Shown here: in pieces, positions 1 through 64,000 of the stretch
How positions within the stretch are numbered: position 1 is the first letter of the stretch
Layout of the letters: every line of letters starts with the position of its first letter
NCBI RefSeq assembly: GCF_000308455.1
Contig: NZ_BAFP01000110.1
Coordinates: 1 to 64,000 of the forward strand
From: Nocardia abscessus NBRC 100374
GTDB taxonomy: Bacteria; Actinomycetota; Actinomycetes; Mycobacteriales; Mycobacteriaceae
Length of the DNA stretch: 64,000 nucleotides
Direction of reading: 5' to 3'
Notes under the pieces: generated by a model
The model's input: the letters and a program-made list of their open reading frames with translations, nothing else
What the model was told of the DNA's origin: nothing
Databases searched by the model: none
Program-made: the position numbers and the translations under genes

Positions 1-96
1 GGTGGCGCCGCCTGCCGCGAGCACCGACGCGGCCAGCGCCGACACCGTCCCGGCGAGCAGGCGAGTGGACGTACGCAGCAGGTTGCGACGGTTCAC
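1..96 (-). CDS. N-terminus of an exported protein (partial)
   Basis: Only the first 32 codons are in the window; the gene continues off the left edge. It starts at a GTG (positions 94-96 on the complementary strand) with a GAGGAGG ribosome site just upstream. The peptide begins MNRRNLLRTSTRLLAG and runs into an Ala/Val/Leu-rich segment. This looks like a twin-arginine (RRNLL) or general export signal peptide. The mature protein is not visible, so no function can be given. It is divergent from the gene at 185 and shares the 88-bp intergenic region that holds the 143-164 motif. Confidence 0.65.
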   Translation of the reverse strand, partial: MNRRNLLRTSTRLLAGTVSALAASVLAAGGAT

Positions 97-142
97 GCTA
101 ACTCCTCCTCGATTATCGGCGACGCTGACCACCGTAGCACAG

Positions 143-164
143 TAACGATGCATAATTGATGCAA
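143..164 (+). promoter_or_regulatory. Putative MerR/LitR-type operator, site 1
   Basis: The stretch contains TGCAT, a 5-bp spacer and ATGCA (149-163), preceded by TAACGA. The first 13 bases, TAACGATGCATAA, recur exactly upstream of the gene starting at 2832, in the same orientation toward the gene, and a TGCA follows at the same spacing. The 3' edge lies about 20 bp before the ATG at 185. The likely binder is the MerR regulator encoded at 537. That assignment is inference from proximity and the shared motif. Confidence 0.45.
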
Positions 165-184
165 CCGAGATCCCAGGAGGAGCG

Positions 185-532
185 ATGACCCGGGTGCCGG
201 CGACCCGCCTCGCGGGCATCGCGACCGCCGAACACGGGCTCGCCCTTCGACGCGCCGCCCTGCCCGGCCGGTGCGGCTGGGCGCACGACGACACCGCGCG
301 CCGCACCGCGGCCCGCATCGCCGGATTTCGCGATTTCGCCTCCGGACCGGCTCTCGCACTCGCCCCGACAGAGGACCCCGTACGGCCCGCGAGTTCGGTC
401 GGCATCGGCTCGGATCGCGGCGACACCGTGGCGCTCGGGCGGGCGTCGCGCGGACAACCGCAGTGCGCCGAGACCACCCCGACAACGGCGGGCCGAGGTC
501 TGCTGTGCGCCGCCCACACCGGGCGGGGGTGA
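185..532 (+). CDS. Small hypothetical protein upstream of the MerR regulator
   Basis: This 115-residue reading frame has a strong ribosome site (AGGAGG) 4 nt before its ATG, and its stop lies 4 nt before the GTG of the MerR gene. That arrangement suggests one operon. The product is Ala/Arg-rich with no recognisable domain, signal peptide or membrane segment. Third codon positions are mostly G or C, as in the real genes nearby. It could instead be a translated leader for the regulator. I do not recognise the family. Confidence 0.45.
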   Translation: MTRVPATRLAGIATAEHGLALRRAALPGRCGWAHDDTARRTAARIAGFRDFASGPALALAPTEDPVRPASSVGIGSDRGDTVALGRASRGQPQCAETTPTTAGRGLLCAAHTGRG

Positions 533-536
533 CGCC

Positions 537-1466
537 GTGCCGGAACCGCGCGAACCGACCACACCGCACAACCACACGGGCGGGGCGGATCCCGTCGGCG
601 GGGACGGGCAGAATGGGGCGATGCCCGCCGGTTCCGTCCCCGTGTCCGATGCGGCCGGATACACGGTGCGCGCGGTCGCCGAACGTCTCGGTATCCCGAC
701 CGCGACGCTGCGCAGCTGGAACCGTCGTTACGACATCGGGCCGACGCAACACCGCCCGGGCAAGCACCGCCTGTACACCGAGGCCGACATCGCCATGCTC
801 GAGCGGATGCTCAGCCTGATCCGCGCGGGCGCGAGCCCGGCAGGGGCGGCGGCGACGGTGCGCGGCCCCGCGCCCACGCTCGGCCGGCGCGAATCACTGC
901 TGGCCGCGGCCTTCGCGCTGGACACCGGCTCGGTGTCCAGCCAGCTCGACGCGCACGTCCGCGCGTTCGGCGTGGTGGACACGTGGAACCTGCTGTGCCG
1001 CCCCACTTTCGCCGACATCATCGATCGGCAGCTCGGCGGCGAGGGATGCGTCGACGTCGAGCACTTGCTGTCCTGGTGCGTCATCTCGGTGCTGCACCGG
1101 ACCTATCCGCCGCCGATGGCCGACGGTCCCACACCGGTGGTACTGGCCTGCACCAGCGGCGAGACGCATTCACTGCCGCTCGAGGTGCTGCGCGCGGCTC
1201 TCGCCGAACGCGGCGTGGGCGCGCGGATGCTCGGCGCCGACGTCCCCGCCGCTGCGCTCGCCGACACCCTCGCCCGTTTCGACCGCCCCGCCGCCGTGCT
1301 GCTGTGGTCGCAACAGGAGTCCACCGCGTTGACCTCCGCGGTGCGCGCGTGCCTCGGCGCGGGCGCCCGGGTTCTGGTCGGCGGCCCGGGATGGGAGGCG
1401 GTCTTCCTCCCCGACGGCGTGGAGCGCGTCGACAACTTGGTCGACGCCGCCGACCGGCTCGCCTGA
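537..1466 (+). CDS. MerR-family regulator with cobalamin-binding-like domain
   Basis: This is a 309-residue transcription factor. Residues about 41-110 form a MerR winged helix-turn-helix (YTVRAVAERLGIPTATLRSW, then HRLYTEADIAMLERM). The C-terminal half resembles the B12-binding region of CarH/LitR photoreceptors: a helical segment at about 115-190, then a Rossmann-like domain with GETHSLP. H211 there sits where CarH carries its lower cobalt ligand. The usual Trp-His cap motif is not clear, so B12 binding is uncertain. An alternative ATG at 621 would remove 28 non-conserved residues. It probably acts on the shared motif at 143-164 and 2861-2882. Confidence 0.75.
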   Translation: MPEPREPTTPHNHTGGADPVGGDGQNGAMPAGSVPVSDAAGYTVRAVAERLGIPTATLRSWNRRYDIGPTQHRPGKHRLYTEADIAMLERMLSLIRAGASPAGAAATVRGPAPTLGRRESLLAAAFALDTGSVSSQLDAHVRAFGVVDTWNLLCRPTFADIIDRQLGGEGCVDVEHLLSWCVISVLHRTYPPPMADGPTPVVLACTSGETHSLPLEVLRAALAERGVGARMLGADVPAAALADTLARFDRPAAVLLWSQQESTALTSAVRACLGAGARVLVGGPGWEAVFLPDGVERVDNLVDAADRLA

Positions 1467-1482
1467 ACTCACGCCCGGACGT

Positions 1483-2832
1483 TCAACCCGCGGTCCTGCC
1501 GAGCAGGTGCCGTAGCGCCGGTTCCAAGGTCTGCGCGCGGAACCGATGCCCGGCCTCGGCCAGCCGCGTAGGAACGACCCGCTGGCAGGCGGACGCCAAC
1601 TCCCGGTTGCCTTCTCGGCCCAATAGCAGCGCAGGACCGAACCCGGGTACCGGGAACAGTGCGGGCCGGTGCAGTACAGCCGCGAGGACCTTGGTGTACT
1701 CGGCATTGCGAACCGGTTGCGGCGCAACGGCATTGACCGCGCCCGACAGACCGGCGTCCCAGAGTGCCCGATGGTAGACGTCGATCAGGTCATCGATCCC
1801 GATCCATGACAGCCACTGACGACCGTCGCCGATGCGCCCGCCCAGTCCGGCCGTGAACAGCGGGCGCAGCAGCCGCAGCGTACCGCCGCGCGGGGACTGC
1901 ACGATCCCGGTGCGCACCCGCACCACCCGCACACCCGATTCCGCAGCGGGAGCCGTGGCCGCCTCCCACCCGTCGACCACGTCGGCGAGGAAGCCTGCAC
2001 CGCGGGGCGACAGCTCGGTCAGCGTCTCGTCGCCGCGATCGGAGCCGTAGTAGCCGATCGCGGAGGCACTGACGAAGACCGGCACCGCCGCCTCGGCCGC
2101 CACCTCGGCGAGTTTGCGGGTCGGCCCGATCCGGCTGTCGGCGATCGCACGCTTGTGCTTCGCGGTGAACCGGCCCGCGATGGACGCCCCGGCCAGATGC
2201 ACCACCGCATCCACGCCGTCCAGCAGATCCGGCGCGGGATCCTCGGTGTCCCACTGCCTTTCGTCCGCCGCACGGGGCGTGTGCCGGACCAGCCGCACCA
2301 CCCGGTGCCCTCCGGTGGTCAGGAACGCGACCAGCGCCGAACCGACCATACCGGACGCTCCGGTCACCGCGACCGTCCTGCCCGCGAAACCCGCTCGCGC
2401 CGCCCGCGCGTGGGCCGCCAGATCGTCGGCGAGTTGCCGGTGGCGGTAGGCGAACATGGGGCGCAGCACCGTGGCGGGCACCGGCGCGTCCACCCGGTCC
2501 ACCACCATGGTGCGGTTCTCCTCGACGACCTCGAAATCGTGGGTGTGCCGCCAAGGCAGCAATCCGGCGGGCAAGGAGCCGACTCCGTCGACCGTGACCG
2601 CGTCGACGAAACGGCGCGGCGGGTCGTACTCCCGTGGATCGTGCCGGGCCACCCAGCGCAGACCACCGGGCAGTCCGAGCACCGCCTGCCCATCGGAGAG
2701 CGAGCCCGATTCGGCGCGCGGCGATACCGGCTGCCAGGGCGGCGCCAGGCGGGTCAGCGCGCCGGGACGCGCGTGCCAGGCGAACACCTCGGACCGAGGA
2801 AGATCGATGACGCTCGCGTACTCGATGCCCAT
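1483..2832 (-). CDS. SRPBCC-SDR fusion, TIGR01777-type epimerase
   Basis: The chosen ATG at 2832 gives 449 residues starting MGIEYASVIDLPRSEVFAWH. Residues about 1-150 form a polyketide-cyclase-like SRPBCC domain. A second part opens with the NAD(P)-binding motif TVAVTGASGMVGSALVAFL and ends in a DUF1731-type tail typical of YfcH/TIGR01777 epimerases. The substrate is unknown. TIGR01777 genes often sit in light- or B12-regulated LitR/CarH regulons next to photolyases, which fits the motif just upstream. It converges on the MerR gene with 16 bp between the stops. An upstream in-frame ATG (2898) would cross the motif and is rejected. Confidence 0.8.
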   Translation of the reverse strand: MGIEYASVIDLPRSEVFAWHARPGALTRLAPPWQPVSPRAESGSLSDGQAVLGLPGGLRWVARHDPREYDPPRRFVDAVTVDGVGSLPAGLLPWRHTHDFEVVEENRTMVVDRVDAPVPATVLRPMFAYRHRQLADDLAAHARAARAGFAGRTVAVTGASGMVGSALVAFLTTGGHRVVRLVRHTPRAADERQWDTEDPAPDLLDGVDAVVHLAGASIAGRFTAKHKRAIADSRIGPTRKLAEVAAEAAVPVFVSASAIGYYGSDRGDETLTELSPRGAGFLADVVDGWEAATAPAAESGVRVVRVRTGIVQSPRGGTLRLLRPLFTAGLGGRIGDGRQWLSWIGIDDLIDVYHRALWDAGLSGAVNAVAPQPVRNAEYTKVLAAVLHRPALFPVPGFGPALLLGREGNRELASACQRVVPTRLAEAGHRFRAQTLEPALRHLLGRTAG

Positions 2833-2860
2833 GACCCGACTGTAGCCCCGAACCGGCCCG

Positions 2861-2882
2861 ATGCAGCGTTTATGCATCGTTA
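2861..2882 (-). promoter_or_regulatory. Putative MerR/LitR-type operator, site 2
   Basis: Read on the minus strand this is TAACGATGCATAA followed by ACGC and TGCAT, matching 17 of 22 positions of site 1. It also contains the interrupted palindrome ATGCA/TGCAT. Its downstream edge lies 28 bp before the ATG of the SRPBCC-SDR gene. Same orientation and similar distance to the start codon suggest co-regulation by one factor. Confidence 0.45.
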
Positions 2883-2908
2883 TTGGAGACAAAATCATGC
2901 GCGGAGGG

Positions 2909-3700
2909 TCAGACCACGAACGGAATCAATGCCTTCCGCCCGGCCGGATAGTCGGCAAACTTCTCCCGGTACCACTTGTGCGTAGCGAAGGCGCGCGGGA
3001 CCAGGTTGCCCGCGGTGATCAGGAAGATCACCACACCGGCCAACGACCACGTCGCCAGCGCGAAGCCCGCCCAGGCGATCAACTCGCCCAGATAGGCCGG
3101 GCTGCTGACGAAGCGGAAGCCGCCCCCGTAGGGGATGCGGTACTCGGCGGCGCCGGGATTCGCCTTGTCCCGCAGATTGCGCACGATCGACTCGGAGCGC
3201 ACCAGCAGCGCGAACCCACCCAGATAGACGACGAGCCCGAGCAGGAACCGCGGATCGGTCAACCATTGCGGCCCGTACTGATCGAGGTAATCGTGGCTGA
3301 AGAACGAGCCGTTGAGGTAGCCGTGCAGCGCCGTGACGAACACGCCCGCGGCGAGCACCGAGATATTGAAACTGCTCCGCTTACCCGGCACCTGCCGGAT
3401 GGACAGCGGGAAGAACCAGCCGCGGTTGCCGTAGTGCAGCGCCCAGATCGCCGCGAGCACCAGCGAGGTGGGCTCGAAACGGTTCGGGCCTGCGAGGTAG
3501 CAGACCGCGAACACCACCGTCGCGGGGATCTCCATCAGCCACCAGCCCAGCTTGGGGTTGAGGTTGAAACCGACCTCGGTGGTGGCGAAGCGCCCGTAGG
3601 GACTCTGCGCGAAGAAGCCGCCGACGAGCACGAACGCCGCGAAGGCGAAGGCGATCGTCAGTACGGTGTCGTAGGCGGTGTTCCCGGTGTACCAGTCCAT
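2909..3700 (-). CDS. Steroid 5-alpha-reductase family membrane protein
   Basis: This 263-residue protein has about six hydrophobic segments and the C-terminal signature of the steroid 5-alpha-reductase/DUF1295 family, YRIPYGGGFRFVSSPAYLGE followed by HKWYREKFADYP. Family members reduce delta-4 or delta-14 double bonds of 3-keto-steroids or related lipids with NADPH in the membrane. The start ATG at 3700 has a GAAGGA ribosome site; a longer frame to 3973 would overlap the divergent gene and the KstR-type box. The box at 3758-3771 places it in a probable cholesterol regulon. The exact substrate cannot be read from sequence. Confidence 0.8.
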   Translation of the reverse strand: MDWYTGNTAYDTVLTIAFAFAAFVLVGGFFAQSPYGRFATTEVGFNLNPKLGWWLMEIPATVVFAVCYLAGPNRFEPTSLVLAAIWALHYGNRGWFFPLSIRQVPGKRSSFNISVLAAGVFVTALHGYLNGSFFSHDYLDQYGPQWLTDPRFLLGLVVYLGGFALLVRSESIVRNLRDKANPGAAEYRIPYGGGFRFVSSPAYLGELIAWAGFALATWSLAGVVIFLITAGNLVPRAFATHKWYREKFADYPAGRKALIPFVV

Positions 3701-3757
3701 CCAGTTCCTTCGTGGTGCGGAAGCGACCGGTGCGACACCGGAACGCGACGCCAAAAC

Positions 3758-3771
3758 TAGAACTTGTTCTA
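3758..3771. promoter_or_regulatory. KstR-type operator (perfect 14-bp palindrome)
   Basis: TAGAACTTGTTCTA is a perfect palindrome and matches the known KstR core TnnAACnnGTTnnA. KstR is the TetR repressor of cholesterol catabolism in Mycobacterium and Rhodococcus. The box lies between two divergent genes, 58 bp from the reductase start at 3700 and 42 bp from the SnoaL-like start at 3813, so it can control both. The kstR gene itself is not in this window. Confidence 0.75.
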
Positions 3772-3812
3772 CCATGTGTCGAGTCCCGGCTCGTGTCAAC
3801 GGAGGTACTGCC

Positions 3813-4619
3813 ATGCCGCTGGATCCTTCGGCCGCAGCGCTGCTGACGGCCGTCGAGGCGTCACCGCGCGCGGTCGCCGCGCACGACAGGTCCGCGTGGG
3901 TCGGCCTGTTCGCCGTCGACGCCGAGGTCAACGACCCGGTGGGCTCCCGCCCGCATGTCGGCCGCGCGGCCATCGAACGCTTCTACGACACCTTCATCGG
4001 GCCGAACACGATCGCGTTCCAGGTGGACCGCGACCTGGTCCACCCCCCGACGGTGGTGCGCGACCTGACCATCGCGACCACGATGTCGACCGGCGCCACC
4101 GTCATGGTCCCGATGCATCTGCGCTACCGGCTGGTCGAGCAGGAAGGGGCGTGGAAGATCGCCCACCTGGCCGCGCACTGGGAGCTGGCGGGCATGATCT
4201 GGCAACTGCTGCGTACGGGGCTGCCCGGAATCGCCGCCGCGCTGAAGCTCGGACCGCAATTGATCGCCAACCAGGGCATCGGCGGGGCGCTCGGCATGTT
4301 GCAGGCGCTCGGCGGCGTGGGCCGCGGTGGAAAACGCGCCACGACAAGGCTTTTCGCGGCAGCCGCGAGCACCGACCTGAGCCGGGTACGCGAGCTGCTC
4401 GGCCATCGGGCCGACATCGAACTGCCCGCGGGAACGCCGGTATCGGTGGAGGAGTTCACCAACCGGGTGCGAAGCATGCGCTGGAGCAAGGTGATCGCCG
4501 CAGGCCGCACGGTCACGGCGAGTGTGCGGGTCGGCGGGGTACCGGGCGTGGCGGTCGCGGAGTTCGCGCCCGGCGGCGACGGCATCGTGGCCCTGCGGTT
4601 CTATCTCGATTCCGTCTGA
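3813..4619 (+). CDS. SnoaL/ketosteroid-isomerase-like (NTF2 fold) protein
   Basis: This 268-residue protein starts at an ATG preceded by GGAGGT. It contains two NTF2-like cone-fold halves. The N-terminal one includes HDRSAWVGLFAVDAEVNDPVG and VGRAAIERFYDTFI; the second half is weaker (about 185-268). Such proteins isomerise 3-keto-delta-5 steroids or simply bind hydrophobic ligands. The perfect KstR-type box upstream and the divergent steroid-reductase-like gene argue for a role in sterol metabolism. Catalytic activity is not proven by the motifs visible. Confidence 0.75.
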   Translation: MPLDPSAAALLTAVEASPRAVAAHDRSAWVGLFAVDAEVNDPVGSRPHVGRAAIERFYDTFIGPNTIAFQVDRDLVHPPTVVRDLTIATTMSTGATVMVPMHLRYRLVEQEGAWKIAHLAAHWELAGMIWQLLRTGLPGIAAALKLGPQLIANQGIGGALGMLQALGGVGRGGKRATTRLFAAAASTDLSRVRELLGHRADIELPAGTPVSVEEFTNRVRSMRWSKVIAAGRTVTASVRVGGVPGVAVAEFAPGGDGIVALRFYLDSV

Positions 4620-4813
4620 ATTCTTGTCTGCTGATCGCCGGGCACTCGGCCGTTTCGCCTTCGCGGATCACCACTGAACCAGCCCGGTGGCGCACGGCAT
4701 CGAGCACGACCGCGCCCAGAGGCGTGCTCCGGACATACGGATGACCGGACGCGCTCGGCGCCCGGCCACCACGGGTTACAGGGTTCGAGCGGCGCCGGAA
4801 GGCGCCGTCGCGG

Positions 4814-5806
4814 TCAGGAGGTGAGCTGCCCGACGCGTTCTTTCACCTGGCCGGGCACGGGGACCTCGACTCGTTCCGACACCGGACCCTCGACTCGTTC
4901 GGACAGCGGACCCTCGACTCGTTCGGACAGCGGACCCTCGACTCGTTCGGACACCGGCTCCGCATGCTCCGTCCAGCCGGGCGGGCCGAAGACGTACCCG
5001 AGCCGCCCGCGCCACGTGCTCGCGCCGCGCACGTCGCGGATCAGCGCGGCCAATTCGTGATAGTTCACCTTCAACGGGTTGTCGGTGCCGATGTTCTTGG
5101 TGAGGCCGTAGCGGACCGGTTCGGTCTCGGCGGCGAAGCTGCCGAACAGGCGATCCCAGATGATCAGGATGCCGCCGTAGTTCTTGTCGATGTAGGGCTG
5201 GTTCGAGCCGTGGTGCACACGGTGGTGCGACGGTGTGTTGAACACGAACTCGATCGGCCGCGGCAGCGTGCGCACGCGCTGGGTGTGGATCGGGAACTGG
5301 TAGAGCAGGCCGATGCCCTGGAGCAGAAAGATCATCCACGCCGGGAAGCCGAGCAGCGCCGCGGGCACCCACGCCAGCCCGCGCAGCAGGCTCGCGACCG
5401 GATGCAACCAGGACAGGCGGATCGCGGTGGAGAGATTGAAGTACTGGCTGGAGTGGTGCACGCTGTGCGCGGTCCACATCAGCCGGACCCGGTGGTCGGC
5501 GCGATGCGCCCAGTAGTAGCACAGGTCCGTCACGACCAGGCCGAGCAGCCAGACCCACCACGACCGCGGCGACAGGTGCAGCGGTGTGATCGCCGCGGCA
5601 CCGACCACCGCCGAGAACGGCACCACGTATTGCAGCAGTGGCTTCGTCAGCCTGCCCAGCGTGAACGTCACCACGTTGGAGGCGGTGTCGCGGACCGACC
5701 CGCTGGTCTGCGGCCGGTCCGGATCGCGCCGGTAGGCGATCCACTCCACCAGCATGAGCACCGCGAACGCCGGAATGGCATAGCTCAACAACTCCACACG
5801 GCCCAT
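4814..5806 (-). CDS. Sterol desaturase / fatty-acid hydroxylase family membrane protein
   Basis: This 330-residue protein has N-terminal membrane segments and the histidine clusters of the di-iron fatty-acid hydroxylase superfamily: HRADH, HSVHHSS and HRVHHGSN. These enzymes use O2 and two irons to hydroxylate or desaturate lipids in the membrane. The ATG at 5806 has a GGAGAA ribosome site. The last about 55 residues are unusual, with four near-identical SERVEGPL-type octads encoded by a 24-bp tandem repeat (4864-4959), well past the catalytic domain. The neighbouring KstR-type box suggests a lipid or sterol substrate, but no box lies at this gene itself. Confidence 0.85.
   Translation of the reverse strand: MGRVELLSYAIPAFAVLMLVEWIAYRRDPDRPQTSGSVRDTASNVVTFTLGRLTKPLLQYVVPFSAVVGAAAITPLHLSPRSWWVWLLGLVVTDLCYYWAHRADHRVRLMWTAHSVHHSSQYFNLSTAIRLSWLHPVASLLRGLAWVPAALLGFPAWMIFLLQGIGLLYQFPIHTQRVRTLPRPIEFVFNTPSHHRVHHGSNQPYIDKNYGGILIIWDRLFGSFAAETEPVRYGLTKNIGTDNPLKVNYHELAALIRDVRGASTWRGRLGYVFGPPGWTEHAEPVSERVEGPLSERVEGPLSERVEGPVSERVEVPVPGQVKERVGQLTS
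4864..4959 (-). repeat. 24-bp in-frame tandem repeat, four copies
   Basis: Four head-to-tail 24-bp units (4864-4887, 4888-4911, 4912-4935, 4936-4959) lie inside the 3' end of the sterol-desaturase-type gene. The two middle units are identical and the outer ones differ at a few bases. On the coding strand they encode SERVEGPL-like octads. Copy number is likely to vary between strains by slippage. Confidence 0.9.
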
Positions 5807-6013
5807 CAGTTCTCCTTCACCGTCCGTCGTCGACCTTCGACGCTACGGACGCGGGCCAGTGCGGGCATCGCGCCGGCGAGGGATTGCGCATCCCCCGTGC
5901 GGGGGACGCGCGGCGCAGCCCGCCCGTGCACAGTTGCGTCCGGCGAGGCCGCACGGGATGGCTAGGATGCCCAGGACGCGGCACCGGACACGGACGGAGG
6001 CGGTGACCATCTG

Positions 6014-7177
6014 TTGGATGTGAGCAGGTCACTGGCCCGCCAGTCGGTGCTGGTCGCGGTGGTGGCCGCCGTGATCGACGCGGTGGTGCTCGGACTCAGC
6101 GGCGTGTTCGCCGTGGCCCCGTGGCAGACGACCGCGGCTGTCGCGGCGATCGTCGCCGCCGATCTCGCCTTGGCCTTGCCGCCCCGGACAGCGGGCGCGG
6201 TCGCGGTGACGCAAGTGCTCGTGCGCCTGCTGGCCGTGCTGCTGCTGCATCGGCACGGATTCCCGATTCGAGTCGCCGACGTGGGGTTCCTGGTGGCCGG
6301 ATATCGCGCGGGAGCATGGCTGGCCGGGCCCAATTCGGTGCTCACCATGGTGCTGCTGTGCGCCGGGGTGGCCGGGGCTCACCTGTTCACCGACAGCGCC
6401 GCTGCGCACGACTGGCGAATTCTTCTGGCCGCGACGGTGTCCGCGGGCTGCGTACCGTGGCTGGTCGGCCGCTACACCGCGGCACGGGGCGCCTACATCG
6501 CCGATCTGGAACAGCGTGCCCGATTGCGCCGCCAGGAGCACCGGGCGGCGTTGGAGCGGGCCGTCACCGAAGAACGGGCCGCCATCGCACGCGACCTGCA
6601 CGACGTGATCTCGCATCACGTCAGCGCGATCGGCATTCACGCCGGTGCGGCGCGGCTGGCCCTGGGCGGCACCGCCGACGCGGCCGCCGCCCGGTCGCTG
6701 TCGGCCGTGGAGTCCAGTAGCCGAGCCGCGATGGTCGATCTGCGCCGCCAGCTCGATCTGTTGCACGGGCGCGAGGACGACGGGCAGCGCCAGCCGGGAC
6801 TCGCCGACATCGACGGGCTGATCGAGCACGTCCGCGCGGCCGGTCTGGAGGTCGAGGTGACCGTGCGCGGCGACGCGATCGAGTTGCCGGACTCACTGAA
6901 CCTCACCCTGTACCGCATCGTGCAGGAGATGCTGACCAACGCGCTGCGGCACGGGGACGGCACGCACGCGCGATTGGACGTGGAGTACCTGCCGAAGCGG
7001 GTCGTGCTGCGCGCGACCAATCCCCTCGCCGACGAACCGGCGATCGCCGACACCTCGGTTCCGCGCGGGCTCAACGGGATACGCCGCCGCGCCGAGCTGT
7101 TCGGCGGCGAACTGGACTACGGCCGCGACGCCACGCACTGGCGCACCACGGTCTCGATGCCGATCGGAGGATCGTGA
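6014..7177 (+). CDS. NarL-type sensor histidine kinase
   Basis: This 387-residue kinase has about five membrane segments in residues 10-155, a short coiled linker, a HisKA_3 dimerisation helix with the phospho-acceptor in ARDLHDVISHH (H196), and an HATPase domain with N-box QEMLTNALRHG and the G-box GLNGIRRR. No separate periplasmic sensor domain is visible, so the signal is probably sensed in or at the membrane. The start is uncertain: TTG at 6014 or GTG at 6020, both behind GGAGG at 5996-6000. Its last 4 bp overlap the response-regulator gene. Confidence 0.9.
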   Translation: MDVSRSLARQSVLVAVVAAVIDAVVLGLSGVFAVAPWQTTAAVAAIVAADLALALPPRTAGAVAVTQVLVRLLAVLLLHRHGFPIRVADVGFLVAGYRAGAWLAGPNSVLTMVLLCAGVAGAHLFTDSAAAHDWRILLAATVSAGCVPWLVGRYTAARGAYIADLEQRARLRRQEHRAALERAVTEERAAIARDLHDVISHHVSAIGIHAGAARLALGGTADAAAARSLSAVESSSRAAMVDLRRQLDLLHGREDDGQRQPGLADIDGLIEHVRAAGLEVEVTVRGDAIELPDSLNLTLYRIVQEMLTNALRHGDGTHARLDVEYLPKRVVLRATNPLADEPAIADTSVPRGLNGIRRRAELFGGELDYGRDATHWRTTVSMPIGGS

Positions 7178-7845
7178 ACTCGCCCATCCGCGTCTTGATC
7201 GCCGACGACCACAGCATGTTCCGCTCCGGTCTGCGCGCCGTCGTCGACAGCCAGGCCGACCTGGACTGCGTCGCCGAGGTGGGCGACGGCCGCGACGCCG
7301 TCGCCGAGACCGCCCGGCTGCGACCGGATGTCGCGATCCTAGACGTCCGGATGCCGAAGCTGGACGGGCTGGCTGCCACCGCCGCGATCGTCGCCGCGGG
7401 CGGAACACACGTCCTGGTGCTCACCACCTACGACAGCGAGGCCAACCTCTATCGCGCCTTGCAGGCGGGTGCGAGCGGGTTCCTGCTGAAAAGCCTGCCC
7501 CCCGAAGAACTGGTCGCGGCCGTCCGGATCGCGGCACGTGGCGACGCCCTGATCGATCCGTCGATGACCCGCCGCCTCGTCTCCCGCTTCGCGAGCACGC
7601 TGGCGCCGCCGCGCACCCCGCCGGAAGTCGGCCTGCTCACCGCTCGGGAACTGGAAGTGCTGCTCCTGCTGGCCGACGCGCGCAGCAACGCCGAGATCGC
7701 CGCGCGGCTGTGCGTCGGCGAGGAGACGGTGAAGACCCATGTCTCCCGTATCCTCGCCAAACTCGGCGTGCGCGATCGGATCCACGCCGTCGTCTACGCG
7801 CACCAGCACGGCCTGGTCACGCCGGGCGCGCCGCGCTCCGGCTGA
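7174..7845 (+). CDS. NarL/LuxR-family response regulator
   Basis: The 223-residue partner of the kinase upstream starts at a GTG inside a 4-bp overlap. Residues about 5-120 form a receiver domain with acidic DD at 11-12, phospho-acceptor D57 in AILDVRMP and the conserved Lys in FLLKSLPPEE. A LuxR-type helix-turn-helix follows at about 150-210 (LTARELEVLLLLADARSNAE, then GEETVKTHVSRILAKLG). Target genes cannot be inferred; no matching operator was identified. Confidence 0.92.
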   Translation: MNSPIRVLIADDHSMFRSGLRAVVDSQADLDCVAEVGDGRDAVAETARLRPDVAILDVRMPKLDGLAATAAIVAAGGTHVLVLTTYDSEANLYRALQAGASGFLLKSLPPEELVAAVRIAARGDALIDPSMTRRLVSRFASTLAPPRTPPEVGLLTARELEVLLLLADARSNAEIAARLCVGEETVKTHVSRILAKLGVRDRIHAVVYAHQHGLVTPGAPRSG

Positions 7846-7872
7846 CCCGGCGCGCCGCCGCACCGCTTCGAA

Positions 7873-8679
7873 CTAGCCGCCGGCCGGTGGTTCGCCGACC
7901 GTGGTCGTGGGGTCGATGATGCCGAAGACCTCACCCTGCGGGCCCTGGACGATGCCCATGCGGCCGAAGGGGCTGTCGTCGGGGCCGCCCATGACGGTGG
8001 CGCCGAGATCGCGCGCCTTGGCCAGCGCGTTGTCGGTGTCGCCGACTTGGAACCAGGTCAGCCAATACGACGGGTCGTCGCCCGGCATCTTCGTCGAGTC
8101 GTTGACGCCGCCGAGGGCGTCGCCGTCCTGCGTCCGGCTGAAGGTCGAGTACACGAAGCGCTCGCCGTCGCCGATCTCGGTGTAGTGCCAGCCGAACACG
8201 TCGGCGTAGAACTGCTGCGCCTGCTTGTAGTCGCCGGTGTGCAGTTCGTTCCAGCAGTAGGCGCCGTGCTCGTTGTAGATGCCCGCGCCGGTGTGGGCCT
8301 TGGACTCCCAGATCCCGAAGACCGCGCCGGTGGGGTCGGCGGCGACGAACATGCGGCCGACGTCGAGCACGTCGAACGGTTCCATCATCAGCGAACCGCC
8401 CGCGCCCTTCACCTTCTGCGCGATGTCGTCGGCGCTGTCGGCGGCGAAGTAGGTGGTCCACACCGACGGCATCGGCATGCCCTCCGGCTTGGGCCCGATG
8501 CCGGCCGCCGCGCGGCCTTGGCGCATCGCCATCAGATATCCACCCGCCTCGGGCGGGCTGTCCTCGATCTCCCAGCCGAAGAGTTCGCCATAGAACCCGC
8601 GGGCGCGCGCCGGGTCGTCGACCTGACTGTCGACCCAGCACGGCGTTCCCTGCGGCCAGCTTCCGTCATGAGTGGGCAT
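7873..8679 (-). CDS. Two-domain VOC (glyoxalase-like) protein, CFP30B/Rv0577 type
   Basis: This 268-residue protein has two vicinal-oxygen-chelate modules. The first begins QGTPCWVDSQVDDPARARGFYGELFGW, listed here by its edges QGTPCW and YGELFGW. The second starts at WNELHTGDYKQAQQFYADVF. The layout is that of the mycobacterial secreted antigen family CFP30B/Rv0577. The biochemical role is unknown; Rv0577 has been linked to methylglyoxal handling. It starts at ATG 8679 behind GGAGG. The position of the divergent scn-type operon is probably coincidental. Confidence 0.8.
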   Translation of the reverse strand: MPTHDGSWPQGTPCWVDSQVDDPARARGFYGELFGWEIEDSPPEAGGYLMAMRQGRAAAGIGPKPEGMPMPSVWTTYFAADSADDIAQKVKGAGGSLMMEPFDVLDVGRMFVAADPTGAVFGIWESKAHTGAGIYNEHGAYCWNELHTGDYKQAQQFYADVFGWHYTEIGDGERFVYSTFSRTQDGDALGGVNDSTKMPGDDPSYWLTWFQVGDTDNALAKARDLGATVMGGPDDSPFGRMGIVQGPQGEVFGIIDPTTTVGEPPAGG

Positions 8680-9239
8680 TACGGGGTGCCTCCTGACATC
8701 GGTTGCCGAGGTGCGGCCGGGACAGCCGGCACACGGCTAGTCAACCATCAGCATTCGGTGCGGGTGAGCCGATTCGGCCAACCGCGCCGGCGGCGTTCGC
8801 GAACCTGGAGTTCCAGGTGAAAGGTCCCCTTACACAGATCAGTCCCCGGTAGTCTCGTCGAAACCGTGAGCCTCAGTCGTCGCTGTGACTCCGGTGTTTC
8901 AACTGGCTGCCGGGGGCCTAGCCGGATCTTGGATCGGTGCTTCACTGCCTGCCGACGTCTCAGCGAGCAATGCACACACCTACCGGTGTTCCGGTGTACC
9001 TACTAGTCTCCTCCACTTTCCTCCCCAGTCAAGAGGCATGCACCGCCGATTCCCAGCGCCGTGTCCGGCGCGAACAGCCCTGCGGCACACCGCCGCAGAC
9101 ATCCTTCAGCAAACCGATCTCGCCGTGTACCCTTGGCAACCAGACCAGCTAATTGTGACTGGGGTCACATAGGCGTTCGCGCGCACGCCTTCCGCCACCG
9201 CCCCGCCAGGGCCACCGGATCCGTCACTACGGAGACATC
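8680..9239. other. 560-bp intergenic region upstream of the scn-type operon
   Basis: The region lies between the divergent VOC gene and the nitrile-hydratase-superfamily operon. Apart from the Crp-type palindrome at 9154-9169, I found no convincing gene. Short open frames lack ribosome sites and domains. I looked for a cobalamin or metal riboswitch because the enzyme is cobalt-type, and saw no B12 box. The length leaves room for a long leader or further operator sites. Confidence 0.5.
9154..9169. promoter_or_regulatory. Crp/GlxR-type binding site
   Basis: TGTGACTGGGGTCACA is a perfect TGTGA-N6-TCACA palindrome, the classic Crp/GlxR half-site pair in actinobacteria. It ends 70 bp before the ATG of the first scn-type gene, so cAMP-dependent control of the operon is likely. 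Activation versus repression depends on the unmapped transcription start. Confidence 0.65.
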
Positions 9240-9665
9240 ATGAGCGCACCGAACCGATTCGACGAGCTGCAGCACCGCGTCGCGGACCTCGCACCGGTGT
9301 TCCGCGAACCGCTGGACTCGCCCTACGAGATCTCGAACGCATTGTTCGCCGCACTGCGGCACGTTCTGCACGACGTGGGCGGCCAGCCGGACATTCCGGT
9401 CGAGTACCGGGAGAAAGAGGAGGAGCCCTGGGAGATGAGCACCTACGTCACGTGTGAATGCCTCGGTTGGCGTGGCGTGTGGAACTCCGAGGAACGCAGG
9501 CGAGCGGAGAACGACCTCGGCGCGACGCTGTACTTCGGTCTCCCCTACTACGCGCGCTGGGCGACCGTCGCTGCGAAGACCTTGGTCGCCAAGGGACTGA
9601 TCACTCCTGACGAACTGTCGGCCAAGCTGGACGAAGTACGCGCCCGACGGGAGGCGCGCGCATGA
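9240..9665 (+). CDS. scnB: Thiocyanate-hydrolase beta-like subunit (NHase beta N-terminal type)
   Basis: This 141-residue protein resembles the N-terminal half of nitrile hydratase beta. The visible family features are FREPLDSPYEISNALFAALR and CECLGWRGVWNSEERRRAEN. In thiocyanate hydrolase this half is a separate beta subunit. It is the first gene of a four-gene operon whose members overlap by 4 bp each, so the subunits are translationally coupled. The start ATG has GGAG upstream. A three-subunit nitrile hydratase such as the toyocamycin enzyme is an alternative, so the symbol is by family position, not proven activity. Confidence 0.7.
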   Translation: MSAPNRFDELQHRVADLAPVFREPLDSPYEISNALFAALRHVLHDVGGQPDIPVEYREKEEEPWEMSTYVTCECLGWRGVWNSEERRRAENDLGATLYFGLPYYARWATVAAKTLVAKGLITPDELSAKLDEVRARREARA

Positions 9666-9961
9666 CGAGGAAGTACCGGATCGGCGATCGCGTCCGGATC
9701 CGGGAGGCCACCTCGATGTTCCACACCCGCACCCAGGCCTACACCCGCGGCCGCACGGGTGTCGTCGTCGAGCACCGGCCGGACTGGATCATCCCGGAGG
9801 ACGAGGCGTGGGGGCGCGAGGACGGCCGCGTCGAGCCGTTCTACGTCGTGCGGTTCCGCCAGAAGGATTTGTGGCCCAAATACACCGGTTTCGACGCCGA
9901 CACCTTGGAGACGGAGGTTTCCGAGCACTGGCTCGAGCCCGCAGAGGAGGATGCCCAGTGA
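9662..9961 (+). CDS. scnA: Thiocyanate-hydrolase alpha-like subunit (NHase beta C-terminal type)
   Basis: This 99-residue SH3-like protein corresponds to the C-terminal half of nitrile hydratase beta. Features include YRIGDRVRIREATSMFHTRT, RGRTGVVVEH and FYVVRFRQKDLW. In the standard nitrile hydratase these residues are fused to the preceding subunit; separate genes are the hallmark of thiocyanate hydrolase and other three-subunit enzymes. The ATG overlaps the previous stop (ATGA), and its own stop overlaps the next GTG. Confidence 0.7.
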   Translation: MTRKYRIGDRVRIREATSMFHTRTQAYTRGRTGVVVEHRPDWIIPEDEAWGREDGRVEPFYVVRFRQKDLWPKYTGFDADTLETEVSEHWLEPAEEDAQ

Positions 9962-10668
9962 GCCGGACGCACGACCACGAGGCGCACGCGCCGATCCAGG
10001 CGAGCGAACAGATCAGCGAGTTCGAGGTGCTCGAGACGGCGATCCGGGAACTCGCCATCGAAAAGGGGCTGTTCTCGCAAGAAGACCACCGCAGGTTCGC
10101 CGAGTGGGCCGAATCCGTCGGCCCGCACGGCGGATCGAAACTGGTCGCGAAGGCGTGGACGGATCCCGACTTCAAGGCGCGCCTGCTCGCCGACGGGACC
10201 GAGACGTGCAAAGAGGTCGGCATCGACTGGCGCGACCCGACCGGATCCGGGACGCCGAGTGACTACACCTACTTCTACGTGCTGGAGAACACTCCCCAGG
10301 TGCACAACGTCATCGTGTGCACCCTGTGTTCGTGCTATCCGCGGCCGGTGCTCGGGATGTCGCCGGACTGGTATCGCACCCCCAATTACCGTCGGCGCCT
10401 GGTGCGCTGGCCCCGCGAGGTGCTCGCCGAATTCGGCTTGCACTTCCCGCCCGAGGTCGAGATCCGGGTGCACGATTCGAATCAGAAATCGCGGTTCATG
10501 GTGATGCCGATGCGCCCGGAGGGCACCGAGGGCTGGACCGAGGAGCAACTGGCCGCCATCGTCACCCGGGACACCATGATCGGCGTGGCGCTGCCCCAGG
10601 TCGACTGGACCGCGCAGCAGCCGCCGAACCGAGCCGAGTCCACCACGAGGAAGGATGGCCACCGGTGA
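9958..10668 (+). CDS. scnC: Cobalt-type catalytic subunit (thiocyanate hydrolase gamma / NHase alpha)
   Basis: This 236-residue catalytic subunit carries the metal claw VCTLCSCYPRP, with C121, C124 and C126. Thr between the first two Cys marks the cobalt type rather than the iron type (CSLCSC). In active enzymes the second and third Cys are oxidised to sulfinic and sulfenic acid. The downstream YRRRLVRWPREVL segment matches the conserved Arg-rich helix of the family. It would hydrate thiocyanate to carbonyl sulfide and ammonia, or a nitrile to an amide. Substrate choice cannot be decided from sequence. Confidence 0.8.
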   Translation: MSRTHDHEAHAPIQASEQISEFEVLETAIRELAIEKGLFSQEDHRRFAEWAESVGPHGGSKLVAKAWTDPDFKARLLADGTETCKEVGIDWRDPTGSGTPSDYTYFYVLENTPQVHNVIVCTLCSCYPRPVLGMSPDWYRTPNYRRRLVRWPREVLAEFGLHFPPEVEIRVHDSNQKSRFMVMPMRPEGTEGWTEEQLAAIVTRDTMIGVALPQVDWTAQQPPNRAESTTRKDGHR

Positions 10669-10994
10669 CGAGCGGCCCGTACGACGTCCTGCTGCACACA
10701 CTGGATCCCGAACCGCGCCGGGAGAGCACGTTGCCCGAACTCGACCGCAAACCCGATCCCTGGGAGTCCAGCATGCAGGCCACGTGTGAGTGCCTGTCCT
10801 GGCGCGGCGCCCTGGACAACCTGGAACGCCGCCGTGCCGAGGACGCGCTCGGCGAGACGATCTATCACGACTTCCCGGTACGAACCCGCTCGGTCGTCGT
10901 CACCGCGCACACACTGATGGATCGTGGCGTCATCACCCCGGCGGAACTGCGCGCCCGCATGGACGCCGTCCGCGAGCGGTTCCACCGGCAGTAG
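10665..10994 (+). CDS. Activator/cobalt chaperone of the P15K/P14K type
   Basis: This 109-residue protein shares CECLSWRGALDNLERRRAED with the beta-type first subunit of the same operon. That relationship is typical of the P15K activator of thiocyanate hydrolase and P14K/NhlE chaperones, which deliver cobalt by subunit exchange. It starts at a GTG overlapping the previous stop (GTGA). It is followed by the hairpin terminator at 11032-11067. No separate cobalt transporter gene is present in the window. Confidence 0.7.
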   Translation: MTSGPYDVLLHTLDPEPRRESTLPELDRKPDPWESSMQATCECLSWRGALDNLERRRAEDALGETIYHDFPVRTRSVVVTAHTLMDRGVITPAELRARMDAVRERFHRQ

Positions 10995-11031
10995 AGCCTG
11001 CCAACCGACCGGACCCACGTAGACACAGACC

Positions 11032-11067
11032 GAAACGGCCCGGAACCTCTTGGTTCCGGGCCGTTTC
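11032..11067. terminator. Strong bidirectional hairpin terminator
   Basis: GAAACGGCCCGGAACC, loop TCTT, then the exact complement forms a 16-bp perfect stem between the scn-type operon and the convergent initiator tRNA gene. A short T-containing stretch (CTTTGT) follows on the plus strand and GGTCTGTGT on the minus strand. It probably ends transcription from both sides. Confidence 0.8.
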
Positions 11068-11072
11068 CTTTG

Positions 11073-11146
11073 TAGCGGGGACAGGATTTGAACCTGCGAC
11101 CTCTGGGTTATGAGCCCAGCGAGCTACCGAGCTGCTCCACCCCGCG
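11073..11146 (-). tRNA. Initiator tRNA-fMet (CAT anticodon)
   Basis: The minus strand folds into a full cloverleaf with anticodon CAT in the loop CTCATAA. Two hallmarks identify the initiator: an unpaired first position (C1 against U72) and three consecutive G-C pairs in the anticodon stem (TGGG/CCCA). The T-arm reads GGTTCAAATCC. The 3' CCA is not encoded. No integrase or duplicated tRNA end lies nearby. Confidence 0.95.
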
Positions 11147-12219
<1,073 letters not shown>

Positions 12220-12233
12220 CCCACCCTGCACAG

Positions 12234-12268
12234 AAAGACGCCGCCATCACGATGATGGCGGCGTCTTT
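12234..12268. terminator. Hairpin terminator after the Rpf gene
   Basis: AAAGACGCCGCCATCA, loop CGA and its exact complement give a 16-bp stem starting 15 bp after the Rpf stop. A-rich and T-rich flanks make it look bidirectional. It also ends the convergent UPF0182 gene, whose stop lies 34 bp away. Confidence 0.85.
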
Positions 12269-12301
12269 CGTTGTCGTAGCTATCGCGACGGCACCGCTAT
12301 T

Positions 12302-15301
12302 TCAGCGACCCGCGTCCTGATACGCCTTGACGGCGGCTTCCAATTCATCGAGCGCTCGGCCGAAATCCTGGAAGTTTCCGCTGCGCATGGCATTTCGGAC
12401 ATTCTCGATCTTCCGGTTCAGCTCCGTCGCGGCCGCGTCCTTGGCCGAGGACGATCCGGTGGCAGGCGGCGGGACCGACGCGGGCGGCGGTGTTCCGGCG
12501 TTGCTGACGCCGTTGTTGCCCTGGTCGGCAGGCGGCGGAGCGGTGCCGGGCTTCGGCCTGGTGCCCGAGTCACCGCCGGACGGCGTCGCCAGCGCACCCG
12601 CGGCCGGGATGACCTGGTTCAGCGCCTCCGCCAAGGTCGAGGCGTAGCCCACCTTGACGTTGCCCGCCTCGTCGCGATAGCTGACCAGCACCCGCAGCAA
12701 CTGCGGGAAGGTCGCCGTGTTCGGCCCCGTGTTGCGTTCGTTGTAGAACGGCTCCACGTACAGGATGCCGCCGTCGGCGATCGGCAGCGTCAGCAGATTG
12801 CCATATTTGATCTTGTTCGAATTGGACAGCAGCGTTTTCTCGCGCGACACCTCGGGCGCGGTCGTCATCCGGTTCTGCGTCTGCTGCGGACCCAATGTCT
12901 GTGTGTCCGTGGGCAATCGCCGAATCGTGAACTTCCCGTACCCATCCGGGTCCGATCGCACCGAGATATACGCCGCGAGATACGGCCGGTTGTAACCAGT
13001 CATGGCACTGGTCAGATTGAACGAGGGTTTGTTCGTTTTCGGATCGCCCAGCAGCACGTAATACGGCGGCTGGTTTGCGGTGGTCCCGCCCTCGGAGGTC
13101 GGGTCGGCGGGGACCGACCAGAAAGCGTTGTTGGTGAAGAATTCCCGGGGATCGTCCACGTGGTACTTGGACAGCATTTCGCGCTGGACCTTGAACAGAT
13201 CCTCCGGGTAGCGGAAGTGCGCCCGCAGTTCCGGCGAGATCTCGCTCTCCGGCTTCACCGCGCCCGGGAACACCCCGCGCCAGGCCTTCAGCACCGGGTC
13301 CGAGGAGTCGACCTCGTACAGGGTGACGGTGCCGTCGTACGCGTCGACCGTCGCCTTGACCGAGTTGCGGATGTAGCTGACCGACTTGCGCGGCAGCAAC
13401 CGGCCGGTCTTCTTGTCGATGCTGTCCTCGACGCCCTCCAGCGCGGTGGACTGCGCGTACGGGTAGTTGTCCAGCGTGGTGTAGGCGTCCACGATCCAGA
13501 CGATCCGTCCGCCGACCACCGCCGGGTAGGCGTTTCCATCGGTGGTCAGCCAGGGCGCGACCTTCTGCACCCGTTCCCGCGGGCTGCGGTTGAAGATGAT
13601 CTTGGAGTCGTCGGCGATGGCCGAGGAGAACAAGATGTTGCGCTCGGCGTACTTGGCCGCGAAGGCGAGTCGGTTGATCCAGTTGCCGATCGGCACGCCG
13701 CCCTGGCCGGTGTAGGTGTACTGCGCGACGTCGGAGTCGTATTCGCGCGGACGCTGGCCGTCCATCGCGCCGACGATCGCGTAGTCCTGATCCCACTGCG
13801 AGATCAGCTCGCCGAAGTACACCCGGGGCTGGTCGACCCGGATCCGCTGTTTGTCCGCGGGCGTGAAGAGGTCGCTCACCATGAAGATCGGGTAACCGCC
13901 GTCCCCGCTGCCCCCTGCGGCGTTCGGGTCCTCCGACGGCGGCTTGTTCACCCGGTTGGCGGGAGCGGCGACGAAACCGTTGCCGTGGGTGTAAACGGTG
14001 TGCCGGTTGATCCAGTCGGTCTGGTTGCCGCTCAGCGCCGCGGGCGAGAGCTCCCTGGCCGCGACGACGTAGTCCTGCACGTCACCGTCGAGGTTGTAGC
14101 GGTCGATGTCCAGCGACTCCGGGAAGCCGTAGAAGTTCTTCAGCTGGCGCAGCTGGGTGAAGGTGGGTGAGAGGATGTTCGGGTCGAGCAGCCTGGCGTT
14201 GCCGATGGTCGCGGCGTCCACCGGGACATCGAGCGGGCTCTTGCTGCTCTCGCCCTTGTAGTCCTTGTACTCGATCCTGTCGTTGGTGATGCCGAACGCC
14301 TGCCTGGTCGCGGCGATATTGCGTTCGATGTACTCGCTCTCTTTGTCCGCGGCGTTCGGACGCACCGAGAACTGTTCGACCACCAGCGGCCACACCGCGC
14401 CCACCAGGATCGAGGACAGCACCAGCAGGGCGGCGGCCATCGCGGGCACCCGCAGATCGCGCAGCACGATGCCGGCGAAGAACGCGAGCGCGCAGATCAC
14501 CGCGATGGACAGCAGGATGAGCTTGGCGGGCAGCACCGCGTTGATGTCGGTGAACGAACCGCCGGTGAAGGTGGGTTCCTTGCGGCTGCTGGAGAGCAGT
14601 TCGTACCGGTCGAACCAGTAGGCGATCGCCTTGAGCAGCACGAAGAGTCCGGCGAGCACGGCCAGCTGGATACGCGCAGGCCGGGTCAGCGTGCCCTCAC
14701 GGCCGGTCAGCCGCAGTCCGCCGAAGACGTAGTGGGTGACCAGGCTGGCGAAGAAGGCGATGACCACCGCGACGAACAGCCAGTTCAGCACCATGCGGTA
14801 GAAGGGCAGGTCGAAGGCGTAGAAGCCGACGTCGAGGCCGAACTCCGGGTCCTTCTCGCCGAACGATCCGCCGTTGAGGAACAGCTGCACAGTCACCCAG
14901 TTCGACTGCGCCACCAGGCCCGACAACAGGCCCAGCAGCACTGGAATGCCCGCGCCGAACAGCCGCAGCCTGCTCATCACGGTGGTGCGGTAGCGCGCGA
15001 TCGGGTCGTTCGGGCCCGCCACCGGCACGAACACCGGCCTGGACCGATAGGCCAGCAGCAGCGCCAGCCAGACCACCAGGCCGACGAAGGCCGCCACGGC
15101 CACGAACAGCAAGACCCGGGTCCGCAGCACCGTGAGGTACACGTTGCGGAAATCCACTTCGCCGAACCACAGCCAATTCGTGTAGGCGTCCGTCAGCCGT
15201 GGCCCGAGCAGCAACAACGCCGCGAGGACGATGGCCGCCACCAGCAGCACACGGCTGCGTCGGGACAGCGAAGGTAAGCCGGTGGGGGGCCGCATGCCCA
15301 C
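12302..15301 (-). CDS. UPF0182 large membrane protein (Rv3193c homologue)
   Basis: This 999-residue protein has about seven membrane helices in residues 15-330, then a large extracytoplasmic part with RDWINRHTVYTHGNG-like blocks (here TDWINRHTVYTHGNGF) and a Pro/Gly-rich C-terminal tail. The function of UPF0182 proteins is unknown. The GTG start at 15301 gives MGMRP, as in the tubercle homologue, and has a GGAGAG site 7 nt upstream; the longer frame to 15607 is rejected. It is convergent with Rpf and divergent from the PPA1309-type gene. Confidence 0.88.
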   Translation of the reverse strand: MGMRPPTGLPSLSRRSRVLLVAAIVLAALLLLGPRLTDAYTNWLWFGEVDFRNVYLTVLRTRVLLFVAVAAFVGLVVWLALLLAYRSRPVFVPVAGPNDPIARYRTTVMSRLRLFGAGIPVLLGLLSGLVAQSNWVTVQLFLNGGSFGEKDPEFGLDVGFYAFDLPFYRMVLNWLFVAVVIAFFASLVTHYVFGGLRLTGREGTLTRPARIQLAVLAGLFVLLKAIAYWFDRYELLSSSRKEPTFTGGSFTDINAVLPAKLILLSIAVICALAFFAGIVLRDLRVPAMAAALLVLSSILVGAVWPLVVEQFSVRPNAADKESEYIERNIAATRQAFGITNDRIEYKDYKGESSKSPLDVPVDAATIGNARLLDPNILSPTFTQLRQLKNFYGFPESLDIDRYNLDGDVQDYVVAARELSPAALSGNQTDWINRHTVYTHGNGFVAAPANRVNKPPSEDPNAAGGSGDGGYPIFMVSDLFTPADKQRIRVDQPRVYFGELISQWDQDYAIVGAMDGQRPREYDSDVAQYTYTGQGGVPIGNWINRLAFAAKYAERNILFSSAIADDSKIIFNRSPRERVQKVAPWLTTDGNAYPAVVGGRIVWIVDAYTTLDNYPYAQSTALEGVEDSIDKKTGRLLPRKSVSYIRNSVKATVDAYDGTVTLYEVDSSDPVLKAWRGVFPGAVKPESEISPELRAHFRYPEDLFKVQREMLSKYHVDDPREFFTNNAFWSVPADPTSEGGTTANQPPYYVLLGDPKTNKPSFNLTSAMTGYNRPYLAAYISVRSDPDGYGKFTIRRLPTDTQTLGPQQTQNRMTTAPEVSREKTLLSNSNKIKYGNLLTLPIADGGILYVEPFYNERNTGPNTATFPQLLRVLVSYRDEAGNVKVGYASTLAEALNQVIPAAGALATPSGGDSGTRPKPGTAPPPADQGNNGVSNAGTPPPASVPPPATGSSSAKDAAATELNRKIENVRNAMRSGNFQDFGRALDELEAAVKAYQDAGR

Positions 15302-15513
15302 GATGCCACTCTCCAAGGTCCGGCGACGCTCGCACCGATACGCCCGGCCGATGCGCCGCAGTCCGATGTTGCGGGTGGTCCTTCCGGACCGTGTCCCGGC
15401 CCACTCTACGGAAATCGGACACCATGCAGCTGGCAGGGTTGCGCTTGCCGCGCCGGGGAACCGATCGCCCGGGTTTCCGGCTGGCCCGCTCGGCGGTTTG
15501 ATTGGATGTTCGC

Positions 15514-16095
15514 GTGACCCCAGACCTGCACGCCGAACTCGTCCTTGCCCGCTCCGTCCGGGAGGTGGCGGAATTCGTCGACGCGGAGGGGTGGGGTCGT
15601 CCCCCACAGATGTTCGCGCTGGTGCCGACCGCGGACCTGGTCGCGGCGCAGCCGGAACTCGAGGATCAGCTCGACGAGGGCGACGAGCTGACCCCGGTCG
15701 CCCAGGAGGCGTTCCCCGACGACGTCACCGGCGGCTCGATCGCCCTGGACGAATTCCTCGCCACCACCAGCTGGCCCCCCGCCGTCCGAGGTTGTGTGCT
15801 GGTGCAGGAGATCGTGGTGCTTCCGCCGGACGCGGAGTCCACGCTCGACGACGCGCTGGCTCCGCTGCTGGCCGACCACGAGGCCGCCGACGCGGCCGCG
15901 CGCGCCGCCGCCGAAGCGCACCCGGAGCGCCGGGAGGCGCGGTTGTTCGCCGCGGTGCTGCGCGACGGCGCGTCGCTGTGCCTGCTGCAACTGCGACCCG
16001 AGGACGACGCCGACGACTTCGGCGAACTCGACCTGCGCACCTACCCCAACCTGGCGCCGAACCTGGTCGAAGCGCTGCACCACACGCTCGAGTGA
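15514..16095 (+). CDS. PPA1309-family protein of unknown function
   Basis: This 193-residue acidic soluble protein is typical of the actinobacterial PPA1309 family, which lies beside the UPF0182 and PDZ-protease genes in many genomes. It opens VTPDLHAELVLARSVREVAE and contains GCVLVQEIVVLPP and a C-terminal DLRTYPNLAPNLVEALHHTL. No catalytic motif or membrane segment is visible. The chosen GTG start lacks a clear ribosome site, so translation may be leaderless. It converges on the protease gene at 16124. Confidence 0.8.
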   Translation: MTPDLHAELVLARSVREVAEFVDAEGWGRPPQMFALVPTADLVAAQPELEDQLDEGDELTPVAQEAFPDDVTGGSIALDEFLATTSWPPAVRGCVLVQEIVVLPPDAESTLDDALAPLLADHEAADAAARAAAEAHPERREARLFAAVLRDGASLCLLQLRPEDDADDFGELDLRTYPNLAPNLVEALHHTLE

Positions 16096-16123
16096 AGCGC
16101 GGGCCGTGCGCTCGGGTGCGGCC

Positions 16124-17149
16124 TCACCCGCAGCTGACCGGCTCCTTGCCGGTGTTGATCTCGGTGAGCGACTGCACCGCGCCGGTGAGGCTCTCGACCC
16201 GCACCAGCCGCAGGCCCTCCGGGATCCGCTGCTTGGCCTCGTTGCAGTTGGCGTCGGGCACCAGGAACGTCTCCGCGCCTGCCTCCCGCGCGGCCATCAT
16301 CTTGTACTGGATGCCGCCGATCGGACCGACCTTGCCGTCCTGATCGATGGTCCCGGTGCCCGCCACGAACTTGCCGCCGTCCAGCTCGCCCGGGCTGAGC
16401 TTGTCGATCAGGGCCAGGCTGAACATCAGGCCCGCCGACGGGCCGCCGATGTCGGCGAGGTTGAACGCGACCTGCAACGGCGGCCGGGCGCCCTCGCCCG
16501 GCGTCACGCCGAGGTAGCCCTTGGCGGGGTCGTCGGGACGGGCGCCGAGGACGATCGTCGCCGTCTGCTCGGTGCTCTCGCGCCGGAACACCACGGTCAG
16601 CGTGCTGCCGGGCGCTTGGCCGGAAACCGCCGTGATGACGTCCTTGGGCGTGCTCATGGGCGTGCCGTTGATGCTGATCAGCTCGTCGCCCGCGCGCAGC
16701 GCGTCATGGGCGGGTCCGTCCTCGGCCACCTTGCGCAGCAGTACGACCGTCGGCAGGTTCAGGTAGTGCAGCGCGGCGACCTCGGCGTTGCCCTCGGAGT
16801 CCTTGAAGTCCTGCTGGTTGGACTTGTCGATCTCCTCGCGCGAGACGCCGGGCGGGTAGACCTCCGAGCGCGGCACCAGGCCGTGCTTGCCGCTGGCCCA
16901 GAAGCCGAACGCCTCGAAGATGCTCAGCCCGTCCCGCACCGAGACGGTGGTCATATTGAGATGCCCGGTGGTCGGATCGACCTCGGTTCCCCGGACGTCC
17001 ACGACTTCCTTGCCGTCCACCTTGCCGAGGGTGTTGAAGGTGGGGCCGGGACCGAGTGCGACATACGGCACAGTCACGACGCTGCCGACGACGCCGAGCA
17101 GGAGCACCGGGATCAGGGCGGCCACCAGGGTGAGGATCCGACGATTCAC
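16124..17149 (-). CDS. PDZ and Lon-like serine protease, membrane anchored (Rv3194c homologue)
   Basis: The protein has 341 residues. One N-terminal membrane helix (about 5-30) is followed by a PDZ domain (about 125-205, LRAGDELISINGTPM) and an S16 Lon-type protease domain. The Ser-Lys dyad is visible: S238 in IGGPSAGLMFSLALIDKL and K283 in GPIGGIQYKMMAA. It resembles SepM-like peptidases facing outside the cell. The GTG start at 17149 lies 7 nt after a TACTGT -10 box with no ribosome site, so the mRNA is probably leaderless. Length matches the tubercle homologue. Confidence 0.9.
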   Translation of the reverse strand: MNRRILTLVAALIPVLLLGVVGSVVTVPYVALGPGPTFNTLGKVDGKEVVDVRGTEVDPTTGHLNMTTVSVRDGLSIFEAFGFWASGKHGLVPRSEVYPPGVSREEIDKSNQQDFKDSEGNAEVAALHYLNLPTVVLLRKVAEDGPAHDALRAGDELISINGTPMSTPKDVITAVSGQAPGSTLTVVFRRESTEQTATIVLGARPDDPAKGYLGVTPGEGARPPLQVAFNLADIGGPSAGLMFSLALIDKLSPGELDGGKFVAGTGTIDQDGKVGPIGGIQYKMMAAREAGAETFLVPDANCNEAKQRIPEGLRLVRVESLTGAVQSLTEINTGKEPVSCG

Positions 17150-17267
17150 CTGGACCACAGTAGTGATACCCGGCGTCGCGAAGCGCCGGAGGCGGTCATT
17201 TCGCCCGGGCGCGCCGCCCCCGGTTTCGCGGCGCGCGAACATCGAGACGCTGTGCTAAACGCGTAAC

Positions 17268-18689
17268 GTGAAGGGCATGAACGACCACCCCTTCGGATTC
17301 TCGAACCGCGACGACGACGATCGCAAGCGCGGTGACGAGCCGAGCGGTCCCGGCCCGAACGATCCGTTCGGTTTCGGTATCGGTGGGTCCGGCGCGGGCG
17401 GATTCGACCCGGCGCAACTCGGGCAGATGCTGACCTCGCTCGGCCAGATGCTCAGCGGCATGGGGCAACCGGGCTCGGCGCAGGCCGGGCCGGTGAACTA
17501 CGACGTCGCCAAGCGGCTGGCCCGTCAGCAACTCGGCTCGACCATCGCCCCGGTGACCTCGGGCGCCGCGAGCGCGGTTGCCGACGCCGCGCACCTCGCC
17601 GAACTCTGGCTCGACAGCGCGACCACCCTGCCTGCGGGCGCGACCAAGACGGTCGCGTGGACCGCCAACGACTGGATCGAGCAGACCCTGCCCACCTGGC
17701 AGCGCCTGTGCGACCCGGTGGCGCAACAGATCTCGGGCATGTGGACCGCGTCCCTGCCCGAGGAGGCCAGGCAGTTCGCCGCGCCGATGGTCGGCATGCT
17801 CGGCCAGATGGGTGGCCTGGCGTTCGGTTCACAGCTCGGTCAGGCGCTCGGCCAACTGGCCAAGGAGGTGCTCACCTCCACCGACATCGGCCTCCCGCTC
17901 GGACCCACCGGCACCGCAGCGCTACTGCCCGCGGCGATTTCGGAGTTCAGTGCGGGACTGGAGCAGCCGGAGAGCGAGATCCTGGTGTTCCTCGCCGCGC
18001 GGGAAGCGGCCCACCAGCGACTGTTCGCGCACGTGCCGTGGCTGCGCCAGCAGGTGCTCGGCGCGGTCGAGGACTACGCGCGCGGCATCCGCATGGACTT
18101 CTCGGCACTGGAGCAGGCCGCGCAGGGCATCGACCCGATGTCGCTGACCGATCCCGCGAAGCTCGAGGAGATCCTGGCGCAGGGCACGTTCGAACCGCAG
18201 ACCACGCCCGAGCAGAAGCAGGCGCTGGAACGGCTGGAAACGCTGCTGGCGCTCATCGAGGGCTGGGTACAGGTGGTGGTCGGCGACGCCGTCGGCGACC
18301 GGTTGCCCGGCGCGGGCGCCCTGGCCGAGACGCTGCGCAGGCGCCGCGCCACCGGCGGGCCCGCGGAGCAGACCTTCGCGACCCTGGTCGGCCTGGAGTT
18401 GCGGCCGCGCAAGCTGCGCGAGGCGGCGGCGCTGTGGCGCAGGCTCACCACCGACGCGGGCATGACCGCCCGCGACCGGGTGTGGGCGCACCCCGACCTG
18501 CTGCCGGATTCCGACGACCTGGACTCCCCCGCGGGCTTCATCGACTCGGTGATCGGCGGCGGCACCACCGCGTTCGACGATCCGCTGGCGCAACTGGCCG
18601 AAACCGAGGCGCGGGAGCAGGCCGCGCGCGAGCGCAAGGACGACGACGCAGGCCCCGACCTGGGCAAGGAAGGCGACGCTTCCGCCTGA
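17268..18689 (+). CDS. Zincin-like DUF2342 protein (Rv3195 homologue)
   Basis: This 473-residue protein has a Gly/Pro-rich N-terminus (1-65) and belongs to the zinc-dependent metalloprotease-like family TIGR03624/DUF2342. The conserved block AAREAAHQRLFAHVPWLRQQ stands where active zincins have HExxH. The motif is not a strict HExxH, so peptidase activity is doubtful. Two starts are possible, GTG 17268 or ATG 17277; the former sits 7 nt after CTAAAC and may be leaderless. It diverges from the PDZ-Lon gene. Confidence 0.85.
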   Translation: MKGMNDHPFGFSNRDDDDRKRGDEPSGPGPNDPFGFGIGGSGAGGFDPAQLGQMLTSLGQMLSGMGQPGSAQAGPVNYDVAKRLARQQLGSTIAPVTSGAASAVADAAHLAELWLDSATTLPAGATKTVAWTANDWIEQTLPTWQRLCDPVAQQISGMWTASLPEEARQFAAPMVGMLGQMGGLAFGSQLGQALGQLAKEVLTSTDIGLPLGPTGTAALLPAAISEFSAGLEQPESEILVFLAAREAAHQRLFAHVPWLRQQVLGAVEDYARGIRMDFSALEQAAQGIDPMSLTDPAKLEEILAQGTFEPQTTPEQKQALERLETLLALIEGWVQVVVGDAVGDRLPGAGALAETLRRRRATGGPAEQTFATLVGLELRPRKLREAAALWRRLTTDAGMTARDRVWAHPDLLPDSDDLDSPAGFIDSVIGGGTTAFDDPLAQLAETEAREQAARERKDDDAGPDLGKEGDASA

Positions 18690-18772
18690 TCAAACTGTGG
18701 ATGAAGCGAAACCCTGTGGATAACTGAGGATTTCGGCCCGACCCCGCCGCACGCGGTCCGCATACTGATGAC

Positions 18773-19648
18773 ATGACAACGACGTGTCGCGGTCCGCGAT
18801 TGCGGCCGCGGGTGACCGTTCTGGTCCGCCCGACCGGTGTCGTGCAGCTCGGATGCGATCCGGAGACCGCGGTGGTGCTCGGTCCGGAAGGTATGGACGC
18901 CGAGACCGTCCTCGCTTTCCTGCGCCTGCTCGACGGTCTGCGCACCAAGCCGCAGATCATCTGGCGAGCCGGAGAGTGCGGGATCGACGCCGAGCGCGCC
19001 GTGGCCTTGCTCACCCTGGTCGACGAAGCCGGGCTGCTGGACCATCCCGAGGACCGGGCCGGGCAGGTGCGGGCGGTGCGGGTGCACGGCCTCGGCCCGC
19101 TGTCGGACGCCGTGTCGGCCGGTCTGCGCGCGTTGGGCGTGCGGCCGAGCCGGTCCAGGGACTACCCGTCCGGCGCGGCGACGGTGCGATCGTGGGGGTC
19201 GGATCTCGTCGTGCTCGCCGACGCGCTGATGCCCGATCCACGGCTGGTGCGCGATCTGCTGCTGCACCGCATCCCGCATCTGCAGATGCGCATCCGAGAC
19301 AACAAGGGCGTGATCGGCCCGCTGGTGCTGCCGGGCGTCACCAGCTGCCTGCGCTGCGCGGACCTGATCCGCGCGCAGAACGACGCCGACTGGCCGCACC
19401 TCGCGGCGCAGCTGCTCGGCCGCGTGGGACACGCCTCTCCCGCCGGGATCGCCGCGACCACGGCGGTGGCCCTCGGCGAGCTGGAGGCGATCATCGACTG
19501 CTCACCGCGGCGCACCCCGGCCACGCTGGACGCGACGCTGGAACTGGATCTGGATTCACACCTCCTCGATCGGCGCTCGTGGGACCGCCATCCCGGGTGC
19601 GCGTGTGCGAGTGTTTCCGCAGGACTCGGCGCCGGGGCGCGAGGGTGA
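18773..19648 (+). CDS. ThiF/cyclodehydratase-like protein (Rv3196 homologue)
   Basis: This 291-residue protein is related to the E1-like/leader-binding partner of YcaO cyclodehydratases (TOMM family). A Cys pair in TSCLRCADL and another in HPGCACAS could bind one structural Zn, as in E1-like proteins. No YcaO gene or precursor peptide lies in the neighbourhood, so it may have a stand-alone role. It precedes an ABC1 kinase gene, an order conserved in mycobacteria. No strong ribosome site precedes the ATG. Confidence 0.75.
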   Translation: MTTTCRGPRLRPRVTVLVRPTGVVQLGCDPETAVVLGPEGMDAETVLAFLRLLDGLRTKPQIIWRAGECGIDAERAVALLTLVDEAGLLDHPEDRAGQVRAVRVHGLGPLSDAVSAGLRALGVRPSRSRDYPSGAATVRSWGSDLVVLADALMPDPRLVRDLLLHRIPHLQMRIRDNKGVIGPLVLPGVTSCLRCADLIRAQNDADWPHLAAQLLGRVGHASPAGIAATTAVALGELEAIIDCSPRRTPATLDATLELDLDSHLLDRRSWDRHPGCACASVSAGLGAGARG

Positions 19649-19695
19649 TCAAGATTGCCATGGCCGCGGGCTGGTCCGTCCGCCATGATGGGTAC

Positions 19696-21039
19696 GTGTC
19701 AGAGATCGTGCGCCGTCGCTCGTCCCGCAACGCCAAGTTGGCCAAGATTCCGCTCGGCATCGCCGGCCGTGCCGCCGTTGGGTTCGGTAAGAAGCTCGCC
19801 GGGGGCGACAAGTCCGAGATCAACGCACAGCTCAATCAAAGGGCCGCCGAGCAGCTGTTCAGCGTGCTCGGCGAGCTCAAGGGCGGTGCGATGAAGTTCG
19901 GGCAGGCGCTCAGCGTGATGGAGGCCGCCGTCCCGGAAGAGTTCGGCGAGCACTATCGCGAGGCCCTCACCAAGCTGCAGGCCGCCGCTCCGCCGATGCC
20001 GGCCGCCACCGTTCACCGGGTGCTCGACCAGCAGCTCGGCACCCAGTGGCGTAGCCGCTTCAGTGAGTTCGACGACACTCCGGCCGCGTCCGCCAGCATC
20101 GGGCAGGTGCACCGGGCGGTGTGGGCAGACGGCCGGACCGTCGCGGTGAAGGTGCAGTATCCCGGCGCCGACGAGGCGCTGCGCGCCGACCTCAAAACAC
20201 TGTCGCGCATGTCCGGCCTGGTCGCGTCCGTGATTCCCGGTGCGGACGTCAAGCCGATCCTCGCCGAGATCACCGAACGCACCGAAGAGGAGCTGGACTA
20301 CCGCAATGAGGCGGCCAACCAGCGCAGCTTCGCCAAGGGCTTCGACGGGCACGGCGAGATCGTGGTGCCGAAGGTGGTGGCCAGCGCACCGAAGGTGATC
20401 GTCACCGAATGGCTGGACGGCATCGCCGTCTCCACGATCATCAAGCAGGGCGCCGAGGATCCGGAGGGCACCCGTGCGCTGCGCAATCGCGTCGCGGGAC
20501 TGATGGGCCGGTTCCACTTCTGCTCCCCCGAGGTGGTCGGACTACTGCACGCCGACCCGCACCCGGGCAACTTCATGATGCTGCCCGACGGCAGACTCGC
20601 CGTCATCGATTTCGGCGCCTGCGCACCGATGCCGGAGGGCTTCCCACCGGTGCTGGGCCGGATGCTCGCCCTGGCGGTCGAGGAGCGCTTCGCCGAACTC
20701 ACCGAACTGCTCTACGACCACGGCTGGGTGATCCCCGGCCGAGTGGTCACCCACCAGGAGATCGCCGACTATCTGCGGCCGTTCACCGACCCGATCCAGA
20801 CCGACTCGTTCCACTTCACCCGCCGATGGATGCAGCGCGTGGCGGGCAAGGCATCGGAGTTCTCCAGCCCGGAAATGAAAACCGCACGGGCCCTGCAACT
20901 CCCGGCGGAATACGTGATGATCTTCCGCGTGCTCGGCGGCTCCGTCGGCATCCTGGCCCAGCTCGATGCCGAACTGCCGTTCATGCAACTCGTCCGCACC
21001 TGGATGCCGGGCTTCAGCGAGGAGCGCACGGCCTCCTGA
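19696..21039 (+). CDS. ABC1/UbiB-family atypical kinase (Rv3197 homologue)
   Basis: This 447-residue protein is of the UbiB/ADCK type. Visible family features are KFGQALSVMEAAVPEE (the KxGQ motif), AASASIGQVHRA (A-rich loop), VKVQYPGADE with the ion-pair Lys, LLHADPHPGNFM (catalytic loop) and VIDFGACAP (DFG). UbiB proteins are ATPases linked to lipid or quinone export and metabolism. The GTG start at 19696 gives the same length as the tubercle homologue and lies 6 nt after CATGAT, suggesting a leaderless mRNA. In M. tuberculosis the neighbour is whiB7, as here. Confidence 0.9.
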   Translation: MSEIVRRRSSRNAKLAKIPLGIAGRAAVGFGKKLAGGDKSEINAQLNQRAAEQLFSVLGELKGGAMKFGQALSVMEAAVPEEFGEHYREALTKLQAAAPPMPAATVHRVLDQQLGTQWRSRFSEFDDTPAASASIGQVHRAVWADGRTVAVKVQYPGADEALRADLKTLSRMSGLVASVIPGADVKPILAEITERTEEELDYRNEAANQRSFAKGFDGHGEIVVPKVVASAPKVIVTEWLDGIAVSTIIKQGAEDPEGTRALRNRVAGLMGRFHFCSPEVVGLLHADPHPGNFMMLPDGRLAVIDFGACAPMPEGFPPVLGRMLALAVEERFAELTELLYDHGWVIPGRVVTHQEIADYLRPFTDPIQTDSFHFTRRWMQRVAGKASEFSSPEMKTARALQLPAEYVMIFRVLGGSVGILAQLDAELPFMQLVRTWMPGFSEERTAS

Positions 21040-21141
21040 GCCGTACCCCTCAGCTCGGTCGAGCGAAGCCACCCGCGCTCTCCACTCGACTGCAAACGAC
21101 TGTTCGCCTGCTCCCAACCCCGTCGAGTGCGAGTCTTACGA

Positions 21142-21262
21142 GCGCCGTTCGCGGCCCGTCTCGCGGCCGAGTGACCGAAGCGCATGCGCCGCAGGCGCGA
21201 GTCTCGGTCGCTCGGGCGCGAGACTTCCCGGGGCCGCGAACACGCAGCGCCGCAGGCGCTGC
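21142..21262 (-). repeat. Dispersed 121-bp hairpin element, copy A
   Basis: Read on the minus strand, the element has four parts: the palindrome GCAGCGCCTGCGGCGCTGC (21244-21262), GTGTTCGCGGCCCC (21230-21243), a 71-bp interior and CGGGCCGCGAACGGCGC (21142-21158). The interior folds into a 20-bp stem with 18 matches (21159-21178 with 21204-21223). A second AGCGCC-N3-GGCGCT palindrome follows at 21274-21290. Copy B at 28241-28361 has the same total length and order. It lies between the convergent ABC1-kinase and whiB7 genes. Confidence 0.8.
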
Positions 21263-21300
21263 AAAAACCAACACAGCGCCGCAGGCGCTGCAACCAGACA

Positions 21301-21330
21301 CAGCCGCCCACCTGAAACGGTGGGCGGCTG
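21301..21330. terminator. Hairpin terminator between the ABC1-kinase gene and whiB7
   Basis: CAGCCGCCCACC, loop TGAAAC and GGTGGGCGGCTG form a perfect 12-bp stem, followed by GTCTGCTTTCT on the plus strand. It lies 88 bp after the whiB7 stop and can end transcription from both directions. Confidence 0.75.
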
Positions 21331-21417
21331 GTCTGCTTTCTCGTTCGTTGGCTCGGCCCGTGCCGGGACCGACCGAATCGAGCACATCGACCGGAGGGAG
21401 GGACATCACTCCCCGGC

Positions 21418-21741
21418 TCATGCCGGGACCGCGACCTTGCGCGGACGACCGCGGGGACGCTTGCGGGCGATCACGACACCCTGGTCGAAGATCTCACCGC
21501 CCCAAACACCCCATGGCTCACGACGATCCATGGCGGCGCTCAGGCAGCCCTTGCGGATCGGGCAGGTCGCACACAGCGCCTTGGCCTGCTCCAACTGGAC
21601 CGGGCTCTCGGCGAACCAGAGGTCAGGGTCTCCAGCACGGCAGGGCAGGACCTTGGTGATCTCCTGGGTCCGAGTAGTCGACGCCACGGTTCGGCATGTC
21701 ACGTCAGTAGTGGCCTGCGGCCAACCCTGTGCGGTGAACAC
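21418..21741 (-). CDS. whiB7: WhiB7 redox/antibiotic-responsive transcription factor
   Basis: This 107-residue WhiB protein carries a 4Fe-4S cluster. Cluster Cys lie in LPCRAGDPDLWF, ALCATCPIRKGC and the following helix, then the turn EPWGVWGGEIFD. The C-terminal AT-hook RKRPRGRPRK is diagnostic for WhiB7. WhiB7 binds sigma-A and activates intrinsic antibiotic-resistance genes and its own promoter. The GTG at 21741 follows GAAGGAG; the longer upstream frame has no ribosome site. The position between the ABC1-kinase gene and uvrD2 is as in M. tuberculosis (Rv3197A). Confidence 0.95.
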   Translation of the reverse strand: MFTAQGWPQATTDVTCRTVASTTRTQEITKVLPCRAGDPDLWFAESPVQLEQAKALCATCPIRKGCLSAAMDRREPWGVWGGEIFDQGVVIARKRPRGRPRKVAVPA

Positions 21742-21820
21742 GTCGTTCTCCTTCAGCTTGTTTGCAGCGGTTCGTTTGTTGTGCGAAACCGGTGCCGGTC
21801 GGCTGAAGGGCCGGAGAATA

Positions 21821-21857
21821 CTGGCCACGGTTTCGCTGTCGTGCGATCCGTGGCCAG
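21821..21857 (-). terminator. Leader hairpin before whiB7, possible attenuator
   Basis: CTGGCCACGG and CCGTGGCCAG form a perfect 10-bp stem with a 17-nt loop in the whiB7 leader, between the upstream ORF stop (21877) and the whiB7 start (21741). On the minus strand it is followed by TATTCTCC, not a strong U-tract. WhiB7 leaders in mycobacteria and Streptomyces use attenuation coupled to translation of an upstream ORF, and this stem is the obvious candidate element. Confidence 0.55.
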
Positions 21858-21876
21858 GAGGTCGGGGAGGAGTTCC

Positions 21877-22215
21877 CTACCTAGGTCGACATCTGTGTCG
21901 AGTCCTGATCACGGTCGCTGGGTGTGCGGTGCGGAGGCGTGCTGCCCGCGGATCCGCCGGCTCGAAGCCGACTTCATTCGCGAAGACACCGACTGCTGCC
22001 TCGGCAGCCGCCGGGTGCCAGCCCGCGCTGGGCTTGCCCTGAATCTCGGTACGGAAGGACGCGTGCATCGCAGCGGAATTCACTTGCGTGCAAGACGTGC
22101 CGAACGCACCGATTTCGGACAGACCGATCCCCTGCAAAGCGAGGATCCCCCGGGAGGCCGCCATGGGCGCATAGACCGCAACGCCGTTGGCGCTGAAGTT
22201 CATGATGTTGTCCAC
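21877..22215 (-). CDS. Upstream ORF in the whiB7 leader
   Basis: This 112-residue frame starts at a GTG with a strong AGGAGGGAGG ribosome site, about 70 nt after the predicted whiB7 promoter. The product opens VDNIMNFSANGVAVYAPMAA and is Ala/Gly-rich, with no known domain. In other actinobacteria the whiB7 leader encodes a short regulatory peptide whose stalled translation relieves attenuation; here the frame is unusually long. The N-terminal region may be the functional part, and the last 25 residues look non-conserved (Arg-rich). Confidence 0.5.
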   Translation of the reverse strand: MDNIMNFSANGVAVYAPMAASRGILALQGIGLSEIGAFGTSCTQVNSAAMHASFRTEIQGKPSAGWHPAAAEAAVGVFANEVGFEPADPRAARLRTAHPATVIRTRHRCRPR

Positions 22216-22290
22216 TGCTCTGCCTCCCTCCTGTACTCGTGTGTGTCGGTAACTGTACGCGCCGAGATGCCCTCCCGGTGCGTGAAATCC

Positions 22291-22330
22291 ACCATAGGCA
22301 AGATCGTCCAGCGCCACAACCTATTTTCTA
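22291..22330 (-). promoter_or_regulatory. Autoregulated whiB7 promoter
   Basis: On the minus strand AGAAAATAGG is followed by a -35 box TTGTGG (22314-22319), a 17-bp spacer and a -10 box TATGGT (22291-22296). An AT-rich patch directly before the -35 is the known signature of WhiB7-dependent promoters, bound by its AT-hook. The patch overlaps the uvrD2 stop codon. Transcription should start near 22284, giving a leader of about 540 nt. Confidence 0.75.
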
Positions 22331-24475
22331 CCTGCGGTTTTGTGATGTGGATCGAAGTCGGGACGCGACGATCGCGAGCACGTCCGCGCCGAACTGGTCG
22401 ATCTTCTTCGCGCCGATGCCCGCGATCGCGGCCAGGGCGGCGTCGTCGGCGGGCAGTTGTTCGGCGATCGCGGTGAGCGTGGTGTCGGTGAACACCACGA
22501 ACTCGCGCACCCGCAGTGCCTCTGCCTTCTCCGCACGCCAAGCCTGCAGTGCGGCAAGCAATTCCGCGTCCAGTTCGGCCGGGCAGCGACGGCAGCGGCC
22601 GAGCATGGTCGCGTAGGTGCCGATCAACGGTTTCGCGCAGACCCGGCAGGTCGGGCGGACGCCGCCGGCGGCGGAGGACGGCGCCGCGATCCGCGACGCG
22701 GGCGAGTCGTCGGGGACGAGGCCGTTGAGGAATCGGGAGCGCCGCCGGTTGCGCCTGCCGCCTTCGTTCCTGGCCAGCGCCCAGGACAGCCGCAGATGCT
22801 CGCGCGCCCTGGTGACCCCGACGTAGAGCAGCCGCCGCTCCTCCTCGAGCGCCGCCTCGTCGGCGACCGAGCCGTCGTCGGCGAGGACGTGCGCGATCGG
22901 CACGGTGCCGTCGGACAGGCCGACGAGGAACACCGCGTCCCACTCCAGGCCTTTCGCGGCATGCAGTGAGGCCAGCGTGACCCCTTGCACCGTGGGTGGA
23001 TGCCTGGCCTCGGCACGGGTCGCGAGCTCCCGCAACAGCCCGGTCAGGTCCAGCCGGTCGTCGTGGCCGACCAATTCCTCGGTCAAGCGCACCAGGGCGA
23101 CCAGCGAGGACCAGCGTTCGCGCGCCTGGGCGCCCGCCGGCTCGGTGGCGGTCAGGCCGACCGGGGCGAGCACCGCGCGTACCAGCGAGACCAGGGCGCT
23201 GCCGCTGCGCGCCTGGTCGGGCAGGTCGTCTCGGGCGGCGGCCTGCCGTAGCGCCTGCACGGCCTGCCTGACCTCCGCACGCGCGAAGAAGCCCTCGCCG
23301 CCGCGGACCTGGTACGGGATGCCGCGCTCGGTGAGCGCCTGCTCGTAGCTCTCCGATTGGGCGTTGATCCGATAGAGCACGGCGATCTCGGCGGCCGGCG
23401 TACCCGCGTCGATGAGCCGGCCGATCGCCTTGGCCACCGCTGTGGCCTCGGCAGGCGCGTCGTCGTATTCGGCGAACGCGGGCTCCGGTCCGTCGGCCCG
23501 CTGGCCGATCAATTGCAGCCTGGTGCCGGCGATGCGGCCGCGGGCCGCCCCGATCACCCGATTGGCCAGCGACACCACCTGCGGCGTCGAGCGGTAGTCA
23601 CGTTCCAGCCGCACCACGGTGGCGTCCGGGAAGCGACGGGAGAAGTCCAGCAGGTAGCTCGGTGTGGCGCCGGTGAACGAGTAGATCGTCTGGTTGGCGT
23701 CGCCGACGACGGTCAGGTCGTCGCGGTCGCCGAGCCACGCGTCGAGCACGCGCTGCTGCAGGGGCGTGACGTCCTGGTACTCGTCCACGACGAAGCTGCG
23801 GTAGCGGCCGCGGAATTCGTCGGCCACCGCCGGATAGTCCTCCAGCGCGGCCGCCGTATGCAGCAACAAGTCATCGAAATCCAGCAGCAACCCGTCGGGC
23901 GTCGCCTTCAGCTTCTCGTAGCCCGCGTAGACCTCGGCGACGCGCAGTGCGTCATAGGGCGTCTCGCGGTGCTGTTTCGCGACCGCCGCCGTGTAGTCCT
24001 CCGGCGCGATGAGCGAGGCCTTCGCCCACTCGATCTCGCTGAGCAGGTCGCGGACGCTGTCGGTGGCGGTGGACAGCCCCGCCCGGTGCGCCGCCTGCGC
24101 GACGATCGGGAACTTGGCATCGATCAGCCGCCACGGGACATCGCCGACGATCTGCGGCCAGAAGTACTTCAGCTGCCGCAGCGCCGCCGCGTGGAACGTA
24201 CGCGCCTGCACCTGGTTGGCCTCGCCGCCGAGGCCGAGCGCGCGCAGCCGGGTGCGCAACTCCCCCGCCGCACGTGCGGTGAACGTGACCGCGAGCACCT
24301 GATCGGCCTTCACGTGCCCCTGCGCGACCAAATGCGCGATGCGATAGGTGATGGTCCTGGTCTTGCCGGTACCCGCGCCCGCGAGCACACAGACCGGACC
24401 GCGCGGCGCACGGACGGCGGCGGCCTGCTCGGGGTCGAGGTCTGCGAGGTCAAGAGCGGGCACGGGGTCCATCAT
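22328..24475 (-). CDS. uvrD2: UvrD2 superfamily-1 DNA helicase
   Basis: This 715-residue 3'-5' helicase has Walker [18 protein letters not shown], motif [15 protein letters not shown], motif [16 protein letters not shown] and motif [19 protein letters not shown]. It then has a four-Cys zinc module (CRVCAKP and CRRCPAE) and a C-terminal HRDC domain. That layout defines mycobacterial UvrD2, an essential helicase in M. tuberculosis. Two adjacent ATGs (24475, 24472) fit the family N-terminus; the longer frame to 24577 lacks support. Its 3' end carries part of the whiB7 promoter. Confidence 0.93.
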
Positions 24476-24735
24476 GACAGCGTCCACCGACACCCACCGT
24501 GCGGCCGGGGGTCCGGCCACGAGCTGCGCGCCGTCGATGCCACCGGCACCTAGCGTGTACCGGACTCGGCGACGCATCCGCAGGGGGCAACGGTGCCGGA
24601 CTTCGAGACGGGTTCGATGCCGTGTTCTGCGCTGCGCGGACGGTCCGGCGCTGCGAACGGCTTGCTCGTGTCGTCACGGCTGCCTGCGCCGATCGCGCAG
24701 GCGGATCGCCGAGCGGGTCCGGGGAGCTACGCGGA

Positions 24736-25206
24736 TCAGCGGTCGCGCAGCAGGCGCAGGGAGCGGACGAAGGCGCCGCCCGATGCGCCCAGCGGGGCGA
24801 AGTATTCCTCGTCACACGCCTCGACCGCGGCGATGGCCCGGTTGACCAGCGCCACACCGGCTTCGGTGGCGACCAGGGCCTTCGCCCGGCGATCGCTCGG
24901 GTGGTCGCGGCGTTCGAGCAGGCCCTTCTGTGCCAGCGTGCGCACCACCTGGGAGGTCATCATCGGATCGGTGGCGGCGTATTCGGCCAGGTCACGCTGC
25001 CGCACCGGTTCCGAGTGGCCCGCGGCGAGATAGGTCAGCGAGGCGAGCAGCACGAATTGCACGTGCGTCAGGTCGAACGGGGCCAGCGCCGCCCGTTGCG
25101 CGGCTTGCCAGCGGTTGGTCACCTGCCACAGCAACAGGCCGGGGCTTTCCTCGGCCGTGCGAAATCTGGAGCGCAGTCGCCCGTCCTGCGCCTCGTGCAT
25201 CGGCAT
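24736..25206 (-). CDS. MarR-family transcriptional regulator
   Basis: This 156-residue protein has a MarR winged helix: LLLWQVTNRWQAAQRAALAP, LTHVQFVLLASLTYL, DLAEYAATDPMMTSQVVRTL and the wing RRDHPSDRRAKALVATEAG. It follows the EVE gene with 3 nt between stop and ATG, so both form one operon. The perfect palindrome at 25754-25779 is the likely operator, giving autoregulation. Ligand unknown. The pair interrupts the uvrD2-mycoredoxin adjacency seen in M. tuberculosis. Confidence 0.9.
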   Translation of the reverse strand: MPMHEAQDGRLRSRFRTAEESPGLLLWQVTNRWQAAQRAALAPFDLTHVQFVLLASLTYLAAGHSEPVRQRDLAEYAATDPMMTSQVVRTLAQKGLLERRDHPSDRRAKALVATEAGVALVNRAIAAVEACDEEYFAPLGASGGAFVRSLRLLRDR

Positions 25207-25209
25207 CCT

Positions 25210-25752
25210 TCACTCGTCCGTCATGGTCCGCGCGATCAGTGCGTAGTCGTGCGCGCTGAGTTCTATCAGGCCGCGGCGCAGGACCATTCCCCAGTTCGGC
25301 ACGCTGGTGAATTCCAACTCGTCGCGCAGCGCATCGATCGGAGTCTCCCGCACGCCCGCTCGGTAGCTGATCGATCGGCGCCACGGCCGGAAGCAGCCGC
25401 CGCCGTCCTGTGGGGCGGCCTGCCAGGCGGGCCGATCATCGATCGTGCCGATCGCGGTGAACGAGCGCACCGGCGCTCCGGCGCGCATGCCCTCGCGCGG
25501 CGAGTAATAGACCAGCCCGTCGCCCGGCCGCATGCGCTCCACGGCCGTGCGCTTGCCGTGATCGGCCTGCGCTATGCCGAGCTCGACACCGCGCCGGACG
25601 TGTGCCCGGGAGACGACAGCCAGCCAGTATCTCGCGCTCGATCCGATGAGATTCCCGCCGCCGGCGGTCACCTGCCTCGCCGATGTCGGAGCACTCCCGT
25701 CGGCGCTCCTCCTGTCCACGCGAGTCTCCGTGGGCGCTTTCGGTGGGAACAT
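25210..25752 (-). CDS. EVE-domain protein
   Basis: This 180-residue protein has an EVE domain from about residue 40: YWLAVVSRAHVRRGVELGIA, MRPGDGLVYYSPREGM, FTAIGTIDD and a final FTSVPNWGMVLRRGLIELSA. EVE domains are related to PUA and YTH folds and read modified bases or RNA. The first 38 residues are non-conserved. The ATG at 25752 is 6 nt after CATACT inside the palindrome, so a leaderless mRNA is likely; a start further in cannot be excluded. It is the first gene of the EVE-MarR operon. Confidence 0.8.
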   Translation of the reverse strand: MFPPKAPTETRVDRRSADGSAPTSARQVTAGGGNLIGSSARYWLAVVSRAHVRRGVELGIAQADHGKRTAVERMRPGDGLVYYSPREGMRAGAPVRSFTAIGTIDDRPAWQAAPQDGGGCFRPWRRSISYRAGVRETPIDALRDELEFTSVPNWGMVLRRGLIELSAHDYALIARTMTDE

Positions 25753-25753
25753 G

Positions 25754-25779
25754 CGTTTAGTATGCGCGCATACTAAACG
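25754..25779. promoter_or_regulatory. Perfect 26-bp palindrome: operator and promoter of EVE-marR
   Basis: CGTTTAGTATGCG is followed at once by its exact reverse complement. Both strands contain CATACT, a possible -10 box. On the minus strand this box lies 6 nt before the EVE ATG, so a bound repressor would cover the promoter. On the plus strand it could fire toward the mycoredoxin gene (start 25841). The MarR product of the same operon is the likely binder. Confidence 0.75.
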
Positions 25780-25840
25780 CGGCGCAAGGCGAGAAGGTTC
25801 GAGTTGGAACAGTGAGCGGTCCTCCGGCGTTGCAGTGTCC

Positions 25841-26098
25841 GTGACTGACGCGAACCCCACCCTGACGATGTACTCGACCACCTGGTGCGGCTACTGCCGC
25901 AGGCTCAAGACACAGCTGGACGAGGCGGGCATCACCTACGTCGAGATCGACATCGAGCAAGATCCGGCGTCGGCCGAGTTCGTCGGGAGCGTGAACGGCG
26001 GCAACCATGTCGTGCCGACCGTGAAGTTCGCCGACGGCTCCACCGCGACGAACCCGTCGCTGGCGGCGGTCAAGCAGGTCCTGGCCGGCCTGTCCTGA
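25841..26098 (+). CDS. mrx1: Mycoredoxin / glutaredoxin-like protein
   Basis: This 85-residue thioredoxin-fold protein has the active site TTWCGYCRRLK (C16, C19), followed by FVGSVNGGNHVVPTVKFADG with the cis-Pro. It is the counterpart of mycoredoxin-1 (Rv3198A), which reduces mycothiol mixed disulfides in this clade in place of glutathione-dependent glutaredoxins. The GTG at 25841 gives the usual length; no good ribosome site is visible. It is divergent from the EVE gene and close to its palindromic operator. Confidence 0.92.
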   Translation: MTDANPTLTMYSTTWCGYCRRLKTQLDEAGITYVEIDIEQDPASAEFVGSVNGGNHVVPTVKFADGSTATNPSLAAVKQVLAGLS

Positions 26099-26140
26099 TC
26101 AGCCGCCGCGCGCGGGCCACAGCGGCCCGCGCGCGTGCGC

Positions 26141-27046
26141 TCAGTCGATCGCGGCCCAGGATTCCACGATGGTGCGCGCTATGGAGATCGAGCCCGGCAG
26201 CAGCAGCTGGGCGCCCTCACCCTGCTTCGACCAGTCGCCCACCGCCAGCGCTTCGCGCACCTGCGCACGGGTGAACCAATCGGCTTCGGCGATCTCCCCG
26301 TCGGAGAAGACCAGCGGCTGCTCGGGATCGGCCACCGCGGCGAAGCCGAGCATCAGCGAGCGCGGGAACGGCCACGGCTGGCTGCCCAGGTAGCTGATCT
26401 CGCGCACGTCGAGGCCGACTTCCTCGCGCATCTCGCGCTCGACGCAGCGTTCCAGCGACTCGCCCGCCTCGACGAACCCGGCCAGCAGCGAGAACAGCGA
26501 CTTCGGCCAGCTCTGCTGACGCGCGAGCAGCACCCGGTCGCCGCCGTCGTGGATCAGGCAGATCACCGCCGGATCGATGCGCGGGAACTCTTCGTAGCCG
26601 CTCTCGGTGATGCGCGACCACCCGGCCTTGGACACGGTCGTCACCGCGCCGTCCGCACCGTTGTATCCCGCCTTGTCGTGCCAGTTCAGCAGGGCGATCG
26701 CGGTGGAGAGCAGCCCGGCGGTGCGGTCATCGATGGCGCCGCCGGCCAGCGCGCGCAGATCGGTCAGCGTGCCCTCCAGCTCCGCGTCGCGCACCGCCCA
26801 CAGGTGAACACCATCCTCGACACCGAGGAAGACCGCGTCCGGGTTCGGCTCGGCGGACAGCTCGAGGGCGGCGTCCAGGATCAGGACACCCTCGTCGAAG
26901 CGCACCTGCCCGCGCCGATTGACCCGCAGGAGTTTCGCGCTCCCCCAGCCCTCCTTCAGAGCCTGAGCGTCACCCCGGATCGGCTCGGCCCGGTCGACTA
27001 CGGAACGGGACAGCAGTGGGACTCCATTGAGCTGAAATGCCGGCAC
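26141..27046 (-). CDS. nudC: NudC NAD+ diphosphatase
   Basis: This 301-residue Nudix enzyme carries the Nudix box GFVEAGESLERCVEREMREE and, downstream, the NADH-specificity motif SQPWPFPRSLMLGF. It hydrolyses NAD(H) to NMN(H) and AMP and can remove NAD caps from RNA. The four Cys of the usual zinc ribbon before the Nudix domain are absent; that segment reads GYNGADGAVTTVSKAGWSRI. The fold may be stabilised differently here. It converges on the mycoredoxin gene with 42 bp between stops, in conserved order before the K+ channel gene. Confidence 0.92.
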   Translation of the reverse strand: MPAFQLNGVPLLSRSVVDRAEPIRGDAQALKEGWGSAKLLRVNRRGQVRFDEGVLILDAALELSAEPNPDAVFLGVEDGVHLWAVRDAELEGTLTDLRALAGGAIDDRTAGLLSTAIALLNWHDKAGYNGADGAVTTVSKAGWSRITESGYEEFPRIDPAVICLIHDGGDRVLLARQQSWPKSLFSLLAGFVEAGESLERCVEREMREEVGLDVREISYLGSQPWPFPRSLMLGFAAVADPEQPLVFSDGEIAEADWFTRAQVREALAVGDWSKQGEGAQLLLPGSISIARTIVESWAAID

Positions 27047-27092
27047 GGTTCGAGACTATCGCGCCCGAGCTACCACTCGGCCCGCGCCGGGC

Positions 27093-28157
27093 TCACTTTC
27101 CCGATCGGCGGATGTACAGCAGTTTGTCGCCCGCGTCGATCGCGTCGACTTCCGGCTCGCCCACTCGGTGCAGCACGCCGTCGCGTACCACACCGAGGAC
27201 GATATCGCCGAGATGCCGTGGCGAACCACCGATCTCGGACGGCTCCACCTGACGTTCGGCGACGGCGAAGCCCTCCTCGGGCGTGAGCAGATCCTCCATC
27301 ATCTCCACCACGGTGGGCGTGGTCGTCGCGATGCCGAGCAACCGGCCCGCGGTCTCCGAGGACACCACCACCGAGTTCGCGCCGGACTGCCGCACCAGGT
27401 GGGTGTTCTCCGCCTCCCGGATCGCCACCACGATCTTGGCGGTCTTGTTCAATTCCCGGGCGGTCAACGTGACCAGCACGGCGGTGTCGTCGCGGTTGGT
27501 GGCGACCACCACCGACTCGGAGTTCTGCACACCGGCCAGTCGCAGCACGTCGGACTGGGTGGCCGAGCCGTGCACCGTGACCAGCCCGGCGTTCGCGGCC
27601 GCCTCCAAGGCGATCAGGTCGGTATCGACCACGACGATGTCGGCGGGCTGCACCCCGTCGCCGAGCATGGCGTCGATCGCGGTCCGTCCCTTCGTGCCGT
27701 ATCCGACGACCACGGTGTGATTGCGCACTGTGTGCCTCCATCGCTGAATCTTGAAAGCCTGCCGGGAACGTTCGGTCAGCACGCCGAGGGTGGTGCCGAC
27801 CAGAACGATCAGGAACAGGATGCGCAGCGGGGTGATGATGACGATGTTCGCCAACCGCGCCTCGGGCGTCACCGGGTGGATGTCGCCGTATCCGGTGGTC
27901 GACAGCGACACCGTCGCGTAGTAGAACGCGTCCAGGAACGAAAGTTCGTTTCCCGAGTTGTCGTGGTAGCCGTCGCGCCCGATATACACCACCAGCGCGG
28001 CCCCGAAGAGCAGCCCGGTCGCGAACAGAACCCGCCTGGTCAGCGAAATCCACGGGCTGGTCTGCACTTCCGGGATGCGCAGCAAGCCGACCAGGGCGAA
28101 ATCGGGGCGGCTGGCCAATCCCAGTCCGCGCGCTCGATCACCGAACACCGGACACAC
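27093..28157 (-). CDS. RCK-domain potassium channel (Rv3200c homologue)
   Basis: This 354-residue two-helix K+ channel subunit has a first membrane helix at about 40-62, the pore helix and selectivity filter ATVSLSTTGYGDIHPVTP, a second helix at about 108-130, a TrkA-N (RCK) domain with VVVGYGTKGRTAID and a TrkA-C domain at the end. The tetrameric channel is gated by nucleotide or ion binding to RCK. The start is a GTG at 28157; the first about 30 residues are poorly conserved. The upstream region carries hairpin element B. Confidence 0.9.
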   Translation of the reverse strand: MCPVFGDRARGLGLASRPDFALVGLLRIPEVQTSPWISLTRRVLFATGLLFGAALVVYIGRDGYHDNSGNELSFLDAFYYATVSLSTTGYGDIHPVTPEARLANIVIITPLRILFLIVLVGTTLGVLTERSRQAFKIQRWRHTVRNHTVVVGYGTKGRTAIDAMLGDGVQPADIVVVDTDLIALEAAANAGLVTVHGSATQSDVLRLAGVQNSESVVVATNRDDTAVLVTLTARELNKTAKIVVAIREAENTHLVRQSGANSVVVSSETAGRLLGIATTTPTVVEMMEDLLTPEEGFAVAERQVEPSEIGGSPRHLGDIVLGVVRDGVLHRVGEPEVDAIDAGDKLLYIRRSGK

Positions 28158-28240
28158 CCGCCATCTCGTTGTTCGTGTCGGTCATCTCCGGTATTCCTTG
28201 TCCCTCCGGCACAGCAGGGGAGCCTACTGTGTTTATTTGT

Positions 28241-28361
28241 CCAGCGCCTGCGGCGCTGGGTGCTCGCGGCCCCTTTGTGGCTCGCGTTTGCGCGGCCGCC
28301 GCTTGCTCCTCCGTCGCGGACGCGGCGGCCGCGCAAACGCGAGCCGGGCCGCGAACGGCGC
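28241..28361 (+). repeat. Dispersed 121-bp hairpin element, copy B
   Basis: Order on the plus strand: palindrome CCAGCGCCTGCGGCGCTGG (28241-28259), GTGCTCGCGGCCCC (28260-28273), a 71-bp interior and CGGGCCGCGAACGGCGC (28345-28361). The interior plus one end base forms a perfect 24-bp stem (28279-28302 with 28322-28345) around a 19-nt loop. Copy A shares ends and length but uses a different stem sequence. It sits between the divergent K+ channel and DoxX-like genes. Confidence 0.8.
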
Positions 28362-28590
28362 ATGCTCGGTCTCGCTTCGCTCGAAACCGGTGGTTGAGCC
28401 GGTGTGGGGGCGTGGGGTGATCGCCGCACTATCAGGGGCTGCCTGCGGTGCCTTTGGTTCAGGATCGCCCGTTTCGCTTCGCTCGAATTCCGGAATGGCC
28501 GGAACGCCGCGTTCGGTGGTGCGGACCGTCGAGTCCGCGACCGGACGCACCCGGGTCGAAACGAAGCGGGCATTGATGTAAGGGTTCCTC

Positions 28591-29004
28591 ATGGCAGAAA
28601 ACACGCTGACTCCCGCGCTCGACGGCGGGCGACGGCCCGCGCTGGCCCTCGCTGCCCTGCTGTTCGGCACCGGGGTGCTGCATTTCGTCTGGCCGAAGCC
28701 CTTCGATTCCATCGTGCCGCGCGCGCTGCCCGGCAAGGCCCGTGACTACACCTATGCCTCCGGGGTGGCCGAAATCGGCGTCGCCGCCGCACTCGCGGTC
28801 CCGCGCACCCGCAGCTTCGGCGGACGTCTCGCGGCGCTGCTGTTCATCGCGGTGTTCCCGGCCAATGTGCAGTTCACCGTGGACATGCTGGCCAACGAGA
28901 AGGCGCCGCGGCTGGTCAAGATCGGGTCCGCGCTGCGGCTTCCGCTGCAGATCCCGCTGATCACTCAGGCGCTGGCGGTGAGCCGGCGGGCGCGGCGTTC
29001 CTGA
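28591..29004 (+). CDS. DoxX-like small membrane protein
   Basis: This 137-residue protein has about four hydrophobic segments and family features ALLFGTGVLHFVWPKPFDSI and YASGVAEIGVAAALAVPRTR. DoxX-like proteins are quinone-linked or integrity-related membrane proteins of mostly unknown role. The start ATG has GTAAGG upstream. Its last 44 bp overlap the end of adnB on the other strand, so the two transcripts converge tail to tail. Confidence 0.75.
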   Translation: MAENTLTPALDGGRRPALALAALLFGTGVLHFVWPKPFDSIVPRALPGKARDYTYASGVAEIGVAAALAVPRTRSFGGRLAALLFIAVFPANVQFTVDMLANEKAPRLVKIGSALRLPLQIPLITQALAVSRRARRS

Positions 29005-32000
29005 TCAGCTCGGCCAGCTCCTCCGGTCCGGCCAGGTTCACCGGCGCGATGGTGCGCCCGGTGCGCACATAGTGGAACGCTGCGCCGACGCGGTGCAGCA
29101 TCTCCTGCTCCGGCCGTCCCTCGCGCGCGGCCATCAACCGCGCCCACGCCAGGCGGTACACCGCCAGCTGCATGGCGACCGCGGGTTCCTCGGCCGCACC
29201 TGGCTCGGCGCCGGTCTTCCAGTCGACCACGGTCCAGCGCCCGCCCGGCTCGGCGAACACCGCGTCCATCCGCCCCCGGATCACCGTGCCCGCGATCGAG
29301 GTCTCGAACGGAATCTCGACCTCGATCGGGCTGCGGTCGGCCCACCGCGAGTTCAGGAACGCCTCCTGCATCGCGGTCAGTTCGGCGTCCAGGCCCGCGT
29401 CGGCCGCACCGTCGGCGGCGCCCGGCAGCTCGTCCAGACCGAGCAGGCGGGTGGAGCCGAACCACCGCTGTACCCAAGCGTGGAACGCGGTGCCGCGGCG
29501 GGCGAGCGGATTCGGCGGGTAGGGCAGCGGACGACGCAGGCGGGCGGCGAGTTTCGCCGGGTCGGCGCGCAGCTCGACCAGGGCGGTCGCCGCGATCTGG
29601 CCGGGCAGCTCGACCTCCGCGGCGGCGACCGCCGCCGCTTGGTGCTCGGCGAGTAGTGCGTCGACGTCGGCGGCCCAGCCTTCCGGGTCGTCCGGATCCG
29701 GGGCGGATTGGGTGTGCTCCGGCCGGTACGGGTCATCCGGCGGGGGCGGAGCGAAGCCGCTCGCGGCGAATACCGGATCGTCGGCGGACAGGTACTCCTC
29801 CACCGGGTCCGGAGCCGCGCCGAAGTACGGCTCGATGTCCGCGTACGGGTCGGCGTATTCGGTCATGAAGTCGAAATCGTCCACGAGTTCGTCCGGTGGG
29901 AACTCGTCGTCGGGCGGATAGTAGGCCGGATCGTCCGGGTAAGCGGCCTCCGTATTTGGCGGTGAAGCCCCCGCGACCGCCGACAAGACCTCCGCCGGTG
30001 AAGCCTCCGCGTCCCCCGACGGGACCTCCGCGTCCGCCGGTGAAGCCTCCGCGTCCCCCAACGGGACCTCCGCGTCCGAGGAGGCCGGAGCTTCCGCGTT
30101 CGCCGGCGGGACCTCTCCCTCCAGCGGCGGGACCTCCTTCTCCCGCGCCCGGGCCTTCCCGACTGGCGGCGGGACCTCCCCCTCCCACAGCGGGACCTCC
30201 CCCTCCGGCGGTGAGGCCTCCGCGTCCGGCGGCACTAGCCCCTCCTCATCGAGGACGGGGCGAGGCTCGGCGGTCTCGTGCGCATCCGGACCGGCATCGG
30301 CCGGACGAGCGCGCAGGTCGGCCAGCGCCGCGCGGACCAGCGCCGCACCCTGCTCGATGGGGTCGCGGCGGGTGCTGAGCGGGTCGCGCGGCCACTCGGC
30401 GGTGGCGGGGTTGTCGGTGAACGGGTTGACGGATTCGGCCGCGGGCGGGTCGTCCCAGCGGTCGATCGCCAGGACGTCGTACGCCGGGCTGCCGGGGTCC
30501 TCGTGCGCGTGCTTCAGCTCCAGCAGGAAATCCGAGGGGCCCTTCGGCGTGCTGCCGGTCTCCGCCCAGTAGTGGGCCGAAACCAGCAGGACGCGTTCGG
30601 TTCTGGTGAGCGCGACGTAGAACAGGCGGCGTTCCTCATCGATCCGGCGGCGCTCCAGCGCCTCCTTGTGCGCCTTGATCGCACGGTCGAGGTCGGCACG
30701 GTCGTACAGGTCGGTGAGATCGAGTACCGGCACGCCCTCGGCCGCGTCGTCCTGTTGCCGGTCGCCCCGCAGCGACGTCGGCAGCTCGGCGAGCGCGCCG
30801 AGCCACGTGCCGGAACCGACCTTGGACGGGAACACGCCCTCCACCACGTGCGGGACCGCGACGATCTCCCATTCCAAGCCCTTCGCCGCGTGCACGGTCA
30901 GCACTTGGACGCGATCCTTCGCGACCTCGACCTCGCCCGGCTCGAGTCCGTTCTCGACCTCCTCCGCGGCGGCGAGGAAGGCGAGCAGCCCGCCGAGCGA
31001 GGCCCCGGTGTCCGCGGCGTACCCGGCCACCACTTCCGCGAACGCGTCCAGGTGCTCGCGCCCGGCGCCGGTGCCCGCCATCGCTCGCCGGGTCTGGGTC
31101 TCCACACCGACGCCGATGGTGCGTTCGACATCGGCGACCAACTCGGCCAACGGCTGACCACTGCGTTCGCGCAATGCGGCCAGCTCACGCCCCAGCGCCT
31201 CGATCCGGGCGAACCCGGCCGCCGAATATTGCTCCGGCGAACCTGGATCGGCGATGGCGTCGGCCAGCCCGGCCTGTTCGGCGGGCTCCGGGGCCACGTC
31301 CCGCAGCGCCTCGTCCAGCGTGGCGCCGTCGGCGATCTCGGCCCCGGCCTCGGACCCGGAGCGCCGGATGGACAGGTCCCTGGCGCGGCGGGCGAGCGCG
31401 GCGATGTCGGCGACGCCGACGCGCCAGCGCGCGCCGGTCAGCACGCGCATGGCGGCGCTGCCGGAGCCCGGTTCGGCGATCAGCCGGAGGGTGGCGACGA
31501 TGTCGGCGACCTCCGGTGTGGCGAGCAAGCCGCCGAGCCCGACGATCTCCACCGGAAGTCCTTGCGCGCGTAGTGCTTCCGCGAGCGGCGCGGCGTCGGC
31601 ATTGCGGCGTACCAGCACCGCCGACGTGGGTGGTTGCTGCTGCGCCGCGCGCCGGGCGGCCCACTGCGCGGCGATCCGCTCGGCTACCCACTCGCGTTCA
31701 CCGGCGACGGTCTCGGTCAGCGCCAACGCCACCTCCCCCGGCCCGGCGTCGGGCTTGGCGCGCAGCGCGTCGACCGTCACCCCGCCGCCCTCGATCGCCT
31801 TGCGCCGCAATGCTTCCGCGACCAGGTTCGCCAGTGCCAGTGCCTCCGGAGGATTGCGCCAGCTGGTCAGCAATGCCAGCGTGGGGGCCGGTACCCCCGG
31901 CGCAGTGGGGAAATCGGTGGCGAACCGAGGCAGATTCGCCGCCGAAGCGCCACGCCAGCCGTAGATCGACTGCATCGGATCGCCCACGGCGGTCACGGCG

Positions 32001-33631
32001 AGCCGCTGCCCATCGTGTGGTCGCGAGCGCTGGTCGCGACCGGGCGCGGCGTGCGGATCGTGCGCACCGGCGAACTGCGGTTGCCGTTCCACCATCGTCT
32101 CGTTCGCGTCGGCGCGGCGCGACTGGACGCCTCGAGCGGAGTCACCGGGACCCGCGCCGACACCCGGCGTGGAGTGCGGCGGCCGATCCGGCTCACGCTG
32201 CCCCGCGACGGAGTGCGCTGCACGGCCACCCTGCGCAAGCCGATCAGCGGCCGGATCGAACACACCATCCGCCGACAACCACAAGTCCCGCACAGACGAA
32301 TCAACATGTGCCTCATGCGCAGCGGCCGATGCGGATGTACCTCCGATCGGCGTATCCGGGTCTCGGACGATGTCGTGCGGCTCGCGCGCGGTCGTGCTGA
32401 CGCCCAGCTGGTCACCGCCCACGCCGGGTGACAGCGGGCCCGACTCCCCCGTGGCGGAACTCGGCTCGCCCGTGCCGCTATGTCCTTCCCGCTCGGCTGA
32501 ATCGGCAGGCGCGGCCGCATCGGACGACGCATCCCCCGTCGCCGAGTCCGACGACGTGCCATCCGAGAGCGGATCGCCGATGTTGCGGCCGTCGGCGGTC
32601 CGCTGTGGGTGCGGATCCGTGCGTGGCGAATCCCGGCCTGCGGTGAGAGCGGAATCACCATCCGGCACCCGAGATACTTCATGCGCGTCATACGGTCCGT
32701 GCCTCGGTGTAGCGTCCGGCGCGCCGCCGAACAGGGCGGCGAGCAGGACTCGCTGAGCGTGGCCGGTGTCCTGGTATTCGTCGAGCAGCACCAGCCGGAA
32801 CCGGGCGCGTTCGGCGGCGGCCACCTCGGGGTGCTCGGCGGCCAAGCGCGCGGCCAGGGACATCTGCGCGCCGAAATCGAGTGCGCCCCGGCGGCGCAAC
32901 GCCTCGGTGAGCTGGTGCACCAGCGGCAGCAGCGCCACCCGCTCCTGCTGCACCTGCACGATGTTGAGCAGCGTTTGGCTGGGCCCGCCCCGCTGCCGCG
33001 GGCCCGCGGGCAGCGTGTGCACCAGCTTCGCCAGCTCGGTGTGTGCCTCGGCCAACTCCTCCGGCTCGACCAGATGCTCCGCCAGCTGCCCGGACAGCGC
33101 GAGCACCGCCTCGGTGACCGACACCGGGGTGCGCTCGGTCTCCAGATCGCCGTCCCAGGTGCGGACCACCTGATGGGCGAGCTGCCAGAGCTGGGTCTGG
33201 GTCAGCAGCGTCGCCGAAGGTTCCACCGGAAGAAGCAGGCCGTGTTCGGTGAGCAACCTGCCCGCGTACGAGTGGTAGGTGCTGATCTCCGGTTCCGCGC
33301 CGGTCAGCTGGGCGCGCAGCCGACCGCTCGGGTCGAGTTCGCGCAGCAGCGGCGCGCCGGCCAGCCGGGCCAGCCTGGTCCGGATGCGGGCGGTCAGCTG
33401 CTGGGCGGCTTTGCGCGTGAACGTCAGCCCGAGCACCTCGTCCGGCAGGACGAGCCCGTTCGCGACCATCCAGACCACGCGGGCGGCCATCGTCTCGGTC
33501 TTGCCCGCGCCCGCGCCCGCGACCACGAGGGTCGGGCCCGGCGGCGCCGCGATCACGGCGGCCTGTTCGTCGGTCGGCGGCGGCAGGCCCAGCGCCTGCG
33601 CCAGCTGATGGGGCGTCACCCGGGCGTTCAC
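28961..33631 (-). CDS. adnB: AdnB helicase-nuclease subunit with two large insertions
   Basis: AdnB is the ATP-driven motor-nuclease partner in the AdnAB end-resection complex. Walker A AGAGAGKT (38-45) and motif II VLLDEYQDTG (281-290) are intact, as are motif III VGDPMQSIYGWRGAS, motif VI LFYVALTRTERVLL and the C-terminal RecB-type nuclease with MDAVFAEPGG and TVVDWKTGAEPG. At 1556 residues it is about 450 longer than the M. tuberculosis protein. About 240 low-complexity residues (304-543) sit between motifs II and III, and about 180 acidic, EVP/EASP-repeat residues precede the nuclease. All motor motifs remain in frame. GTG start at 33631, 43 nt after adnA. Confidence 0.9.
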   Translation of the reverse strand: MNARVTPHQLAQALGLPPPTDEQAAVIAAPPGPTLVVAGAGAGKTETMAARVVWMVANGLVLPDEVLGLTFTRKAAQQLTARIRTRLARLAGAPLLRELDPSGRLRAQLTGAEPEISTYHSYAGRLLTEHGLLLPVEPSATLLTQTQLWQLAHQVVRTWDGDLETERTPVSVTEAVLALSGQLAEHLVEPEELAEAHTELAKLVHTLPAGPRQRGGPSQTLLNIVQVQQERVALLPLVHQLTEALRRRGALDFGAQMSLAARLAAEHPEVAAAERARFRLVLLDEYQDTGHAQRVLLAALFGGAPDATPRHGPYDAHEVSRVPDGDSALTAGRDSPRTDPHPQRTADGRNIGDPLSDGTSSDSATGDASSDAAAPADSAEREGHSGTGEPSSATGESGPLSPGVGGDQLGVSTTAREPHDIVRDPDTPIGGTSASAAAHEAHVDSSVRDLWLSADGVFDPAADRLAQGGRAAHSVAGQREPDRPPHSTPGVGAGPGDSARGVQSRRADANETMVERQPQFAGAHDPHAAPGRDQRSRPHDGQRLAVTAVGDPMQSIYGWRGASAANLPRFATDFPTAPGVPAPTLALLTSWRNPPEALALANLVAEALRRKAIEGGGVTVDALRAKPDAGPGEVALALTETVAGEREWVAERIAAQWAARRAAQQQPPTSAVLVRRNADAAPLAEALRAQGLPVEIVGLGGLLATPEVADIVATLRLIAEPGSGSAAMRVLTGARWRVGVADIAALARRARDLSIRRSGSEAGAEIADGATLDEALRDVAPEPAEQAGLADAIADPGSPEQYSAAGFARIEALGRELAALRERSGQPLAELVADVERTIGVGVETQTRRAMAGTGAGREHLDAFAEVVAGYAADTGASLGGLLAFLAAAEEVENGLEPGEVEVAKDRVQVLTVHAAKGLEWEIVAVPHVVEGVFPSKVGSGTWLGALAELPTSLRGDRQQDDAAEGVPVLDLTDLYDRADLDRAIKAHKEALERRRIDEERRLFYVALTRTERVLLVSAHYWAETGSTPKGPSDFLLELKHAHEDPGSPAYDVLAIDRWDDPPAAESVNPFTDNPATAEWPRDPLSTRRDPIEQGAALVRAALADLRARPADAGPDAHETAEPRPVLDEEGLVPPDAEASPPEGEVPLWEGEVPPPVGKARAREKEVPPLEGEVPPANAEAPASSDAEVPLGDAEASPADAEVPSGDAEASPAEVLSAVAGASPPNTEAAYPDDPAYYPPDDEFPPDELVDDFDFMTEYADPYADIEPYFGAAPDPVEEYLSADDPVFAASGFAPPPPDDPYRPEHTQSAPDPDDPEGWAADVDALLAEHQAAAVAAAEVELPGQIAATALVELRADPAKLAARLRRPLPYPPNPLARRGTAFHAWVQRWFGSTRLLGLDELPGAADGAADAGLDAELTAMQEAFLNSRWADRSPIEVEIPFETSIAGTVIRGRMDAVFAEPGGRWTVVDWKTGAEPGAAEEPAVAMQLAVYRLAWARLMAAREGRPEQEMLHRVGAAFHYVRTGRTIAPVNLAGPEELAELIRNAAPAGSPPAPE
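29950..30235 (-). repeat. Imperfect in-frame repeats in adnB (EVP/EASP)
   Basis: This part of adnB encodes a run of acidic blocks such as EGEVPL, DAEVPLGDAEASPADAEVPS and GDAEASPA. The DNA shows an irregular CCTCCGCGTCC-type repeat on the plus strand. The encoded segment is Pro/Glu/Ala-rich and surely disordered. It forms the first half of the second insertion, before a Tyr/Asp/Pro-rich stretch at about 29650-29945. Confidence 0.75.
32003..32722 (-). other. 720-bp in-frame insertion within the adnB helicase core
   Basis: Residues 304-543 of AdnB fall between AALFGG, just after motif II, and AVTAVGDPMQS (motif III). In known AdnB these motifs are about 15 residues apart. The inserted residues are Asp/Ser/Gly/Pro/His-rich with no fold or repeat I recognise. 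The reading frame is kept throughout, so it is an insertion, not a frameshift. Confidence 0.8.
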
Positions 33632-33674
33632 GGCGGCGCCCCGGCGACCGGCCGCGGCGAGGCCGAGGGCGCGC

Positions 33675-36600
33675 TCACTCGTCGGTCACCTGTCTCCCGC
33701 TGTCCTGCACGGGACAGCTGCCCGCGACCGCGCAGTGGCGGCATCCGTCGTTACGCATGGCGAGGTAGCCGGGGCCCTGAGTGGACGCCGCGGCCCGGTG
33801 AATCGTGTCGCGCCAGTGCTCGAGCGCCTCGGCGTCCAGCGGGGGCTGCATGCGCTGGGTCGCCCCTTCCGCCTTGCTCGGCTTCGCGACATAGACCAAT
33901 CGTGCCCCGCCGGGTTCGCCGGATGGATCGGCGGATTCTTCCGTGGCGTCGAGGGCACCCGTAGCGGCCGCCACCTGATAGGTCGCCAGCTGCGCGTGAT
34001 CGACGGCGGCCTGCTTGGTGACCGGGGACTTGCCGGTTTTCACGTCGACGATCACGAAGCGGCCTTGCGCGTCCCGTTCCAGCCGGTCGACGCGGCCCCG
34101 GATCCGCACGGCGCGTTCGTCTTCGGTGCGCGCGGGCAGCACGCAGTCCACCGGCACCTCGACACCGGCCTGGGTGAGTTCGCCGCGGGTGTTGCGGACC
34201 CAGGCCTGGAAGTTCTCCAGCATGCCTTCGGTGCGGCGCAGCTCCTGCCTGGAATGCCAGCCGGTCCCGGGATCGACCGCCTGCCAGGCCCGGTCCAGCG
34301 CCGCACGCACTTGGTCCGGGGGCACCTTGCCCGCCAGCGCCTGCACCAGCGTGTGCACCAGGTTGCCCTTGACGGCGTGTGGATTGTCGCCGTCGGTGCC
34401 GCCGTGGCGTTCCAGTGCCCAGCGCAGCGGACAGGTGCGCAGCAACTCCACGGTGGAGGGCGACAGCGCCACCGGGCCCTCGTCCTCGGCCCACAGCGGA
34501 CGCAGCGAGCTGAGTTCGGCGGTGCCATACCAGTCGTCGGGGTGGGTGCCGCGCACACCCGCGTCCGCCAGCCGCGCGAGCTGGTGCGCGGCGCGACGCC
34601 TGCGCTCCGGGTCTGCCTCGGGATCGCAGACCACGCCGCGCAATTCGGCGACCAGGGAGTGCATCACCAGGGCGCGGCCGGGATCGACCACCGGGAGCGC
34701 GCCGGGCTCGCTGTCGTCGTCGTGTCCGAGCAGCTCGGCGAGAAAACGCGAGGGCACCAGGTCACGTTCGCCTGCCACCGACTCCACCGCGGTGACCAGC
34801 AGGGATCGCCGGGCCCGGCTGCACGCGACGAACAGCAGCCTGCGCTCCTCGGCGAGAATCGGCGCCGCACGGCTCACCTGTTCACCCGCGTCGGACACCC
34901 CTGCGGTGAGATCCACCAGGTCCTCGGTGTGCAGCAGGGTGCCGCGCGAGCGCGGATCGGGCCAGATCCCCTCCTGCACGGCGGCGACGGCGACCACGTC
35001 CCATTCCCGCCCGGCCGCGGCGTGCGCACTCAGCAGCGCCACCGACTCGCCCGGTGCGGTGCGCGGCGCCGAGTCGAACGGAATCTCCTGCTGCGACAGA
35101 TACTCGACGAACCCTTCGATGCTCGCGCGCGGCAGCCGGTCGACGTAGGCGGCGGCCGCGTCGAACAACGCGACGGCGGCGTCCAGATCGCGATCGGCCT
35201 GCATACCGACCGCGCCGCCGCGCTCCGATTGGGCCACCCAGCGCCGTTCCAGCCGGGAACCGGTCCACAGCGCCCACAGGACGTCCTCCAGGCCCGCGCC
35301 GCGCCCGCGCGCCTTGCGTGCCCGATGCAGCGCGTCCAGCACCCGGCGCAGCGGTGCCGCCTCGACCTCGGTGAGCCGGCCCAGGATCGCCGGATCTCCC
35401 GCTCCGATCAGCTGGTCGCGCAGCACCTGCGCGGAGGGGCGGTCGATGTCCGCGCCGCGGTCCGGGGCCGGATCGTCGTCCGTGTCCGGGGTTTTCGCAC
35501 CGGCGCGCGCGGATTCCAGCACCGCGCGCCGAACGCCGCGGCGCAAGCGGCGCAAGGCGATCTGGTCGGCGCCGCCCAGCGGCCCGGACAGCAGGTCGAG
35601 GGCGTCCTCCGGCTCGAACGCCGGTTCCGCGCCCCGTTGCGCCGCCTCTCCCGCCAGCACCGCGCGCAGCGACAGCAGCATCCAGGCCGCGCCGCGCCTG
35701 CGCGCCAGCGGCGTGTCCAGCGTGGGCTGGCGCACCGGCACGCCCGCGGCGAGCAAGGCACGGCGCAGCGGCGCCAGCGACAGCGGCACCGATCGGACGA
35801 TCACCGCCATCCGCGACCACGGCACCCCGCCGGTGAGGTGCGCGCGGCGCAGGTGATCGGCGATGAGCGCGGCTTCCTTCGCGGGTGTGGCCAGCACGCG
35901 GACCCGCACCTCGGTGCCGTCCTCCCGCGGTTCGGCGCGTTCCGGCACGGGGATGCGCTGCGGCGCACTGCCCGGCAGACGTGCGGCGATCCGCGCGACC
36001 GCCAGCTGGACCTGACCGCTGAAGCGGTGGTTCGCGCGCAGCACGACGCGCCGGTCGTCGGGCACGTCGAGTCCGGCGACGAACCGCGCGTCGGCGCCGC
36101 GGAAGGTGAAGACGGCCTGATCGGGATCGCCCGCGATCACCGTGATCCGCGCGCTGTGCCCGATCGCCTCGACCAGGATCGCCGCCTGCGGGTCCAGGTG
36201 CTGTGCGTCGTCGACCAGCAGGTATCGGATCCTGGCGCGTTCGGCAGCGAGCAGATTCGGGTCGGCGGCCAGCGCGTCCAGCGCCGCGCCGACCAGTTCG
36301 GCGGCGTCCAGCGCGGGCGCGGTCGCCTCCGGCGCCTCCACGCCCACCGACCAGCGCAGCAGCATCGTCTGCTCGTAGCGGATGGCGAAGTTGCCGGCCG
36401 CCACCCACTCCGGTTTGGCGTGCTCGCGGCCCAGCCGCACCAGGTCTTCCGGCCCGATGCCGCGTTCGGTGGCGCGCAGCATGAGATCGCGCAATTGCTC
36501 GGCGAATCCACCGAGCGCGAGCGCGGGCCGCAGTCGCTCCGGCCACAATCCGCGCGCGCCCTCGGCCATGTCGATCAGGTCGCCGCGCAGCATTTCGCGC

Positions 36601-37091
36601 AGCACGGCGTCCTGTTCCGCTCCGGTCAGCAAACGCGGCGGCGGATTGCCGTGCGCCATCGCGTGCCTGCGTAGCACGGAGAAAGCGTACGAGTGCAGGG
36701 TGCGCACCAACGGTTCTCGTGTGGCGCCGGGCACACCGTCCTCGACGCCGGGTTCGGGTCCGCTCAGCCGCGTGGTGATGGCATCGCGCACGGCGCCCGC
36801 CGCCTGTTTCGAATGTGTCAGCACCAGCACCGAATCGGGATCGGCTCCAGCCGCGATGCGCTCGGCGGCGAGGTCCACCAGCAGGGCTGTCTTGCCGGTT
36901 CCGGGCCCGCCGAGTACCTGCCAGGGCCGCCACCCGGGGCGCGCGGGACCGGCCTCGGCCGCGGCATCCAGCAGCGCGCGAACGTCGGCGCCCCAGTCTC
37001 GCGGCCGGGGCGCCACCACATTCCGGCGAACCAGTCGCACCGCGCCATCCGATCGCACCACGCGGGCTATTGCAACAGACACGACCGACAC
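33675..37091 (-). CDS. adnA: AdnA helicase-nuclease subunit
   Basis: This 1138-residue partner of AdnB has Walker A GGPGTGKT (61-68), a UvrD-like motif II YLLVDDAQHLDPQ, motif III AGDPDQAVFTFRGAD and a C-terminal nuclease with GRVDRLERDAQG and FVIVDVKTGKSP. CRHCAVAGSC near the end, with an upstream Cys in LRTCPLRWAL, suggests an Fe-S-bound nuclease. AdnAB resects DNA double-strand breaks in mycolic actinobacteria in place of RecBCD. GTG 37091 follows GGAGG; the annotated-looking frame to 38009 overlaps lipV and is rejected. First gene of adnA-adnB. Confidence 0.92.
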   Translation of the reverse strand: MSVVSVAIARVVRSDGAVRLVRRNVVAPRPRDWGADVRALLDAAAEAGPARPGWRPWQVLGGPGTGKTALLVDLAAERIAAGADPDSVLVLTHSKQAAGAVRDAITTRLSGPEPGVEDGVPGATREPLVRTLHSYAFSVLRRHAMAHGNPPPRLLTGAEQDAVLREMLRGDLIDMAEGARGLWPERLRPALALGGFAEQLRDLMLRATERGIGPEDLVRLGREHAKPEWVAAGNFAIRYEQTMLLRWSVGVEAPEATAPALDAAELVGAALDALAADPNLLAAERARIRYLLVDDAQHLDPQAAILVEAIGHSARITVIAGDPDQAVFTFRGADARFVAGLDVPDDRRVVLRANHRFSGQVQLAVARIAARLPGSAPQRIPVPERAEPREDGTEVRVRVLATPAKEAALIADHLRRAHLTGGVPWSRMAVIVRSVPLSLAPLRRALLAAGVPVRQPTLDTPLARRRGAAWMLLSLRAVLAGEAAQRGAEPAFEPEDALDLLSGPLGGADQIALRRLRRGVRRAVLESARAGAKTPDTDDDPAPDRGADIDRPSAQVLRDQLIGAGDPAILGRLTEVEAAPLRRVLDALHRARKARGRGAGLEDVLWALWTGSRLERRWVAQSERGGAVGMQADRDLDAAVALFDAAAAYVDRLPRASIEGFVEYLSQQEIPFDSAPRTAPGESVALLSAHAAAGREWDVVAVAAVQEGIWPDPRSRGTLLHTEDLVDLTAGVSDAGEQVSRAAPILAEERRLLFVACSRARRSLLVTAVESVAGERDLVPSRFLAELLGHDDDSEPGALPVVDPGRALVMHSLVAELRGVVCDPEADPERRRRAAHQLARLADAGVRGTHPDDWYGTAELSSLRPLWAEDEGPVALSPSTVELLRTCPLRWALERHGGTDGDNPHAVKGNLVHTLVQALAGKVPPDQVRAALDRAWQAVDPGTGWHSRQELRRTEGMLENFQAWVRNTRGELTQAGVEVPVDCVLPARTEDERAVRIRGRVDRLERDAQGRFVIVDVKTGKSPVTKQAAVDHAQLATYQVAAATGALDATEESADPSGEPGGARLVYVAKPSKAEGATQRMQPPLDAEALEHWRDTIHRAAASTQGPGYLAMRNDGCRHCAVAGSCPVQDSGRQVTDE

Positions 37092-37154
37092 GCCGGTACA
37101 CGCCTCCGTGTGACCGGCACTGCGCGCGATTCCGGCGCAGGTCACAATGGACCG

Positions 37155-37931
37155 GTGTCTGTTCTGAATGTCCACCGGTTCGGTCCGACGACGGGACCGG
37201 TGGTGCTCGCCCTGCACGGCGTGACCGGCCACGGCAAACGCTGGGAAGACCTGGCCACCCGGCATCTGCCCGACGTCCGCGTGCTCGCACCCGACCTGCG
37301 CGGACACGGTCGCTCGACCTCGCTGCCGCCGTGGAACTTCGAGACCATCGTCGATGACCTGGTCGACCTGGTCACCACGGAGGCGGACGGACCGGTGGTG
37401 GTGGTCGCGCACTCCTTCGGCGGCGCCTGCGCGCTGCACCTGGCGCATCGACATCCCGACCTGGTGCGCAAGCTCGTGCTGCTCGATCCGGCCATCGCGC
37501 TGGAACCGGAATGGCTCAACGAGATCGCGCTGTCCACCCTGGTCTCGGCCGACTACGACAGCGTCGACCACGCGCGCCGGGACAAGCTGGACACCGGATG
37601 GGGTGACGTCGAGCCGCGGCTGCTCGACGCCGAACTGCTCGAACATCTGATGCCCACCGCCGACGGGCGCTTCGGCTGGCGGATGAGCCTGCCCGCCATC
37701 AACTCCTACTGGGGCCAGCTGGCTCGCCACTGGGTGCTGCCGCCCGCGGACCTGCCCACGGTGCTGGTGCAGGCGATGAAGGTGCACCCGCCGTTCGTCA
37801 CCCCGGAGTTCCGCGCGGCGCTCACCGAGCACATGGGCGCGAACCTGACCGTGCTCGAGTGGAACTGCGATCACATGGTGGCCCAGGCGTATCCGGCCGA
37901 GACCGGCGAACTCGTGCGCTCGGTGCTCTGA
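37155..37931 (+). CDS. Alpha/beta hydrolase (LipV/Rv3203-like)
   Basis: This 258-residue hydrolase has the oxyanion motif ALHGVTGHGKRW, the nucleophile elbow VVAHSFGGA and the catalytic His in WNCDHMV. The acid is probably the Asp before VLLDPA or one downstream. M. tuberculosis LipV is an esterase of unclear substrate. The GTG start lies 6 nt after CACAAT, so a leaderless mRNA is likely. It is divergent from adnA by 63 bp and followed within 5 bp by the alkyltransferase-like gene. Confidence 0.85.
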   Translation: MSVLNVHRFGPTTGPVVLALHGVTGHGKRWEDLATRHLPDVRVLAPDLRGHGRSTSLPPWNFETIVDDLVDLVTTEADGPVVVVAHSFGGACALHLAHRHPDLVRKLVLLDPAIALEPEWLNEIALSTLVSADYDSVDHARRDKLDTGWGDVEPRLLDAELLEHLMPTADGRFGWRMSLPAINSYWGQLARHWVLPPADLPTVLVQAMKVHPPFVTPEFRAALTEHMGANLTVLEWNCDHMVAQAYPAETGELVRSVL

Positions 37932-37935
37932 ACCG

Positions 37936-38247
37936 ATGCCGACCAGCGACGCCCAGATCGAGCAGGTTCGCGCCCTGGTGGCGTCGGTTCCGCCCGGCCG
38001 GGTCGTCACCTACGGCGACATCGCCGCGGCCGCGGGACTGTCCACGCCACGCACGGTGGGCTGGATCATGCGCACCGACGCGGCCGACCTGCCCTGGCAT
38101 CGCGTGCTGGGCGCGAGCGGCAAGCCCGCCGCGCACCTGGCCCGTCGCCAGCTGCGCCTGCTCGCCGAGGAAGGCGTGCCGATCCGGGACGGACGTGTCG
38201 ACCTGCGCGCCGCGCGCTTCCCCCTGCCCGATCCTGCGGCGGGCTGA
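37936..38247 (+). CDS. Alkyltransferase-like (ATL) protein, MGMT family without Cys
   Basis: This 103-residue protein has the MGMT fold with VTYGDIAAAAGLSTPRTVGW and PWHRVLGASG. Trp54 replaces the acceptor Cys of O6-alkylguanine transferases (PCHR becomes PWHR). ATL proteins bind O6-alkylguanine and flip it out, flagging it for nucleotide excision repair instead of removing the alkyl group. It probably shares a transcript with the lipV-like gene; the order matches Rv3203-Rv3204. Confidence 0.9.
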   Translation: MPTSDAQIEQVRALVASVPPGRVVTYGDIAAAAGLSTPRTVGWIMRTDAADLPWHRVLGASGKPAAHLARRQLRLLAEEGVPIRDGRVDLRAARFPLPDPAAG

Positions 38248-38301
38248 GCACCGCTGTCCGAAATGCCTCCGAGCCGGATCGGCGGCCAGTACCGTTGATC
38301 C

Positions 38302-39057
38302 ATGCCCACCCGCCTGGCATGTGTCGTGTTCGATGCCGACCGGCCGCGTTCGGTCGCGGACTTCTGGGCCGAACTGCTCGGCTGGAGTGTGACGCTCGAC
38401 CGGCCCGACGAGGTGAACGTCGCGGCCCCCGACGCCGACGGTGGCGACCTCGCGCTGACCTTCCTGCCCGCGATGCGGGCCAAGGTCGGCAAGAACCGCC
38501 TGCACCTGGATCTGGCCACCCGCTCGCGGGAGCATCAGCGCACCCAGGTGGACCGGGCGCTGGCCTTGGGCGCGCGAGCGGTCAACATCGGCCAGGGCGC
38601 GGTGCCGTGGGCTGTGCTGGCCGACCCGGAAGGCAACGAATTCTGCGTCCTCGAACCCAGGGAGGAGTACGTGGACACCGGAGCCGTCGCGGCCGTGGTG
38701 GTCGACACGCGCGAGCCGGAGCGCCTCGCCGAGTTCTGGGCGGTCGCCACCGGCTGGCCGTCCACCCGGCGCGGTGAGCGGCTGGCCGGGCTGCGTTCGC
38801 CGACCGGACTCGGCTCCTGGCTGGAGTTCGTCCGCACCCCCGACGCGGGGACCGGCCGCACCAGACTGAGCCTCGACCTCACCTCGTTTCCCGCCGACGA
38901 CCGCGCCGCCGAGGTAGCCAGGCTGCACGCCGCGGGAGCCACCACGATCGACCGCGGCGCCCCGGCCGCCGACCGCGACACCGACCTCGTGCTCGCCGAC
39001 CCGGAACTCAACGAGTTCCGGCTGCTGCCACCGGCCCGCTTCTGGTCCAACGCCTGA
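38302..39057 (+). CDS. Two-domain VOC family protein
   Basis: This 251-residue protein has two similar glyoxalase-like halves. The first opens RLACVVFDADRPRSVADFWA and ends WAVLADPEGNEFCVLEP; the second opens VAAVVVDTREPERLAEFWAV and ends LADPELNEFRLLPP. The repeated DPExNEF motif at the end of each domain is typical. Substrate unknown. It lies outside the mycobacterial block and has its own ATG, 54 bp after the ATL gene. Confidence 0.75.
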   Translation: MPTRLACVVFDADRPRSVADFWAELLGWSVTLDRPDEVNVAAPDADGGDLALTFLPAMRAKVGKNRLHLDLATRSREHQRTQVDRALALGARAVNIGQGAVPWAVLADPEGNEFCVLEPREEYVDTGAVAAVVVDTREPERLAEFWAVATGWPSTRRGERLAGLRSPTGLGSWLEFVRTPDAGTGRTRLSLDLTSFPADDRAAEVARLHAAGATTIDRGAPAADRDTDLVLADPELNEFRLLPPARFWSNA

Positions 39058-39139
39058 TCGACGCCGTCCGGTCCCCGGCTTCCCCGCCGTGACGAATTAG
39101 CATGACCGCCATGGTGTACCCAGCTCGAAGTCGTGGCCT

Positions 39140-40882
39140 ATGACCGCCGCCGACGCGATCGTGCTCGCGGGCGGCCGGGCCAGCCGGATGGGCGGCGTGG
39201 ACAAACCGGCTATCGTCATCGGCGGTCGTTCCATGCTCGAGGTGGCACTCGCCGCCGTGGCTTCGTGCGGGCACACGGTGGTCGTCGGACCGCACCGGCC
39301 CGAGCTTGCGCCGCAATTCGTCCAGGTGCGCGAGGTACCGCCCGGGTCGGGTCCGGTGGCGGCGATCGACACGGGGCTGCGCGCGCTCGGCTCCGCCGCG
39401 CCGCTGGTGGTCGTGCTGGCCGCCGACCTGCCGTTCCTGGCTCCGTGGGCGGTCACCGAACTGATCCGGCACGCCACCGAATCCGGCGCGGACGCGGTGT
39501 TCGCCGCCGACGAGTCCGGACGCCCGCAGTACCTGATCGGAGTGTGGCGGCGCTCCGCGCTGGCGGCCGCGCTGGAGGGGCTCGGCGCGCTGATCAACCA
39601 GCCGATGAAAGCGCTGGTGCCCGCCGCCGCCGCGATCATCCCGCTGCCCGGCGTCGGCGACTGCGATACCGAGGAGGAGGTTCGGCGAGCCAGGGCCACC
39701 GTCGACGCGCCACGGCGGCACCCACCGCTGGATCTCGATGAGGCGCGAGAGATGCTGCGCGGCACTCTGTCCCGGCTCACCGCCTACGAAGCCGACCTGC
39801 GTTCGGTGCTCGGGGCCGCGCTCGCAGGCCCGCTGACCGCCGCCGGGCCGCTGCCCCGCTTCGACGTTTCCGCGATGGACGGCTACGCGGTGGCGGGTGA
39901 CGGGCCGTGGCGCCTGCGCCGCGACATCGGCTTCGCGGGCGGCAGGCGGCCGGTGGGGCTGCTGCCGGGTGAGGCGGTGCGAATCGCCACCGGCGCGCAC
40001 GTACCGGACGGCACCACGGGTGTCCTGCGCGACGAGTTCGTGCACGTCGCCGACGAAACGCTGTACCGCCTGCCGGACACCCCGCTGCGCGACGACATCC
40101 GCCACCGTGGCGAGGACCGGCAGGCCGGTGATCTCGTCGCGCCGGAGGGCACGCCGGTCACCGCCGCGTTGATCTCCGCGGCCGCGAGCGTCGAAGTCAC
40201 CGCGGCGCCGGTACGCGGCCCGGTGCGCGCGCGCATCGTCATGACCGGTGACGAGATCCGCAGCGAGGGGCCGCTGCAGGCGGGCCAGACCCGCGATTCG
40301 ATCGGTCCGATCCTGCCGGAGCTGCTGTCCTGGTACGGCATTCGCACCGCCGACCGAGTGCACCTGCGCGACACGCCGCACGGATTCGACGAGGTCATGA
40401 CCGTGGCGCCGGATCACGACCTGCTGGTGATCGTCGGCGCGACCGGCGGCGGGGCCGCCGACCAGCTCCGTGCCGCCCTGGCCCGCGCCGGAGCCGAGAT
40501 CGTGGTGCCGCGCCTGCGGCTGCGTCCCGGCGGTTCCACCGTCGTCGCCGAACTCGCCTCCGGCACCACGGTGCTCGGCCTGCCCGGCAACCCGTTCGCC
40601 GCCGTCGCCACGCTCATGGCGCTCGCGCCCGCGATCGTCGAGGGCCGCACCGGCGCGCCCACGGCCCGCCCGCTGCGTGGGCCGCTGCACAACGCGGCAG
40701 AGATCGCGGCACAGGTGACCCGCGTCGTACCCGCTCGCGCCGCCGAGGAAGGCGGCTGGATCGGCGACCCGGCCATCCGCACCGCCCATCTCGGCGGCCT
40801 CATCGACCGCGACGGATTGGTCGTGGTCCCGCCCGGCGCCGTCGACGGCGCGACGGTCGAGTTCCTTCCGCTGCGCGGCTGA
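39140..40882 (+). CDS. MobA-MoeA fusion for molybdenum cofactor synthesis
   Basis: This 580-residue fusion has two parts. Residues 1 to about 190 are MobA-like: the nucleotide motif VLAGGRASRMGGVDKPAI is followed by VVLAADLPFLAPWAV. Residues about 195-580 are MoeA-like with SAMDGYAVAG, RIATGAHVPDGTT, IVMTGDEIRS and LGLPGNPFAAV. MoeA inserts molybdate into molybdopterin-AMP and MobA transfers nucleotide to form the dinucleotide cofactor. A single chain would couple two late steps. The narGHJI operon 5 kb downstream needs this cofactor. Metal-site residues around the MoeA GGxxxxD loop are variant (VGATGGGAADQLR). Confidence 0.85.
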   Translation: MTAADAIVLAGGRASRMGGVDKPAIVIGGRSMLEVALAAVASCGHTVVVGPHRPELAPQFVQVREVPPGSGPVAAIDTGLRALGSAAPLVVVLAADLPFLAPWAVTELIRHATESGADAVFAADESGRPQYLIGVWRRSALAAALEGLGALINQPMKALVPAAAAIIPLPGVGDCDTEEEVRRARATVDAPRRHPPLDLDEAREMLRGTLSRLTAYEADLRSVLGAALAGPLTAAGPLPRFDVSAMDGYAVAGDGPWRLRRDIGFAGGRRPVGLLPGEAVRIATGAHVPDGTTGVLRDEFVHVADETLYRLPDTPLRDDIRHRGEDRQAGDLVAPEGTPVTAALISAAASVEVTAAPVRGPVRARIVMTGDEIRSEGPLQAGQTRDSIGPILPELLSWYGIRTADRVHLRDTPHGFDEVMTVAPDHDLLVIVGATGGGAADQLRAALARAGAEIVVPRLRLRPGGSTVVAELASGTTVLGLPGNPFAAVATLMALAPAIVEGRTGAPTARPLRGPLHNAAEIAAQVTRVVPARAAEEGGWIGDPAIRTAHLGGLIDRDGLVVVPPGAVDGATVEFLPLRG

Positions 40883-41435
40883 GCCGGCGTACGACACGAC
40901 TCGTCCGGAACTGTCGCGCCTCAGCACAGTGGGACGCTGAAGCGATTGCACTGCAAGTAATCTCAGGTGACATCGGGCTCCGCCCCACGCGGAAGTGTGC
41001 CAGCGATTCCCGGGTCGGGCGGAAACAAATTGCCGCACAACAACTTATGTGACGACCACAGCGACCGGCCGCACCACGCGCACACCCCCGCCGCAGGGGA
41101 ATTATTTTCGCCGCGATAAACCCGAGAACACGCGAAGTCGGAGCGATACCGACCACTCGCGAACGCGTGGGCGCGACCCGTTTTGTTACCGTTCGAACAC
41201 ACACCCGAGCCACCGGCAAACCACCCGCCAAGGAATGACACCGTGCCACCGATCCAGCCGTAGTTGCTATCGAAACCCACCTTCAATAGCGCCTCTACCT
41301 GCGCAAATACAACAACCGGCCGCTCCGGGCCATATTTTTCATTTCCCCTTCCGGAAGCTCCACCGGCTCGCTATCGTTTGTTCGTTAGGCTGTTCGTTAG
41401 GCGAATATCAATCCCCCGGAAAGGACCGTGTGGAG
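40883..41435. other. 553-bp intergenic region, AT-richer than average
   Basis: No supported gene. The GC content dips clearly in patches around 41020-41130 and 41280-41420. A 12-bp direct repeat TGTTCGTTAGGC occurs twice in tandem (41379-41402), just before the small basic gene at 41436, and could be an operator. A minus-strand frame at 40963-41286 lacks a ribosome site and has atypical codon use. Confidence 0.4.
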
Positions 41436-41606
41436 ATGGCTGAAAAGTCGAAGAAAACGCCTAAGAAAATGCCGAAGCAGATGCCGAGGCAGCAGCAGCA
41501 ACAGCGCCAGGAGCAGGACATGCGCGAGGGCTCGGATATGGAAGGCCGTCGGGGCACCAGGTCCGAGATGCCCGAACGGCGCGGCGAGCAGGACCGCCGC
41601 CAGTAG
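41436..41606 (+). CDS. Small charged Gln/Lys/Arg-rich protein
   Basis: This 56-residue protein starts at ATG 41436, with GGAAAGGA about 13 nt upstream. It is made of Lys-rich (EKSKKTPKKMPKQMPRQ), Gln-rich and Arg/Glu-rich segments and is certainly disordered. No family is recognised. A 553-bp AT-richer upstream region with a tandem 12-bp repeat suggests regulated expression. Confidence 0.5.
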   Translation: MAEKSKKTPKKMPKQMPRQQQQQRQEQDMREGSDMEGRRGTRSEMPERRGEQDRRQ

Positions 41607-41786
41607 CTGATCTGCGCCACCCGCGCCGCCGGCCCCAACTCCTCCCGGGACCGGCGGCTGCGGTCGTACCAGGCCCGGTGTGCTTACCCCGCTTACCCCG
41701 GAGGTAATTGTCGCCCCGCGCGCGGCGGACCTACCGTCGGTTCGACGCCACTCCCGGTGTCGACGAACGAAGGAACGCCGACCATC

Positions 41787-42128
41787 ATGTCCGCCTATGG
41801 CTTCGCCCACCTCCGCGGTCGCAGGCCCCATCCCGATATCCTGGAATACCTGGAGCGCATCCAAGCCACCTTGGACCCGTTCGGTGGCCGCTTCGTCATC
41901 CACGGGCCCCCGGCCGAGATCGTGGAAGGCAGCTGGCCCGGGAGCATGGTGCTGATCGAGTTCCCCGGCATGACCGAAGCGCGGGAGTGGTACCACTCGC
42001 CCGCCTACCAGGAGATCCTGCCGCTGCGCGCCGATCACATCGACGGCGACCTGCTGCTGATCGAAGGCGTCGGCCCGGACTACGATCCGCGCAAACGCGC
42101 CGCCGAGCTGCGCGCCGAGGCGACCTGA
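41787..42128 (+). CDS. DUF1330-family protein
   Basis: This 113-residue dimeric-barrel-type protein has AYGFAHLRGRRPHPDILEYL, FVIHGPPAEIVEGSW, LIEFPGMTEAREWYHSPAYQ and LLLIEGV, all typical of DUF1330. The function of the family is unknown. ATG 41787 follows GAAGGA at about 12 nt; an upstream GTG at 41757 adds only non-conserved residues. It precedes the methionine salvage operon by 78 bp. Confidence 0.8.
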   Translation: MSAYGFAHLRGRRPHPDILEYLERIQATLDPFGGRFVIHGPPAEIVEGSWPGSMVLIEFPGMTEAREWYHSPAYQEILPLRADHIDGDLLLIEGVGPDYDPRKRAAELRAEAT

Positions 42129-42206
42129 CGCGATTTCCGCCCGCCATCCGCCGTCCGATACCGTTGACCAGGCACGACACAGCTCGACGCGATAAGGATG
42201 GGCCCG

Positions 42207-43853
42207 ATGGACGACAGTTCTCTGGTCTGGGACGACGGCACGCTCGTCACCATCGACCAGCGCGGACTGCCGCATGAGGTCCGTGAGCTGCGACTGAGCA
42301 CGGTCGATCAGGTCATCGACGCGATCAAGGCGCTGGCCATCCGCGGCGCGCCCGCCATCGGCATCGCGGGCGCGTTCGGCGTCGTCATCGCCACCGCCGC
42401 GCACACCGTGGACGGCGTGGTCGACGAGGCGGCGGTGCAGGCCGAGGCGGACCGGATCGCCGCGGCGCGGCCGACGGCGGTCAATCTGGCCTGGGCGGTG
42501 CGGCGGGTCCGGGCCCAGGTGGGCCGGGGGGCCGACGCGGTGCTGGCCGAGACACTCGACATGCTGGCCGAGGACGGCCGGGTCAACCGGGCCGCCGCCA
42601 CGAACGCCGCCGACCTGGTGCAGCGCCTGTGTCCGGACCGGCCGCTGCGAGTGCTCACCCACTGCAATACCGGCCGGCTCGCGACCAGCGCGTTCGGCAC
42701 GGCCATCGGCACGTTGCGGGTGCTGTCCGAGCGCGGTGCGATCGAGCAGGTCCTGGTCGACGAGACCCGCCCGCTGCTGCAGGGCGCGCGGTTGACCACG
42801 TGGGAACTCGCCGAAGCGGGTATCCCGCACCGGCTGACCATCGATTCCGCCGCCGCCTGGGCGATGGCGACCGGGCAGGTCGACTGCGTGCTGGTCGGCG
42901 CCGACCGGGTCACCGCCAACGGCGACGTCGCCAACAAGATCGGCACCTACGGTCTCGCGCTGGCCGCCCGCCACCACGACATCCCGTTCGTCGTGGTCGC
43001 CCCGGAGTCGACCCGCGATCTCGCGATGGCCACCGGCCGGGAGATCGTGGTGGAGGAACGGGCTGCGCCCGAAGTGACCGGATTCGGTGGTGTGGCAACG
43101 GCTCCCGAGCACACCGAGGTCTTCAACCCGGCCTTCGACGTGACGCCCGCCGAACTCGTGACGGCGGTGGTCACCGAGCACGGTGTGGTGCACCGATCCG
43201 ATCGGTCGCACGGGGCGGCGATCGCGGAGGTCGCACGCGAGCTGTACCGGCGCGGCTGGATGCCGGGCACGGCGGGCAACATCTCGGTGCGCACCGGCGC
43301 GACCGCCGTCGTCACCGGAAGCGGGTTGTCCAAAGGCGAACTCACCGAGGGCGACATGGTCACCGTGCGCGTGGCGGACTCCGCGCCCGTGGCCGACCAC
43401 GGACGCAAACCGTCCGCCGAGACCACGATCCACACCGCCGTCTACCGGAGCCGCCCGGCCCAGGCGGTCGTGCATATCCATCCGCCGTTCGCCACGGCAC
43501 TCGCCACCCGCTCGGCGGTTCCCGGCGCGCTCGGCACGCTGCGGATCACCGACTACGAGCTGATCAAGGGGCTCGGCGGCGGCGATCCGGCCGTCGCGGA
43601 GATCCCGGTCTTACCGAACTGGCCAGAGGTGCCGCGCATCGGTGCGGACATCGAGCGCTACCTCCTCGACCATCCGGACGCTCTGCCGGTGCTGGTCATC
43701 GCCGGGCACGGCATCACCGCATGGGGCGAGAATCTCGCTCAGGCGCGCGATCGCGCCGAATGCCTGGAAGCATTGTGTGAGCTGGTGTCCCGCACCGGCA
43801 GTCCGGCGGCGTTCGGCCCGCGCGACGATGTACTCGAGATTGGACTGACATGA
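42207..43853 (+). CDS. mtnAB: Bifunctional MtnA-MtnB fusion (methionine salvage)
   Basis: This 548-residue fusion has two parts. Residues 1 to about 325 are 5-methylthioribose-1-phosphate isomerase: IRGAPAIGIAGAFGV, LTHCNTGRLATS with the catalytic Cys, and GADRVTANGDVANKIGTY with the catalytic Asp. Residues about 330-548 are the class-II-aldolase-type dehydratase MtnB with MPGTAGNISVRTG, ETTIHTAVYRSRPAQAVVHI and a zinc His in AGHGITAWG. The two enzymes act in succession, so fusion may channel methylthioribulose-1-phosphate. ATG 42207 has AAGGA at 8 nt; ATG 42198 is less favoured. First gene of a three-gene operon. Confidence 0.93.
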   Translation: MDDSSLVWDDGTLVTIDQRGLPHEVRELRLSTVDQVIDAIKALAIRGAPAIGIAGAFGVVIATAAHTVDGVVDEAAVQAEADRIAAARPTAVNLAWAVRRVRAQVGRGADAVLAETLDMLAEDGRVNRAAATNAADLVQRLCPDRPLRVLTHCNTGRLATSAFGTAIGTLRVLSERGAIEQVLVDETRPLLQGARLTTWELAEAGIPHRLTIDSAAAWAMATGQVDCVLVGADRVTANGDVANKIGTYGLALAARHHDIPFVVVAPESTRDLAMATGREIVVEERAAPEVTGFGGVATAPEHTEVFNPAFDVTPAELVTAVVTEHGVVHRSDRSHGAAIAEVARELYRRGWMPGTAGNISVRTGATAVVTGSGLSKGELTEGDMVTVRVADSAPVADHGRKPSAETTIHTAVYRSRPAQAVVHIHPPFATALATRSAVPGALGTLRITDYELIKGLGGGDPAVAEIPVLPNWPEVPRIGADIERYLLDHPDALPVLVIAGHGITAWGENLAQARDRAECLEALCELVSRTGSPAAFGPRDDVLEIGLT

Positions 43854-44425
43854 CCCTGCTGCAGGTGATGGCCGCCGCCGACGCGGCCGACGTGCGCGTG
43901 CGTACCACCGACGACGAACGGATCGGCACCGAACTGGCCGGGCACGGCATCACCTTCGGCCGCTGGCCGGTGGTCGAGAACGCCGCGTCGGTGTCCTCCG
44001 ACGAGCTGCTGGCGCACTACGAGAAGCACGTCGCCGAGCTGAACGAGTCCGGACGCTACCGGCACATCGATATCGCCCGCATCCACCCGGACGACGCCGA
44101 CCCGCAGTGGCCCGAGATCGCCAAGGGCGCGCGCGGGAAGTTCCTCGATGAGCACCGGCACGCCGAGGACGAGGTGCGCTTCTTCGCCGCCGGACGCGGC
44201 TGCTTCTATCTGCACCTGGGCGAAGAGGTCCTCGCGGTGGTGTGCGAAGGCGGCGACCTGCTCTCGGTGCCCGCGGGCACGCTGCACTGGTTCGACATGG
44301 GCGAGCGCCCGGATTTCATCGCCATCCGCTTCTTCGAGGAAGAGGACGGCTGGGTCGGCGACTTCACCGGCGACAAGATCAGCGCGGGCTTCCCCACCCT
44401 CGACGAGCTGCTGACCGCGCCGTGA
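43850..44425 (+). CDS. mtnD: Acireductone dioxygenase MtnD
   Basis: This 191-residue cupin enzyme of methionine salvage has the metal site in DEHRHAEDEVRFF (two His and Glu) and a further His in GTLHWFDMG. With Fe2+ it forms the methionine precursor 2-keto-4-methylthiobutyrate; with Ni2+ it makes an off-pathway product. The ATG overlaps the mtnAB stop by 4 bp and its stop overlaps the mtnC GTG, so the three genes are coupled. Confidence 0.95.
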   Translation: MTLLQVMAAADAADVRVRTTDDERIGTELAGHGITFGRWPVVENAASVSSDELLAHYEKHVAELNESGRYRHIDIARIHPDDADPQWPEIAKGARGKFLDEHRHAEDEVRFFAAGRGCFYLHLGEEVLAVVCEGGDLLSVPAGTLHWFDMGERPDFIAIRFFEEEDGWVGDFTGDKISAGFPTLDELLTAP

Positions 44426-45111
44426 TCGGCGCCGTCGTCGTCGACATCGAGGGCACCACCAGCCCTACCGCGTCGGTCCGCGAAGACCTGTACGGCTATA
44501 CCCGGCAGCGGCTTCCGGGCTGGCTGGCCGAGGAAAGCCCGGCGGCGTCCACCGTCCTCGCCGCGACCAGGGAGCTGGCCGGGCAACCGGACGCGGGCCC
44601 GGCCGAGGCCGCCGCGATCCTGCGCGGGTGGCTCGACTCCGATGTGAAGGCCGAGCCGCTCAAGACCGCCCAGGGCTTGATCTGCGCGGAAGGCTTCCGC
44701 AGCGGCGCACTGCACGGCGAGTTCTTCCCGGACGTGCCACCGGCTCTCGCCGCCTGGCACGCCGCCGGGCTCGCGCTGTACGTCTACTCCTCGGGATCGG
44801 TGCACAATCAACAGGATTGGTTCGCCTTCGCCCGCGGCGGCAGCCTATCCGAACTGATCAGCGGATACTTCGATCTGTCTACGGCGGGCGGCAAACGCGA
44901 ATCCGCCTCCTACGACAAGATCGCAGGCGCCATCGGCGCGCCCGCCGAACACATCCTGTTCCTGTCCGACCACCCGGACGAACTCGATGCCGCCGTCGCC
45001 GCGGGGTGGCGGGTCGTCGGCCTGGCCCGCCCCGGGGAGCCCAATCCCCCACGGCCGCCGCACCGCTGGGTCGACACGTTCGCCGACATCGTTCCCGCCC
45101 GGATCGCCTGA
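44422..45111 (+). CDS. mtnC: Enolase-phosphatase MtnC (E1)
   Basis: This 229-residue HAD-family enzyme has motif I VVVDIEGTTSPT, motif II in YVYSSGSVHNQQ and motif III/IV with GGKRESASYDKIA and FLSDHPDELDAA. It enolises and dephosphorylates diketomethylthiopentyl phosphate to the acireductone used by MtnD. GTG start overlaps the mtnD stop. Gene order is mtnAB-mtnD-mtnC. MTA phosphorylase and the final transaminase are not in this window. Confidence 0.95.
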   Translation: MIGAVVVDIEGTTSPTASVREDLYGYTRQRLPGWLAEESPAASTVLAATRELAGQPDAGPAEAAAILRGWLDSDVKAEPLKTAQGLICAEGFRSGALHGEFFPDVPPALAAWHAAGLALYVYSSGSVHNQQDWFAFARGGSLSELISGYFDLSTAGGKRESASYDKIAGAIGAPAEHILFLSDHPDELDAAVAAGWRVVGLARPGEPNPPRPPHRWVDTFADIVPARIA

Positions 45112-45797
45112 CCCGCAGCACAAGCCTTCACCCGCTGTGCCGCAATCAGTTTCGCACTGGAAATCCGGTCTCATCGGGCATCGAGGCGACGACTACACAC
45201 CGGGCGCAGCACAGCTGGTCGACGGGTGGGGCCCGCAACCCGCGCGGCCGAGACCGCGTCCACCACCGGTCACGACCCGAGACAGTGCCACCTGGCCCAT
45301 TGCAGACAGACCCGCCACCGTGACCGGGGTGGACCGCGACGACACTCCGGGTGAATTCGTCGACGCTGGAACTCGAGCCCGCCGGGCACTGAATTCATCA
45401 GCAACAGATAATTTTCAGCGAATTGTGATTGTGCTTACAATACGTGGCGCGGAAGTCCGAGCCGAAACGCCGCGGAGGTGGTAAACCCAACGCCTACGAC
45501 GAGCGATCGGATGTGTTAACAAATGTAAAGCACTGGAGAACCCATCGTTTCCAAAGCATCACCGACCGCGCCGCGGGCGGGCTATCCGGATCCGATTCCG
45601 TACAGTTCAGAGCATATTTCCCCTGGTCGGCCCGCAGGACGGCGCCCGGATGCGACGGGCTACCGTGACCGTGACGTTGCGCCGATCTCACAACTCACCA
45701 TGCTCGCAAATGGGCTGTGAGAGAGACGTTTGGCCAGTCGTGCACGCCTCTTTACAGTCGGAACATCCACCCGATCGCACAGCTCGAAGGGGACGTC
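45112..45797. other. 686-bp intergenic region upstream of narG
   Basis: No convincing gene. It contains a near-perfect Crp-type site at 45424-45439, an AT-rich patch at 45410-45550 and a 7-bp inverted repeat TCTCACA/TGTGAGA (45686-45692, 45716-45722). The promoter of the nar operon must lie here. I did not find a clear GlnR or FNR box. Confidence 0.5.
45424..45439. promoter_or_regulatory. Crp-type site upstream of the nar operon (one mismatch)
   Basis: TGTGATTGTGCTTACA matches TGTGA-N6-TCACA at 9 of 10 positions. It lies 359 bp before the chosen narG start, far for direct activation, so a long leader or a distant start would be needed. Crp/Cmr proteins could link nitrate respiration to carbon or redox state. 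Confidence 0.4.
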
Positions 45798-48700
45798 GTG
45801 GTTAATTCCCGTACCCAGGGTCACGCACCCTCCGGCCCGGCCACCGACGCCGGGGACGCGCTCCTGCGGCTGGGGAAATATTTCCACCGGGGCGAGGTGT
45901 CGTCCGATCAGCGCACGCTGCACAAGGTCGGCGGGCGCAGCGCCGACGAGTTCTACCGCGATCGCTGGTCCCACGACAAGGTGGTGCGCTCCACGCACGG
46001 CGTGAACTGCACGGGATCGTGCTCGTGGAAGATCTACGTGAAAGACGGCGTGATCACCTGGGAGTCGCAGCAGACCGACTACCCCTCGGTGGGCGCCGAC
46101 AAGCCGGAGTACGAGCCGCGCGGCTGCCCGCGCGGCGCGTCGTTCTCCTGGTACACCTACTCGCCCGCCCGCGTGCGCTACCCCTACGTGCGCGGCACCC
46201 TGCTGGAGCTGTACCGGGAAGCCAAGTCCCGGCTCAAGGACCCGGTGCTGGCCTGGGGCGAGATCGTCGAGGACCCCGAGAAGGCGCGCAGCTACAAGGC
46301 CGCCCGCGGCAAGGGCGGATTCGTGCGCGCCGAGTGGTGGGAGGCGGCCGAAATCGCCGCTGCCGCACACGTCTACACGATCAAGCAGTACGGCCCCGAC
46401 CGGGTGGCCGGGTTCTCGCCGATTCCGGCGATGTCCATGGTCAGCCACGCCGTCGGCGCCCGGTTCATCTCGCTGCTCGGCGGCTCCATGCTGTCGTTCT
46501 ACGACTGGTACGCCGACCTGCCGGTGGCCTCGCCGCAGGTGTTCGGCGACCAGACCGACGTGCCGGAGTCCGCGGACTGGTTCGACGCCGGGTACCTCAT
46601 CATGTGGGGCTCGAACGTGCCGGTCACCCGGACGCCGGACGCGCACTACATGACCGAGGCGCGCTACCGCGGCCAGAAGGTCGTGGTGGTCTCCCCCGAC
46701 TACGCCGACAACACCAAGTTCGCCGACGAGTGGGTCCCCGCGCGTCCCGGCACCGACGCGGCGCTGGCCATGGCGATGGGCCACGTGGTGCTGAAGGAGT
46801 TCTTCGTCGAGAAGTCGACGCCGCGCTTCCTCGACTACATCAAGCGCTTCACCGATCTGCCGTACCTGATCACACTGGACGAGCACGACGGCGCGTATGT
46901 GCCCGGCAAGTTCCTCACCGCCGCCGACCTCGGGCACACCGGCGAAGGCGTGCAGTTCCAGACGGTGCTGCTGGACGCGCAGGCCGAGCCGGTGGTGCCG
47001 AACGGGTCACTCGGCCATCGCTTCGGCGAAGAAGGCGCCGGGCGCTGGAACCTCGATCTCGGGGACGTCGATCCCCTCCTGAGTCTGTATGGCCGCACCG
47101 ACGATGCTGCGGCCGTACAGATTCCCCGCTTCGACAGTGACGTCCCCGGTGTGCTCACCCGCGGTGTGCCCACCAGGACCGTCGCGGGCAAGCGGGTCAC
47201 CACGGTCTTCGATCTGCTGCTCGCGCAGTACGGCGTCGGCCGCGACGGACTGCCCGGCACGTGGCCGAGCGGCTACGACGACGCGGCCGAGCCCTACACC
47301 CCGGCCTGGCAAGAGGCCATCACCGGCGTGCCCGCCATCCAGGCGCAGCGCATCGCGCGGGAGTTCGCCGACAACGCCGACCGTTCCGGCGGCCGCTCGA
47401 TGATCCTCATGGGCGCGGGCACCAACCACTGGTTCCATTCCGACCAGATCTACCGCGCGTTCTTCACCTTGACGCTGCTGACCGGCTGCCAGGGCGTGAA
47501 CGGCGGCGGCTGGGCGCATTACGTCGGGCAGGAGAAGTGCCGTCCCGTCACCGGATGGTCCACCCTGGCCTTCGGCCTGGACTGGCAGCGCCCGCCGCGG
47601 CAGATGCAGGGCACGGTGTTCTGGTACCTCACCAACAATCAGTGGCGCTACGACCCGTTCACCGCGGAGTCGTTCGCCTCGCCGCTGGGCACGGGGAAGT
47701 TCGCCGGCCGCACGGCCGCCGACAACATCGCGCTGGCCACCCGGCTGGGCTGGATGCCGAGTTACCCGACCTTCGACCGCAACCCGCTGGACCTGGCGGA
47801 CGAGGCCGAGGCCGCGGGCAAGACCGCGCCCGAGCACGTGGTGGACGGGCTGAAGTCCGGCGACCTGCGGTTCGCCTGCGAGGACCCGGACGCGCCGGAG
47901 AACTTCCCGCGCTGCCTGACCGTGTGGCGGGCCAACCTGCTCGGATCCTCGGGCAAGGGCAACGAATACTTCCATCGCCACCTGCTCGGCGCCGACTCCA
48001 ACCTGCAGACCACCGACGCCACCGGCGTGCGGCCGCAGGAGCTGACCTGGCGCGAGACCGCCGCCACCGGCAAGCTGGATCTGCTGCTGTCGCTGGACTT
48101 CCGGATGACCAGCACCACGCTGTTCTCCGACATCGTGCTGCCCGCCGCCACCTGGTACGAGAAGCACGACCTGTCCTCCACCGACATGCACCCGTTCGTG
48201 CACGCCTTCTCCCCGGCCATCTCACCGCCTTGGGAGGCCAAGACCGATTTCGACGCCTTCCACCGGATCGCGCGCGGCTTCTCCTGGATGGCCGAGAAGC
48301 ACCTGGGCAAGCGCAAGGACATCGTCGCCGTGCCGTTGCAGCACGACTCGCCGGACGCGACGGCCCAGGCGGGCGGGCGCGTGCTGGACTGGAAAGCCGG
48401 TGAGTGCGAACCGATTCCAGGCAAGACCATGCCGAAACTGGTCGTGGTCGAACGCGACTACCCGAAGCTCGCGGAGAAGATGGCCGCGCTCGGGCCGCTG
48501 ATCGACACACTCGGCGTCACCACCAAGGGCGTCACCACCTACCCCGACCAGGAGGTCGAGTACCTGGCGGGCGTGAACGGCACGGTCGTGTCCGGCATCG
48601 CGCAGGGCCGCCCGTCGCTGGCCAAGGACACGCACGCGGCCGAGGCGATCCTCGCGCTGTCGGGCACCACCAACGGCCGACTGGCAGTGGAGGGCTTCCA

Positions 48701-49508
48701 CGCGCTGGAGCGCCGCACCGGAACCCAGCTGGCCGACCTGGCCGCCGAGCACGAGGGCAAGCGGATCACCTTCGCCGACACCCAAGCTCGTCCGGTGCCG
48801 GTGATCACCTCGCCGGAGTGGTCGGGCAGCGAGACCGGCGGACGCCGGTACTCGCCGTTCACCATCAACACCGAGCGGCTCAAGCCCTGGCACACGCTGA
48901 CCGGGCGGCAGCACTTCTACCTGGACCACGACTGGATGATCGAACTCGGCGAACAGCTGCCGATCTTCCGTCCGCCGCTGGACATGACCGCGCTGTTCCA
49001 CGAGCCCTCGATCGGCGACGTCGGCGACAAGGGCGTCACCGTGCGCTACCTGACACCGCACTCGAAGTGGTCGATCCACTCCGCCTACCAGGACAACCTG
49101 CACATGCTGACGCTCTCGCGCGGCGGGCAGACGATCTGGATGTCCGATCGCGACGCGGCGAAGATCGGTGTGGCCGACAACGACTGGATCGAGGCGATCA
49201 ACCGCAACGGCATCGTGGTCGCACGCGCCATCGTCAGTCACCGGATGCCGGAAGGCACCGTGTTCATGTACCACGCCCAGGACCGGGCGGTGGACGTGCC
49301 GCGCATCGAAGGCCTCGGCGAGGACACCAAGGGACGGGGCAAGCGCGGCGGCATCCACAACGCGCTCACCCGCATCATGATCAAGCCATCGCATCTCATC
49401 GGCGGCTACGCGCAGCAGTCCTTCGCGCTGAACTACCACGGTCCCACCGGAAATCAGCGCGACGAGGTCACCACGATCCGCAAGCGCTCGCAGAAAGTGG
49501 AGTACTGA
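45798..49508 (+). CDS. narG: Respiratory nitrate reductase alpha subunit NarG
   Basis: This 1236-residue molybdenum enzyme reduces nitrate to nitrite on the cytoplasmic side of the membrane. The N-terminal FS0 cluster ligands are visible as His67, Cys71 and Cys75 (STHGVNCTGSCSWKIY), with another Cys in YEPRGCPRGASF. The molybdenum-ligand Asp lies in the SFYDWYADLPVASPQVFGDQ region. Length equals that of mycobacterial NarG. The GTG at 45798 has GAAGGGG; an upstream GTG adds 27 non-conserved residues. First gene of narGHJI. Confidence 0.97.
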   Translation: MVNSRTQGHAPSGPATDAGDALLRLGKYFHRGEVSSDQRTLHKVGGRSADEFYRDRWSHDKVVRSTHGVNCTGSCSWKIYVKDGVITWESQQTDYPSVGADKPEYEPRGCPRGASFSWYTYSPARVRYPYVRGTLLELYREAKSRLKDPVLAWGEIVEDPEKARSYKAARGKGGFVRAEWWEAAEIAAAAHVYTIKQYGPDRVAGFSPIPAMSMVSHAVGARFISLLGGSMLSFYDWYADLPVASPQVFGDQTDVPESADWFDAGYLIMWGSNVPVTRTPDAHYMTEARYRGQKVVVVSPDYADNTKFADEWVPARPGTDAALAMAMGHVVLKEFFVEKSTPRFLDYIKRFTDLPYLITLDEHDGAYVPGKFLTAADLGHTGEGVQFQTVLLDAQAEPVVPNGSLGHRFGEEGAGRWNLDLGDVDPLLSLYGRTDDAAAVQIPRFDSDVPGVLTRGVPTRTVAGKRVTTVFDLLLAQYGVGRDGLPGTWPSGYDDAAEPYTPAWQEAITGVPAIQAQRIAREFADNADRSGGRSMILMGAGTNHWFHSDQIYRAFFTLTLLTGCQGVNGGGWAHYVGQEKCRPVTGWSTLAFGLDWQRPPRQMQGTVFWYLTNNQWRYDPFTAESFASPLGTGKFAGRTAADNIALATRLGWMPSYPTFDRNPLDLADEAEAAGKTAPEHVVDGLKSGDLRFACEDPDAPENFPRCLTVWRANLLGSSGKGNEYFHRHLLGADSNLQTTDATGVRPQELTWRETAATGKLDLLLSLDFRMTSTTLFSDIVLPAATWYEKHDLSSTDMHPFVHAFSPAISPPWEAKTDFDAFHRIARGFSWMAEKHLGKRKDIVAVPLQHDSPDATAQAGGRVLDWKAGECEPIPGKTMPKLVVVERDYPKLAEKMAALGPLIDTLGVTTKGVTTYPDQEVEYLAGVNGTVVSGIAQGRPSLAKDTHAAEAILALSGTTNGRLAVEGFHALERRTGTQLADLAAEHEGKRITFADTQARPVPVITSPEWSGSETGGRRYSPFTINTERLKPWHTLTGRQHFYLDHDWMIELGEQLPIFRPPLDMTALFHEPSIGDVGDKGVTVRYLTPHSKWSIHSAYQDNLHMLTLSRGGQTIWMSDRDAAKIGVADNDWIEAINRNGIVVARAIVSHRMPEGTVFMYHAQDRAVDVPRIEGLGEDTKGRGKRGGIHNALTRIMIKPSHLIGGYAQQSFALNYHGPTGNQRDEVTTIRKRSQKVEY

Positions 49509-49509
49509 C

Positions 49510-49569
49510 ATGAGCGAGCCAGGCACGAGGACACCCCACGCACCCACCGACGCGAGAAAGCGGTACTGA
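49510..49569 (+). CDS. Tiny ORF between narG and narH
   Basis: A 19-codon frame encoding MSEPGTRTPHAPTDARKRY starts 1 nt after the narG stop and ends 1 nt before the narH ATG. The junctions before and after are near-identical (GTACTGACATG at 49502-49512 and 49563-49573). It could be a spacer translated to carry ribosomes from narG to narH, or the result of a short duplication of the narH start. No function is known. Confidence 0.35.
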   Translation: MSEPGTRTPHAPTDARKRY

Positions 49570-49570
49570 C

Positions 49571-51355
49571 ATGCGCGTCATGGCACAGCTGGCCATGGTG
49601 ATGAACCTGGACAAGTGCATCGGCTGCCATACCTGCTCGGTCACCTGCAAGCAGGCCTGGACCAACCGCGGCGGCACCGAGTACGTCTGGTTCAACAACG
49701 TGGAGACCCGCCCCGGGCAGGGCTACCCGCGGCAATACCAGGACCAGGAGAAGTGGAAGGGCGGCTGGACGCTGAACAAGCGCGGCAAGCTCACCCTGAA
49801 GTCCGGGTCCCGGCTGAAGCGGCTGCTGAACATCTTCGCCAACCCCGATCTGCCCACGGTCGAGGACTACTACGAGCCGTGGAGCTACGACTACGACAAC
49901 CTGCTGTCCTCGCCGCCGATGGACACGACACCGGTGGCGCGGCCCAAATCGCTGATCACCGGCGAGGACACGAACGTCACGTGGGGCGCCAACTGGGACG
50001 ACGACCTCGGCTCCGGCCCCGAGCAGGTCGGCCGGGACCCGCTGCTGGCGAAGCTGTCCGACCAGGTGAAGCTGGAGTTCGAAGAGACCTTCATGTTCTA
50101 CCTGCCGCGGATCTGCGAGCACTGCCTGAATCCGTCGTGCGCGGCGTCGTGTCCTTCCGGCGCGATCTACAAGCGCGCGGAAGACGGCATCGTGCTGGTG
50201 GACCAGGACAAGTGCCGCGGCTGGCGGCAGTGCGTGTCGGGCTGCCCGTACAAGAAGATCTACTTCAACCACAAGACGGGCAAGGCGGAGAAGTGCACCT
50301 TCTGCTACCCGCGCGTGGAGGTCGGCATACCCACGGTGTGCTCGGAGACCTGCGTGGGGCGGCTGCGCTACATCGGCGTCATGCTCTACGACGCCGACGC
50401 CGTACTGGAGGCCGCGTCGGTCACCGAGGACAAGGATCTCTACCCGTCCCAGCTCGGTGTGTTCCTCAACCCCCATGATCCGCGGGTGATCGCCGAGGCG
50501 GAACGGGCCGGGATCTCGCCGGAATGGATTCAGGCGGCCCAGGATTCGCCGGTCTACAAGCTGATCGTCGACTACCAGATCGCGCTGCCGCTGCATCCGG
50601 AGTACCGCACCATGCCGATGGTCTGGTACGTGCCGCCGCTGTCGCCGGTGGTGGACGTGCTCACCGAGACGGGCCACGACGGCGAGAACGCGTCGAACCT
50701 GTTCGGCGCCATCGACGCGTTGCGCATTCCGGTGGAGTACCTGGCCGAGTTGTTCACCGCGGGCGACGTGGGGCCGGTGCGCGCGTCGTTGCAGCGCCTC
50801 GCGGCGATGCGCTCGTTCATGCGGTCGGTGAACCTCGGGGAGGAGCCCGATCCCTCGATCGCGCCGTCGGTGCGGCTGGAGCCGGAAGAGATCGAGGCGA
50901 TGTACCGGCTGCTGGCCATCGCCAAGTACGAGCACCGCTACGTGATCCCGACCGGCGCGGGAGCCCGTGCGCACGAACTGGATTCGCTCGCCACCGGATG
51001 CAGCCTGGACACCGACGGCGGGCCGGGTATGACGGCGTTCGACCAGATGGTGGAGAAATTCCACCTCACCGACAGCAACGAAGCCGCGCCGCAAGAGAAG
51101 TCGTCCCGGATCAACTTGCTGAACTGGGACGGCAAGAGCACCGAGGGCTTGCTGCCGACGAACGGGCAGGCGGACGACACCTCCGACGGGCACCCGAACG
51201 GCGCGTCCAACGGGCAGGCGAACGGCACCGTCAACGGGCACACGAACGGCGCGTCCAACGGCGGGCAGCCGAACGACGCCGGCAACGGGCACGCCGACGG
51301 TACGGGTGACGCGACCGTCGCGGGCGACCCGGCCTCGACCGGAGCAGGCCGATGA
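49571..51355 (+). CDS. narH: Nitrate reductase beta subunit NarH
   Basis: This 594-residue Fe-S subunit passes electrons from NarI to NarG. Four cluster motifs are visible: CIGCHTCSVTCK (C16, C19, C22, C26), CEHCLNPSCAASCPSG, CRGWRQCVSGCPYKK (Trp for one Cys, giving a 3Fe-4S cluster) and CTFCYPRVEVGIPTVCSETC. The last about 65 residues are a low-complexity tail of NG-rich repeats (DGHPNGASNGQANGTVNGHT) not found in ordinary NarH. Its stop overlaps narJ by 4 bp. Confidence 0.96.
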   Translation: MRVMAQLAMVMNLDKCIGCHTCSVTCKQAWTNRGGTEYVWFNNVETRPGQGYPRQYQDQEKWKGGWTLNKRGKLTLKSGSRLKRLLNIFANPDLPTVEDYYEPWSYDYDNLLSSPPMDTTPVARPKSLITGEDTNVTWGANWDDDLGSGPEQVGRDPLLAKLSDQVKLEFEETFMFYLPRICEHCLNPSCAASCPSGAIYKRAEDGIVLVDQDKCRGWRQCVSGCPYKKIYFNHKTGKAEKCTFCYPRVEVGIPTVCSETCVGRLRYIGVMLYDADAVLEAASVTEDKDLYPSQLGVFLNPHDPRVIAEAERAGISPEWIQAAQDSPVYKLIVDYQIALPLHPEYRTMPMVWYVPPLSPVVDVLTETGHDGENASNLFGAIDALRIPVEYLAELFTAGDVGPVRASLQRLAAMRSFMRSVNLGEEPDPSIAPSVRLEPEEIEAMYRLLAIAKYEHRYVIPTGAGARAHELDSLATGCSLDTDGGPGMTAFDQMVEKFHLTDSNEAAPQEKSSRINLLNWDGKSTEGLLPTNGQADDTSDGHPNGASNGQANGTVNGHTNGASNGGQPNDAGNGHADGTGDATVAGDPASTGAGR

Positions 51356-52032
51356 GTCTGCTCAAACTGCGCCGCCGCCCGGAACCGGCGGTCGAACTCG
51401 CCCAGCGCGACCGGCAATTGGTGTGGCGGATCGCCGCGCTGCTGCTGGACTACCCGAGCGAGCAGACGCTGGCCATGGTCGACCAATTGGATACCGCCGC
51501 GGCCATATTGCCGGACGAGGTACGCGCACACCTGAACGACTGCCTCGACTACCTGCGGACGACCCCGCCCCTGGAACTCGCCGCCGACTATGTCGCGACC
51601 TTCGACATGCGCCGCCGCGCCAGCCTGCACCTGACCTTCTACGCCTACGGCGACACCCGCAAGCGCGGGATGGCGCTGCTGCGGTTCAAGCACGCCTACC
51701 GGCACGCGGGCGTCGAACTCGGCGACGAGGAGCTGCCCGATCACCTGCCGGTGCTGCTGGAGTTCGCCGCCACCGTCGATCCGATCGGCGGCGAGCGGCT
51801 GCTCGGCGAGCACGTTCCGGTACTGGAGCTGCTGCGACTCTCGCTGGCCGACAACGGCTCTCCTTATGCGGGCGTGCTCGCGGCGGTCGGTGCGACGCTG
51901 CCCCCGCCGACCACCGCCGACCGCAGGCGCATCGCCGAACTCGCCGCCCAGGGCCCGCCCGAGGAGGAAGTCGGGTTGGAGCCCTTCGCGATGGACCCCT
52001 CGCTGTTCGACGGATCGGAAGGCCGACGATGA
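51352..52032 (+). CDS. narJ: Nitrate reductase chaperone NarJ
   Basis: This 226-residue TorD/NarJ-family chaperone helps insert the molybdenum cofactor and Fe-S cluster into NarG before membrane docking. Family features are VWRIAALLLDYPSEQTLAMV, DYVATFDMRRRASLHLTFYA and LPVLLEFAAT. The ATG overlaps the narH stop and its own stop overlaps narI, both by 4 bp. Confidence 0.95.
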   Translation: MSLLKLRRRPEPAVELAQRDRQLVWRIAALLLDYPSEQTLAMVDQLDTAAAILPDEVRAHLNDCLDYLRTTPPLELAADYVATFDMRRRASLHLTFYAYGDTRKRGMALLRFKHAYRHAGVELGDEELPDHLPVLLEFAATVDPIGGERLLGEHVPVLELLRLSLADNGSPYAGVLAAVGATLPPPTTADRRRIAELAAQGPPEEEVGLEPFAMDPSLFDGSEGRR

Positions 52033-52787
52033 ACGCAACGCCGAACCTACCGACCGCGCTGTGGCTGATCCTGCCCTACGTCGCGTTCACCTCGTTCGTG
52101 CTCGGGCACCTGTGGCGCTACCGCAACGACCAGTTCGGCTGGACCACCCGTTCCTCGCAGATGTACGAGAGCCGCCTGCTGCGCCTGGGCAGCCCGCTGT
52201 TCCACTTCGGCATGCTCGGGGTGTTCGGCGGTCACGTGCTCGGCGTGCTGATCCCGGAATCGTGGACGGCGGCGATCGGGATCTCCGAGCACCTCTACCA
52301 CGTGATCGCGGTCGGCGCGGGGTCGGTGGCCGGTCTCGCCGTGCTGGCCGGGGTGGGCATCCTGCTCTACCGCCGGTTCACCGTTGCGGCCGTCCGCAAG
52401 GCGACGACCGGCAACGACAAGCTGATGTACGCGCTGCTGGCCGCCGCGCTGATCACCGGCCTGCTCAACACCTGGGGCAGCAATCTGCTGTGGGGCACCT
52501 ACAACTATCGCGAGACGGTCTCGCCCTGGTTCCGCAGCCTGTTCACCCTGGCCCCGCAGCCCGAGCTCATGGTGGACACCCCGTGGACCTTCCAGCTGCA
52601 CGGATTGGTCGTGCTCGCGCTGATCGGGCTGTGGCCTTACACCCGGTTGGTGCACATGTTCAGTGCGCCGATCGGCTACTTGGTGCGGCCCTACGTGGTC
52701 TACCGCAGCAAGGAATACGACGCTCCCGACAAGCGCCGTTACGCCCGTGCGTGGGACGCTCCCGTGACCCCCGAACGCTGGCGCTGA
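52029..52787 (+). CDS. narI: Nitrate reductase gamma subunit NarI
   Basis: This 252-residue membrane b-type cytochrome with five helices anchors NarGH and oxidises menaquinol. Candidate haem His ligands are in FHFGMLGVFGGHVLG (first pair region) and LHGLVVLALIGLWPYTRLVH. The last gene of narGHJI; no NarK transporter follows. The next gene is convergent, 67 bp away. Confidence 0.95.
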   Translation: MNATPNLPTALWLILPYVAFTSFVLGHLWRYRNDQFGWTTRSSQMYESRLLRLGSPLFHFGMLGVFGGHVLGVLIPESWTAAIGISEHLYHVIAVGAGSVAGLAVLAGVGILLYRRFTVAAVRKATTGNDKLMYALLAAALITGLLNTWGSNLLWGTYNYRETVSPWFRSLFTLAPQPELMVDTPWTFQLHGLVVLALIGLWPYTRLVHMFSAPIGYLVRPYVVYRSKEYDAPDKRRYARAWDAPVTPERWR

Positions 52788-52854
52788 CGGCGCCGTCGAG
52801 CGCGGGACCCCGCCCGGACAACGGCGTCCGAGCGGGGTCTTCGACGCGTGCGGA

Positions 52855-53310
52855 TCAGGCGTTGTCGTAGGCGTCCTGCAGAACCCGGACGTCGAGTTTG
52901 GACATCGACCGCAGGGCGGTGCCGACGGCGATGGTCTTGGCCGGATCGTCACCGCCCATCAGCTTCGGCAGCGCGGAAGGCACGACCTGCCAGGACAGGC
53001 CGTAGCGGTCGGTCAGCCAGCCGCACGGCCCGGGCTCCCCGCCGTCCGCGGTGAGCGCGTCCCACAGCCGGTCGACCTCGTCCTGGGTGCCCACGATCAC
53101 CTGCAGTGACGCGGCGTCGGTGAGCGGGTGGTCCGGCCCGCCGTTCATCAGCGTGACCGCGTGGCCGTCCAGCTCGAGCGAGACGATGAACGCCGAACCA
53201 TCGGAGTTGCGGGAGATGTCTACCACCCGCGAGTTCGGAATCGCCGAGGCGTAGAAGGTGGCGGCTTCCTCGGCGGCGTTGTCGAACCAGAAGAACGTGT
53301 TGACGGACAT
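52855..53310 (-). CDS. PhnB-type VOC protein
   Basis: This 151-residue protein is of the PhnB/3-demethylubiquinone-methyltransferase-like VOC family: TFFWFDNAAEEAATFYASAI, VSLELDGHAVTLMNGGPDHP and GPCGWLTDRYGLSWQVVPSA. Substrate unknown. The ATG at 53310 follows AGGAGC; the longer frame to 53382 adds only non-conserved residues. It converges on narI. Confidence 0.85.
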   Translation of the reverse strand: MSVNTFFWFDNAAEEAATFYASAIPNSRVVDISRNSDGSAFIVSLELDGHAVTLMNGGPDHPLTDAASLQVIVGTQDEVDRLWDALTADGGEPGPCGWLTDRYGLSWQVVPSALPKLMGGDDPAKTIAVGTALRSMSKLDVRVLQDAYDNA

Positions 53311-53630
53311 GTGGTGCTCCTGTGTGGTGTGGTGTGTCCTGCTGTCACCTACCGGTCGGAGCTGCCGGTTCGGCTTCGACATACTTCGGGAAATTTCCCC
53401 GAATTTTTCTCCGGCAGCGTCGACCGCTCTTGGCCAGGTGATCGCTGAAAGCGCTTCGACGTACCGGGAGTTCGCGGCTTTTCGCTGGCAGAACCCATCG
53501 ACCCATTCGGTAACCAGGCATACGCTGATGTTTGGCCTACGTGATGTGGTCTATCCCACTCTTGGGGACATGATGTCTCGACCCCCCCGGCTCCGCCGGT
53601 GCAGCGGTCGAGGCGAGCAAGGAGTGAGCA
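53311..53630. other. 320-bp region with the probable gas-vesicle operon promoter
   Basis: No gene is supported. A weak stress-sigma-like pattern, GTTT (53529-53532), 14 bp and GGTCTAT, lies about 75 bp before the first gas-vesicle gene. This could be a SigB-type promoter, but the -10 part matches poorly. The ribosome site GCAAGGAG precedes the ATG at 53631. Confidence 0.35.
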
Positions 53631-54266
53631 ATGAAAGGTGGAGGAAAAATCGCGCTAGGGGTGGGCATCGGGTATCTGCTCGGCCGCACCCGCAAAATGC
53701 GCTTCGCGTTGTCGCTGGCGGGTGCCGCGATGGCCAAACGGTCGACGGGAACCCCCGGTGATCTGCTCGAGCGCGGGACCTCGCTGCTCAAGTCGTCGCC
53801 GGAGTTGACCCGGATCACCGACACCGTGCGCGGCGAGTTGCTCGGCGCCGCGCGGTCCGCCGCGGTCACCGCGGCGAGCAACCGCCTCGACGCGCTGAAC
53901 ACCAGGTTGCAGCAGGGTTCGACGCTGCTGGCGGACGAGGATCGACGTGGCTCGCGAGCGACCGATTCCGACGAGGACGAGTACGAGGACGAATCGTCCG
54001 AAGACGCGCGCGCGTCGGCCGACGGCGATCTCGAAGACGAGTACGAGGAAGACGAGGACCAGTCCGAACAGGGTGCGGACGAGGACGACGCCGAGCGGCC
54101 CGCCGCGCGGCGCGCTCGCCGACCGAGCACCGCGGGCAGGCGTGCGGCGAGTTCCCGCAGCGCGGACCGTTCGGCCGGTTCGGCGGATCGCAAGCCGTCC
54201 GGGAGTCGTGGACGCCGTAGTCGCACCGATACCGACGACGCCCCCGTGCGTCGCACGAGGAGGTGA
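53631..54266 (+). CDS. Gas-vesicle cluster protein, GvpY-like
   Basis: This 211-residue protein has a short hydrophobic, Gly-rich N-terminus (GGGKIALGVGIGYLLGRTRK), a helical middle and a tail that is first strongly acidic (DEDEYEDESSEDARASADGD) and then Arg/Ser-rich. The N-terminal part resembles YtxH/GvpY-type proteins of Streptomyces gas-vesicle clusters. It is the first gene of the cluster, 6 bp before the GvpZ-like gene. The role in vesicles is unknown; GvpY naming is by position and shape. Confidence 0.6.
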   Translation: MKGGGKIALGVGIGYLLGRTRKMRFALSLAGAAMAKRSTGTPGDLLERGTSLLKSSPELTRITDTVRGELLGAARSAAVTAASNRLDALNTRLQQGSTLLADEDRRGSRATDSDEDEYEDESSEDARASADGDLEDEYEEDEDQSEQGADEDDAERPAARRARRPSTAGRRAASSRSADRSAGSADRKPSGSRGRRSRTDTDDAPVRRTRR

Positions 54267-54272
54267 CCGGAG

Positions 54273-55439
54273 ATGGCCAAGACGTTGCGTGACGCGACAG
54301 CCGGAGTCGGCAAGCTGGCCACCGACACGGCGGGCCGGGCCACCAAAGCCGCGGGCCGGGCGGGATCGACCGCCAAGAAGACAGCCCCACCGCCCACGCC
54401 GACCGGCCTTCTGCAGGAATCGATGCAGAACCTCGCCGGGACCCTGGCCGAACGCGCCGTGTCCGGGCTCACGAACCAGGTGTCGAAGACCGCGGGCCGG
54501 TTGACCGACTACGCCGAAGGGGGCGGAGGGAATCTGCTGTCGGCGCTGACCGGCGTGGAAAAGCTCGCCGGCGGCGCCTCACCGTTCCAGGCGGCCATGA
54601 GCATGGGCAAGAGCAAGATCGGCCACACGCTGCGCGAAGGGTTCCAAACGGCGAAGGAGTCCCTGACCGGCGGCAAGGGCAAGGGTGGTGGCAAGAAGAT
54701 CAAGCTGACCAATATCGTCGAGCACATCGACGTCGGCGTTCCGGTCGACCTGGCCTACGACCAGTGGACCCAGTTCGCGGACTTCCCGAAGTTCACCAAG
54801 AAGCTCGAGCAGGTCGAGCAGACGGCCGACGAGAAACTCAGCTGGACCGGCAAAGTGTTCTGGTCCCGGCGCACCTGGGAATCCACGATTCTCGAGCAGG
54901 TGCCGTTCGAGCGGATCGTCTGGCGTTCCAAGGGCCACAAGGGCTACATCGACGGCGCGGTCACCTTCCACGAGATCGCGCCGGGGCTCACCCGCATCCT
55001 CGTCGTGCTGGAGTACCACCCCAAGGGGTTCTTCGAGAAGACCGCCAACATGTGGCGCGCGGCCGGTCGCCGGTGCCGCCTGGAACTCAAGCACTTCCAG
55101 CGGCACGTCATGACCGAGACCGTGCTGCACCCCGACGACGTCGTGGGCTGGCACGGCGAGATCCGCGACAGCCAGGTCGTCAAGGACGACGAGACCGCAC
55201 GACGCGAGGAAGAGGAGAACGCCGAAGAAGACCACGCGGACGACGAGGGATCCGCGGCGGAGGAGCCGGAGGACGAGGAGCCGGACGAGGAAGACGAAGA
55301 CGAGACCGACGAGCTGGACGCGGACGAGCGAGACGAGGACGAGGAGGACGAATCCGAGCCTTCCCGCCGCCGCCCGGCCGCCCGCCGCCGCACCACGGTG
55401 ACCCGCCGGTCGCGCGAGAGGCGAGGAGCAAACGCATGA
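54273..55439 (+). CDS. SRPBCC protein of the gas-vesicle cluster, GvpZ-like
   Basis: The 388-residue protein has three parts. An Ala/Gly-rich amphipathic N-terminus (1-145) may wrap or anchor. A SRPBCC domain follows (about 150-290) with [36 protein letters not shown] and HHPKG-like [15 protein letters not shown]. The tail is extremely acidic for about 55 residues, then Arg-rich. GvpZ of Streptomyces clusters is of this type. It overlaps gvpA by 4 bp. Confidence 0.7.
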
Positions 55440-55849
55440 CCATCGAACCCGCAGGAGGCGCAGGCGGTGGCGGAGCGGGCACGATGGCGCGCCCGAACTC
55501 CTCCAGCCTGGCCGACGTGATCGACACGATTCTCGACAAAGGCCTGGTCATCGACGCGTTCGCGCGTGTGTCGCTGGTCGGCATCGAACTGGTGACCATC
55601 GACGCACGCGTCGTGGTGGCCAGTGTCGATACGTATCTACGATTCGCCGAAGCCGTCAACCGGCTGGAGATCTCCACCAGCGAACCGAAGGGAATCACCG
55701 ACATCGTCGGCGATGTCACCCAGGGCGCGGCGAAGCACAAGACGAGCGGCGCGCTCGAGGCGGCGGGCGAGAAGGTGATGAACTTTCTCGGCGATGTGGA
55801 GGACAAGCGCCAGACCGCGAGCAGGCCCAGGCGCAAGGAGGATCGATGA
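55436..55849 (+). CDS. gvpA: Gas-vesicle structural protein GvpA
   Basis: The main shell protein, 137 residues. The conserved core [20 protein letters not shown], then [20 protein letters not shown] and [18 protein letters not shown], forms the helix-strand-strand-helix ribs of the gas-permeable wall. Unusually it carries a Gly-rich N-terminal extension of about 15 residues and a C-terminal extension of about 60 ([20 protein letters not shown]). The ATG overlaps the upstream stop; an internal ATG at 55484 would give a more standard N-terminus. Confidence 0.92.
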
Positions 55850-56607
55850 CTACCGGTCAAGCCTCCGTGTACGTCTACGGCATCGTGCCCGCCGACGTGG
55901 AGCCCGAGCCGCACGCCACCGGTGTCGGCGACCCTCCCGGCGAGGTCGCGGTGGTGCGGCACGGCGAGATCGCCGCGCTGATCAGCACGCTCGAATCGGA
56001 CCGGCCACTGGGCACACCCGATGACCTCACCGCGCACGCCGAGCTGCTGGACGGCTCGGCCGCCGTCGCTCCGGTGCTGCCGCTGCGGTTCGGTGCGGTC
56101 ATGACCGACGCGGAGGCGGTGGAGAACGAACTGCTCGGGGCGAACGAAGACGAGTTCCGCTCCGCGCTGGAGCAGCTCGAGGGCCGCGCGCAGTTCGTGA
56201 TCAGAGGGCGCTACGTCGAGGACACCATCCTGCGGGAACTGCTCGACGAGAACGCCCAGGCCGCCCAGCTGCGCGACGAGATCCGCGACAAACCCGAGGA
56301 CGCCACCCGCAATGCCAGGATCGCGCTGGGCGAGCTGATCAATCAGGCCATCGAGGCCAAGCGAGCCGAGGACACGCACAGGGTGGTCGCCGAACTCGAG
56401 CAGTTCGAGGCACTCGTCAACCAGCGCGACCCCTCCCATGAGGAGGAGGCCGTCCACGTCGCGGTGCTGGTCGAGCTGGAACGGCAGGAACAGCTGGAGG
56501 AAACGCTGCGCCGGCTGGGCGAGGAGTGGGACGGTCGCGTGGAGCTGAACTTGCTCGGCCCCATGGCGGCCTACGACTTCGTGACGAAGCGCACACCCGA
56601 GGGGTGA
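55846..56607 (+). CDS. gvpF: Gas-vesicle assembly protein GvpF
   Basis: The 253-residue GvpF/GvpL-family protein opens [12 protein letters not shown] and contains [40 protein letters not shown] and a C-terminal FLV-type [13 protein letters not shown]. GvpF binds GvpA and helps nucleate or extend the vesicle. It overlaps gvpA by 4 bp. The second family member, GvpL, is encoded at 57582. Confidence 0.92.
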
Positions 56608-56610
56608 GAT

Positions 56611-56841
56611 ATGGGTCTTCTCTCGACGATCTTGACATTGCCGGTCGCCCCGGTCCGCGGCGTCATCTGGCTGGGCGAACTGATCCAGGACCAAGTGGAG
56701 CAGCAGCTGCACGATCCCGCCACCATGCGGCGGGAACTCGAGGAGATCGATGCGGCCGCGGCAGCCGGTCAGCTGTCCGAAGAGGAGCGCAAACAAGCGC
56801 AGCAGGCGGTCCTGGATCGCATGACCGGTCGGCAGGCGTGA
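56611..56841 (+). CDS. gvpG: Gas-vesicle protein GvpG
   Basis: This 76-residue protein opens MGLLSTILTLPVAPVRGVIW, the conserved GvpG start, followed by a helical charged region. GvpG is a minor, essential assembly protein that interacts with GvpF and GvpA in haloarchaeal clusters. ATG lies 3 bp after gvpF. Confidence 0.92.
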   Translation: MGLLSTILTLPVAPVRGVIWLGELIQDQVEQQLHDPATMRRELEEIDAAAAAGQLSEEERKQAQQAVLDRMTGRQA

Positions 56842-56869
56842 TCGCGATCGATCGGAAGGAGTGACTCGC

Positions 56870-57202
56870 GTGGCACGCAAGACCACTTCCGACGACTCGG
56901 AGGATGTGCACTCGGCATCGGGCGAATCGTCGTCCCTTTCACCGGTCAGAGCCGCCGCGACGGCGGTCGAACACCTCGTGGAGCTGACTTCCAAGCAGGT
57001 GGAGGGCGTGACGTCGATGGAACCGACCGAGGACGGCTGGACGGTGGAGATCGAGGTACTCGAGGACCGCCGGATTCCGTCGTCCGCGGATATCCTCGCG
57101 CTCTTCGAGGTCGAGATCGATATGGATGGTGAGCTGCTGGCCTACCGCCGAACCAGACGCTATGCCCGCGGCAGCACCGACATCGGAAGGGCTCGGCAAT
57201 GA
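56870..57202 (+). CDS. gvpO: Gas-vesicle protein GvpO
   Basis: This 110-residue protein has a Ser/Asp-rich N-terminus and a conserved core: AATAVEHLVELTSKQVEGVT, EDGWTVEIEVLEDRRIPSSA, DILALFEVEIDMDGELLAYR and RRTRRYARG. GvpO is a small accessory or regulatory protein needed for vesicle formation in several actinobacteria. GTG at 56870 has GGAAGGAG at 8 nt; the upstream GTG at 56861 is too close. It overlaps the next gene by 4 bp. Confidence 0.9.
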   Translation: MARKTTSDDSEDVHSASGESSSLSPVRAAATAVEHLVELTSKQVEGVTSMEPTEDGWTVEIEVLEDRRIPSSADILALFEVEIDMDGELLAYRRTRRYARGSTDIGRARQ

Positions 57203-57585
57203 CGGTGGTCGGCGGCGGATCGTCCGCACCGCAGCCCTTCGGCGGCGAGCATCATTCGACGAACCTCGCCGACATCCTCGAGCGGGTGCTCGACAAGGGC
57301 CTGGTGATCGCGGGCGACATCCAGGTGAACCTACTCGACATCGAACTGCTCACGATCAAGCTGCGGTTGGTGATCGCGTCCTTGGAGACGGCCAAAGCGG
57401 TGGGCATCGACTGGTGGGAGACCGACCCCTGGCTCAACAGCAAGGCCCGCACGCTGGAACGGCAGGATCGCGATCTCGAGCTCGAGAATCGGGAACTGCG
57501 CGACCGGATCGCTCGACTGGAAGCGGCGAGCGAACGCCGTCAACCCATCGAAAGCCGCCGCGAGCCGAGGGAAGAGCAATCGTGA
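57199..57585 (+). CDS. gvpJ: GvpA-related minor shell protein GvpJ
   Basis: This 128-residue GvpA-fold protein has STNLADILERVLDKGLVIAG, DIQVNLLDIELLTIKLRLVI and WWETDPWLNSKA, then a C-terminal coiled coil (LERQDRDLELENRELRDRIA). The DPWL signature marks GvpJ/M/S-type minor proteins. It probably sits at the vesicle tip or nucleation site. Overlaps both neighbours by 4 bp. Confidence 0.9.
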   Translation: MTVVGGGSSAPQPFGGEHHSTNLADILERVLDKGLVIAGDIQVNLLDIELLTIKLRLVIASLETAKAVGIDWWETDPWLNSKARTLERQDRDLELENRELRDRIARLEAASERRQPIESRREPREEQS

Positions 57586-58373
57586 CCGAGGGTCTCGGGG
57601 TTTGGCTGTATGCGGTCACGTCCAGCCGAGGCAACGCGGAGGACGTGGGCGAACTGACCGGGGTCGCGGGAGAGCCGGTGCGCTCGGTGGTCTCGGACGA
57701 TCTGTCCGCGGTCGTCGGCTCGGTGCCGCTGGAGGTGTTCGGCGAGCAGCCGTTACGGCGGAATCTGGAGGATCTCGACTGGCTGGAGGGGACGGCCAGG
57801 GCGCACGACGCCGTCGTGGCGGCCTTGGTGCGCCGCGGTCCGACCGTCCCGCTCCGGCTCGCCACCGTCTTCCGCGACGACGACCGGGTGCGCGACCTGC
57901 TCGATGAGCGGCGGACGGACTTCGCCGCGGCCCTGGCGCTGGTGAGCGGCCGTACCGAGTGGGGCGTGAAAGCCTACGGCGACCGCGCCGCACTCACCGC
58001 CGCCGTGGCCGAGGCTCGCGCCGCGAGCGACAACGCGACAGGCGCGGGCGCGGCCTACCTCGCCCGGCGGCGCGCGCAACTGTCCGCACAGGAAACCGTG
58101 GAACGCGACGCGGCCGAGCGCGCCGAGGAGATCCACACCCGCCTGGTGCACCACGCCGCGGCTGGACGGCGTCAGACGCTTACCGACCCGGCTCTGAGTG
58201 GGCGCCGGGACTGGATGGTGCTCAACGGCACCTACCTCGTGGACGACGACCGCACCGACGACTTCACCGCGACGGTCACCGCGCTCGGCGCCGAATTCCC
58301 CGGTATCCGGCTCGAACTCACCGGCCCGTGGCCGCCGTATTCGTTCGCGGGCGTGGAACGAGAGCCGGCATGA
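57582..58373 (+). CDS. gvpL: Gas-vesicle assembly protein GvpL
   Basis: This 263-residue GvpF/GvpL-family protein has GVWLYAVTSSRGNAEDVGEL, VAALVRRGPTVPLRLATVFR, WGVKAYGD and the final LELTGPWPPYSF. It is the second GvpF/L paralogue, with an interaction-hub role in haloarchaeal clusters. Starts at a GTG overlapping the gvpJ stop; its own stop overlaps the next ATG. Confidence 0.92.
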   Translation: MTEGLGVWLYAVTSSRGNAEDVGELTGVAGEPVRSVVSDDLSAVVGSVPLEVFGEQPLRRNLEDLDWLEGTARAHDAVVAALVRRGPTVPLRLATVFRDDDRVRDLLDERRTDFAAALALVSGRTEWGVKAYGDRAALTAAVAEARAASDNATGAGAAYLARRRAQLSAQETVERDAAERAEEIHTRLVHHAAAGRRQTLTDPALSGRRDWMVLNGTYLVDDDRTDDFTATVTALGAEFPGIRLELTGPWPPYSFAGVEREPA

Positions 58374-58600
58374 GCCGGGTCGCCCAGCACGTCGACGACG
58401 AGCGCCGCGTCGCGCTGGTCGACCTGCTGGACCGGGTGCTGGCCGGAGGCGTGGTGATCACCGGCGACATCAAACTCGCCATCGCGGACGTCGACCTGGT
58501 GCAGATCTCGTTGCGAGCGCTCATCTCCTCCATCAGCACCCTTTCCGCGCCACTCGGGCCCGCGGCGAACCGCGCACTGGAGACGCCCGGCGATGACTGA
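58370..58600 (+). CDS. gvpS: GvpA-related minor protein GvpS
   Basis: This 76-residue GvpA-fold protein has VALVDLLDRVLAGGVVITGD, IKLAIADVDLVQISLRALIS and SSISTL. It is shorter than GvpA and GvpJ and lacks their tails, matching GvpS of Streptomyces clusters in position (after gvpL, before gvpK). Probably a minor or nucleating shell part. Overlaps gvpL by 4 bp and gvpK by 8 bp. Confidence 0.85.
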   Translation: MSRVAQHVDDERRVALVDLLDRVLAGGVVITGDIKLAIADVDLVQISLRALISSISTLSAPLGPAANRALETPGDD

Positions 58601-58892
58601 ATTCGGCGGCATACCACCCCGCATCGACACCGACCCCGAATCCGTCGAGCGCGGGTTGGTCTCCCTCGTCCTCACCCTGGTCGAACTCCTCCGGCAACTG
58701 ATGGAGCGCCAAGCACTCCGCCGCGTCGACGCGGGCGACCTCACCGACACCCAGATCGAACGCATCGGCACCACCCTGATGCTCCTCGAACAACGCATGG
58801 AAGAACTACGCGACCACTTCGGCCTGACCCCCGAAGACCTCAACATCGACCTCGGCCCCCTGGGCACCCTCCTCCCCCGCGACCCGTCTTGA
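58593..58892 (+). CDS. gvpK: Gas-vesicle protein GvpK
   Basis: This 99-residue protein with the GvpK signature has PPRIDTDPESVERGLVSLVL, LRQLMERQALRRVDAGDL and LMLLEQRMEELRDHFGLTPE, then DLNIDLGPLGTLL. GvpK is essential for vesicle formation in other systems; its exact role is unknown. The last gene of the ten-gene cluster. The typical GvpN ATPase is not in the cluster. Confidence 0.93.
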   Translation: MTEFGGIPPRIDTDPESVERGLVSLVLTLVELLRQLMERQALRRVDAGDLTDTQIERIGTTLMLLEQRMEELRDHFGLTPEDLNIDLGPLGTLLPRDPS

Positions 58893-58899
58893 CGTTTCG

Positions 58900-58950
58900 A
58901 GATCAACGGCACGGGGCCGCGAAATTCGCCGAGCAAGCTCTCCACCACAC
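58900..58950 (+). repeat. Partial copy of the repeat at 59397-59461, inverse orientation
   Basis: AGATCAACGGCAC followed after a short gap by AATTCGCCGAG and GCTCTCCACCA mirrors the minus strand of the repeat at 59397-59461, with a few substitutions and one small gap. It lacks the second arm of that hairpin. It lies 8 bp after gvpK. Together the two copies flank the small secreted-protein gene. Confidence 0.65.
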
Positions 58951-59099
58951 CAGTACCAGGTTCCACCTCGGGTATCAGTGCTTTCAACCCGGCGGACGAT
59001 GATCTTCCCGTGCGGCGGCGAGCAGAGTTGGTGGTGTGCAGATGGGGAAAGCCTTCAGAAGTAAGGGTGTCCCCCGCACACTCTGATTGGGGAAGCAAT

Positions 59100-59363
59100 A
59101 TGACTAGCAACAAAATTCGCGCAGCCATAGCAACGGCAGCGCTCGCACCGGTCATCGCCCTCGGCTCAGGCATAGCTACCGCGGCTCCGGCCGAATCTCC
59201 TGTGCCCGCCCAGGTGGCGGACACCTCCCAGCCAGCCCCCGTGCAGGTCGAACCTGTCGCACTAGCGGCGCCGTTCACATTGGGACTCAGCCTGCTCGCA
59301 TTGCCGTTCTGCGCGTTCGCCATCTTCCCACCTGCTGTATTCGGCTGCGTAGTAGCCGTCTGA
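59100..59363 (+). CDS. Small secreted or membrane-associated protein
   Basis: This 87-residue protein starts at ATG 59100 with GGGGAAG upstream. A signal peptide (about 1-30) ends SGIATAAPA. A short Pro/Ala/Gln stretch follows, then a very hydrophobic C-terminus (TLGLSLLALPFCAFAIFPPA, ending FGCVVAV). The two Cys could form a disulfide. No family is recognised. Repeat copies flank it on both sides. Confidence 0.6.
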   Translation: MTSNKIRAAIATAALAPVIALGSGIATAAPAESPVPAQVADTSQPAPVQVEPVALAAPFTLGLSLLALPFCAFAIFPPAVFGCVVAV

Positions 59364-59396
59364 TCGCGAATCTCGACAGCCCTCGGGCCGAACTTC

Positions 59397-59461
59397 AAGA
59401 TCAACGGCACATGGTGGAGAGCTGTTCTCGGCGAATACCGCAGCCATGTGCCGTTGATCTT
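59397..59461. repeat. Perfect 18-bp inverted repeat hairpin
   Basis: AAGATCAACGGCACATGG (59397-59414) and its exact complement (59444-59461) flank a 29-nt loop. It starts 33 bp after the small secreted-protein stop and could serve as a terminator, but there is no U-tract. A diverged half copy lies at 58900-58950. Confidence 0.85.
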
Positions 59462-59594
59462 GTACCTGCGTGCCGAGGCGGTGGGCGCTCGGTGTGGGAG
59501 ACGGCCCGGGCATCCACGGCATCCGGCCCGGCGGCAGCCTGGCGTATGCCTCGGGTCGAGGGGGTCGTCAGAGTGCGGCAGGATTGCGCTCATC

Positions 59595-60329
59595 ATGACG
59601 GACAACGATGATTCCTTCCCGGCCGGCCGGCGGTGGCACATCGCGCGGCTCGCGCTGTTCGCCGCGTTCCTGTTCGGGATGTTCTATCTCGTCGCCGTCA
59701 CCCGGGTGATCGATGTCGAGGCTGTGCGCGGCATGGTCGCGGCTACGGGGCCGGCTGCGCCTTTGGTCTATGTGGTGGTGTCGGCGGGCCTCGGAGCCGT
59801 TTTCGTTCCCGGTCCCCTGCTGGCCGCCGGGAGCGGTCTGCTGTTCGGGCCGCTGGTCGGGACGTTCGTGACGCTGGGCTCCGCCGTGGGTACGGCGATG
59901 ATCAGCAGTTTTCTCGGGCGCCGGGCGGGCCGCGAGAGCGCACGCGGGTTGCTCGGCGCGCAGCGCGCCGAGCGTATCGACGCACAGATCGAGCGGCGCG
60001 GCTTGTGGGCCGTCGTCGGGCAGCGCTTCCTGCCCGGCGTCTCGGATGCGCTCGCGTCGTATGTGTTCGGAGCATTCGGTGTTCCTTTGTGGCAGATGGC
60101 CGTCGGCGCGTTCATCGGCTCGGCGCCGCGCGCGTTCGTCTACACCGCGCTCGGCGCCTCCATCGGCGATCTGTCCGGCCCCTTGGCCTACACCGCGATC
60201 GCGGTGTGGTGCGCCACCGCCGTCATCGGAGCCTTCGCCGCGCATCGCGGATATCGGAGCTGGCGCGGCCGCGGCGCACGTCTCGAGCGGGAAGCGGTGC
60301 CGGATCGCGCCGCGGAGCCGGGCAGCTGA
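59595..60329 (+). CDS. TVP38/TMEM64-family membrane protein
   Basis: This 244-residue protein of the SNARE-associated/DedA-like family has about five membrane segments. The family core is VFVPGPLLAAGSGLLFGPLV, GSAVGTAMISSFLGRRAGRE and VGQRFLPGVSDALASYVFGA. Proteins of this fold include lipid scramblases and export or pH-homeostasis proteins; the substrate is unknown here. It has its own ATG, lies after the small secreted gene and precedes the GNAT-AAA+ gene by about 200 bp. Confidence 0.85.
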   Translation: MTDNDDSFPAGRRWHIARLALFAAFLFGMFYLVAVTRVIDVEAVRGMVAATGPAAPLVYVVVSAGLGAVFVPGPLLAAGSGLLFGPLVGTFVTLGSAVGTAMISSFLGRRAGRESARGLLGAQRAERIDAQIERRGLWAVVGQRFLPGVSDALASYVFGAFGVPLWQMAVGAFIGSAPRAFVYTALGASIGDLSGPLAYTAIAVWCATAVIGAFAAHRGYRSWRGRGARLEREAVPDRAAEPGS

Positions 60330-60526
60330 AACCGATCGTCAGGTCGGCCGTGACCGTCCCCTCGGCGGTAGGCGGCCCCGTCGAGGAGCCTCGGGAACGC
60401 CTCGAGTGCCGCAACCCCGCCGTGAGGACGCTCGTCGGCACCGGCCTGGCGTGGGCTTTCCGAGAGGTATTTACTGAGAGGAACGGCCGACTTCCCAGCG
60501 GCCGGCCGACGGCCTCCGAGGTGTGT

Positions 60527-61807
60527 ATGCCGGTATGGCGACTACGCGAGTTCCGTGACGATGATCTGGATCAGGCGATCCAGATCTGGGAGCAGAGCCG
60601 TGTGCCTACCGCGGACGAGCCGGTCTTCGCGCTGGCGGAGGTGACGGCGGCCGCGCGAGCGGGGCAGTCGGCGGTGGTGGCCGAGGTCGGTGACGAGATG
60701 GTCGGGATGGCGGTTGCCCAGATCCAGGGCGAGCGCGCCTGGGTCCTGCTGGTGGCGCTGGCGTCGCGGTGGCGGGGGCGCGGGATCGGCAGCGCACTGC
60801 TCGCCGAACTGGAGCGGCGGCTGCGCTCGAACGGCGTGCGGCGGATCTGCACGCTGGTCCCCGAGGGGGCCACCGGGTCCGTGGCGTTCGAGAATTCCGG
60901 GTACTCGCGCCGGGCGGGTCTCGTCTACTACGAGCTGCTGGAACCGCTGGCTCCCGCGCAGTCCACTCTGCTGAGCGAATTGGGCGGGCGACTGCTACCA
61001 CGGGGACTGTGGCAGTCGATGGCCGGGATGGACCGAGAGAAGCAGATCATCGAACGCCGGGTCGTGTTACCGCTGTCGAATCCCGATGTGGCCGAGCGTT
61101 ATCGGGTTCTTCCACCCAAGAGCGTCATCCTGTTCGGGCCACCGGGGACCGGCAAGACCAGCTTCGCGAAAGCGGTCGCTTCCCGGCTCTGCTGGCCGTT
61201 CGTCGAATTGTTCCCCTCCCGGTTGGCCGCGGCGACGAGCGGAGGGCTCGCGGCCTCGCTGCGCGAGGTATTCGCCGACCTGGCCGAACTCGACGAGCTG
61301 CTGCTGTTCATCGATGAGGTGGAGGAGATCGCGGGCACGCGTTCGGGTACGGCGACCAGCCCGGCGCACGGAGTCACCAACGAGCTGCTCAAGCTGATAC
61401 CGACGTTCCGGGAAAACTACACTCGCCTGCTGATCTGCGCGACGAACTCGGTCCGCTCGTTGGACCCGGCATTCCTGCGACCCGGTCGATTCGACTACGT
61501 GATCCCGGTCGGCCCGCCGGACGAACCCGCACGCAACGCGATCTGGCAACGTTATCTCGGCCCCGCCACCGAAACCGTCGATCTCGACCGTTTGACCCGC
61601 GCCACAGCGCAATTCACCCCCGCCGACATCGAATACGCGGCCCGCGCGGGCGCGCAGTCCGCGTTCGAACGCGCAATGCGCGACGACTCGAGCGAACCCG
61701 CGACCACCGAGGACTACCTGACCGCGGTCGCCAACACCCGCCCGACCCTGACACCCGAAATCCTGACCGCGTTCGAGCGGGACCAGCAGGACTACACCCG
61801 GCTGTGA
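60527..61807 (+). CDS. GNAT acetyltransferase fused to an AAA+ ATPase
   Basis: This 426-residue fusion has two parts. Residues 1-138 are a GNAT domain with acetyl-CoA loop RWRGRGIGSALL (81-92) and FENSGYSRRAGLVYYE. Residues about 165-426 are an AAA+ ATPase with Walker A GPPGTGKT (204-211), Walker B LLLFIDEVEE (258-267), sensor ATNSV and the arginine-finger region DPAFLRPGRFD. The AAA part resembles the FtsH/Cdc48 type. Substrate unknown. Start ATG 60527 follows GAGG; the long upstream frame to 59633 overlaps the TVP38 gene and is rejected. Confidence 0.85.
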   Translation: MPVWRLREFRDDDLDQAIQIWEQSRVPTADEPVFALAEVTAAARAGQSAVVAEVGDEMVGMAVAQIQGERAWVLLVALASRWRGRGIGSALLAELERRLRSNGVRRICTLVPEGATGSVAFENSGYSRRAGLVYYELLEPLAPAQSTLLSELGGRLLPRGLWQSMAGMDREKQIIERRVVLPLSNPDVAERYRVLPPKSVILFGPPGTGKTSFAKAVASRLCWPFVELFPSRLAAATSGGLAASLREVFADLAELDELLLFIDEVEEIAGTRSGTATSPAHGVTNELLKLIPTFRENYTRLLICATNSVRSLDPAFLRPGRFDYVIPVGPPDEPARNAIWQRYLGPATETVDLDRLTRATAQFTPADIEYAARAGAQSAFERAMRDDSSEPATTEDYLTAVANTRPTLTPEILTAFERDQQDYTRL

Positions 61808-61889
61808 GAAAGCCTGCACCCCAAGTGGACAGCGCCTGAGCCGGTGGACAGGAGCGGCGCATTACCACGGGACACGAGGGTCGGAGATC

Positions 61890-62336
61890 CTACGCGCAGG
61901 GTGGGGCGGGCGCGTCGACGAACAGCGGCTGGCCGGTGGGTGGGGCGTAGACCACGTCGAGGACGAGCGGTTCGGTGCCGAGGTTCAGGCCCACGTGGAC
62001 GTTCCATTCGCCTGCCGGCTCGTAGATGAACTCGCCGGTGCGGTAGACCGGAGCGTCACAGTCGGGGCCGGGGTGGGTGAGCGTGCCCGATCGGACGAAG
62101 CCGAAGACGGGGCCGACATGGTAATGCCAGCCGGTGGACCCGCCGGGGCCGATCGTGATCTCGCGTACGACCAGATCGGTGCCCGCGACGAACGGAAGGA
62201 GTCCGGCGGGAATCTGGGCCTGGCCGAGGGTGACGGCGGTGATGTCGCTACCGGGCGTCGCGTCGGCGTGCGCCGCACTCACCAGCGCGCCGGCGACGAC
62301 GACCGGCACTACGGCGACGCGGAGAAAGAGCGTCAT
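61890..62336 (-). CDS. Exported cupin-domain protein
   Basis: This 148-residue protein has a signal peptide (VAVVPVVVAGALVSAAHADA) and one cupin barrel: STGWHYHVGPVFGFVRSGTL, with two metal His, and EFIYEPAGEWNVHVGLNLG. The second cupin motif is degenerate. A Cys is present in the loop HPGPDCDAP and at the end (PPCA), possibly a disulfide. Substrate unknown. ATG 62336 has only a close GCGAGG. Confidence 0.75.
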   Translation of the reverse strand: MTLFLRVAVVPVVVAGALVSAAHADATPGSDITAVTLGQAQIPAGLLPFVAGTDLVVREITIGPGGSTGWHYHVGPVFGFVRSGTLTHPGPDCDAPVYRTGEFIYEPAGEWNVHVGLNLGTEPLVLDVVYAPPTGQPLFVDAPAPPCA

Positions 62337-62470
62337 CCTCGCAGCTTAGCCACGGGAGTGTGGCACCGGAACCGGGTTCGCCGGCTCGGGCGCTCACCGC
62401 GTTGCGCTGCCCTCTCGTCGCGCTGTCGCGGATCGCGTCCTGTCCGACGCCGCAGTCGTGGTGAGTTTCC

Positions 62471-63196
62471 GTGAACAGAGCACTGGATTACCGTACGTAC
62501 GTGGCCCGGACAGACGAAGAGGATGCGGCGGCGAAGATCATCGACGCCGTGGTGTCGATGCTCGAGTCGGACGGCTACGACGCGGTCCAACTGCGGGCGG
62601 TGGCCCGGAAGGCGCACGTGTCCCTCGCCACGGTCTACAAGCGGTATCCCACCCGCGACGACTTGATGGTCGCGGCGGTCGAGCGCTGGATGGCGACCAA
62701 TACCTATGCCACCCCCGCCCCGCCGATCGAAGGCGAGACCCTGGGCAACGGCCTGATGCGGTTGCTGCGGTACGTGTTCGAACCGTGGGAACGCAATCCT
62801 CGGATGCTCGAGGCCTACTATCGCGCGCGATCCGGCCCTGGCGGCCGACGACTCGACGCCCAAGGCTTCGACGCCGTGCTGCCCGCCGCGGGGGCCTTGT
62901 TCACCGACGTCGATCCCGACTACATTGCGGACATCGCGCTCGTGCTGACCAACATGATCTACGCGCTGATCGGCCGCTTCGCGACCGCCGATCTCGACAT
63001 CGCCGAAATCCTGCCCGCTCTCGAGCGAACCGTCCACAGGCTGACCGGGAACAACGAACCGCTGGCAGCCCCCGCCGGGCAAGCGCGGCCGGGTGGCACG
63101 AGCTTTCCATGGAGCGCTGCCCTCGTCTCCCCGTTCTCCCCCCGTTCCGTCACAGACCCCACACCATCGACCACAACGGATCACCCACCGCAGTAG
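62471..63196 (+). CDS. TetR-family regulator
   Basis: This 241-residue protein has an N-terminal helix-turn-helix: DAAAKIIDAVVSMLESDGYD, AVQLRAVARKAHVSLATVYK and RYPTRDDLMVAAVERW. Then come a helical ligand domain and a Pro/Thr-rich tail. It shows the general KstR-like spacing but does not match KstR closely enough to claim identity. GTG start at 62471; target operator not recognised. It is divergent from the cupin gene. Confidence 0.8.
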   Translation: MNRALDYRTYVARTDEEDAAAKIIDAVVSMLESDGYDAVQLRAVARKAHVSLATVYKRYPTRDDLMVAAVERWMATNTYATPAPPIEGETLGNGLMRLLRYVFEPWERNPRMLEAYYRARSGPGGRRLDAQGFDAVLPAAGALFTDVDPDYIADIALVLTNMIYALIGRFATADLDIAEILPALERTVHRLTGNNEPLAAPAGQARPGGTSFPWSAALVSPFSPRSVTDPTPSTTTDHPPQ

Positions 63197-63401
63197 ATCA
63201 GCCCGGCCACGGAACCGCCCGGTGGTCATCCGACCCGCCGCCTCGATGAACGCCGGACAAACTCTGGTCGCAGGCGAGACGCGTTCGGACGACGCGCATT
63301 CCGGGCAAATACCCCATTCGCGGCGGTGAGTCCGGTGTATTCCCGCCTGCGGTGCGGTGTCGAGTTGCTCCGGCGCACCCGCCCGGTACAGCATCGGCGG
63401 T

Positions 63402-64000
63402 ATGCCGTCCACACCGCTGAATCCAGCAGGCGACGTTCCCGACACCGGAATCCCCAGCCATCTCGCTGCCGACATGACCATCACCGAGCAGCACGAGTGG
63501 CATCGTGCCCACCTGCGCCGCCATCCGGTCTCGCGACGCAACATCCTGCGCGGAGCCGCGGCGGCCGCCGCCGTGGCCGCGATCGGCACGTCGCCGTTCG
63601 GCAGGCGCGCCTATGCCGAAGAGGCTCAGCTCGCGGTGGGTGGACGGCGCGTCGCCTTCGGTCCGGACGCGGCCAGTCAATTGCGTTTCGCGGCGCAGCT
63701 GTCGCGGCGTCCGGCGGGCGCCACGGTGTACCTCGACCACGGGCCGACGCCGGCGTTGGGTGCGACGGTCGAAGCCGAAGTGCGCAACCTGCTCACCCAA
63801 TTGCCCACGGCCGACGGCGGCGTGCTCGCGGCCGAACAGTTCTACGTCCACGCCCCGGTGGACGGCCTGCCCGGCCGGGTGCCGCACTTCTATCGCTGGC
63901 GGACCTCCGACGGATTCGTCGGCGACATCCGTGCCGCCGCACCCGCGATGCCCACCGGCCGGCCCGCGGTCCTTCCGTTCCGCTTCACCATGATGGGCGA
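63402..64000 (+). CDS. Tat-exported purple-acid-phosphatase-like metallophosphoesterase (partial)
   Basis: The gene runs off the right edge; 199 codons are visible. A twin-arginine signal SRRNILRGAAAAAAVAAIGT follows a 45-residue N-terminal segment. An Ig/FN3-like domain then opens with VAFGPDAASQLRFAAQLSRR and ends RWRTSDGFVGD, as in PhoD/purple-acid-phosphatase proteins. The frame ends at FRFTMMGD, where the first metal motif of a metallophosphoesterase would begin. The catalytic part is outside the window. Confidence 0.75.
   Translation, partial: MPSTPLNPAGDVPDTGIPSHLAADMTITEQHEWHRAHLRRHPVSRRNILRGAAAAAAVAAIGTSPFGRRAYAEEAQLAVGGRRVAFGPDAASQLRFAAQLSRRPAGATVYLDHGPTPALGATVEAEVRNLLTQLPTADGGVLAAEQFYVHAPVDGLPGRVPHFYRWRTSDGFVGDIRAAAPAMPTGRPAVLPFRFTMMG

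Follow-up and report, generated by a model that had tools for sequence, protein, structure and literature searches.

The locus described here raises the question of whether four adjoining genes of the nitrile hydratase superfamily encode a nitrile hydratase or a thiocyanate hydrolase (SCNase). The window, i.e., the whole stretch of DNA that was analyzed, comprises 64,000 nt. Judging from sequence, the product of the four-gene operon is very probably thiocyanate hydrolase, a cobalt enzyme that converts thiocyanate to ammonia and carbonyl sulfide.

Four overlapping genes and their products

The operon consists of four genes at 9240-10994, with a 4-base overlap at each junction. They encode ScnB-like, ScnA-like, ScnC-like, and P15K-like proteins (Table 1), and the original prediction had placed them correctly. 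Pfam NHase_beta_N was found in the first gene (71.3 bits), NHase_beta_C in the second (74.2 bits), and NHase_alpha in the third. These Pfam halves and the PDB matches given below agree with the predicted splitting of a beta-type polypeptide into two genes ahead of the catalytic subunit. In the fourth gene, NHase_beta_N was barely above the cut-off (24.2 vs 21.5 bits), and its product P0004 was 49% identical to P0001 over 79 aa and 36% identical to ScnB over 80 aa. The P15K-type assignment is based on this homology and on the locus position, both of which agree with the activator predicted behind the catalytic gene. The Pfam families of the flanking genes were fatty acid hydroxylase, histidine kinase, response regulator, glyoxalase-like, transglycosylase-like, and UPF0182.

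Table 1. Features of the operon and its upstream region, with positions in the window
Feature	Positions	Strand	Basis
Conserved upstream block CTTCAgcAAa..cGATCt..CGTGTAccCTTGG, possibly a promoter	9104..9136	+	Alignment of 21 distinct Nocardia upstreams
Exact Crp/GlxR-type palindrome TGTGA-CTGGGG-TCACA (TGTGACTGGGGTCACA)	9154..9169		Pattern scan; ends 70 bp before the ATG
scnB-like gene (P0001, 141 aa), N-terminal half of the beta polypeptide	9240..9665	+	PDB match, Pfam
scnA-like gene (P0002, 99 aa), C-terminal half of the beta polypeptide	9662..9961	+	PDB match, Pfam
scnC-like gene (P0003, 236 aa, GTG start), catalytic gamma subunit	9958..10668	+	Profiles, PDB match, tree
Metal-binding claw C121-T-L-C124-S125-C126, then Y-P-R129-P	10318..10335	+	Alignment, PDB match
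P15K-like activator gene (P0004, 109 aa, GTG start), paralogue of P0001	10665..10994	+	Homology, position

Identity of the catalytic subunit

The products were scored with three curated models, TIGR03887 (SCNase gamma equivalog, cut-off 291.45 bits), TIGR01323 (nitrile hydratase alpha equivalog, cut-off 249.85 bits), and TIGR03888 (nitrile hydratase beta, cut-off 152.2 bits). P0003 reached 397.3 bits with TIGR03887 and 231.2 bits with TIGR01323, placing it above the SCNase cut-off and under that for nitrile hydratase alpha, while the two beta halves scored 41.5 and 62.4 bits with TIGR03888, under the cut-off for a single-beta nitrile hydratase. Among the matches listed, the TIGR03887 scores were bimodal, with at least 364.8 bits above the cut-off and at most 230.2 bits below it.

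The three subunit genes had their best PDB matches in the three chains of 2dd4, the Thiobacillus thioparus thiocyanate hydrolase (ScnA/ScnB/ScnC), at 51-62% identity. P0001 matched the SCNase beta subunit 2dd4_B (E 7.8e-40; 56% identity over 111 aa of its printed stretch), P0002 the alpha subunit 2dd4_A (E 3.1e-23; 51% identity over 92 aa), and P0003 the chain 2dd4_C (E 2.1e-91; 62% gamma identity to T. thioparus). A tree of 91 rows placed P0003 together with 50 SCNase rows and T. thioparus ScnC on one branch (100/100; stem length 1.35), and outside it were 39 nitrile-hydratase-like rows, comprising 38 labelled as such and the Pseudonocardia thermophila nitrile hydratase alpha subunit. One row, L086, derives from a tblastn span with two stop codons and ends at the first of them. 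The original prediction had named a cobalt-type SCNase operon, not a standard nitrile hydratase, and had proposed a phylogeny against ScnC and nitrile hydratase alpha subunits; the grouping of P0003 with ScnC, the absence of any nitrile-hydratase-like row inside the branch, and the position of both scores on the expected sides of the cut-offs bear it out. We consider it highly likely, as far as sequence can tell, that the four genes (scnB-scnA-scnC-P15K) form a thiocyanate hydrolase operon of a type found in many actinomycetes.

The claw reads CTLCSC at residues 121-126 of the third gene product, as predicted, and is of the cobalt type. The arginine R129 of P0003 corresponds to gamma-Arg136 of T. 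thioparus. In the alignment, the Nocardia operon keeps this arginine, the cysteines and the serine of the claw, and ScnB Arg90/91, which presumably contact the claw. An equivalent of Arg136 is present in some nitrile-hydratase-like rows as well, and Y-P-W-P follows the claw in many of these rows (51 rows).

The prediction had also relied on the scn-type gene order. The order B-A-C was found in 80/80 SCNase loci, with a P15K homologue behind scnC in 79 of the 80. However, according to a passage of PMC7193024, beta-alpha-activator is likewise the usual order for cobalt nitrile hydratases, and nthB-nthA-accessory was the order in the cobalt nitrile hydratase loci examined. The layout is therefore set apart by the split beta only. 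Even the split carries less weight than had been claimed and is not diagnostic of SCNase: it is not necessary, since ScnB and ScnA are fused in 14/80 SCNase loci, and not sufficient, since a split-beta Streptomyces enzyme scores as a nitrile hydratase.

It is in our view very improbable that the operon encodes a split-beta nitrile hydratase whose substrate is an organic nitrile. Annotated split-beta nitrile hydratases do exist, adjoining nickel/cobalt transporters, and their alpha subunits may carry Y-P-R-P after the claw (L134, L033, L165); P0003 itself is 53.5% identical over 185 aa to the P. thermophila alpha subunit. However, two split-beta Streptomyces-type alpha subunits score the reverse of P0003, with TIGR01323/TIGR03887 values of 264.4/228.0 bits for L134 and 267.5/230.8 bits for L236, whereas P0003 is far above the SCNase cut-off, lies in its own branch beyond the 1.35 stem, and has no amidase among the seven flanking genes scanned with Pfam. 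The Y-P-R-P split-beta leads (L033 and L134, which are the same gene, and L165) were set aside as nitrile hydratases by the NCBI model, tested for L134 and the plasmid relative L236.

Two groups of thiocyanate hydrolase sequences and their distribution

In the 91-row tree, the Nocardia operon belonged to group A, outside a supported group (B) holding T. thioparus. Group A comprises L054-L103 (n = 50), of which 21 are in the tree and 29 were assigned by identity; one of the members, L073, is from Rhodococcus jostii NBRC 16295. The tree did not show group A to be one clade, nor was a single clade rejected (p-AU 0.507). The two groups differ at three near-fixed ScnA columns, and no biochemistry of group A was found in the literature.

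This separation would also suit an SCNase-like enzyme for which, in group A, thiocyanate is incidental and another small cyano compound (cyanide, cyanate, selenocyanate, or a plant-derived thiocyanate ester) is the main substrate, and so would the absence of a recognized sulfur-oxidation gene among the seven flanking genes scanned. We give this reading very little credence, as the claw cysteines, the claw serine, gamma-Arg136, and ScnB Arg90-92 are identical across groups A and B (in the residue comparison, the rows counted as group B include L140, which is the Ktedonobacter gene of L086 again, and row L139 repeats L111). A speculative and rather unlikely extension of the thiocyanate hydrolase assignment is that group A forms a functionally distinct SCNase subtype of aerobic actinomycetes, supplied by CbtA/B cobalt uptake of its own in Rhodococcus and subject to carbon control through cAMP-GlxR in Nocardia, with a preferred substrate or role (plant/host thiocyanate scavenging, or another small cyano compound) unlike that of the enzyme of T. 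thioparus, which lives chemolithotrophically. Three subunits are also a feature of the toyocamycin-type nitrile hydratase ToyJKL, which acts in a nucleoside antibiotic pathway; judged by gene context and distribution, such an enzyme is extremely unlikely here, since the flanking genes with Pfam families are not those of deazapurine synthesis and 0/392 genomes of the genus taken as Streptomyces had a match above the SCNase cut-off. A search for a toyocamycin cluster in 44 loci (40 loci of at most 20 kb from that genus and L134-L137), by means of a hand-written FolE motif with no positive control, found none.

An SCNase gene above the cut-off was present in 54/148 sampled genomes of the genus Nocardia. 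Thiocyanate degradation had been thought a notable trait in a mycolic actinomycete; with a predicted gene in so many of the sampled genomes, this claim of rarity is wrong.

A CbtA-type cobalt gene was found within ~6 kb in 22/50 group A loci, namely in 16/16 Rhodococcus/Prescottella loci and six others, and Pfam agreed for three members of the CbtA-type cluster. No CbtA-type gene was found within ~6 kb in any of the 16 Nocardia loci, and no cluster member was found in the 30 group B loci; a CbtA gene beside the operon was thus rejected as a general rule. Across the genus Nocardia, CbtA was present in 133/148 genomes, and the two genes are not tied, since 7 of the 15 genomes without CbtA have an SCNase gene.

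Upstream region, proposed function, and known systems

The predicted perfect TGTGA-N6-TCACA site upstream of the operon was confirmed as exact, and it equals the GlxR consensus given in a passage of PMC7999487. At up to one mismatch, the window contained 3 sites vs 0.78 expected, and since 6/100 shuffles reach 3 sites, the loose pattern by itself carries little weight. Across the genome (8.4 Mb), the exact pattern was rarer, with 15 occurrences, and the pattern read backwards had none. After the removal of eight loci with identical upstreams, 21 of 29 Nocardia upstreams were kept, 13 of which had the site at up to one mismatch (9 exact; shuffles 0.5% and 0%) and 8 at two or more mismatches. 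In the upstream comparison of SCNase loci, where groups A and B were labelled by identity alone so that L104, L105, and L138 fall with A, exact sites were confined to Nocardia. The partial conservation in Nocardia and a Crp/GlxR homologue in the genome support the predicted Crp/GlxR-type site. A simple scan of 8680-11150 gave no promoter (sigma-70 type) or terminator, and GlnR-type boxes appeared upstream only as scattered one-mismatch matches.

In the proposed mechanism, ScnB, ScnA, and ScnC would form the enzyme unit, with the P15K-like protein loading cobalt into ScnC and aiding the oxidation of two claw cysteines. Thiocyanate would bind the Co(III) center and be hydrolyzed to carbonyl sulfide and ammonia, which may serve as a nitrogen source, or the operon may detoxify thiocyanate. 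The genome had five beta-carbonic-anhydrase matches, none of which stood out as a carbonyl sulfide hydrolase. Transcription may be governed by a cAMP-dependent GlxR/Crp-type regulator, as activator or repressor, through which the carbon state would feed into the thiocyanate trait; such a connection can be tested directly. If the prediction is right, conversion of thiocyanate to carbonyl sulfide and ammonia would be a common trait of Nocardia and Rhodococcus in soil rather than one peculiar to sulfur-oxidizing chemolithotrophs, with relevance to soil carbonyl sulfide fluxes and bioremediation strains. The divergent SCNases would also allow substrate choice to be compared within the nitrile hydratase superfamily.

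T. thioparus appears as a thiocyanate hydrolase source in a passage of PMC7193024, and its enzyme shares the claw, the arginines, and the three subunits with the Nocardia operon, at 62% identity for ScnC, 56% for ScnB, and 51% for ScnA. It belongs to group B, whereas the Nocardia operon belongs to group A, and its chains are longer (ScnB 157 and ScnA 126 aa vs 141 and 99 aa). The same gene order is found in L141, whose gamma subunit is 93% identical to T. thioparus ScnC. The Rhodococcus cobalt nitrile hydratases (L238, L239) share the superfamily and the beta-alpha-activator order, but each has an undivided beta gene with an amidase close by, and both lie outside the SCNase branch.

The same family occurs in the mycolic actinomycete Mycobacterium smegmatis, where MSMEG_6266/6267 are annotated as SCNase beta and gamma in passages of PMC4617892 and PMC11001197. 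Their values of 3.68 and 3.42, apparently fold changes, in a nitrogen-limitation table of PMC4617892 fit a nitrogen role. The mycobacterial loci fetched here, which do not include the M. smegmatis genes, were mostly of group B, with the claw CALCSC and often with fused ScnB-ScnA. For the same genus and trait, passages of PMC3751702 reported a Nocardia farcinica thiocyanate degradation cluster from annotation in 2013, with one sentence saying synthesis and another degradation.

Related genes of N. farcinica and M. smegmatis are already in print. Such genes already carry a name in a curated family model and are pointed out in earlier genome papers, so that the operon is a modest discovery. It represents a well-formed and useful but unsurprising member of a family that is known and shared by many related bacteria. 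What is new, at the level of sequence comparison, is its position outside the T. thioparus group, the partly conserved GlxR-consensus site in Nocardia, and the CbtA-type genes near the Rhodococcus/Prescottella operons.

Identity of the enzyme

Three sequence comparisons, comprising the NCBIfam scores, the solved relatives and the tree, agree in pointing to a real, well-supported thiocyanate hydrolase (SCNase) operon in the window. Gene 3 scored 397.3 bits against the NCBIfam thiocyanate hydrolase gamma model, above the 291.45 cut-off, and 231.2 bits against nitrile hydratase alpha, below the 249.85 cut-off. The SCNase gamma scores were bimodal among the matches listed, with at least 364.8 bits above the cut-off and at most 230.2 below it. 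Among solved structures, genes 1, 2, and 3 matched best to SCNase 2dd4, namely to its beta, alpha, and gamma chains, respectively. In a 91-row maximum-likelihood tree, the window, Thiobacillus thioparus ScnC and 50 SCNase rows were separated by a branch of length 1.35 (support 100/100) from the P. thermophila nitrile hydratase alpha and 38 rows labeled as nitrile-hydratase-like, meaning below the SCNase cut-off or so annotated. The original prediction had called the enzyme an SCNase rather than a nitrile hydratase and proposed a phylogeny against ScnC and nitrile hydratase alpha, and both the scores and the tree bear it out.

Features of the operon and its surroundings in the window
Feature	Position	Orientation	Match
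Conserved upstream block	9104-9136		
Crp-type palindrome	9154-9169		
Gene 1 (scnB-like)	9240-9665	co-directional with genes 2-4	Pfam: N-terminal half of nitrile hydratase beta subunit
Gene 2 (scnA-like)	9662-9961	co-directional with genes 1, 3, 4	Pfam: C-terminal half of nitrile hydratase beta
Gene 3 (scnC-like)	9958-10668	co-directional with genes 1, 2, 4	Pfam: nitrile hydratase alpha subunit
Gene 3, residues 143-201	10384-10560		NHLP RiPP leader-peptide family
Gene 4 (P15K-like)	10665-10994	co-directional with genes 1-3	Pfam: beta N-terminal family, barely above cut-off
tRNA-Met gene	11072-11146		

The window retains the cysteines and serine of the claw, together with gamma-Arg136 (window Arg129) and ScnB Arg90-92 (window Arg86-88), and all of these residues are near-invariant across both groups of the SCNase branch, A and B. 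In SCNase, the ScnB arginines hold the oxidised claw cysteines. Since some nitrile-hydratase-like rows also have Arg behind the claw, the replacement of Trp by Arg is not sufficient alone as an SCNase mark. The claw reads CALCSC in 28 mostly mycobacterial rows of group B (including L109, L110, L116-L133, L025, and L027-L030), a Thr to Ala change that adjoins the metal ligands and is absent from T. thioparus and the window; in L032 it reads CSLCSC. Toward its C-terminus, the catalytic subunit also matched the NHLP family (57.9 bits, cut-off 50.9). Nitrile hydratase alpha is known to be kin to NHLP-type RiPP leaders.

Operon layout and related loci

The four genes overlap by 4 bases at every junction, genes 4 and 1 are paralogues (49% identity over 79 aa), and the window's genome contains one alpha/gamma family match. 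At 98% for the catalytic subunit, Nocardia abscessus was the nearest relative with a name among the loci compared, which places the window in Nocardia. The predicted B-A-C layout was confirmed and occurred in 80/80 SCNase loci, followed by a P15K-like gene in all except L114, whose contig stops about 260 bases past the match (79/80). As a mark of SCNase it is not diagnostic, however, because cobalt nitrile hydratases usually have their genes ordered beta-alpha-activator (PMC7193024). The split beta, likewise present in the window, is not diagnostic either, since fused SCNase loci and a split-beta nitrile hydratase exist. In 14/80 loci (L110, L112-L114, L116, L118, L120, L123-L125, L127, L130, L131, and L133), a single open frame encodes both ScnB and ScnA; all 14 are from mycobacteria or from metagenome bins of mycobacteria and actinomycetes. 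Thus, the split has been either acquired or lost within the family. A single annotated gene covers both beta halves in Azospirillum and Roseomonas, and on a Streptomyces plasmid beta is encoded by two genes while the alpha subunit scores above the nitrile hydratase cut-off.

Inside the SCNase branch, group B comprises 30 rows at 100/100, namely T. thioparus, gamma- and alphaproteobacteria, a deltaproteobacterial bin and most mycobacteria, with group B genes also present in two genomes sampled from the window's genus (L030, L032). The remaining 22 rows, designated group A, include the window and represent Nocardia, Rhodococcus/Prescottella, Streptosporangiaceae, Thermomonosporaceae, Micromonosporaceae, three mycobacteria, an actinobacterial bin and a Ktedonobacter. 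Group A may be one clade: its fork stayed open in the tree, and a constraint uniting all 22 rows was not rejected (p-AU 0.507). No biochemically characterised group A member was found in the mostly open-access literature searched.

A gene of the CbtA type, a predicted cobalt transporter subunit, was located no more than about 6 kb away in 22/50 group A loci, comprising all 16 from Rhodococcus/Prescottella and 6 of the 18 others outside Nocardia; at the clustering threshold used, there was none in the 16 Nocardia or 30 group B loci. These neighbors were called by clustering, with three members and one CbtB confirmed by Pfam. The plasmid SCNase genes compared also had CbtA/CbtB or a HupE-type gene alongside. 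In the window's genome, CbtA is on a different contig from the operon. CbtA is present in 133/148 genomes of the genus and is not tied to SCNase there, because an SCNase gene is present in 7 of the 15 genomes that lack CbtA.

In six proteobacterial loci (L105-L108, L111, L115), the operon is followed by genes for an ABC transporter (NMT1-type binding protein, permease, ATPase) and has a LysR-type gene nearby. These were called by clustering, and one member of each of three of them was checked by Pfam; the transporter is a candidate thiocyanate importer. The window's operon is flanked by a fatty acid hydroxylase, a two-component pair, a glyoxalase-like protein, tRNA-Met, a transglycosylase-like protein and UPF0182, which give no further hint of its role. 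The tRNA-Met gene directly behind the operon, also seen in 7/16 named Nocardia loci (L054-L057, L062, L065, L103), may mark an insertion point.

Crp/GlxR-type site

The predicted Crp-type site upstream of the operon also stood: the palindrome is identical to the GlxR consensus TGTGA-N6-TCACA published in PMC7999487. In the 300-base upstream regions of Nocardia (21 distinct ones), the site was exact in 9 and had at most one mismatch in 13, while 4200 shuffled regions gave 0 and 0.5%, respectively. No exact site was seen outside Nocardia among the SCNase upstreams compared. Although the site starts anywhere from 35 to 183 bases ahead of the gene start in Nocardia, it stays close behind the conserved block (17 bases between them in the window) and therefore seems tied to the promoter region. 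In three relatives (L008, L061, and L063), the block is kept and the palindrome has decayed. The promoter search upstream of the operon identified none. If the block served as the core promoter, this would put the site close to the start of transcription and make repression of the operon the simpler guess.

The window's genome encodes a Crp/GlxR homologue with 446 bits to 3i54 (M. tuberculosis Crp) and 381 to 3r6s (C. glutamicum GlxR). The genome's 8.4 Mb contain 15 exact sites and none of the backwards-read pattern; judged by open frames and codon bias, the other 14 all fall outside coding frames. Of these, one precedes an isocitrate lyase gene; Corynebacterium glutamicum aceA is described as GlxR-repressed (PMC7999487). 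Another exact site (L248, contig C179) stands about 165 bases ahead of a short open frame that matches sulfate permease, and the same contig has a carbonic-anhydrase-domain match about 3 kb away.

Distribution and known systems

SCNase gamma scored above the cut-off in 54/148 genomes of the window's genus and 113/401 of its family, and is thus a patchy yet ordinary trait of that family, not the notable one in a mycolic actinomycete that had been supposed. The phylum sample gave 9/396, all nine from the same family; a separate locus search nonetheless found the gene in Streptosporangiaceae and other families of the phylum. The counts were 0/392 for the genus taken as Streptomyces and 10/369 for the class of a Thiogranum genome. 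In one genome of the family (G228, C1:1825330-1825719), the gamma matches are broken into three pieces within a short stretch, a pattern that suggests decay or an assembly error.

The operon belongs to an already known kind of system. In the literature, M. smegmatis MSMEG_6266/6267 are annotated as SCNase, with listed values, apparently fold changes, of 3.68 and 3.42 when nitrogen is limiting (PMC4617892) and with 2.37 and 2.35 for a strain lacking PII on 1 mM nitrate (PMC11001197), N. farcinica thiocyanate genes are listed as absent from N. cyriacigeorgica (PMC3751702), and Actinobacteria are well represented in a published SCNase tree (PMC10098168).
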